This document shows positions 1 to 28,072 of a stretch of DNA of 28,072 bases, piece by piece. Source of the DNA: a virus; IMG/VR virus record IMGVR_UViG_3300010397_000079, positions 1-28,072 of that record; one strand, 5' to 3'. Every line of letters begins with the position of its first letter. Position 1 is the stretch's first letter. The translations under genes and the position numbers were made by a program. Under the pieces are notes generated by a model. The model worked only from the letters and a program-made list of their open reading frames with translations, made no database searches and was not told where the DNA came from.

Positions 1-129
1 CTGTGCGTGGACGGCAAGCCCGTGCTGGAGATCCATCCGCTGCAGTTTGAGCAGGTGCAGACGGAGACGGGCTGGGTGATGAAGGTCACGCAGAACTATC
101 GGCGTATACCTTCTGCGAGAACCACATGA
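1..129 (+). CDS. 3' end of an unidentified phage gene (partial)
   Basis: Frame 1 is open from the window edge to TGA at 127-129 and gives 42 residues beginning LCVDGKPVLEIHPLQFEQ and ending RRIPSARTT. The start is outside the window. Its stop overlaps the ATG of the next gene in an ATGA arrangement, which is typical of real, coupled phage genes and supports this frame. The fragment is mixed beta-like sequence with no motif I recognise, so no function is proposed. It is probably the last part of an early-region gene upstream of the excisionase and integrase. Confidence 0.6.
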   Translation: MCVDGKPVLEIHPLQFEQVQTETGWVMKVTQNYRRIPSARTT

Positions 130-311
130 AGTCTCCAGTAGAGACGATGCTCGATAAGGTGCAATACCGTTGCACCGTCTGTAGCGCCGCGATGGGCCAG
201 TGCGATTGCTGGACCAGATGTATCTGCGGCTGGAGCTATCGAAAAGGCACGCAATGCCGGCGCCCAAAGTGCGTCGAGAGAGCTGCTCAGCGTCGAGGAG
301 ATAGTCAGTGA
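126..311 (+). CDS. small Cys-rich protein, possible zinc-binding
   Basis: A 61-residue protein with eight cysteines: CTVC near residue 16, CDC near 26, CIC near 32, then C44 and C49. The paired spacing (CxxC, CxC, CxC, Cx4C) suggests one or two structural metal sites, as in small zinc-ribbon proteins of phage early regions. The C-terminus is basic (RAAQRRG). The ATG overlaps the stop of the preceding gene, and its own TGA overlaps the GTG of the next gene, so it sits inside a coupled run. I do not recognise the family. Nucleic-acid binding is an inference from the cysteines and the charge. Confidence 0.6.
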   Translation: MKSPVETMLDKVQYRCTVCSAAMGQCDCWTRCICGWSYRKGTQCRRPKCVERAAQRRGDSQ

Positions 312-553
312 ATGTCGGGCAGCGAGTAATGCTGATCGGCCCTGTGGACGCGTGGACCATCAAGCGCCCACCGATCGGCGCCATTGGCGAGATCACGGAG
401 CCGATGGACTGGGATGGAGACTACTTCGTTCTGTTCCCTGAGCATCCGTGTCCGGTCGGGGAACCGAGCTGGTGTGTACACCGATCCGTCCTTATTCCGC
501 TGGACGACGGCGAGCCGGTGGAAAGCGAGGCCGACAGTCTCGCAACATCCTAG
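308..553 (+). CDS. small SH3-like phage protein, function unknown
   Basis: An 81-residue protein starting at GTG (308), whose first bases overlap the TGA of the upstream gene (GTGA). The pattern MNVGQRVMLIGPVDAW, then GAIGEITEP, DGDYFVLFPEH and WCVHRSVLIPLDDG resembles small SH3-barrel phage proteins, which have an N-terminal VGQRV strand, a turn, a G-E-I strand and a C-terminal W-V-x-R-S-x-L-x-P strand. Such proteins are common in phage early regions and their role is mostly unknown. The acidic tail (EPVESEADS) is probably disordered. An overlapping longer reading in another frame has no family-like features and was discarded. Confidence 0.65.
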   Translation: MNVGQRVMLIGPVDAWTIKRPPIGAIGEITEPMDWDGDYFVLFPEHPCPVGEPSWCVHRSVLIPLDDGEPVESEADSLATS

Positions 554-567
554 CGGAACAGCTCGTC

Positions 568-879
568 ATGCCACGCATCATCTGGGTTCGCATTCCTAAG
601 TTCTGCGCCATGACGGGCGAGACAGATGACAGCGTGCGCGCGAACATGAACAACGGGCACTGGCCTGAAGGTATCGTATGGAAGAAAGCGCCGAACGGCC
701 GCATCTACATCCACACGAGAAACTTCAACAAATGGGTCGCGGGTCAGGTGTACGCGCCACGAGCGCGAGTTCGATCGGGATCAGCTTCGTCTGGAAAGGG
801 GTCCGATGCCGCGAAAGGATCGCGCTCCCCCCGACTGGCCGTAATCTCAACTACGTCAAGCGGCTCAGGGCAACCATAG
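568..879 (+). CDS. xis: excisionase-like DNA-binding protein, overlapping int
   Basis: The ATG at 568 begins MPRIIWVRIPKFCAMTGETD. Residues 1-60 have the excisionase-type winged-helix layout: W-V-x-I-P-x-F-C at the start, an HTH (MTGETDDSVRANMNNGHW), then the wing with PEGIVWKKAPNGRIYIHTRNFNKWVAG. Such proteins bend att DNA and direct the integrase towards excision. The last ~45 residues are low-complexity (RSGSASSGKGS) and lie inside the start of the integrase gene in another frame, so this tail is probably a by-product of the overlap. The position directly before int fits. The domain is clear by pattern, but biochemical activity is inferred. Confidence 0.72.
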   Translation: MPRIIWVRIPKFCAMTGETDDSVRANMNNGHWPEGIVWKKAPNGRIYIHTRNFNKWVAGQVYAPRARVRSGSASSGKGSDAAKGSRSPRLAVISTTSSGSGQP

Positions 880-1850
880 AGCATGAAATCGCAACCGGCA
901 CCTTCGATTACGCGCGGCATTTCCCTGACAGTCCGCGGCTGGCAACTCTGGCAAGGCAATCGCCTGGAACACCTCTCGCCGGAGCCATGGAGTTTTACCT
1001 TGACGGTCTCGCCGGACAGATCGAACCTGAGACGCTTGCGAAATACCGTCACGATGCTCGAACGGTCGCTGGGTGGTTCCCGCAAGCCACGCTCCAAAGT
1101 CTCACGCGGCGCGAAGTCCGTAAGCAGATCGCGAGCCTCAACCTCTCGCGCAAGCGGCTCCTCAACCTCCTCACGCCGCTCCGCGGAGCGCTCGAGCAGG
1201 CGGTAGAGGATGAAGTCATCGAAGCAAACCCGCTCTCCCGGTTCAGGGTCCGCCGTGTCGCAGCGCCGGTTGAGAAAATCGACCCGTTCACTCGTGAGGA
1301 AGTTGATCGACTCGGCCGAACCGAGCTCGGCAACCTCTGGACACTCTGGGCATGGACGGGAATGCGGTCCGGTGAGGTTATCGGACTCGAATGGCCTGAC
1401 GTGGACCTTACGAGCGGCTGTCTTCACATCCGGCGAGCTGTTCGTGTGGGTCGCACGAAATCACCGAAGACGGAATCTGGCCAGCGAGTTGTCCGTCTGC
1501 TTCCCAGCGCACGGGCAGCTCTTGAAAGCATGGCGCCGCCGGAACGATCCGGACCGGTCACGCGCAATCCGTCTACAGGCAAGCGATGGCACGAGGACAG
1601 AGGACTTGCCCGGGCGTTCAGGAAAGCCTGCGAGACGGTCGGCGTCCGCTACCGCTACCCCTATCAGCTCCGGCACACCTTCGCTTCGTGGGCGCTCTCG
1701 AGCGGCGAGAACCCGCTCTGGGTCGCGAAGCAGATGGGGCACCGCGACGTGACCATGATTTTCAAGGTTTACGGGCGGTACATGCCGGACATGAACCCCG
1801 AGGCTGGTCAAAAAATGATCAACCCCAAAGGCAACATCCAGGCAGCATGA
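732..1850 (+). CDS. int: tyrosine-type site-specific integrase
   Basis: A 372-residue tyrosine recombinase from the ATG at 732. A longer in-frame start at 678 adds 18 residues unlike the family. The N-terminus (RGSGVRATSASSIGISFVWK, then CRERI, NLNYVKRLRATIEHEIATGTFDY) matches the arm-binding domain of phage integrases (DUF3596-like). A core-binding domain spans about residues 85-175. The catalytic set is R212 (TGMRSGEV), K246 (KSPKTESG), Y311-x-x-R314-H315 (PYQLRHTFAS), H337 (QMGHRD) and nucleophile Y347 (KVYGRYMP). The usual HxxR histidine is Tyr, as is common in this subgroup. It ends 30 bases before the proposed attP core and is expected to integrate the phage into the host tmRNA gene. 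Confidence 0.95.
   Translation: MGRGSGVRATSASSIGISFVWKGVRCRERIALPPTGRNLNYVKRLRATIEHEIATGTFDYARHFPDSPRLATLARQSPGTPLAGAMEFYLDGLAGQIEPETLAKYRHDARTVAGWFPQATLQSLTRREVRKQIASLNLSRKRLLNLLTPLRGALEQAVEDEVIEANPLSRFRVRRVAAPVEKIDPFTREEVDRLGRTELGNLWTLWAWTGMRSGEVIGLEWPDVDLTSGCLHIRRAVRVGRTKSPKTESGQRVVRLLPSARAALESMAPPERSGPVTRNPSTGKRWHEDRGLARAFRKACETVGVRYRYPYQLRHTFASWALSSGENPLWVAKQMGHRDVTMIFKVYGRYMPDMNPEAGQKMINPKGNIQAA
1828..1837 (+). repeat. candidate integrase arm-type site (P arm)
   Basis: AAGGCAACAT lies within the last codons of int. The same ten bases recur at 1978-1987 on the other side of the tmRNA-like core, and the inverted GTTGCCTT lies at 1934-1941. Repeats flanking the core in this way are the usual layout of lambda-type arm sites. 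Binding is inferred. Confidence 0.5.
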
Positions 1851-1862
1851 CATCCAAGTCTT

Positions 1863-1878
1863 TGTTTCACGTGGAACG
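1863..1878 (+). promoter_or_regulatory. parS-like: parS-like motif (chromosomal ParB site)
   Basis: TGTTTCACGTGGAACG matches the reverse complement of the classic bacterial parS (TGTTCCACGTGAAACA) at 15 of 16 bases, and it fits the core GTTNCACGTGNAAC exactly. Chromosomal ParB binds this motif and loads as a clamp. No parA or parB gene is visible in the window, so any partner would be the host protein. It lies in the attP region between the P-arm repeat and the tmRNA-like core. Alternatively it is an integrase or IHF-like accessory site that happens to look like parS. Confidence 0.55.
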
Positions 1879-1880
1879 AA

Positions 1881-1908
1881 GGGTGTTCAATTCCCCCCGC
1901 CTCCACCA
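1881..1908 (+). other. attP: proposed attP core: tmRNA (ssrA) 3'-end segment
   Basis: The segment contains a T-loop (TTCAATT), a CCCCC strand, an acceptor-type strand GCCTCC and discriminator A followed by CCA (1906-1908), i.e. the 3' end of a tmRNA or tRNA. The upstream T-stem strand GGGTG pairs with CCCCC except at one position (T1884), which suggests that identity with the host gene begins around 1885. GCCTCC can pair with GGGGGC, a common tmRNA 5' end, so ssrA is preferred, although a tRNA is possible. The rest of the RNA gene is absent. The segment lies directly downstream of int, with phage genes on both sides, so it reads as attP rather than attL or attR. Confidence 0.72.
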
Positions 1909-1933
1909 TAAAATCAAGAACTTACTGTTTTTG

Positions 1934-1996
1934 GTTGCCTTAGAAATGGGCCCTATTGGGCTGCAGTAGTGCCCAGTAAGGCAACATTTGGGCAAC
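1934..1996 (+). repeat. P' arm repeats and inverted repeat beside the att core
   Basis: GTTGCCTTA (1934-1942) and TAAGGCAAC (1977-1985) form a 9-base perfect inverted repeat. A further GGCAAC occurs at 1991-1996, exactly 11 bases (one helical turn) after the GGCAAC at 1980-1985. Between them TTGGGC and GCCCAG can form a small stem. With the copy at 1828 this makes three full AAGGCAAC boxes and one partial one. They are candidate integrase or excisionase arm sites, and they overlap the proposed GTG start of the next gene. Confidence 0.5.
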
Positions 1997-2448
1997 GTCG
2001 ACGGCGAGTGAGTTTGCGTCGACTCTCTGAGGACGCACGACAAGACATACGAGCCGTTGTGCTGGGGCTGATCGCTTCTGGGCAATGGGTGCGCGGAGTT
2101 CACTATGAACCCTCCGCGTTCGGGCGCCCGACCGTCTATGTCGACGCTTACGCAGCATGGCTGACCGGGAAGCCAGAGCCTAGACGAGTGCGATACCGAG
2201 ACCTGCTGTCCTACCATCGGGCCAAGTACAAGGCCGACAAGCTGCACCGGACCCCTTCATGGGCCGACGGGCAGCGCATGGTCGCAATGTATGGCGAGGC
2301 CGCGCGCCTCTCCCAAAAAACCGGAATTCCCCATCATGTCGACCACATCGTTCCCTTACGTGGCAGGTTTGTCAGCGGGCTTCACGTGCCGGATAACCTC
2401 CAGGTCATCACGGCCACGAAGAACCTTGAAAAAAGCAACAAGTCCTAG
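1969..2448 (+). CDS. HNH endonuclease with excisionase-like N-terminal domain
   Basis: A 159-residue protein if it starts at the GTG at 1969. A GTG at 2008 is also possible, and neither has a convincing Shine-Dalgarno sequence. Residues 20-75 ([31 protein letters not shown]) look like the winged-helix and wing of excisionase-type proteins. Residues 85-159 are an HNH nuclease: PSWAD, then [15 protein letters not shown] with H123/D125/H126, [12 protein letters not shown] with N143, and a final N-x-x-K-x-N segment. HNH proteins of this size in temperate phages can cut DNA during packaging or act as selfish endonucleases. Its place just past attP and convergent to the late operon makes it more likely an accessory gene. 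Its target is unknown. Confidence 0.8.
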
Positions 2449-2498
2449 TGGCCCGTGGCGCCATGGCTCGATGCTCATCCTCGAAGTGCGGGACGCGC

Positions 2499-2545
2499 GC
2501 GGGCGGCGGGCGCTACGCTATATCAGACCCTGACTGGCCGCCCGC
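2499..2545. terminator. GC-rich inverted repeat between convergent genes
   Basis: GCGGGCGGC (2499-2507) and GCCGCCCGC (2537-2545) form a perfect 9-base inverted repeat with a 29-base loop. A second possible stem uses AGTGTCCTG (2564-2572) and CAGGGCACT (2584-2592), with one wobble pair. They fill the gap where the HNH gene (+) and the late operon (-) converge, so they could block read-through in both directions. Neither has a T-tract, so this is weak evidence for an intrinsic terminator. I see nothing else in 2449-2612. Confidence 0.3.
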
Positions 2546-2612
2546 TTGCCCGGCAGATCCCGCAGTGTCCTGAGCCATCCATGCAGGGCACTGTGGCGGG
2601 CAGGCGGGTCGG

Positions 2613-3134
2613 TCAGCTCTTCGCGATCTCCGAGATGGTGGCGTCTTTGCGCACTGAGCTGGTCGAACTGCCAAAGAAGTACGCGATTACGCCGGCCCAT
2701 GCCGTGCCAAGCGAGCCGAGCATGACGAGCAGCGCGTCCCCGCCGGTGGCTGGCTTGCCATTCATCAGCATGAAGAGCAGCGTACCGAAAAACCCGACCG
2801 TGACCCCGTAGGCGAGATTGCGCGGCGTCGAGTCGCGCACTGCAACCTCGCGGGAGCGTGCGTTGGCAATGTCATCGAAGACGAGCTTGTCCTGTTCGAT
2901 GCCGAGCTCGGTCATGCGGACTGTGAACTCCTGCTCTGCCTTTCGAAGCGCGAGCAGCGCATCCGGGGTGGCAGACAGGAGCGCTGTTTCGGTGGCCTTG
3001 GTATCGCCTGGGGGCGTTCCGAGGGCAGCACTGATTGCAGTAGCAGCAAGTGAACCGAACGGACCCCCGACCGCCATGGCGAGCGTGGGAGCGACTGTCT
3101 TGAGGACCTGAAGGGCTTTGGCACCGAAACTCAT
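2613..3134 (-). CDS. 3-TM holin-like protein (GTA-holin type)
   Basis: A 173-residue protein resembling the three-transmembrane holin family first described in gene-transfer agents. Hydrophobic segments lie near residues 18-38 (TLAMAVGG onwards), 108-125 (YGVTVGFFGTLLFMLM) and 134-154 (LLVMLGSLGTAWAGVIAYFF). Between TM1 and TM2 lies the helical stretch ALLALRKAEQEF, then DDIANARSREVAVRDSTPRN, which is characteristic of this family. Holins permeabilise the inner membrane at a set time and release the endolysin. The ATG overlaps the stop of the M15 peptidase gene (ATGA). It is the last gene of the late operon. Confidence 0.8.
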   Translation of the reverse strand: MSFGAKALQVLKTVAPTLAMAVGGPFGSLAATAISAALGTPPGDTKATETALLSATPDALLALRKAEQEFTVRMTELGIEQDKLVFDDIANARSREVAVRDSTPRNLAYGVTVGFFGTLLFMLMNGKPATGGDALLVMLGSLGTAWAGVIAYFFGSSTSSVRKDATISEIAKS

Positions 3135-3583
3135 GCGCTTACTCCGGATTCGTAGACTGTTTTTCCCGAAACGACCCGCGCGGTCAGCAGCTCTCTGCGC
3201 GGCTGCTCATCCGCCTTCGCGATACCGACGTGGCACCACGACCCAAATTCGTGAATCACCTGATCGACGGGCAGACCCAGCGCCACCACCCGCTGGCACA
3301 CCTCAAGCGGCGTCATCCCCGTCACCTGGATGTCGGCGGCGCGCCCGTCCATATGGGCGCTGCTCTTGGAGCCTCCTATGGCCTGATTGAGCCACGGCGG
3401 GCGAAGGCCCGAGGTGATATGGATCGGCCGCCTGAGGTCGATACGCAGCGGCTCGAGCACGGTCACGCACAGGCGCGTGAGGTTGCGCAGGTCGTCCTCT
3501 GACGGCTCGATCGCACGACCCATGCGCGCCGCGGTCTCGGACGTCACGAACTCATCGAGGCTGAAGTGCGCGGAGAGGTTCAC
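3131..3583 (-). CDS. M15-family peptidoglycan peptidase (endolysin)
   Basis: A zinc D-Ala-D-Ala carboxypeptidase/endopeptidase-like protein of the Peptidase_M15 type, about 150 residues. I chose GTG at 3583 because it overlaps the upstream stop (GTGA) and gives the typical beginning NLSAHFSLDEFV. A longer in-frame ORF reaches 3628 inside the upstream gene. Zinc ligands are visible as H and D in SSAHMDGRAADI and H in WCHVGIA. The family also has the ITSGLRPPWLNQAIGG substrate-site segment seen here. No signal peptide is present, so export would need the neighbouring holin. It cuts peptide cross-links in the cell wall at lysis. Confidence 0.88.
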   Translation of the reverse strand: MNLSAHFSLDEFVTSETAARMGRAIEPSEDDLRNLTRLCVTVLEPLRIDLRRPIHITSGLRPPWLNQAIGGSKSSAHMDGRAADIQVTGMTPLEVCQRVVALGLPVDQVIHEFGSWCHVGIAKADEQPRRELLTARVVSGKTVYESGVSA

Positions 3584-3879
3584 GGCTTCTTCAGTATCGA
3601 GATGAGGTACAGGATTGTGGACACGCACCCGCCGAATCCGATCACCCAGTAGACCGAGCGCTCGATGAAACGGATGCGCCGCTCGTGGTCGCTGGTGATG
3701 GTCTTGACCATGTCCGTGAGCGCGGCGAAGTTACCGCGCTCAGCTTCCAGCAAAGCGGCGATCCGTTCATTGATGACTGGCTGGCCAGCGCCAGCGTCGA
3801 TCAAGCGGTGGAGCTGTTCAGTAATGTGCGCCGCTCCTACGGGTTCTCGGCGCTCATCACGGCTTTGTCCAGCGCCCAA
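3580..3879 (-). CDS. small protein with C-terminal TM helix, lysis region
   Basis: Up to 99 residues. A mostly helical soluble part (ITEQLHRLIDAGAG, ERIAALLEAERGNFAALTDMV) is followed by a basic stretch and one C-terminal TM helix (VYWVIGFGGCVSTILYLISI) ending ILKKP. The start is uncertain. The only listed start is a TTG at 3879, overlapping the previous gene by 43 bases. A good AGGAG directly follows the upstream TAG, with an in-frame ATT about eight bases later, so an ATT start is possible. Its stop overlaps the GTG of the peptidase gene. Small one-TM proteins beside endolysins are often antiholins, pinholins or inner-membrane spanins; I cannot choose between these. Confidence 0.62.
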   Translation of the reverse strand: MGAGQSRDERREPVGAAHITEQLHRLIDAGAGQPVINERIAALLEAERGNFAALTDMVKTITSDHERRIRFIERSVYWVIGFGGCVSTILYLISILKKP

Positions 3880-4055
3880 CAGATGAAGAGCCGATCCTGG
3901 AACGTGAACGCCGATGGCTTCGGACGGGCGCGCAACTCGTCGATCTTTTGAAGCTCGTGGGCAGTGAAGTGATCCCGCGTGCCGTCGTACTCCGAATCGT
4001 TCGGATCGAATATGTCGAGCAGTGAGTTCTGGATGATGATTACCGAATGGCTCAT
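3837..4055 (-). CDS. hypothetical 72-residue protein in lysis region
   Basis: The ATG at 4055 follows the upstream TGA by two bases, with AAGGA about nine bases before it, so the start is well supported. The product (MSHSVIIIQNSLLDIFDPND, then FTAHELQKIDELRARPKP and FQDRLFICWALDKAVMSAENP) is probably a small soluble protein with no TM or signal peptide and no motif I recognise. The 3' end overlaps the TTG-start reading of the next gene. It is kept as real because of its spacing, RBS and operon position. Function unknown. Confidence 0.6.
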   Translation of the reverse strand: MSHSVIIIQNSLLDIFDPNDSEYDGTRDHFTAHELQKIDELRARPKPSAFTFQDRLFICWALDKAVMSAENP

Positions 4056-4057
4056 GG

Positions 4058-4411
4058 TCAGTCGTCCTTAATGGTGATGCCGCGTTTGGCGAGTTCCACT
4101 TTCACATTTTGAACCTTGTCTAGTGCGACGCGCGCATTGACCTGCGCGGCGTTGGCAGTGGCTTCTGTCTTCGCAATGCCTGCAAGGATCTTCGAATCCA
4201 CAACCTGCTGGTCCTTCACGGCCAGGCGGTCCTGCGCCTGCGAAGACATGTAGATTGCGACAAGCGCGCCGACCGAGAAGATCAGCGCAACGATCGCAAG
4301 CGCATTGGCATCAACCTTGATGTCGATTCGGTTGGCGGCGACGGGCGACTCGCCCTCTCCATGCACTTCGAACGCGTCCGGTGAGCGTATCCGGTAGCTG
4401 TCGGGGATCAT
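4058..4411 (-). CDS. small one-TM protein with helical tail, lysis region
   Basis: The ATG at 4411 overlaps the stop of the upstream gene (ATGA) and gives 117 residues. Longer reads into the upstream gene are an artefact of overlap. About 45 mainly polar N-terminal residues (MIPDSYRIRSPDAFEVHGEG) lead to one TM segment (NALAIVALIFSVGALVAIYM). A long alpha-helical tail rich in Ala, Lys and Val follows (KTEATANAAQVNARVALDKV), ending GITIKDD. The TM plus helical tail could make it a spanin-like or holin-accessory protein. No lipoprotein signal is seen. The family is not recognised and the lysis role is inferred from position. Confidence 0.62.
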   Translation of the reverse strand: MIPDSYRIRSPDAFEVHGEGESPVAANRIDIKVDANALAIVALIFSVGALVAIYMSSQAQDRLAVKDQQVVDSKILAGIAKTEATANAAQVNARVALDKVQNVKVELAKRGITIKDD

Positions 4412-4710
4412 CGCCCACCTCCGGGCCGGCTCATGATTTCCAGCATCACCTGATCCAGTCTCGAGTTCGTACCGGTGATGATTGTGTGGATTGAGTCCAG
4501 CTTGCGCAGATTCTCCGTGTGCATGTCCTGACGGACCCGCTCGAGACGCTCTTCCAGCTCTTTGAGTTCGCGCTTGCGCACGGCCTCCGCGTCGAGCCTC
4601 TCCACCTTGTCGAGATAGCGTTTGGCGAAGAACACGGCTATCCCTGCCAAAGCTGCCGCGAGGCCGGAAATGACAGTTGCCGTGGATATCGTCCATGGGA
4701 CGTCATTCAT
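4408..4710 (-). CDS. one-TM coiled-coil protein, spanin (Rz)-like candidate
   Basis: About 100 residues from the ATG at 4710. The GTG just before it is too close to the GGGGAAG ribosome site. One N-terminal TM helix (ATVISGLAAALAGIAVFFA) is followed by a highly charged coiled coil (RLDAEAVRKRELKELEERLE, then RVRQDM) and a short tail ending SRPGGGR. The form, N-terminal anchor plus periplasmic coiled coil, matches inner-membrane spanins that disrupt the outer membrane at lysis. No embedded or neighbouring Rz1-type lipoprotein could be found, so this is a structural guess. It begins the lysis block right after the tail spike. Confidence 0.62.
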   Translation of the reverse strand: MNDVPWTISTATVISGLAAALAGIAVFFAKRYLDKVERLDAEAVRKRELKELEERLERVRQDMHTENLRKLDSIHTIITGTNSRLDQVMLEIMSRPGGGR

Positions 4711-4746
4711 CACTTCCCCTGCCTTCTTGGCTCTTCTGCTCGCTCA

Positions 4747-6492
4747 TCACACGATCCCCACCCACGCGCCCGCGCTCTTGACGTAGATGCGCTGATTCGC
4801 CGTGCCTGGCGTATCGCTGCGATGGTAATAATCGCCGTTGGCGCCGTTCGCATTGCTTGGCACACCGGTGCCTGCGTAGATCGCGCAAGATGACTGCGTC
4901 ACTCCGCTGTCCTGCGGGAGATAGACCTTCGTTGCGAAGTTAATGCGAGTGTTCGCAAAATCCAGCAGCAGGAACGTCAACGCATCCGAAAACCGCCGAT
5001 AAGTGATGCTGCTCTCACCGTCCCAGAAGGCTTGACCGAACTCGTTATCGAGGATGATCTGTGCCTTGGTGACACCGGATCGATCCATGCGAAGCGTGCC
5101 CGAACCTGATGCGCCCGGATCCCAGACCATCGTGCACACTGTTCCAATTCGATAGTCGAAACCGTTGCGCCGGAAGGAGTTCCCTTCATCCCAAGTCCAG
5201 TTGACGCCAGGATTCGTTACGCCATCCACATTGAAGACGTTCTGGCCGACAAGGTGCCAGTTGTCAGTTGTGTTTCCGAGCGAGGCATTGCGCGCTGCCT
5301 TCTTCAGCACGCTCGCAAGACTCGTCTCCCACCCGCCACCGTAGAAATCGATATGGGTAATGATGTTGGACCCAGCGGCATCGTAATCCGCGTAGGCAAG
5401 CCCGGGGAGCGGCGTATGTGCCGGGGCGCCCTGCCCGTCATCCACATTGACATTGCACCCGATCCAGGTGTGATCCTGAATGCCAGCGCCCCCGTGATTG
5501 TCATGAACGGCGTGGTACCAGGCCGCACCATTCGCTACCAGCCACGAATAGCCACGCACCTCACAGTTGATCCCCGTGAGCTCATTCACAAACGGGCCTA
5601 CCGTTGTGGCAGCCCCCACGATAGAAGCAAAGGCATGTCTGCCTGCACGAAAAACATGAACGCCATAGAGCTGCGGGTTCTCCACCTGATCGAAATCAGC
5701 CTGGGGACACATGGAAAACGCATCTCGTACTGAGTTCTTCAGCAGCAAGTTCTCGTATCGGCCATGCTCGTCACGACGGATGGAGATGATGTCCTGCCCC
5801 GCTGTCCCTTGCGCGTCAAGAATGAGATTTCTCAACACCGGCTGCCGGTCAGTGTTGGAGGCGAACCCGATCAGGATGCAGTCGGTGGTCGCTGACAGTC
5901 CGCTGAATAAAAGCGTCGCGACTCCATCGTTACAAACGATACCATCCGGGCCTGTTGCTCCTGTGCGGCAGAGCGTGAGCTGCTGCGTAATCTTGTAGGT
6001 CTTGGTGGCCTCCAGAATTATGGTTCCTTTGGCACCTACTGCATTCAACGCATTCTGGATCGCGGCTGTATCGTCAACGCTGCCATTTCCGACGGCGCCG
6101 TAGCGCTGCACATATCCCGAGGGATACGCATAGTTGACCGGCGTCACGCTGGCGGCGATCTCAGCCGCGGTGCGGGGATACAGCAGTAGCCCTATCAGGG
6201 CCTGCGTCAGAAGATTCTCGTTGGCTGGGTCCCACGTCTGGAGGACCGCGCCCGCCTGCGTCTTCAGGACGACCCGATAGCTCACGGTCGGGTCGAGGAA
6301 GATCGGTATCCACACGCCCGCGGCATTGGCCGAAAGTGGATTGGCGACCGGGGTCGTCAGCGCCGAGTCGCTATACGCATTCGTCGGTGTGCTGGTGCCA
6401 GTCAGCGAGAAAGTAAGCGTTGCTCCCGAGAGCACGTTCGCCGCGGTGTCGAGCGCCTGCTGGCTCGGCTGAGTGAAGATCTGAAAGCTCAT
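4747..6492 (-). CDS. tail spike with beta-helix (pectate-lyase-like) domain
   Basis: A 581-residue protein. Residues 1-85 are an anchor-like beta domain (SQQALDTAANVLSGATLTFS, NAYSDSALTTPVANPLSANA, FLDPTVSYRVVLKT) that is paralogous to the start of the upstream fibre. From about residue 127 (RYGAVGNGSVDDTAAIQNAL, then GTIILEATKTYKI) it has the entry segment of the pectate_lyase_3 right-handed beta-helix, as in many phage spikes that degrade surface polysaccharide. The C-terminus (GTGVPSNANGANGDYYHRSD, IYVKSAGAW) resembles a trimer-tip element of tail fibres. The ATG overlaps the upstream stop. Catalytic residues and the sugar target cannot be assigned. It occupies the P22 gp9 position. Confidence 0.87.
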   Translation of the reverse strand: MSFQIFTQPSQQALDTAANVLSGATLTFSLTGTSTPTNAYSDSALTTPVANPLSANAAGVWIPIFLDPTVSYRVVLKTQAGAVLQTWDPANENLLTQALIGLLLYPRTAAEIAASVTPVNYAYPSGYVQRYGAVGNGSVDDTAAIQNALNAVGAKGTIILEATKTYKITQQLTLCRTGATGPDGIVCNDGVATLLFSGLSATTDCILIGFASNTDRQPVLRNLILDAQGTAGQDIISIRRDEHGRYENLLLKNSVRDAFSMCPQADFDQVENPQLYGVHVFRAGRHAFASIVGAATTVGPFVNELTGINCEVRGYSWLVANGAAWYHAVHDNHGGAGIQDHTWIGCNVNVDDGQGAPAHTPLPGLAYADYDAAGSNIITHIDFYGGGWETSLASVLKKAARNASLGNTTDNWHLVGQNVFNVDGVTNPGVNWTWDEGNSFRRNGFDYRIGTVCTMVWDPGASGSGTLRMDRSGVTKAQIILDNEFGQAFWDGESSITYRRFSDALTFLLLDFANTRINFATKVYLPQDSGVTQSSCAIYAGTGVPSNANGANGDYYHRSDTPGTANQRIYVKSAGAWVGIV

Positions 6493-7385
6493 GCCACACC
6501 CGACGCATCGCTATCGATGATGATTTGCCAGCCCGCAGGGATGCCCTTCACTCCGCTATTGGTGAAGTTTCCGCCAGCAAGCCCGACGCCGAAGACCATC
6601 GCGGTGGTGGTCAGGATTGCTGTGCCGATCGTGTTAGCACCGTTGTCACGCACGATGGTGGGCTGGTAGCCGATGGAGTTCAGGCCCGGCAGGAATGCGG
6701 CGAATCCCGTCATGGTCATCGCCGTGGAGTTCGACGTGCCTGTGATCGCGCTCACCGCGGTGAAGGTTGTCTTGCTGCCCGAGCGGCGATAAGTCATCGT
6801 GCCGGTGACAGTCGTCGTCATGCCGGTCAGCGTGACCGTGAAAGTGCCAGTCTCGTGGGTTGCGACGAGGAACCCGCCCACGCGCAGGTACTGGCCCGCG
6901 AAGTTCACCTGATCCGGTGTCGTTCCCGTGCGATCGAACGTGAAGACCGTCGTCTCGACCGACTCCGCATCGTTCAGGATCGTCAGCAGAAGCTGCTCGC
7001 CGTTCGCCTTGAGGCGCCAGACCTTGTTGTTGGAGCTTGCGTCCGTCTCTTCGAAGGTCAGTGACGGCGCGCCAGCCTTCAGGCGGAACTGCTGGCTTGT
7101 GTTCTGGTTCGACGGGACGTCGTCTTCCTGGTAGATCAGGACATCCGCGCTCGTTGTGAGCTTCACCCGGTAGCTGGGAAGCGATGGGTCGAGGTACGTT
7201 TTTGCGAACACGCCATTGGCGTCCGCGATGAGCGGGTTCGTGTTTGGAACCGTCAGCGCGATGTCGCTGTAGGTGTTCTGAAGCGTCGAGGAGCCACTGA
7301 CGCTGAATGTCAGCTTGGCACCGGCGAGGAGGCCCGCGGCGCTCGAGAGCGGCACCTGACGGGGCAGCATGAAGAGGGAAGGCAT
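6489..7385 (-). CDS. tail fibre / receptor-binding protein sharing spike anchor
   Basis: A 298-residue beta-rich protein. Residues 8-85 (SAAGLLAGAKLTFSVSGSST, YSDIALTVPNTNPLIADANG, YLDPSLPSYRVKLTT) align by eye with the first 85 residues of the following spike. The middle (GAPSLTFEETDASSNNKVWR, LKANGEQLLLTILND) is like the phage-fibre segment that describes a repeated trimeric shaft. The rest is Thr/Gly-rich beta sequence and ends with a small tip (AGWQIIIDSDASGVA). The ATG forms TAATG with the upstream stop. It probably contacts the host receptor, either beside the spike or as an adaptor for it. Confidence 0.75.
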   Translation of the reverse strand: MPSLFMLPRQVPLSSAAGLLAGAKLTFSVSGSSTLQNTYSDIALTVPNTNPLIADANGVFAKTYLDPSLPSYRVKLTTSADVLIYQEDDVPSNQNTSQQFRLKAGAPSLTFEETDASSNNKVWRLKANGEQLLLTILNDAESVETTVFTFDRTGTTPDQVNFAGQYLRVGGFLVATHETGTFTVTLTGMTTTVTGTMTYRRSGSKTTFTAVSAITGTSNSTAMTMTGFAAFLPGLNSIGYQPTIVRDNGANTIGTAILTTTAMVFGVGLAGGNFTNSGVKGIPAGWQIIIDSDASGVA

Positions 7386-9487
7386 TACTGATCCCTCTCC
7401 GCGGCTGGGATGAAGGACGGCGCAGCCCTGCCGAGCGCATTCCGATTGCGTTTACTGCGCAGCGCGTTGGTGGTGGCCGTGCTTGCATCGTCCAGCGGCG
7501 AGCGCATTGCGGCGCGCGTTTCACGCCCGGATGCGCCCATCTCGTTGAGTTTCACCACGGCCCGCACGGCTCCGGCGCCTGTGTTTCCCAGCACCGGAAT
7601 CTTCCCCAGGCTCTTTTCGAGAAAGGCCGCGATATTCCCCATGGTGGATGCACCTGGGTGAACGCGAGGGGGCTCAGTACGCAGATCCTGCGTCGCTTTC
7701 AGAATCAGATTTAGCTGCCGCACAGTGCCTTGGCCGAAAATCGACTCGAGCTTCTGAGGACCTATCGCATCGATGACCTGCTTCATCTTTGCGGCCGATA
7801 CGGCTGGCGATCCATCGGGCAGCACAGCCGCGCTCTTCGTGGACTCATCGACAATGTGCTGGATGGTCTGCGCCCGGATATCGTTCCATGCTTTTCGACC
7901 GGCAATTCGAGTGGTGGCATCTGGACCGGTGAGCAGTGAACGCTTGACCTTGTTCAGGTCCTCGATTGATCCGCCGATAACTGTTTGGCGCCATGTGTTT
8001 TCAAGCGCGGTGGCTCGATCAGTACGGGACTTGTTCTCTACGAGCCGAGCAACAGCGGCCTGATCTTCGAACTCCAGCGCCTGCTGCTTGCGGGCCGCGC
8101 GCGCGGCCTTGTAGGCGTCACCGCCCGCGCCATCGGTGGCCTCATCGATTGCACGGATGACTTTGCCGGCGTAGTAGCCCTCGGTCCCGCCATCCATCGC
8201 GCGTGCGACAGCGGCCTGACGCAGATCTTCGAGCTCTTTCAGCGAGGCCTTGTAGCGCAGCCCCTTGGTAGCGGCGCCCGTCTGGTCCGTGACGAAATCA
8301 GCCTTCTTGAGCCAGGAGTCGACCCAGCCAAGGTGCTGCAGATCCGGTGTCTCTTGGATCAGCTTTGCCAGAGGACGGGTGGTGACAGTGCCCTGCGTTT
8401 CGCCGGCTGCTTCGGCCTTCTGATACAGCGCCCTGACGTTCTCCTGCGAGAGTTTCAGCTTCGTGCGCAGAGCTGCATCCTGCACCGAAAGGCCCACCTG
8501 CTCGGGTGTCGTGGCAGCCGCGGCGGTGGCGCCTCGGCCGCTGACCTTGCCTTTCAGAACGTCGAGGTTCGCGAGCAGCGCCGGACTCTGCGCATCACGG
8601 ACCGCTTTGAGCTCACGACCCGACTCGGTCGCAGCGAGCGTGCCTTCGTTGTTGAGCTGCGCGGTGTCGCGCGTTATCTGGCCTTTGGTGGCCTTGATGG
8701 GAACAGGTAGCGATTCCAGTCTGGCCTGCCGCTCGACAGACGCGGGATCAAGCTTGTTGAGGGTGTCGGCGTCGCGCGCGATGTCCGTGAGGCGCGTCTT
8801 GACCGAATCAGACAGAGCATTCCAATCCAGAGAAGTGCGGCTAGCGACATATTCCTGAGCAGCGGCGACATTCGGAGCTAAAGCCGGCCGCGCATTTGCG
8901 GCAGCGACCCCTGGCGGTTCGGTAATCGTAGGCTCAACTCGAGCGCCACGAGTAGCGACAGATTCTGCCGCACTGGCACCACGTGCGCCACGCAGTTTGA
9001 ACAGCGCCGACGGCGCAAGCTGGATCGCGGTGTTAACCGCCGTTCCGGCCGCAGGTGAGCCTGTAGCATCCGAGGTTTTCTGGCCGGCCCAGTCGCCAAA
9101 CTGAGCAATCTTCGCGAAGGGGTATTGAACGACACCGGCCACTGCCTGACCCGCCGTGGTCCGCGGCTGGTAGGTCATCGCCTCTTCGATCTGTCGCACC
9201 CGGTCGGCGGCGGGCATCCCCTGCATTCCAGGGATCACGTTCTTGATGCCCTGCGCAAGTCCCGCCAGCCCCGCGATGGGCGTTGCAATGACTCCGCTTG
9301 CAATCTGCGCGGCAGGCTCCGCAAGTGCGCCCTGAGTGTTCTTCAGGAAGCTGGCGCCGGCCTCGTTAGCCTTGCGCAGCCATTCCGGAGGACCGTCGAG
9401 GGTGAAGCCCGATGGAGGCGGCGGAATGTTCTGGACCGCCTGCGGCTGATCGAGCGTGAAGCCGGGAGGCGGAGGCGGGACGGCCAC
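7385..9487 (-). CDS. large internal virion protein, probable DNA-ejection protein
   Basis: About 700 residues. GTG at 9487 forms TAGTG with the upstream stop; another GTG at 9502 would add five residues. The N-terminus has a Pro-rich repeat: PPPPPGFTLDQPQAVQNIPP and then PPPSGFTLDGPPEW. Next come weakly hydrophobic Ala/Gly segments (ASGVIATPIAGLAGLAQGI; GQAVAGVVQYPFAKI), then a long Ala-rich helical body with coiled-coil potential. The basic C-terminus has RSKRNRNALGRAAPSF. This design and its place, third after the neck genes and before the fibres, match the large ejection proteins (P22 gp16 position) that enter the cell envelope ahead of the DNA. Assignment is by synteny and composition. 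Confidence 0.68.
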   Translation of the reverse strand: MAVPPPPPGFTLDQPQAVQNIPPPPSGFTLDGPPEWLRKANEAGASFLKNTQGALAEPAAQIASGVIATPIAGLAGLAQGIKNVIPGMQGMPAADRVRQIEEAMTYQPRTTAGQAVAGVVQYPFAKIAQFGDWAGQKTSDATGSPAAGTAVNTAIQLAPSALFKLRGARGASAAESVATRGARVEPTITEPPGVAAANARPALAPNVAAAQEYVASRTSLDWNALSDSVKTRLTDIARDADTLNKLDPASVERQARLESLPVPIKATKGQITRDTAQLNNEGTLAATESGRELKAVRDAQSPALLANLDVLKGKVSGRGATAAAATTPEQVGLSVQDAALRTKLKLSQENVRALYQKAEAAGETQGTVTTRPLAKLIQETPDLQHLGWVDSWLKKADFVTDQTGAATKGLRYKASLKELEDLRQAAVARAMDGGTEGYYAGKVIRAIDEATDGAGGDAYKAARAARKQQALEFEDQAAVARLVENKSRTDRATALENTWRQTVIGGSIEDLNKVKRSLLTGPDATTRIAGRKAWNDIRAQTIQHIVDESTKSAAVLPDGSPAVSAAKMKQVIDAIGPQKLESIFGQGTVRQLNLILKATQDLRTEPPRVHPGASTMGNIAAFLEKSLGKIPVLGNTGAGAVRAVVKLNEMGASGRETRAAMRSPLDDASTATTNALRSKRNRNALGRAAPSFIPAAERDQ

Positions 9488-10677
9488 TACTGCGGCCCCC
9501 ACTGCCCATTGCGGAAATAGAGCTTTGTCTTGCCGTCAGCACTGGTGGCCGTAGGCACCGCTTCATTGGAGACAGCCGGGGCGGCTGCAGGTGTTGCGGA
9601 TGGATTACTCGCGCCGAAGTCCACGAGCACATCCCGCGGATCTACTCCCGCTCGCCCAGCTTTCTCTGTGAAGTCCGCGCGAATCTTCTCCTGCTTCTGG
9701 TACGCGGTTTTGTAGATCTTATCCGCCGTCGCGATGAACTTGTCGCGCTGGTCGGGGGACAGAATCTCGCCAGAGAGCGCCTTATTGTACTGAGCGGTTA
9801 CCCAGCCGGGAATGCCGGCCGTGTTCTGCGCATTCGCATACTCGCCCTCGCGAACCGCGGAGGTTGGATCCAGCACCTTCATGAAACTGAAAACGAGGGC
9901 GAGGTCGCTCGAGCCGGTCGCGTCTTTGCCGATCGACTTCATGCGGTCGTAGTAGTTCTGCTGATCGGGCCAGCCGGACTTGTTCACAACGCCCGTGTAG
10001 TCGTCACGCAGCTTGCCGGTGACGTTCTGAAGCTGGATTGCGTTGGACTTGCCACCCTGTGCGAGCTTCTGCCGCTCGAGGTCGAGCTGCGCCTGCTGGT
10101 AAGGCGTGATCTCCGTGTCCTTCGGATTGCTGAAGGCGGTTGTGTACTTGCCGGGATTCGTGGGGTCTTGCACCGCCAGCGTTCCGCCAGCAGCAACCTC
10201 GATCGGCTTCTGGGGCGCGGCGAGCTGCGCGACCTGTCGCATCTTCTGGCGAAGCTCGGAGCCGGGCATCGCAAGCATTTGCTGGAATTGCGACATATCC
10301 GCGCCCAGCGCTTGGAAGTCCTTTGCATAGACTGGAATTGTCGTCTGCAGAAAACTCTTCATTTCGTCGTCATTCGCGAAGGAGCCAGCACGTTGCGCAA
10401 TCGCAGCGGCCCGCTGAACCGATTGCTGCGTATCGACTTGGCCTTGCTGATTCATCGTCTGCAGCGCCATGCCCGTCTGCGCATCGCCTGCACGGGCGTA
10501 CTGCTCGGGCGTTGCCTGCGGATTCTGCGCGAGCGCATTCAGCGCGGTCTGTCGCTGGATCTGCAGGCCGCCGAGCGCGTTGACCTGCTGCGCACGCTGC
10601 TGCTGCTGCGCCGCCTGCTGGCCGGCGAGGTAGTCACCGAACAGGTTGAGCGGCTGCACTTCGTTTCGGTACGGCAT
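9487..10677 (-). CDS. internal virion protein, probable DNA-ejection protein
   Basis: About 396 residues. The ATG at 10677 forms TGATG with the upstream stop; a GTG one codon earlier is less likely. The N-terminal ~130 residues are helical and very Gln/Ala-rich (FGDYLAGQQAAQQQQRAQQV, NALGGLQIQRQTALNALAQN). A conserved-looking middle (GGTLAVQDPTNPGKYTTAFS, ITPYQQAQLDLERQKLA) and a C-terminal helical domain (ADKIYKTAYQKQEKIRADFT) follow, with a Pro/Ala-rich linker and the end YFRNGQWGPQ. This is a common type among podovirus internal proteins. It lies where P22 has gp20. Biochemical function inferred. Confidence 0.68.
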   Translation of the reverse strand: MPYRNEVQPLNLFGDYLAGQQAAQQQQRAQQVNALGGLQIQRQTALNALAQNPQATPEQYARAGDAQTGMALQTMNQQGQVDTQQSVQRAAAIAQRAGSFANDDEMKSFLQTTIPVYAKDFQALGADMSQFQQMLAMPGSELRQKMRQVAQLAAPQKPIEVAAGGTLAVQDPTNPGKYTTAFSNPKDTEITPYQQAQLDLERQKLAQGGKSNAIQLQNVTGKLRDDYTGVVNKSGWPDQQNYYDRMKSIGKDATGSSDLALVFSFMKVLDPTSAVREGEYANAQNTAGIPGWVTAQYNKALSGEILSPDQRDKFIATADKIYKTAYQKQEKIRADFTEKAGRAGVDPRDVLVDFGASNPSATPAAAPAVSNEAVPTATSADGKTKLYFRNGQWGPQ

Positions 10678-11870
10678 CACCCGACCCTCCGCTGAGTGGG
10701 TGCGAAGTAACCGATACCGCTCGGGTCATAGCCGTATGGGTTCTGACGCTGTTGCATGTAGTAGCCGAGCCCCTGCCCAAGACCGGAGAGGCCCGCGCCG
10801 AGCGCGTTTGCGCTACCAGCAACACCCGATGCTCGAGCATCAGCGCTGTTCTGCAGGGCATTGCCGATGATCTGGCCGGTGGCAACACCCGCGTTTGCGC
10901 TGGTGTTCGTCGCGGCTTGGCCGATGCCAGCAATTGCGCCCAGTCGGTTGAAGTAGTTCCCGTACTCACCAGCGGCGAGGTTGCTGTTGAACTCCGTGAG
11001 CGCCTTCAGGGCGTTTCCAGATTTCGCGCCACCACTGGCCGCAAAGCTGTTCTGGATGCCCTGCATCCCCTGATCCTTGCGGAACTGGTAGTCGGGCGAC
11101 TTGAAGAACGCGGAGTAGTCAGGCGCTGCCAGAGGATTCGTTCCGACGGCTCCAGGGCTGCCCATGCCCAATGGGGCACTGTTGGGCACTCCGTCGGACG
11201 TAAGCCCGCCACCGGCGTTCCCTGCGTTTGGCAGGGGCGTTTTCTGCAGGCTGCCGAGCAGTGTCGAGTAGCGCTGTTGCCAGTCCTGCTGGTTGCCGTC
11301 CGGCGCATGCACTGCGCCGAACCATGTTCCGGCGACGTCCTTGAGCTGATCCTGCGAGAAAGTCGAGCCGTCTGGCAGCATGAGCATGCCGTTCGGCAAC
11401 TGCATAACACCGGACTCAGAAGCGAACGCCTGCAGGTTGCGCTTTTCGTCACCGTGCTTGCTGCCAAACACGCTCCCAAAAAGCACGGCCGGATCGACAA
11501 TCTTGCCGACGGTCCCCAGTTTCGAAGTGATTCCCGTCCACGGGTGAAGATCGCCGGCAATGCCGAGGTCAGTTCTCACGCCCGGCGCCTGGAATGGCGT
11601 CGCGCCCGCAGTCGGGCCGCTCGCAGCCTGATAGGGGGAGCCAACGGTGGGCGAAAAGCCGTACGGTGCACCCAATGCATTCAGCGCTTGGTTCCCGATG
11701 TTGATGCGGCCGAGGTTGTCGCCGCGGATCGTATCGAACTGGCGTGCAGCTTCAGCACTGGCCGCATCCGAGCCTGCGGCTGCGGTGTTAGCCGCTTTCT
11801 TGGCGCCCTGCGAGGACACAACGCCGCCAATTACAGCAGCGCCTCCGGCGATGACTGCCGCCCAACTCAC
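10677..11870 (-). CDS. virion protein, probable DNA-ejection (gp7-like position)
   Basis: 397 residues. GTG at 11870 overlaps the upstream TGA (GTGA). The N-terminus is Ala/Gly-rich and membrane-active in appearance (WAAVIAGGAAVIGGVVSSQG, then AKKAANTAAAGSDAASAEAA). The C-terminal half has a phage-wide block, SPDYQFRKDQGMQGIQNSFA, ASGGAKSGNALKALTEFNSN, LAAGEYGNYFNRL, followed by Ala/Gly helices (LGAGLSGLGQGLGYY). I know this block from many podovirus structural proteins next to the tail genes. It is the first of three large genes in the order expected for gp7-gp20-gp16, so a role in DNA ejection is likely but not shown. Confidence 0.7.
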   Translation of the reverse strand: MSWAAVIAGGAAVIGGVVSSQGAKKAANTAAAGSDAASAEAARQFDTIRGDNLGRINIGNQALNALGAPYGFSPTVGSPYQAASGPTAGATPFQAPGVRTDLGIAGDLHPWTGITSKLGTVGKIVDPAVLFGSVFGSKHGDEKRNLQAFASESGVMQLPNGMLMLPDGSTFSQDQLKDVAGTWFGAVHAPDGNQQDWQQRYSTLLGSLQKTPLPNAGNAGGGLTSDGVPNSAPLGMGSPGAVGTNPLAAPDYSAFFKSPDYQFRKDQGMQGIQNSFAASGGAKSGNALKALTEFNSNLAAGEYGNYFNRLGAIAGIGQAATNTSANAGVATGQIIGNALQNSADARASGVAGSANALGAGLSGLGQGLGYYMQQRQNPYGYDPSGIGYFAPTQRRVG

Positions 11871-12316
11871 TGCGACACCAGAAGGTCGGGTTTCACGGTC
11901 ATATCTCCGAGCGCCTCGAACGAGGGCGCGATGAGCTGCTCTTCAAGCTTCGCAAGATTGGTTTCTGTCGTCGGGTGCACCGTGATCCACACACAGTCTT
12001 CGTGCGCGTAGCCCGCGCGCTTGATGCCGGGGCTCGACTCGATCACGCAGGGCGCCACGAGGCGCTTCACGCCGTGCTCGGTCAGTACCGAGATGTCGCC
12101 CTTCGCCAGGATGTTGAGGTGCGCGGTGCGATGGATCTTGCCGGTGAGCATGGCGCCCTTTGGGATGCGCAGCTCTCGCATGTAGACCCCGGGCGCGAAG
12201 TGGTGGCGCACGTCCTCGGCCAGATGCGTCTCGGGATGCGCAAGGAGTGCCTCTTCGAGGCGAAGGACCTTATCTCGCAGCGAGGTTTCCGGACTGAACA
12301 GAGTTACGGTATTCAT
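11867..12316 (-). CDS. cupin-fold protein in virion cluster
   Basis: 149 residues from the ATG at 12316, two bases after the upstream TAA; longer ORF starts run into the previous gene. After a helical N-terminus (LRDKVLRLEEALLAHPETHL) comes a cupin-like beta-barrel: HHFAPGVYMRELRIPKGAML, KIHRTAHLNILAKGDISVLT, then APCVIESSPGIKRAGYAHED and VWITVHPT. The first motif is G-x-Y-x-R-E-x-x-x-P-x-G and a metal-binding H may be in KIHRTAHLN. The C-terminal helix (ETNLAKLEEQLI) follows. Similar small cupins occur in phage head-tail gene blocks, where their job is unknown. It could be a structural barrel with no enzyme activity. Confidence 0.72.
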   Translation of the reverse strand: MNTVTLFSPETSLRDKVLRLEEALLAHPETHLAEDVRHHFAPGVYMRELRIPKGAMLTGKIHRTAHLNILAKGDISVLTEHGVKRLVAPCVIESSPGIKRAGYAHEDCVWITVHPTTETNLAKLEEQLIAPSFEALGDMTVKPDLLVSQ

Positions 12317-12318
12317 GG

Positions 12319-12735
12319 TTAGTCCAGCGGATACGTGATCGCGCAACCGCGCACGCCCTTGCTGCCCGCCGCCGTGAACGCATTTGCATCGAGGTCTTTG
12401 TACAGCGTGATGCCCGTGTCGCTGCCGATCTGCACGATGCCGCTCGCCGTCACGCCGTTGTTCACGACGATCCCGATGCAGCGTTGGTCGTGCTCGGGCG
12501 TGATCTCCTCCGGCAGTCCGTCGATGAATGCGACCCCCGCCGTCGACGTCACAAGGAGTGCAGGCAACTGCAGGCAGACGATGCCGGCGCTCACGGTGTA
12601 GCGAGCGGTTCCAGTGGCCGTGGTGCCATCGACCAGCGTCGCAGTGAAGTCACGCGCGTAGAAGAGGCCCTGCAGGTAGCGCGTCCACTCGCGCAGGTCG
12701 CCGGGAACCGCTGGGAATGTGCGGTTGGGCTTCAT
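12319..12735 (-). CDS. small beta-rich virion protein, function unknown
   Basis: 138 residues. ATG at 12735 overlaps the upstream TGA (ATGA) and has GGAGG nearby, so it is preferred to the longer reading. The N-terminus is FPAVPGDLREWTRYLQGLFY, then beta strands with many Thr, Val and Gly (FTATLVDGTTATGTARYTVS, VCLQLPALLVTSTAGVAFID, GITLYKDLDANAFTAAGSKG). The C-terminal pattern resembles tips or heads of phage fibres and needles. It lies where P22 encodes its needle gp26, but there is no long coiled coil here, so it is not an evident gp26 homologue. Confidence 0.65.
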   Translation of the reverse strand: MKPNRTFPAVPGDLREWTRYLQGLFYARDFTATLVDGTTATGTARYTVSAGIVCLQLPALLVTSTAGVAFIDGLPEEITPEHDQRCIGIVVNNGVTASGIVQIGSDTGITLYKDLDANAFTAAGSKGVRGCAITYPLD

Positions 12736-14132
12736 GCCGCAATCCTCCCGCCCCGCCCTGTCCACTGCGTGTCACGGATTGCGACCTGGATCGGGTCTGT
12801 AACGGCGGCGCGGAACACACGAGGCTTGCGAGAGCTCCCGATGCGTGCCCAGCCGATCTGGTGCAGGTAGTCACCGATCGCGCCAATCGTGCGATTGGGC
12901 ATCGAGAGCCACGTTTTGCCGCCATCATCCGAGTAGTCGAGCATCATCTCGGGCGCTGAGCCCTGCCCGCTCGTGAGACCCACGCCCGACTCCGCAATGA
13001 TGTCCAGGCGATCGTGGAAGGCCGGCGTACGGCTATCCGGCAGCACCGGCTGGTAGGTCCACTCCATGCGCTGGATCGCGCCCCACTCGTCGTAGACGGA
13101 CGAGGAGAGGTAGCCGATCTTGTTCGAGGTGGCATCGCCTACGAGCTCGAGACCGAACGCCTGCGCGTGGCACTGGCCTGCGATCCAGTAGTCATAGCCG
13201 TACGTCTGCCGCTCGTGCCATTCCTGCGTCGTCGCGTCGTAGACGTATGTGCCTTCGGGGAAGGTGAACACGCCGAAGAGATGACCGTCCTGCGTGTAGC
13301 TGTATCCGCGCCCGGATGCCATCGTGACGGTCGTCAGGAACTGCTCGACCGCATGCGTTGAGATGCGAACTGCAGTCGTGCCCTGAAGCCTGCGGATTGT
13401 ATAGTCGTCTGCCGGCCAGACCACTGACTGGTCGAGCTTGAACGCCATGTTCGCATTCAGGCAGCCGATCTCGACGAACCCGTTCGCGGCGCGCTGGAAC
13501 GGAAAGCCCGCGCTTCCGATGTTGTCCCAGATCTCGACGGTCTTCGCGCCGAGCAGGATGACCTGGCGGTGATCGACCTTCATCCCAAGAAGGTTGTCGG
13601 GCGCGCCCTCCGCGCTTGCGAAGTTGAGTGCATCGAAAGACGTTGCAGACCCAAGGTCCGAGCCGAAGAAGACGTCCGAGTCAGGCTCAGTGAAGAGCAG
13701 GAAGTTGTCCAGGAACTCGACGCTGTTCGCACCCAGCGCCGTGAAGTCCGCGTCCGTGATCTGCCCGAACGTCGTGCCATCGTAGTAGTACGCGTTCGGC
13801 TCGTTCACGATGACGATCGAGGTCGTGTTCGCGTCAATGTCGATATTGCCGGGGGTGCCGATGTCGCCCAGCAACGTAGCGGTCTTCGCCGAATCTACCT
13901 TGTAGAGCTTCGTGCCCGAGATCACGAACAGGCAGCCGATCGCGTAGAAGAGGCCCGCAATGGGGCCCGTGCCCACCGTCGTCCACGCACCAATCCCCGG
14001 CGCACGCAGCAGCATGGCCGGCGTCTTCGCATCAGGTGGCAACTGCTCCGGATAGCAGTTCACCAATCGCGACGTCGACGCCTGTGTGGCGCGCGTGCGG
14101 TAGGAGCTGATCGGGAGGCTGAGCTGGCTCAT
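12732..14132 (-). CDS. P22 gp10-like tail hub/nozzle (packaged-DNA stabilisation)
   Basis: 466 residues, close to P22 gp10 (about 470). It has the family's beginning SRLVNCYPEQLPPDAKTPAM, then LRAPGIGAWTTVGTGPIAGL and CLFVISGTKLYKV, with repeated beta-propeller-like blades (SIVIVNEPNAYYYDG; VEFLDNFLLFTEPDSDVFFG; WPADDYTIRRLQGT; YVYDATTQEWHER; YSDDGGKTWLSMPNR). Proteins of this family seal the neck after packaging and form the tail nozzle to which the spikes bind. It is directly downstream of the gp4-like gene, the normal P22 order. ATG at 14132 overlaps the previous stop (ATGA). Confidence 0.88.
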   Translation of the reverse strand: MSQLSLPISSYRTRATQASTSRLVNCYPEQLPPDAKTPAMLLRAPGIGAWTTVGTGPIAGLFYAIGCLFVISGTKLYKVDSAKTATLLGDIGTPGNIDIDANTTSIVIVNEPNAYYYDGTTFGQITDADFTALGANSVEFLDNFLLFTEPDSDVFFGSDLGSATSFDALNFASAEGAPDNLLGMKVDHRQVILLGAKTVEIWDNIGSAGFPFQRAANGFVEIGCLNANMAFKLDQSVVWPADDYTIRRLQGTTAVRISTHAVEQFLTTVTMASGRGYSYTQDGHLFGVFTFPEGTYVYDATTQEWHERQTYGYDYWIAGQCHAQAFGLELVGDATSNKIGYLSSSVYDEWGAIQRMEWTYQPVLPDSRTPAFHDRLDIIAESGVGLTSGQGSAPEMMLDYSDDGGKTWLSMPNRTIGAIGDYLHQIGWARIGSSRKPRVFRAAVTDPIQVAIRDTQWTGRGGRIAA

Positions 14133-14536
14133 CCGGTTGTGATGTCCCAGGTGCGACAGTCGCCGGTACCGGCGGGGCGGTTGAGCATCTGCCCGGTCGG
14201 CAGGCGCGCATTCATGGTGGTGCGCAGGATCGTGTCGTAGGCGCTCGACGCGGTCGCACCAAGCTCCTGACTCACGGTCGCGCCGTAATTGCTCGCAAGG
14301 CTGATCGCAAGGGCGAGCGTGACGCCGAGCTCTGCGTAGTCGGGAATTGGGCAGGTGTCAGAGGCGAGTGTCTGCGGGTAAAACCCGATCTCGACCCCGT
14401 CCTCCAGCCACTTCGCCATCATCTGATTGAGCTTTCGAAGGGCATGCGCGTACTGCTCGGCGCTCGGCGTCTGGATCTCGCTGATGACGTTCAGTTCTCG
14501 CAGGGCATCGGCGATCACGTCGGCGTTCGTGGTCAT
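14129..14536 (-). CDS. P22 gp4-like tail accessory / head-completion protein
   Basis: 135 residues from the ATG at 14536 (TGATG with the upstream stop); an ATG at 14548 lacks space for an RBS. The sequence is helical and matches the adaptor type: ADVIADALRELNVISEIQTP, SAEQYAHALRKLNQMMAKWL, EDGVEIGFYP, then PDYAELGVTLALAISLASNY, and RPAGTGDCRTWDITTG. In P22 gp4 is the first factor added to the portal, making the platform for gp10. The next gene being gp10-like supports this. P22 gp4 also has wall-hydrolase activity, for which I see no evidence here. Confidence 0.82.
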   Translation of the reverse strand: MTTNADVIADALRELNVISEIQTPSAEQYAHALRKLNQMMAKWLEDGVEIGFYPQTLASDTCPIPDYAELGVTLALAISLASNYGATVSQELGATASSAYDTILRTTMNARLPTGQMLNRPAGTGDCRTWDITTG

Positions 14537-15360
14537 CAGTAGGTACATCCTGCGCAGGGCGAGCCGACTTCACGCCGGCTCAGGAGCTTTTCGCGTCGTT
14601 CCCGCCACGCGGGGGCGTTGTAGATCTCGAGCAGCGTCTGGTTGCTCGCATCGCCTATGCCGTGCTCACCGGTCCCATCCATGCAGCACAGCGCCGACTT
14701 TCCTGTCGCCGTGATCGAAAGCTCGAACCAGCGCGAACACGGCGTATCAGGCACTTCCGTCTTCTGTGCGTCCGTGTAGCCGAGCCACGAATCGCGCTTG
14801 ATGGCGACCGACTCGAAGTTCGGCCACCGCTTGAAGCAGTAGTAGCGAAATTCCTCGTTCGGGTAGCCGACCGTCGACAGCACCACGGTGTGGGGAAACG
14901 GCTGGGAATGCAGGTAATCGAGACGCTTGGCGGTCTGCTCGAAATCGAGCCCCATCACCCGCTCGTACTCCTCGGGAATGTGGGAGTTGAGCGATACCCA
15001 CAGGTGCGCGACCTTCTTCAGCTTCGCGATCTGCTCGATGTTCTTGGGAGTCAGCGCGGCGCCGTTGGTGAAGAGGCGCAGTACGATGTCCGGTGCTTCA
15101 CGATTGATCCGCTCGCACAGTGGAATGGTGCGTTTGTCGAGCAGCGGCTCGTTGACCTTGAACGGCGAGAAATACAGTGGGCGCTTCCAACTGATGAGCT
15201 CGCTCACGAGCCGGTCGAGCGTCTCGTCGCTCATGCGCGTGCCCTTGCGATCGAGCGTCGGATACGGGCAGAACGTGCACCGGGCGTTGCACAGTGCAAG
15301 CGTCTCGATGGATACCTCGATCGGGTAATCGAGGAACGAGGCCTGCATCTGCTCGTACAT
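14536..15360 (-). CDS. radical SAM enzyme with SPASM-like C-terminus
   Basis: 274 residues. C24-x3-C28-x2-C31 (ALCNARCTFCPY) is the [4Fe-4S] radical SAM motif, preceded by the usual IEVSIETLALC strand. A partial TIM barrel follows (PLYFSPFKVNEPLLD; LRLFTNGAALT; HLWVSLNSHIPEEYERVMG). C208, C225, C226, C269 and C272 (CSRWFELSITATGK, ALCCMDG, CAGC) are arranged as in SPASM/twitch domains that hold an auxiliary cluster. Enzymes of this class modify peptides, sugars or RNA. It is last in a glycosyltransferase-methyltransferase-radical SAM set inserted in the virion genes, so it probably acts on the same substrate, which is unknown. ATG directly abuts the upstream TAA. Confidence 0.85.
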   Translation of the reverse strand: MYEQMQASFLDYPIEVSIETLALCNARCTFCPYPTLDRKGTRMSDETLDRLVSELISWKRPLYFSPFKVNEPLLDKRTIPLCERINREAPDIVLRLFTNGAALTPKNIEQIAKLKKVAHLWVSLNSHIPEEYERVMGLDFEQTAKRLDYLHSQPFPHTVVLSTVGYPNEEFRYYCFKRWPNFESVAIKRDSWLGYTDAQKTEVPDTPCSRWFELSITATGKSALCCMDGTGEHGIGDASNQTLLEIYNAPAWRERREKLLSRREVGSPCAGCTY

Positions 15361-15966
15361 TTATTTCACTGCCACGAGCACGAATCCCCACTTGTCCTCG
15401 CTGCTGCCAGGACCGTTGGGAACGTCTTCAGTCGTCACGGCGGTGCGGAAATTACCCTTGTAGACGTGGCGGTAGTCGGTCATCGGCGTGCTGCCGACCT
15501 GCTGATAGCCGTTCTGGTCGAGGAAGATCAGCGTGTGCGGGCACAGGACTCGCGAATGGCCCGGATCGGCCCAGGCCCACGGGGAATCCCACTTTGGGCA
15601 CGCACCGACGAGAAAGCCGCCCGGCTTCAGGATTCGCCAGAACTCCTGGAACTGCGCAAAGAAGAAGCGCCAGTCGCCCTGCTGCCCCGTGTGCTCGAGG
15701 ATGTCCACCGCGTGAATCTCGTTGAACGAGTTGTCCGCGAACGGCAGCGGCAGCACGTTCAGGTCGTGCAACACATCGGGCTTGCAGTCCGGGTCGATGT
15801 CCAGGCGCGTAAGGTTCTGGAACTGCTGCGGGACGTACTGGAACTTGATCTGCTTGGTTGAGCGGTTGCCGCAGCCGATCAGGAGCTCACGGTAGTCCGC
15901 GAGATCCACTTCCTTGCCGTCCATGCCGATGACGACTTCGAGATTGTCTTTCACGACTGCGTTCAT
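15361..15966 (-). CDS. class I SAM-dependent methyltransferase
   Basis: 201 residues with a Rossmann methyltransferase core. The SAM-binding loop is LLIGCGN at residues 28-34, preceded by DYREL. The acidic residue after strand 2 is in LTRLDIDPDCKPDVLHDLN, and motifs IV-V are LPFADNSFNEIHAVDILEH and RILKPGGFLVGACPKWDSPW. The pattern is of the Methyltransf_11 type, which acts on small molecules, sugars or lipids, and is not a typical DNA methylase because it lacks NPPY/DPPY-type motifs. ATG overlaps the stop of the glycosyltransferase gene, so the two products are probably co-made. Methylation of a transferred sugar is a fair inference. Confidence 0.85.
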   Translation of the reverse strand: MNAVVKDNLEVVIGMDGKEVDLADYRELLIGCGNRSTKQIKFQYVPQQFQNLTRLDIDPDCKPDVLHDLNVLPLPFADNSFNEIHAVDILEHTGQQGDWRFFFAQFQEFWRILKPGGFLVGACPKWDSPWAWADPGHSRVLCPHTLIFLDQNGYQQVGSTPMTDYRHVYKGNFRTAVTTEDVPNGPGSSEDKWGFVLVAVK

Positions 15967-16820
15967 GCGGCGCTACTCACATTGCCATCGGCTCGGGTAA
16001 CGACACCGCCATCGTGCTTGACCATTTCCCCGGCATCTTTCAGCCGGTTGAGGTAGTCCCAGAAATTGCCCTGGAAGCCGTGGTGCTTGAACGTGAAGTT
16101 CGACCACACCGGAACCGGCGAGCCGTACTTTTCGACGTATTTGTCGCAGAAGGTGTAGTCCTCGCCGATCAAGCGGAACCCGCCGGCGACCTTTTCGCCC
16201 TTCTGGATGAGCTCGCGCGCTTGCCCGTACGTGTGCGCAATCGTCTTGCCGGGCGCGGTCGACTGCTCGATGACTTCCTTCTTCAGGTCAAAGAGCCAGG
16301 GAACGCCACCGGGCTGATCGGCAACCTCCAGAACAGGCGCATCCTTGGCCATCTCCTCGAGCACCTTGCGCGAGATGCATAGGAAGCCCGTCGGCACGCG
16401 TTCGCACTGCAGCCAGTCGTTGACGAACCACAGGCCGCCGCCGTCCGGATTCTCGGCAGGCTTGAACGGGTAGTCCTCGTGCGCCTGGCGACGTCGATAG
16501 ATGCCGGCGCAGATCGGCAGGCCCGAGCGCATGAGCCCGACGAAGGCGCGAGACTCGAACTGCAGGTCGCCGTCGATGAAGAACAGGTGCGTGCAGTCGG
16601 TGTGCTCTTCGAGAAACTTCTTCACGAAGATGTTGCGCGCAAGCTCGATGAAACCCACATTCCCGATCAGCCCCGCGGTGACCTGGATGTTGTACATCGG
16701 GCAACAGAAAGCCGTTTCTGCCAGCGATTGCGCGAACGCATCGTCCACCTGCCCGTTGTAGGCAGGCGTGCAGATATAGGCGTGCAGGGGCGGTCCAGAC
16801 TGCTTGTGCTTGAAGGCCAT
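15963..16820 (-). CDS. GT-A fold glycosyltransferase
   Basis: 285 residues of a family-2-like glycosyltransferase found in phage structural regions. The N-terminal strand and nucleotide site are HAYICTPAYNGQVDDAF. LARNIFVKKFLEEHTDCTHL leads to FFIDGDLQFE with D83-x-D85, the metal- and sugar-nucleotide-binding motif. Next are PICAGIYRRR and RVPTGFLCISRKVLEEM. The GED motif is in LIGEDYTFCDKYVEKYGSPV, with the closing H in NFTFKHHGFQGNFWDYL. It should transfer a sugar to a protein or glycan acceptor. It is first in the three-gene modification set. No ribosome site is visible because the coat terminator hairpin ends about five bases before its ATG. Confidence 0.87.
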   Translation of the reverse strand: MAFKHKQSGPPLHAYICTPAYNGQVDDAFAQSLAETAFCCPMYNIQVTAGLIGNVGFIELARNIFVKKFLEEHTDCTHLFFIDGDLQFESRAFVGLMRSGLPICAGIYRRRQAHEDYPFKPAENPDGGGLWFVNDWLQCERVPTGFLCISRKVLEEMAKDAPVLEVADQPGGVPWLFDLKKEVIEQSTAPGKTIAHTYGQARELIQKGEKVAGGFRLIGEDYTFCDKYVEKYGSPVPVWSNFTFKHHGFQGNFWDYLNRLKDAGEMVKHDGGVVTRADGNVSSAA

Positions 16821-16825
16821 AGAAG

Positions 16826-16852
16826 AAGGGGCGGTTTGTTAGACCGCCCCTT
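16826..16852 (-). terminator. hairpin terminator after coat gene
   Basis: AAGGGGCGGT (16826-16835) and ACCGCCCCTT (16843-16852) form a perfect 10-base stem with a 7-base loop. Read on the - strand the stem is followed by TTCTTCTATGG, a modest T-rich run. It sits just after the coat stop (16859-16861) and directly before the glycosyltransferase start, so it probably lowers but does not abolish transcription into the downstream genes, which are still needed for the tail. Confidence 0.8.
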
Positions 16853-16858
16853 TCTCGT

Positions 16859-18127
16859 TTAGAGGTTGAGGAGGGACTGCTGGGTGAGATGCCGGCAGGA
16901 AAGCTCCGGCAGGAGCGGCGCAAATCCCCACAGCACGTCGAATCGACCCACCACCACGTCACTGGTGGAGTTGTACTGCTGGATGAAGCGCATCGAGATG
17001 TTGTCGGAGACCGCGCGCGAGCATGCCGCGCCATACGGGGACATGTCCTCGAGATCCACCGAGGCAAACGCGAACGCGTCCCGGTGGAAGATGAGGTCCT
17101 GCGAGAAGGTCGTCGCAGAGGCACCGAGGCGCGTGAGGGTCAGCGCGCTCGTGTCCGACACGCCGGACAGCGCACAGTTCTGGAACGCGTTACCCGAACC
17201 GTAGATGAGGGCGGGCTTCACGGTCACCGTGTAGGTGCTCGTCGCCGTCGTCATGGTGATGTCAGCCTGCACCACGAACTGCTGTAGGCGGCCGTAGTTG
17301 GACTTGGATTCGGCATGCACCGCGTACACGCCCGAGAGGGTGATGATGTCACCCGCCTTGAGAGTGCCCGTGGCCGTCGCGCCAGTCACCGACAGCGCAG
17401 TCGTGGAGACCCACGAGTTGGCCGTGGTGGACAGGCCGAGGGTCGTGCCGAACGTGACGGGAGAGCCCGCCATCGTGCCCGTGGTGTGCGGCGGCAACAG
17501 CGTGTTCTCGCCGACATCCACCCCCGCCGTGCGGCCGATGATGCCCTCACGGAACTGCTCGTTGAGGTTCGACTGCGCAGCGAACAGGCCCTTGGTAGAG
17601 TCCAGGAACTCCACCACAGACGCCGGGTTCAGCAGGCCCGTACGATCGCCTTCCGGCGCAAGCTCTTCCGTCAGGCGCTGGGCCGTTTTCTGGAAGTAGC
17701 GGTACGTCAGCACCGTGTTGGTCGTCGCGTTGACGCCGTTGTTCACGACGCGATACGCCGCGGTCAGCGCATCCGACTCGATTTTCGCCGCGATCTGCCT
17801 CATGGCAGGCCGCAGAACGCGCTTGCTGTAGTCGTCCAGCGAAAGCGTGCGATCCTTCGTGGTGAAGGACACGTCAACGCCGTACTGGCTGAGCACAGCG
17901 AGCGGAGTCGCGCGTTCGAAGTGATCCTGACCGGAGAACGTCGCATTGGTGCGCACGTTGTACTTCGCCGGCAGGCGCATGTTGATGGTATCGCCGGCCT
18001 TCATGCCGGACTTCGCGAACTCGTCGCGATATTCCCGATTTACACCAGTGATGAAGTTGCCTTCCTGGTGCAGGATTCGAGCTGCCTCACGCGTGATGAT
18101 GAGGTTGGTGAGAAGATTGTTTGCCAC
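16859..18127 (-). CDS. P22-type major coat protein
   Basis: 422 residues (P22 gp5 is 430). N-terminus MANNLLTNLIITREAARILH is followed by FAKSGMKAGDTINMRLPAKY, VDVSFTTKDRTLSLDDYSKR and RPAMRQIAAKIESDALTAAY, which are the N-arm, E-loop and spine helix layout of the P22 coat HK97 fold. A Thr/Gly/Val-rich inserted region (residues ~230-330, for example TGATATGTLKAGDIITLSGV) fits the I-domain. C-terminal SQDLIFHRDAFAFASVDLED is a strong P22-coat family signal. GTG at 18127 lies four bases after the scaffold TAG. It forms the T=7-type capsid with the scaffold and the portal. Confidence 0.93.
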   Translation of the reverse strand: MANNLLTNLIITREAARILHQEGNFITGVNREYRDEFAKSGMKAGDTINMRLPAKYNVRTNATFSGQDHFERATPLAVLSQYGVDVSFTTKDRTLSLDDYSKRVLRPAMRQIAAKIESDALTAAYRVVNNGVNATTNTVLTYRYFQKTAQRLTEELAPEGDRTGLLNPASVVEFLDSTKGLFAAQSNLNEQFREGIIGRTAGVDVGENTLLPPHTTGTMAGSPVTFGTTLGLSTTANSWVSTTALSVTGATATGTLKAGDIITLSGVYAVHAESKSNYGRLQQFVVQADITMTTATSTYTVTVKPALIYGSGNAFQNCALSGVSDTSALTLTRLGASATTFSQDLIFHRDAFAFASVDLEDMSPYGAACSRAVSDNISMRFIQQYNSTSDVVVGRFDVLWGFAPLLPELSCRHLTQQSLLNL

Positions 18128-18130
18128 GGA

Positions 18131-18961
18131 CTACTTGCCTCGCTGCTTGGCGATTTGCTTGTTCCGCAGCCGGGTCCACTCCAGATCAGAAAGCTTGTCA
18201 CTGTCCGGAGCATCTGGTTTCGGCAGACCTCCGGGGTTACCCGCATTCTCCAGTCGTGGGGCCGGCGGCGGCGCTCCACTGACTTGCGCAGGGGTCGGTT
18301 TGCCCGCGAGCTTCGCTTCCAGCCGTCCGATCTCACGCGCCTGTTGCAGCGGCGGGAGACGGGACAGATTGAGCGCAACCTGGCGGTTCTTCCCCAAGTG
18401 GTAGGCAAGCTCCGCGCTGTTGTCCGACTCCATGATGATTTCCGCCATGGATTCGGTGATCGGTGCGTAGTGGGCGACTTCGAAGTAGTCCGGGACCTTC
18501 TTCGCGAACTCAGACTCGCGCTCTTTGTGAGCGGTCACGGTCTGAAAACGCGCGGTCTCAGTCTGCTTTTTCGAAAGCACCGCTTCGGCGGCAGCCACCG
18601 CGCGGGACTCGGCCTGCTTGAACAGGTAGGCCTGATACTTCGATTCGTCGTACGCAAAGTCAGCGAGGGTCTTGCCGACGTCCTGAGGTGCCTCGGCCGG
18701 CGGTTTCGGTTCTGGCTTGGGTTCCTGCACACGCTGTGCATGCTCCCGCCAGTAATCGCGTTCCCGTTCGGCGTCGTACCTTCTGCGAGTCAGCTCATCA
18801 ATCCGCTTCTGGACAGGGTCCAGCACCTTCGAGGTGTCTTCGTCCGGATTGGTGACGGCGGGGGCTGATTCCGCACCCTGCGTAGGCTCCGGCTCGTTCG
18901 CATCCGCTACTTGAGGGGCTGTGGCAGTTGTTGCAGCGACATCATCGGCAGTCGCGCTCAT
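18131..18961 (-). CDS. scaffolding protein
   Basis: 276 residues, in the usual position between portal and coat. An acidic, low-complexity N-terminus (TADDVAATTATAPQVADANE) precedes a helical, highly charged middle (KRIDELTRRRYDAERERDYW, REHAQRV), then a Pro/Lys linker (EPKPEPKPPAEAP). More helices follow (FAYDESKYQAYLFKQAESRA, VAAAEAVLSKKQTE). A basic C-terminal helix (LEWTRLRNKQIAKQRGK) resembles the coat-binding helix-turn-helix of P22 gp8. It directs coat assembly and leaves before DNA packaging. No RBS is obvious before its ATG at 18961. Confidence 0.8.
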   Translation of the reverse strand: MSATADDVAATTATAPQVADANEPEPTQGAESAPAVTNPDEDTSKVLDPVQKRIDELTRRRYDAERERDYWREHAQRVQEPKPEPKPPAEAPQDVGKTLADFAYDESKYQAYLFKQAESRAVAAAEAVLSKKQTETARFQTVTAHKERESEFAKKVPDYFEVAHYAPITESMAEIIMESDNSAELAYHLGKNRQVALNLSRLPPLQQAREIGRLEAKLAGKPTPAQVSGAPPPAPRLENAGNPGGLPKPDAPDSDKLSDLEWTRLRNKQIAKQRGK

Positions 18962-19021
18962 TGAGCGTATTTGTGCCCGTGGTTAAAACGGTGCACGAAG
19001 GCTAGGCTTGGCAGTGTTTCT
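18962..19021 (-). other. 60-base gap before scaffold gene
   Basis: This space between the 56-residue gene and the scaffold start is one of the few gaps in the late operon. I see no strong Shine-Dalgarno sequence, no clear promoter boxes and no hairpin. AT-rich patches (CGTTTTAACC and CAAATACGC on the - strand) might mark a weak promoter, but the evidence is slight. Confidence 0.3.
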
Positions 19022-19192
19022 TCAGGAAGACTGAAGTTTCGCCCACAGCAGGCGTTCGGTGCATTTCCACTGGCGCGCGAACTGCCTGAGCGTTGGAAGC
19101 GCCCGAAGCTCATCGAGCAGCACGCGCCGACGCTCCTGTGCAACGCGTGCGGACTCGAGCTGTTCGTCGGTGAGCTTGCGTGGCCGGCTCAT
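19022..19192 (-). CDS. 56-residue helical, HTH-like protein (small unlisted gene)
   Basis: ATG at 19192 overlaps the portal stop (ATGA) and TGA is at 19022-19024. The product is MSRPRKLTDEQLESARVAQE, RRRVLLDELRALPTLRQFAR, QWKCTERLLWAKLQSS. It has three helices and a basic N-terminus, with LRQFARQWKCTERLLWAKL fitting a helix-turn-helix. Small RPRKLT-type HTH proteins are known from phage structural operons and could be regulatory or assist packaging. The strong coupling and sensible protein make it more likely than the 61-residue reading in another frame at 18958-19143. A function is inferred only. Confidence 0.6.
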   Translation of the reverse strand: MSRPRKLTDEQLESARVAQERRRVLLDELRALPTLRQFARQWKCTERLLWAKLQSS

Positions 19193-21456
19193 TGCATCAT
19201 CTCCGGGACTGGTTGCGCGTCGTCGTACTGCGGAATGAGCGTGCCGTTGGGCCCGCGCTGGATTGCCTTGATGCGCGGGCGTGGCGCGGCAGGCTGCATG
19301 ACCACCTGCGGCTGGCTCGAGGCGTGGATCTGGGCGAGCGCCTGGATCGACTGCTGCAGGTACTGGGCCGCGGACTGCTGGATCTCGGTGATGGCGTTCT
19401 TCACGTCCATGCCAAGCGCTTCGCGTGCGCCGTCGACCTGCTCGGTCGCCTGACCTGCCTCGGCCTTGGCCTGGGTGAGCGTCAGAGCGGCTTCCTGCAT
19501 AGTGATGTTCGCGAGGGACTTCGCGACATCCGCATCGAACTGGGCGCGCGCCACCTTGAGGTCCGCGAGCTGCTTGTCGAGCTCGCCTTTGCTCTTGTCC
19601 ACCTCTGCCGCGGCCTGCTGCACCATCTGGCCGTGCTGGGTCACGATGTCCTGCATCTGCTTGACCTGCTGCATGGCCGCGGTCACTTCAGGCGGCAGCT
19701 TCTTGTCCTTGTTGAGCGTCTCCTGGATCTGCGGCGGCAGAAGCACGCGCAGGCGCTCGGAGATCTCATCCGAGTACGGCAGGTCCATCGCTTTGGCGAT
19801 AAGGTCTGGCGCCACCTGCATGATCGGCGGGAATGCCTGGATGAGCTGCGTGTAGGTCTCGCTGGCCTCCTGGCGCTGGGTCGCAAAGCTCGGGCCCACT
19901 GTCACCGTGATGTCGAACTCACCGGTCGTCAGGTCGTTGACCATGATCGGCTCACCGGTATTGGGATCAACGCCGACCGTGTTGACCTTGATGTATTCTT
20001 CGGAGCCATCCACCCCGAGCGTGCGCACCATCTGCTCGGTGTCGATGATCTCGGGGATGAGGTCGTTGAAGATCTCCCAGGTGCGCTGGACGCCCTTCGC
20101 CATGTTGTCCGGGAAGTTGAAGTTCACAAGCTGGGTCTGTTGTTCGCGGCGGCTGATCGCGATGCCTGACTTCTCGTTCGAGCGCTCGCCAAGAGATGCG
20201 TCATAGACGCCCGTGACGTCCTTGAGCTCCTGATCTGCAATCTGGCTCTCGGCCATGAGGGCGGACGGGATCTGCGGGCCCTGCATGCGCTGAGGCGGGC
20301 CGTTGGCGGTCGGGTCGCCGTTGTAGAGCAGGAACGGCAGGTTCTCGGTCAGCGCCCTGTTCCACGTCTCTGTCTGACCCGCGGCCTGCTTGGCGGTTGC
20401 CCAGAACTGGCTGTTGGGCGCGCTCGCGATGGTTTCGGTGATGGCGGTCTGTGTGACGTTGTAGCGCCGCTGGGCGTCCTTCGCCTTGCGCACGAGGCCC
20501 CACCACATGGGCTTACCGTCCACGATCTTCCATGCGCCGTGCACGACGATGAACCGATGACTGCGCCCGGCCTGCTCAACCGGCCCCTCGAGGATCGCTG
20601 AGCCCGAAGCGATACACATCATGATGCGATCGCAATCGACCTCGCCTTTCTGCTTGACCAGCGGTTCGAGCGCCTGCGTGCTGCCCGGCCGGCGCTTTTC
20701 TTCCTTCGCCGGATCAATGGTCTTGCCGTTCTGGAGCAGCCACAGCTCCTTCTTGTAGCTCTCTTTGTACCAGTACTCGCAGACCCGAATCTCCTCCTCG
20801 TTGTCCCAGTCAGGGTCGTCGGCGCATTCGCCGGCCTCAAAGTCGACTTCCTGCGCCTTCTTGCCGTATTTGTCTTTGTACTCAGCTTTCGGAAGCGAAT
20901 CGATGAGGCACCAGTCGGCCGCATCGCGCTTCAGCGGATCGGTGGAACTCGGGTCCCAATATAGGCAGAAGGGATTGGGGATGGGCTCGGCGCGGATGCG
21001 CTGTTTGTTCAGCGTGTCCTTCACGTACTCGGTGGTGACGCGCCAGGCGCCCATGCCGCCCTCGACCTGATACACGCCTGCGTAGTCACAGATAGTGTCG
21101 AGGTCGCTCACGTTGGCGATGTTGCGGCACAGGCCCTCGCGCACATCGGCTGTTGCCTTATCGCCGTCCTCCGCGGCCCTCACCTTGCCGGCCGGGCGAT
21201 TGGCGCGCATCTCGTTGATGACGCGCTGGGCCTTGATCGACAGCTTGTCGAACTCGTAGCAGGGGCGCGATCCACGGGCTTTCTTCACGGCAGGGTCGTA
21301 CTGCGCTCCGGGCACCGAAACGAAGCGGATGTCCTCCTTCGCTTCCCTGCGATTGGGCTCGTCGGCCTCGATCATTTTCGAGCAGCGCTCGCGGATGCGC
21401 TTCAGCAGCGCCTTGTTATCGAGCTTGCTTGGGGGCTTGTCTGAATCGTCAGCCAT
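19189..21456 (-). CDS. portal protein, P22-type
   Basis: 755 residues (P22 gp1 is 725). Its N-terminus has KLDNKALLKRIRERCSKMIE, REAKEDIRFVSVPGAQYDPA and RPCYEFDKLSIKAQRVINEM, the start of the P22 portal family. Then GGMGAWRVTTEYVKD and PNPFCLYWDPSSTDPLKRDA are family blocks of the wing and stem. Clip and crown parts follow (YNVTQTAITETIASAPNSQF; TGVYDASLGERSNEKSGIAI). A long Gln/Ala-rich C-terminal coiled region (AAMQQVKQMQDIVTQHGQMV onwards) matches the P22 barrel. It is the packaging gate and head-tail connector. ATG at 21456 forms TAATG with the terminase stop. Confidence 0.93.
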   Translation of the reverse strand: MADDSDKPPSKLDNKALLKRIRERCSKMIEADEPNRREAKEDIRFVSVPGAQYDPAVKKARGSRPCYEFDKLSIKAQRVINEMRANRPAGKVRAAEDGDKATADVREGLCRNIANVSDLDTICDYAGVYQVEGGMGAWRVTTEYVKDTLNKQRIRAEPIPNPFCLYWDPSSTDPLKRDAADWCLIDSLPKAEYKDKYGKKAQEVDFEAGECADDPDWDNEEEIRVCEYWYKESYKKELWLLQNGKTIDPAKEEKRRPGSTQALEPLVKQKGEVDCDRIMMCIASGSAILEGPVEQAGRSHRFIVVHGAWKIVDGKPMWWGLVRKAKDAQRRYNVTQTAITETIASAPNSQFWATAKQAAGQTETWNRALTENLPFLLYNGDPTANGPPQRMQGPQIPSALMAESQIADQELKDVTGVYDASLGERSNEKSGIAISRREQQTQLVNFNFPDNMAKGVQRTWEIFNDLIPEIIDTEQMVRTLGVDGSEEYIKVNTVGVDPNTGEPIMVNDLTTGEFDITVTVGPSFATQRQEASETYTQLIQAFPPIMQVAPDLIAKAMDLPYSDEISERLRVLLPPQIQETLNKDKKLPPEVTAAMQQVKQMQDIVTQHGQMVQQAAAEVDKSKGELDKQLADLKVARAQFDADVAKSLANITMQEAALTLTQAKAEAGQATEQVDGAREALGMDVKNAITEIQQSAAQYLQQSIQALAQIHASSQPQVVMQPAAPRPRIKAIQRGPNGTLIPQYDDAQPVPEMMQ

Positions 21457-22751
21457 TACATGGCCCGCCTGAAGTTGCGATAGGGGTCGACAATCTGCTG
21501 CGTGTCGTTGCTGAGCTGATCAGCCACGAGCGCGAGATAGCGCGTGCCATCCGCGCCGTTGCTGTCGTCGGTATGCATCGGATCGCCTGCCTGCCCGTCC
21601 GCATTGACACGGCGGCGATAGCGGCCCAGGCGGCTCAGGAGCTCGCTTGCATGCGTTTTGTCGATGTAGAGCCGCGGGAACACCTCGCGTGTCTTGCGGA
21701 TGCCCTGCTCGCGGTCGACGTTGTCCACGATCTCCACATCCCAGCCGAGCTTCTGGAACTGCTCTTCGGCTGAGGCGCCCAAGGGATTGCTCGCACTCGT
21801 GAGCGTCTTGGCACGCGCGTCGTGAGGCAGCCACACCTTGCTCCAGTTGAGCTTCAGGTCAGAGAGCTGCTGGTGATAGCTCGGGATGTCGCGCATGCGG
21901 TCTTCGATGTAGCGAATCACCCGGATTTCGCTGGCGAGTCGCTGCACGAGCAGCAGCGCCATGTAGTCGTTTCGACCCAGATCAGCCACGACATGCACTT
22001 TGAGCATGGGGTCGTATGGGACGTTGCAGAGCCGACCGGTTGCCCGAAGCTTGCTGACTTCGTTGTAGTAGATCGCGCCTTCAACTGCAGGACGACACAT
22101 CCCACCGTAGATGTGGGCGTAGTCATCGGGCGCGTCCCTCTGCATGCGTTCACGTGCTGCGTCCAGCACCTGCGAGCGCCACGGGTTGTCCTGCCAGTTG
22201 ATCATCGTGACTATGGCGTCTTCCGGGGGACTTACGATCGAGCGTTTGTAAATCTCGTCCGTGTCCATGTCCGGGTTGAAGCTCACCCAGATCTCGGAGC
22301 CCGGCGCGCGAATGGTCGGCTCCAGGATGTCGAGGCTGCGTTTGGTGATGGTCTGCGCCTCCTCGATCCAGCAGATCGTCGTGCCCTCAAAGGACTTGAT
22401 GCTGTTGGCAGTCTGCCCCGATAGGCCGTGGAAGCTGATCTGCGTGCCGTTCTTGCCGTAGATGTAGTTGTTCTGGACCTCGTAGAAATCCCCGAGGTTC
22501 ATGAGCTGGATCAGGTCGCTCAATAGCTGGTGAGCAGACTCGGAGAGTGACTTCTGCACCTCACGGGTACACAGGATGCGCTCCGGCTTCGCCATGCCGC
22601 GCGCCAGCAGCATTCGGCCAATCGAGTGAGACTTCGCGCTGTCTCGGCCGCCCCATAACACTCGCCAGCGAACACGCTTGCCGGCCGCAGTGTGTATGGG
22701 GAGCAGCGTGTCACGCGCCTTGCGCGGCAGGTCGATCTCAAGCGCTGCCAT
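21456..22751 (-). CDS. terL: terminase large subunit (ATPase-nuclease)
   Basis: 431 residues. The Walker A site GGRDSAKS (34-41) is a variant of the usual G-x-G-x-G/A-K-S type found in PBSX/Terminase_3-like proteins. Walker B with catalytic Glu is TTICWIEEAQ (125-134). Coupling motif VSFNPDMDTD follows. The RNase H-like nuclease begins at VHVVADLGRNDYMALLL with D258 and has the later acidic HTDDSNGADGTRYLAL. It moves DNA into the procapsid and cuts it. It overlaps terS by 14 bases. The headful or cos mode cannot be deduced from this sequence. Confidence 0.95.
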   Translation of the reverse strand: MAALEIDLPRKARDTLLPIHTAAGKRVRWRVLWGGRDSAKSHSIGRMLLARGMAKPERILCTREVQKSLSESAHQLLSDLIQLMNLGDFYEVQNNYIYGKNGTQISFHGLSGQTANSIKSFEGTTICWIEEAQTITKRSLDILEPTIRAPGSEIWVSFNPDMDTDEIYKRSIVSPPEDAIVTMINWQDNPWRSQVLDAARERMQRDAPDDYAHIYGGMCRPAVEGAIYYNEVSKLRATGRLCNVPYDPMLKVHVVADLGRNDYMALLLVQRLASEIRVIRYIEDRMRDIPSYHQQLSDLKLNWSKVWLPHDARAKTLTSASNPLGASAEEQFQKLGWDVEIVDNVDREQGIRKTREVFPRLYIDKTHASELLSRLGRYRRRVNADGQAGDPMHTDDSNGADGTRYLALVADQLSNDTQQIVDPYRNFRRAM

Positions 22752-23034
22752 CGACAGCCCGGATCACGATCTCTTCGACCTTGATGGCCGGATCGTCCTC
22801 TCCGCCTCCGATCAACGCCTGTGGCACCTTGCCATCGAGGCGATTGGCTATTTCTGCACGCGCATCCTTGTCACCTGCAATCGCCTGCACGACGCATTGC
22901 TCGGCAATCTTGGCCAGCGCCTCTCCGCGTTTCACAACGCCGTCCGCGGTCTCGTATTGGGCCAAGACACGTCGCAGCGCGTTCTCCCAGTCCTTCGCCT
23001 TGCGGGCGTTCTGATTACCGACGGGCGCGGCCAC
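22738..23034 (-). CDS. terS: terminase small subunit
   Basis: 98 residues from GTG at 23034. N-terminus AAPVGNQNARKAKDWENALR is the typical beginning of a phage small terminase type. A helical body follows (VKRGEALAKIAEQCVVQAIA, GDKDARAEIANRLDGKVPQA) with an acidic end (EDDPAIKVEEIVI). It is shorter than P22 gp3 (162). It should recognise the packaging site and feed DNA to TerL. GGAG lies ten bases before the GTG. A perfect inverted repeat crosses the gap just upstream. Confidence 0.85.
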   Translation of the reverse strand: MAAPVGNQNARKAKDWENALRRVLAQYETADGVVKRGEALAKIAEQCVVQAIAGDKDARAEIANRLDGKVPQALIGGGEDDPAIKVEEIVIRAVDGSA

Positions 23035-23036
23035 GT

Positions 23037-23073
23037 TGACTCAACTCCAGTTTATTGTTTCGCCAGTGAGTCA
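23037..23073. repeat. inverted repeat before terS
   Basis: TGACTCA (23037-23043) and TGAGTCA (23067-23073) are perfect inverted repeats separated by 23 bases, in the gap between terS and the gene before it. They could form an RNA stem around the terS ribosome site, or bind a dimeric protein. The stop of the previous gene lies in the right arm. Confidence 0.45.
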
Positions 23074-23418
23074 TGACACGTACGGCTGGTTGCGGACCTG
23101 AAAGTCCATGCTCTCGATGTACTGCGTGCTGATGCCGAAATCAGCCGCGACTGAAAGCGTCTTCGTCTCGAGCGCACGGGTACCGTTCACAATTGCGGTC
23201 TGGGCCGCCGTGAGCACAATTGAGGCGGTCGTCCCAGTTGCTGCGGTGGTCCATCCCAGGATCTCACCGCATTCCCCATCGAGGCGATACTTCACGTTGG
23301 TGGGCGTCACGTCCGTGCCTGAGGATCGATCACGGAAGCGTGCGACCACAGTCATGACACTGCGCTCGTTGATCTTGCGGGTCGGTGTGCTGAAATAGAT
23401 GGCGGTGGCGGCTGTCAT
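23071..23418 (-). CDS. small beta-rich phage protein, unknown
   Basis: 115 residues. The sequence suggests an immunoglobulin-like beta-sandwich with an N-terminal strand (TAATAIYFSTPTRKINERSV), MTVVARFRDRSSGTDVTPTN, VKYRLDGECGEILGWTTAAT, then TASIVLTAAQTAI and a final MDFQVRNQPYVS. It has no signal peptide. Such folds are common as head decorations or accessory virion proteins; this is only an analogy. It sits between a coiled-coil gene and terS in the late operon. Confidence 0.7.
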   Translation of the reverse strand: MTAATAIYFSTPTRKINERSVMTVVARFRDRSSGTDVTPTNVKYRLDGECGEILGWTTAATGTTASIVLTAAQTAIVNGTRALETKTLSVAADFGISTQYIESMDFQVRNQPYVS

Positions 23419-23419
23419 C

Positions 23420-23875
23420 TCAGTCCTCGTTCAGCAGGATCATGAGGGCGGTGATCTCTTCCTCTTCGAGCATCCGCTGTAGCTCGCGGTCGAGGGCTTC
23501 CATGGCGCTGAAGTTCGCCTGCGTGAGAGCGCGCATGTAGGCGATCTTGGCGCGGTCTGAAAGCTCCAGGGCGTTGCGCGAGTGATCGCGAACTAGTCGC
23601 TTCAGGCGTTCGAGCTCTGCCCTGCGCTCGTCCTCGGCTTCCTGACGTCGCAGCAGGAGCGCTATCTCGCGATCCATCTGGTCCTTGAGCTGCTGAGCGT
23701 CCTCTTCGAGTTCTTCCTGTTCCTGCTTGCGACGACGGCGTCTGGCACGTTCGCGCTCGTACTCGTAGAGAAAGCCACCCGAGAACGGCGTCGGTGTTGG
23801 AGTTGGCGCGGGTGTCGGTGTCGGAGCGCCCAATGAGCGCGCCGCGAACCCCATGTTCATGAGCCAGGCGAGCAC
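23420..23875 (-). CDS. charged coiled-coil protein with Thr-Pro linker
   Basis: 151 residues from a GTG directly after the upstream TGA. The N-terminus (LAWLMNMGFAARSLG) is short and mildly hydrophobic. It leads to a Thr-Pro repeat (APTPTPAPTPTPTPF) and a very long charged helix (YERERARRRRRKQEQEELEE, then DAQQLKDQMDREIALLLRRQ, and others). The C-terminus is acidic (MLEEEEITALMILLNED). The Pro linker plus coiled coil looks like a tether or assembly factor. I know no family for it. A virion or assembly role is inferred from position. Confidence 0.7.
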   Translation of the reverse strand: MLAWLMNMGFAARSLGAPTPTPAPTPTPTPFSGGFLYEYERERARRRRRKQEQEELEEDAQQLKDQMDREIALLLRRQEAEDERRAELERLKRLVRDHSRNALELSDRAKIAYMRALTQANFSAMEALDRELQRMLEEEEITALMILLNED

Positions 23876-25654
23876 TCACTTGTACCCCACGAGCACGGTG
23901 ACCTCGTTTGCAGAGATCGAGGTGTTGTCCGTGGCGCCGATACCACCGGTCACCGCAATGGTGATGCCTGTGCCCATCGCAATTCCCTTGTCGATGTTGA
24001 GCACGAGGCCGGCGCCAGTGGTGGCGCCCGGGATGATGAACTGGTAGTCCGCGGCGGTCGTGCCCATCGTCACGCCTGCTGAGGTGTTGTTGAACACCTT
24101 GAGGTAGCGCGCCGCAGCGTTGAGGTTCTGCGCCGAGATGCAGTAGAGCTGGCCGGCGGAGGCCTTGACCTGCGTCTTGTTATTGGTGGCGGCTGAGGCA
24201 ACCACGGCAACGAACGAAAGGCCTCCCGATGTGGCTGGCGTATCGGTGGTGAGCCAGGGCGTCGTGTTCGCCGTGTTGCCGGGCTGGACTGTCCAGGTAC
24301 CCGACTGGACGGCATTGACACTGAACGCAGTATTGTCGCTTGCGATCGTGACGCGCTGGCTGCCGGTGCCTGTAACGCCGTTGCCCATGAGGGGCGTGAC
24401 GCCGTTGATCTGCGCGACGTTGACGGACTGGTTGGCCGAAAGGCTCCATGCGCCCGACTGGGTGACGGCGACAGTACCCGATACGCGGGTGACATCGACA
24501 TCGAGGCCGTTCGTCGTATCGCTTCTCAGGCGGTCCCAGGTGGTGCCGTTGTAGCCGGCGAGGTAGCTGATGATCTCCTGCATGTCGTTTTCGTTCGAGC
24601 GCGCATCCTGGGGGCGCACGCTCGAGGCGTTCGGCATGTTCGTGTGGAACATCGTCTGCAGGCGAAAGGAGGACTGGTTCGTTCCCCCGTTCGTGTAGAC
24701 GACACGGAAGAACTTCGCGGTGACCTGCACACCGAACGTCTTGCCGGTAGCGGCTGGCACCGTGTAGACATCGACGATGTCCCAATTGGTGCCGTCCGAG
24801 CTCTGCTGCATCGACAGGCCGTCGGTTGCAGAGGCGTGCGAGGCAATGACCGAGACTGTTACCGAGGCATAAGCGGTGATGTCCTCGCTCGTGCCCGTGA
24901 AGGCTGCTGCAGCAAGTAGCGTTGATGTCGTGGAGTTGACCGACGACACCGCGGAGGCAGTCCCCGAGCCACTGAAGCTTGTGACCTGCGTACCTGTGCC
25001 ATCCACGATCTGAACGGTCAGCGCGCGCTCTGAGCCACGGGTGGCCGAGGTGATGGCGTTTCCAGAGCCATCCTGTGTGCGGCTGGTCCACGTACCACTC
25101 TGGGCAGCCTGCACGGCGAAGGTGCCGGCGTTGGTGACCGCGTGGCTCGGGACTGACGCAAGGCTGACCGGCAGCGTCGTGATGGCCGCAGAACCATCCG
25201 AGAGCCTGACGAACACCGGCGTGCCCACCGGGGCGTCGACAGTCAGGGTGCCGGCGTTGTCCGTGACCGGGATAGCGTTGCCCGAGGCGTTCACGAGCAG
25301 CGGCGTCATTGACGCGATGCCCTGCACGCTGATCACATCAGTGGAGGCAGATCCGGCTGTGCCGAGTGCGGGCTGCTTCGCCGCGGTGGCGGCACCGGTG
25401 GGCAGAGGCAGAGATGCTGCGGAGATGGCGAACGTGCCGGTGCCGGCATTCGCGGTGATTGTCCCGTCGACTGTGACCGACCCACCAGCATCCGAGATTG
25501 GCAGCGGATTGGTGGTGCTGACCTGGGTGGGCGCGTTACCGGTGGTCGAGACACCGATCTTGACGACCTGAAACTCGACGTTCGGAGCGCCAGCAACGGT
25601 ATCCGTTCCAAGAACGGCACCACCAGTACCCGGGTTGAGTTCGACGTTGCTCAT
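23876..25654 (-). CDS. large repetitive beta-structured virion protein
   Basis: 592 residues rich in Thr, Ser, Ala, Gly and Val with few Cys. Repeated QSGTW-type units (AAQSGTWTSRTQDGSGNAIT; VTQSGAWSLSANQSVNVAQI; NAVQSGTWTVQPGNTANTTP) with TVDGTITANAGTGTFAISA suggest a beta-strand shaft. The middle (STLLAAAAFTGTSEDITAYA, DGLSMQQSSDGTNWDIVDVY) resembles a carbohydrate- or receptor-facing beta-sandwich seen in phage proteins, and QLYCISAQNLNAAARYLKVF is a known trailing block. It is likely a fibre or surface protein of the head or tail. It has no signal peptide and its start overlaps the upstream stop. Confidence 0.72.
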   Translation of the reverse strand: MSNVELNPGTGGAVLGTDTVAGAPNVEFQVVKIGVSTTGNAPTQVSTTNPLPISDAGGSVTVDGTITANAGTGTFAISAASLPLPTGAATAAKQPALGTAGSASTDVISVQGIASMTPLLVNASGNAIPVTDNAGTLTVDAPVGTPVFVRLSDGSAAITTLPVSLASVPSHAVTNAGTFAVQAAQSGTWTSRTQDGSGNAITSATRGSERALTVQIVDGTGTQVTSFSGSGTASAVSSVNSTTSTLLAAAAFTGTSEDITAYASVTVSVIASHASATDGLSMQQSSDGTNWDIVDVYTVPAATGKTFGVQVTAKFFRVVYTNGGTNQSSFRLQTMFHTNMPNASSVRPQDARSNENDMQEIISYLAGYNGTTWDRLRSDTTNGLDVDVTRVSGTVAVTQSGAWSLSANQSVNVAQINGVTPLMGNGVTGTGSQRVTIASDNTAFSVNAVQSGTWTVQPGNTANTTPWLTTDTPATSGGLSFVAVVASAATNNKTQVKASAGQLYCISAQNLNAAARYLKVFNNTSAGVTMGTTAADYQFIIPGATTGAGLVLNIDKGIAMGTGITIAVTGGIGATDNTSISANEVTVLVGYK

Positions 25655-26352
25655 TGGCCGGTGCCCAGCATCATGAGCCGCGGTTGAACGGCGGCTCCGC
25701 CACCCGCCGCAGCCTTGATCGCAATGACGATCCCGGCGTAGCCCGCGGTGCCAGTTCCTGACGTACGCGTGGCGGTGGAGGCAAGGCTGCCTGTAGCGCC
25801 TCCGCCAACTGCATCACGTGTGTCGAGTGCAAGGCCCGAGATCCAGTCGACCGCGATGCCGTCCTCGCGCTCGGTGTAGCTGGCTGGTGGTGCGAAGTTC
25901 CAGCGATCCGCCGCAGCGGTCTGGTCGGTTGACTTGAACAGGGCGATGTCATCGTTCGCCGTGGCAGTGATGCCTGTGAACGAGCAACTGATCGGGGTTG
26001 CGTTGGCGGAGGTGTTGCTCGTGGTGACCGGAGTTGCGCTGCGCGGGGTGGTGTTGTCGCGTCCGCTCCAGGCGCCATTGATGACGGCGACGTTGACGCC
26101 ATCGGACGTCCCCCAGCCGAATGCATCCGATCCGGTCGCGTCGTTCTTGTCGCTGAAGCGGTTGCTCTGCCCGTCAGGGGAGGCAAGATCGACGGTGATG
26201 ATCGTGTTCCACGCGGTCGGGGCAGTGATCGTGCGCGAGCCGTCAGCGGTATAGAAGCCCGCGAGGTAGTCATGGGCGGCCACGCCTGCTGGCGTTGCGG
26301 TGATCGTTCCACCCGCCGCCGACGATGCCTTCGCTGAGCTTCGAAATGCCAT
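25651..26352 (-). CDS. beta-sandwich virion-associated protein, unknown
   Basis: 233 residues. It begins MAFRSSAKASSAAGGTITAT and contains many short strands, for example YLAGFYTADGSRTITAPTAW, FGWGTSDGVNVAVINGAWSG, PISCSFTGITATANDDIALF. It closes with GTAGYAGIVIAIKAAAGG. Similar proteins follow fibre-like genes in phages and may be lectin-like or decoration modules; the family is not certain. ATGA-type overlap with the following gene suggests coexpression. No membrane segment is evident. Confidence 0.7.
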   Translation of the reverse strand: MAFRSSAKASSAAGGTITATPAGVAAHDYLAGFYTADGSRTITAPTAWNTIITVDLASPDGQSNRFSDKNDATGSDAFGWGTSDGVNVAVINGAWSGRDNTTPRSATPVTTSNTSANATPISCSFTGITATANDDIALFKSTDQTAAADRWNFAPPASYTEREDGIAVDWISGLALDTRDAVGGGATGSLASTATRTSGTGTAGYAGIVIAIKAAAGGGAAVQPRLMMLGTGQ

Positions 26353-26355
26353 GCA

Positions 26356-26760
26356 TCAGGTGTTGATGGTCACGTCGAGGTAGGTCTTCACGGGGCCATT
26401 CGTGACAGTGAGCTTCGCCATGGCGTGGGTGGGCTCGTCCGGGTGAAAGCCCCACGAGACGATGTCCTCGGGGATCTCCCCATCCCGTCCAACCTTGATG
26501 CCGCCCGTGTTCGAGAAGCTATTGGCGCCCAGCGGCGTGTAGGTGCTCCCGCCGTCGTAGCTGAACTGCATGTCGATCGTGATGATCGTGGCGGGATCGC
26601 TCCAGATCGTCGGGTCTGCAGTCGTGCAGCGGCCGATCCGGATGTCGAAGCCGTCCAGGCCGTTGGGAAATGCGAAGGGCCCTCGCTGGATGCTTCCAGA
26701 AGGGTACGTCCCAAGAGGGATACTTCGTGTCTTCACGCGCGCAGCTCCTTGCTTTGGCAT
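26356..26760 (-). CDS. hypothetical beta-rich structural protein
   Basis: 134 residues. The N-terminus is basic (PKQGAARVKTRSIPLGTYPS). The body has short strands separated by turns (FDIRIGRCTTADPTIWSDPA, IITIDMQFSYDGGSTYTPLG, AMAKLTVTNGPVKTYLDVTI). The pattern DMQFSYDGGSTYTPLG is like beta-propeller or fibre modules that describe a Y-S-x-D-G-G motif. It is probably a virion or surface-associated protein. The ATG at 26760 lies four bases after the upstream stop codon. Confidence 0.66.
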   Translation of the reverse strand: MPKQGAARVKTRSIPLGTYPSGSIQRGPFAFPNGLDGFDIRIGRCTTADPTIWSDPATIITIDMQFSYDGGSTYTPLGANSFSNTGGIKVGRDGEIPEDIVSWGFHPDEPTHAMAKLTVTNGPVKTYLDVTINT

Positions 26761-26766
26761 TAGGAT

Positions 26767-26976
26767 TCATCCCTTCTCATCGTGCTTTTCGTTTCGACAT
26801 CGAAGCTCGACCGGCCCCCACCAAGTTTCCAGCCACATGGGGCTCCACGCGGCGCGTCCATGAGCCCTGATGCACGGCCGGCAGTACCGAGAATCCCGAG
26901 CGTGTGGATTCGAGCAGCCAGCAGTGTCACAGCGGTTGGGCCGCGTTCTGGGAACGAGTGAGCCATCAGGGGGCAC
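26767..26976 (-). CDS. small Cys-rich protein, possible zinc site
   Basis: 69 residues from GTG at 26976, which overlaps the end of the preceding gene by 11 bases. CDTAGCSNPHARDSRYCRPC gives a Cx4C-x10-CxxC set, typical of a small zinc knuckle, followed by a Trp-rich stretch (AAWSPMWLETWWGP) and a basic, charged tail. An alternative reading in another frame from 26967 lacks this pattern, so the Cys-rich frame is favoured. It could bind nucleic acid or a protein partner. It lies between secreted and beta-rich genes and its function is unknown. Confidence 0.55.
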   Translation of the reverse strand: MPPDGSLVPRTRPNRCDTAGCSNPHARDSRYCRPCIRAHGRAAWSPMWLETWWGPVELRCRNEKHDEKG

Positions 26977-27631
26977 GCTCGCACCACGCCAGCCGGCCGG
27001 CAGCCAGGCGCTTCATCACGCTTGATGCGTTCTGCTGGCCCTCCACCGTGCAGTAAACGTTGGCCTGCGCGGCGCCTGAAACGGGCTCTTCCAGCGCAAG
27101 CTTTCGGCAGGAGCACTGAGCCCCGACCGCTACCCGCTCGCCGTTGATCGCGGTCTGGCTGCGCGTGCTGTCGCCCTTCAGGGGAAACACAGGTCGGCTC
27201 GTCTGCGTACCGTTGGCCCTTACTCGCCACACGATGTCGGGCGGCCTATTGGCCTCTAGCTGGCGTTTTGCGAGAGCTTCGAGCGTAGGGTCGGTGGTCG
27301 TGACATTCGCCACCCACAGCGTGTTGATGTCGCTCAGGGTGAGCTTTGAAGCCGCGGCGACGATGTCCTGCCAGCTCGGCGACAGCTCGCTTCGGTAGCC
27401 GTAGAAATACCAGCCAGTCCAGCGGTACTTCTCGTCACAAAACCACGAAACTATGAAGCTTGCGCGAGTGCTGTCGATCGAGATCGCCTTGACGATGCTC
27501 GACGGCTGGGTGGTCTGCTCAAAATTCGCGGCGCTCGTTGAGTACGGGCTGCATGACGGCGTCGCTGAAGAGGATGGCAACGCGAACATCAGCCCGGCGA
27601 GCGCCGCGCAAACGGTGAGAAGCCGCTTCAC
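26966..27631 (-). CDS. secreted or periplasmic protein, unknown
   Basis: 221 residues from GTG at 27631, which overlaps the previous stop (GTGA). A longer ORF to 27697 would bury the signal. A Sec signal peptide is clear (MKRLLTVCAALAGLMFALPS, then SSA), with probable cleavage before TPSCSP. Six or so cysteines in the mature part (CSPYS, FCDEK, CSCRK, YCTVE, WCERAP) could form disulfides. LTLSDINTLWVANVTTTDPT, LEALAKRQLEANRPPDIVWR is its best-looking fold region. A late phage gene for a secreted protein could aid lysis or exclude other phages; these are guesses. Confidence 0.7.
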   Translation of the reverse strand: MKRLLTVCAALAGLMFALPSSSATPSCSPYSTSAANFEQTTQPSSIVKAISIDSTRASFIVSWFCDEKYRWTGWYFYGYRSELSPSWQDIVAAASKLTLSDINTLWVANVTTTDPTLEALAKRQLEANRPPDIVWRVRANGTQTSRPVFPLKGDSTRSQTAINGERVAVGAQCSCRKLALEEPVSGAAQANVYCTVEGQQNASSVMKRLAAGRLAWCERAP

Positions 27632-28002
27632 GGCCCGATCCCGAATCCTGTTGGGGTAGCCATGCGCTTCTGCGGCGGTGGAGCAGCCTTCGTGCACACC
27701 GCCGACGTCGGTATCGACTCCGAGTTCGGGACGATGCTATTGGTCGCTGGCGCGTAGAGCGCAGCCTTCAGGTAATAGCAGCCATCCGCCGGCAATTTGG
27801 ATGCTGCAGCGCTGATATCGATCGTCGAGTACACCTGGGCGCCAGTGTCCTGCGAGTAGACGAGATAGACCGCCTTTTCGCTGGCTGCGATGGACGTTCC
27901 GTCGGAGTAGGTCGTGACCCCGTTCCACTTGAGGCCCTGAGAGGCCGCAGCAAAACAGACCGTGGCGATGAGGAGCGAGGCGAGAGCGAGCGTGATCTTC
28001 AT
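27628..28002 (-). CDS. secreted, possibly fibronectin-III-like protein
   Basis: 124 residues from the ATG at 28002; a GTG one codon upstream is possible. N-terminus MKITLALASLLIATVCFAAA is a signal peptide, with SQGLKW after it. The mature chain has strands and a central conserved-looking part: GVTTYSDGTSIAASEKAVYL, VYSQDTGAQVYSTIDISAAA, CYYLKAALYAPATNSIVPNS, which suggest a single Fn3-like beta domain. Its end is Pro-rich (KAAPPPQKRMATPTGFGIGP). It shares a coupled stop-start with the next, also secreted, protein; they may work as a pair. Confidence 0.7.
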   Translation of the reverse strand: MKITLALASLLIATVCFAAASQGLKWNGVTTYSDGTSIAASEKAVYLVYSQDTGAQVYSTIDISAAASKLPADGCYYLKAALYAPATNSIVPNSESIPTSAVCTKAAPPPQKRMATPTGFGIGP

Positions 28003-28027
28003 CACCCGATTGTCGCGAGCCGATCCC

Positions 28028-28072
28028 TCACTCGCTGGACGGAAGATTCACATTTGGGGTCGTTTCAATCGA
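28028..28072 (-). CDS. possible C-terminal end of another late gene (partial)
   Basis: On the - strand the bases from the window edge can encode SIETTPNVNLPSSE and then TGA at 28028-28030, 25 bases before the next gene's start. Only 14 codons are visible and other frames stop soon, so the assignment is weak. The operon may continue rightwards. Confidence 0.3.
   Translation of the reverse strand, partial: SIETTPNVNLPSSE

What the first reader, a model, noticed from the sequence alone, without database searches (positions are those of the whole stretch)
14536..16820. Glycosyltransferase-methyltransferase-radical SAM cassette between coat and gp4
Three enzyme genes with coupled or abutting starts break an otherwise P22-like order. 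A GT-A protein with DxD, a class I methyltransferase and a radical SAM/SPASM-like protein could build a methylated or otherwise altered sugar on the coat protein, or change host envelope sugars. This is the best candidate for an undescribed system in the window.
Basis: partly seen in the sequence, partly recalled or inferred. Interest (0 to 1): 0.82.

Follow-up and report, generated by a model that had tools for sequence, protein, structure and literature searches.

The report
Phage coat-linked sugar-modifying enzyme cassette
Three enzyme genes beside the shell-protein gene of an uncultivated P22-like virus turn out to be a widespread, conserved module that probably attaches and then chemically trims a sugar on the virus particle, something known only from a few other viruses and not found described with this kind of radical enzyme.

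Summary
Between coat and gp4 lie a GT-A glycosyltransferase (no Pfam match; AlphaFold pLDDT 91; best PDB match STIV A197), a small class I methyltransferase, and a radical SAM enzyme with one auxiliary-cluster (twitch) domain whose nearest solved relatives, BtrN and DesII, act on sugar-like molecules. In loci retrieved by coat alone, 54 of 55 with a complete coat-gp4 interval carry GT-MT and 26 also carry the rSAM. The trio recurs in other orders (L052 MT-rSAM-GT beside an unrelated portal; L076 rSAM-MT-GT). GT divergence tracks coat divergence (partial Mantel 0.72) but not scaffold or gp4. A terminator-like hairpin is conserved between coat and cassette. One relative carries a decayed rSAM gene, so that gene is dispensable. 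None of 14-17 related records matched an NDP-sugar epimerase, a thymidylate-synthase-type base hydroxymethylase or GtrA. Best reading: coat glycosylation from a host sugar donor, with methyl capping and optional radical oxidation. Acceptor, sugar and rSAM reaction are inferred. No published description was found in the papers searched. Novelty: new variant of a known kind (phage-encoded virion glycosylation); the radical SAM step is the new part.

The parts
16859..18127 (-). P22-like coat protein gene, proposed acceptor
   Evidence: PF11651 1.1e-31, phrog_283 2e-66
16821..16851 (-). terminator-like hairpin between coat stop and GT start: 9-bp perfect stem (16851-16827) plus tail TCTTCT
   Evidence: z -4.2; same position in 44/100 coat loci vs 0-2 after each of eight other genes and 7/1030 random windows
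15963..16820 (-). GT-A fold glycosyltransferase, A197-like; DxD at 16574-16566
   Evidence: AF2 pLDDT 91.3, pTM 0.86; Foldseek top 2c0n 3.9e-08, then LH3/COLGALT1; phrog_1574
15361..15966 (-). class I SAM methyltransferase; motif I LLIGCGN at 15885-15865
   Evidence: PF08241; 59% mean column identity in 17 aligned members
14536..15360 (-). radical SAM enzyme with twitch (single auxiliary cluster) domain; CX3CX2C at 15291-15268; auxiliary Cys codons at 14739, 14688/14685, 14556, 14547
   Evidence: PF04055+PF13186; AF2 pLDDT 94.7; DesII, BtrN best folds; BtrN profile hit 2.8e-25 over both domains; Cys invariant in phage members
14129..14548 (-). gp4-like tail accessory / head-tail adaptor, right border of the cassette
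   Evidence: PF11650 3.4e-08, phrog_637 1.5e-22
18131..18961 (-). scaffold gene, left neighbour of coat; does not co-diverge with coat-GT
   Evidence: phrog_8865 1.7e-36

Best explanation
A late-operon virion glycosylation module. The soluble GT-A enzyme transfers one sugar (or a very short glycan) from a host nucleotide-sugar to the coat protein. The methyltransferase caps that sugar by O-methylation. In about half of the clade, including this phage, the twitch radical SAM enzyme further oxidises or otherwise alters the sugar, as BtrN and DesII do on cyclitols or sugar nucleotides. The cassette lies behind a terminator-like hairpin, so coat would be made in large excess over the enzymes. Shown: enzyme classes, conserved catalytic residues, conserved linkage and order, GT-coat co-divergence, the hairpin. 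Inferred: coat as acceptor, host donor, methylation of the sugar rather than the protein, the rSAM reaction, read-through expression.
For: GT-MT in 54/55 complete coat-gp4 intervals retrieved by coat profile alone, 26 of them with rSAM. Catalytic residues invariant: GT D83, D85, E220, D221, H246; rSAM Cys in phage members. GT identity tracks coat (Spearman 0.72, 4005 pairs; partial Mantel 0.72 given scaffold, p 0.001) but not scaffold (0.11) or gp4 (0.01) given coat; scaffold, equally adjacent to coat, does not track coat once portal is controlled (0.01). Phages with coat 80-97% alike keep GT median 77%, MT 72%, rSAM 71%, but scaffold 41%, gp4 44%. Best folds are STIV A197 and collagen hydroxylysine glycosyltransferases LH3/COLGALT1, with a PBCV-1 capsid glycosyltransferase (2p72) lower; STIV A197 is essential and possibly glycosylates the STIV major capsid protein (PMC10551542). 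rSAM nearest solved: DesII, BtrN. Trio in other orders beside other genes: L052, L076. GT fused to a non-homologous class I MT in the same slot, L175. No membrane segments. No NDP-sugar epimerase in 17 related records.
Against: No mass or glycan data; the phage is uncultivated. Physical adjacency alone makes neighbouring genes co-diverge. Distant GT relatives lie in replication regions, and MT with or without rSAM occurs next to terL in phages with other capsids and no adjacent GT of this family, so MT/rSAM need not always serve this GT. Ser/Thr content of cassette-linked coats is only slightly higher than in four cassette-free coats (19.6 vs 17.6%) and no convincing acceptor site emerged. Twitch/SPASM enzymes often act on peptides.
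Confidence: 0.5

Rival explanations
1. The module modifies host envelope sugars during late infection or lysogeny (receptor masking, superinfection exclusion), like seroconversion cassettes.
For: Integrase at 678-1850 suggests a temperate phage; GtrB is among weaker fold matches; distant cellular rSAM relatives sit near polysaccharide synthesis, CDP-alcohol phosphotransferase and heptosyltransferase genes.
Against: No GtrA in 14 related records with a working control; GT has no membrane helix; conserved place inside the head operon rather than near the integrase; GT divergence follows coat.
Confidence: 0.15
2. rSAM and MT modify the coat or another head protein directly (amino-acid oxidation, epimerisation or methylation), the GT adding an independent sugar.
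For: EpeE/YydG, SuiB and AnSME are among fold and profile matches; MT-rSAM pairs occur beside terL with other capsids and no adjacent GT; MT tracks rSAM (partial 0.50) more than coat.
Against: Best matches are the sugar enzymes DesII and BtrN; GT-MT is the near-invariant pair and a GT-MT fusion exists.
Confidence: 0.2
3. A small glycosylated metabolite or nucleotide product is made (counter-defence or host takeover), unrelated to virions.
For: Weak match of the rSAM core to prokaryotic viperins; distant GT relatives outside structural operons.
Against: Viperin score 22.5 against a 180 cut-off in NCBIfam, and the cassette rSAM has an added twitch domain; near-fixed coat linkage.
Confidence: 0.1
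4. DNA hypermodification of the packaged genome by GT, MT and rSAM.
For: Phages with radical SAM and glycosyltransferase DNA-modifying enzymes exist (own knowledge); MT-rSAM pairs adjoin terL in some phages.
Against: No thymidylate-synthase-type hydroxymethylase in 17 records with a working control; Tet_JBP also not found, but that control did not ring.
Confidence: 0.04

Closest known systems
STIV A197 glycosyltransferase and glycosylated STIV coat
   Same: Small viral GT-A enzyme, best PDB fold match (2c0n, E 3.9e-08, prob 1.0); virus with a glycosylated major capsid protein
   Different: 14% identity; archaeal virus, no MT or rSAM described with it in the review read; 285 vs 197 aa
Mycobacteriophage Che8/Rita capsid glycosylation
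   Same: Phages reported to carry glycans on major capsid proteins; relatives encode glycosyltransferases (PMC11256854, citing Freeman et al. 2023)
   Different: Mycobacteriophages of cluster F1; in Maravista the GT genes lie near the 3' end of the genome, not by coat; Che8 GT Q855A2 is only a weak fold match (E 1.5e-4); no radical SAM partner known to me
BtrN (butirosin 2-deoxy-scyllo-inosamine dehydrogenase)
   Same: rSAM domain plus twitch domain; profile match 2.8e-25 over both domains; TM 0.69/0.77; auxiliary Cys pattern
   Different: About 16% identity; substrate and reaction of the phage enzyme untested; phage enzymes have an invariant CC where BtrN has one Cys
DesII (TDP-amino-sugar deaminase)
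   Same: Best fold E-value (4.4e-13); acts on a sugar nucleotide (own knowledge)
   Different: Longer protein; no sugar-nucleotide epimerase found in the phage records
LH3 / COLGALT1 hydroxylysine glycosyltransferases
   Same: GT-A domain fold, protein acceptors
   Different: Eukaryotic, 8-11% identity, hydroxylysine acceptor not expected here

Membership tests
Radical SAM superfamily | CX3CX2C motif and radical SAM barrel core | tested here: met
   PF04055 above cut-off; C24/C28/C31; AF2 model and fold matches
Twitch (single auxiliary cluster) enzymes such as BtrN | C-terminal domain with four-Cys ligand set for one [4Fe-4S] | tested here: met
   C208, C225, C269, C272 align with BtrN Cys; invariant in phage members; the cluster itself not assayed
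Full SPASM enzymes | Seven-Cys domain with two auxiliary clusters | tested here: not met
   Five conserved C-terminal Cys only, although PF13186 matches
[quoted passage not shown]
   No substrate evidence
GT-A glycosyltransferases | GT-A fold with DxD | tested here: met
Class I SAM methyltransferases | Rossmann fold with Gly-rich motif I | tested here: met
   PF08241 above cut-off; invariant E27, G31, G33; no structure predicted
Phage virion glycosylation systems | Glycan covalently bound to a virion protein, dependent on the phage GT | not testable with these tools
   Genomic linkage only
Gtr-type LPS seroconversion cassettes | GtrA flippase with membrane-bound GtrB | tested here: not met
   No GtrA in 14 records; GT without membrane helix
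Prokaryotic viperins | Score above curated cut-off | tested here: not met
   22.5 vs 180 bits; weak PADLOC pVip hit
Thymidylate-synthase-family-dependent DNA hypermodification | Thymidylate-synthase-type hydroxymethylase in the phage | tested here: not met
   0 of 17 records, control rings in 9; records may be fragments

The most novel reading that the evidence does not exclude
A virus-encoded radical SAM enzyme rewrites a sugar after it has been attached to the capsid, giving virions an oxidised, methylated glycan that no host enzyme makes; GT-MT is the core and rSAM the variable tailoring step, exchanged between phages with unrelated capsids.
Probability: 0.3. Interest if true: 0.82.

Novelty: new variant of a known kind. 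Interest (0 to 1): 0.62.

Why it matters
Phage capsid glycosylation is known from few systems, and I found no report of a radical SAM enzyme dedicated to virions. This module is near-fixed in a large uncultivated P22-like clade, so its product is probably important to those phages. It gives a compact, testable system (coat plus three small soluble enzymes) for asking what phage capsid sugars are for, and a possible new class of radical SAM substrates.

Tried and rejected
Viperin-like counter-defence (rejected on score and domain make-up). DNA hypermodification (no TS-family enzyme; the Tet_JBP search had no ringing control). Gtr-type LPS conversion (no GtrA). Chance grouping (rejected by 54/55). 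Full SPASM assignment (Cys count). Searching annotated phages: rSAM found only one 23% match in an unannotated faecal phage record, MT none. Isolated P22-like relatives PAE2 and PBR31 lack the cassette and carry short unrelated genes there; phiAX1 lacks it too. A search for coat acceptor sites specific to cassette-bearing phages gave no convincing site. Rfam: nothing in 14000-17500. Sequence search of the PDB for GT and MT gave no relatives. Literature searches found no description of the trio; the library is partial and the primary Che8 paper was not held.

Full report
WHAT IS THERE. The window is a 28,072-base IMG/VR virus record. On the minus strand it has P22-like order: terminase, portal, scaffold, coat, then three enzyme genes, then gp4-like and gp10-like genes. 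The three ORFs are intact, tightly packed (GT and MT overlap by ATGA; MT and rSAM abut; rSAM overlaps gp4) and have the GC content of their neighbours.

ENZYME CLASSES. The first ORF has no Pfam family and only phrog_1574 'unknown function'. AlphaFold on a 59-sequence alignment gave pLDDT 91; Foldseek against the PDB puts STIV A197 first (E 3.9e-08), then the GT domains of human LH3 and COLGALT1. D83 and D85 (DxD), E220, D221 and H246 are invariant in the alignment. The second is a short class I methyltransferase (PF08241). The third is a radical SAM protein: pLDDT 95, best folds DesII and BtrN, and a profile match to BtrN over both the core and the C-terminal domain (E 2.8e-25). All phage members aligned keep CX3CX2C and five C-terminal Cys, which fits one auxiliary cluster (twitch) rather than two (SPASM). 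The review PMC9012708 describes BtrN as a twitch enzyme performing a two-electron oxidation with an auxiliary cluster held by four Cys.

IT IS A CONSERVED MODULE. Scans of IMG/VR with rSAM, GT, MT and coat, plus bacterial contigs, gave 171 non-redundant loci in all. The count free of query bias comes from loci fetched with the coat profile only: of 55 with a complete coat-gp4 interval, 54 have GT-MT, and 26 of these add rSAM. These are the 80 best coat matches (51-89% identity to the window), include some near-duplicates, and speak for this clade only. Isolated P22-like phages PAE2, PBR31 and phiAX1 lack the cassette; a Manatee Spring genome has MT then GT in the same slot, the GT annotated by its depositors after A197.

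LINKAGE BEYOND THE P22 CLADE. L052 has MT-rSAM-GT beside a phrog_332 head-tail adaptor; L076 has rSAM-MT-GT; L057, L066, L073 and L068 have the MT-rSAM pair directly or closely after terL, with, where tested, a different portal family (L068) and a different major head protein family (L073). L175 has a GT of this family fused to a C-terminal half with a weak class I methyltransferase match that does not match the MT profile, again between coat and gp4. So GT-MT coupling has probably arisen more than once.

WHO TRACKS WHOM. GT identity correlates with coat identity across phages (0.72) while scaffold, the gene on coat's other side, correlates with coat at only 0.38. In partial Mantel tests GT follows coat given scaffold (0.72, p 0.001), gp4 (0.75) or portal (0.71); it does not follow scaffold or gp4 given coat; scaffold does not follow coat given portal; MT follows rSAM (0.50) and, weakly, GT (0.26). 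This fits a GT matched to its coat and more freely exchanged MT and rSAM. The caveat is that correlation along the chain coat-GT-MT-rSAM also follows physical order.

EXPRESSION. Right after the coat stop lies a 9-bp GC-rich hairpin with a T-rich tail (z -4.2). A strict search finds such a hairpin after coat in 44 of 100 loci, against at most 2 after any of eight other genes and 7 of 1030 random windows. The generic scanner did not list it, as its T-count rule is stricter. It is most simply a terminator or attenuator that would keep the enzymes scarce relative to coat; that function is inferred.

rSAM IS OPTIONAL. In L020 the space between MT and gp4 holds what looks like the start of an rSAM gene and a decayed C-terminal fragment, a recent loss; 28 of the 54 GT-MT intervals have no rSAM.

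MECHANISM. Soluble GT (no membrane segment), no NDP-sugar epimerase, GtrA or thymidylate-synthase-type enzyme in 14-17 related records: the donor is probably a host nucleotide sugar and the acceptor a soluble macromolecule. Coat is the best candidate by linkage and co-divergence. MT methylates the sugar and the rSAM alters it further. These last steps are inferences from relatives (BtrN, DesII). Distant cellular rSAM relatives (24-29% identity) have polysaccharide-synthesis, CDP-alcohol phosphotransferase and heptosyltransferase genes among their neighbours, which mildly favours sugar-type substrates. Against: distant GT relatives lie in replication regions (ctz7E20 also has a methyltransferase nearby), and no acceptor site stood out in coat.

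NOVELTY. Phage and archaeal-virus capsid glycosylation is known. I found no paper describing this trio or a virion-linked radical SAM enzyme, in a partial library. I file it as a new variant of virion glycosylation, with function unproven.

Noticed in passing
window 16851-16821, minus strand, and coat 3' ends of 44/100 related loci: Conserved terminator-like hairpin immediately after the coat stop, specific to that junction.
   Followed up: yes
L020:4480-4640: Decayed remnant of the rSAM gene between MT and gp4: start plus C-terminal piece, interior missing.
   Followed up: partly
L007:5396-5989: An extra alpha-helical-looking ORF of 197 aa sits between MT and rSAM; the same interval in L019 is also longer. 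Function unknown.
   Followed up: no
window 678-1850, plus strand: Tyrosine integrase with Arm-DNA-binding domain, so the phage is probably temperate.
   Followed up: no
L145:4206-5254: Two tandem methyltransferases of the cassette family (GT-MT-MT-rSAM).
   Followed up: no
window 23876-25654: 592-aa protein without Pfam, PHROG or NCBIfam match upstream of the terminase; a relative lies between portal and scaffold in L026.
   Followed up: no
L083:933-2198, L078:1299-2444: rSAM relatives 43-45% identical in bacterial MAG contigs (Reyranella, Betaproteobacteria), the first near a secA-like gene; possibly cellular sources or captured copies.
   Followed up: partly
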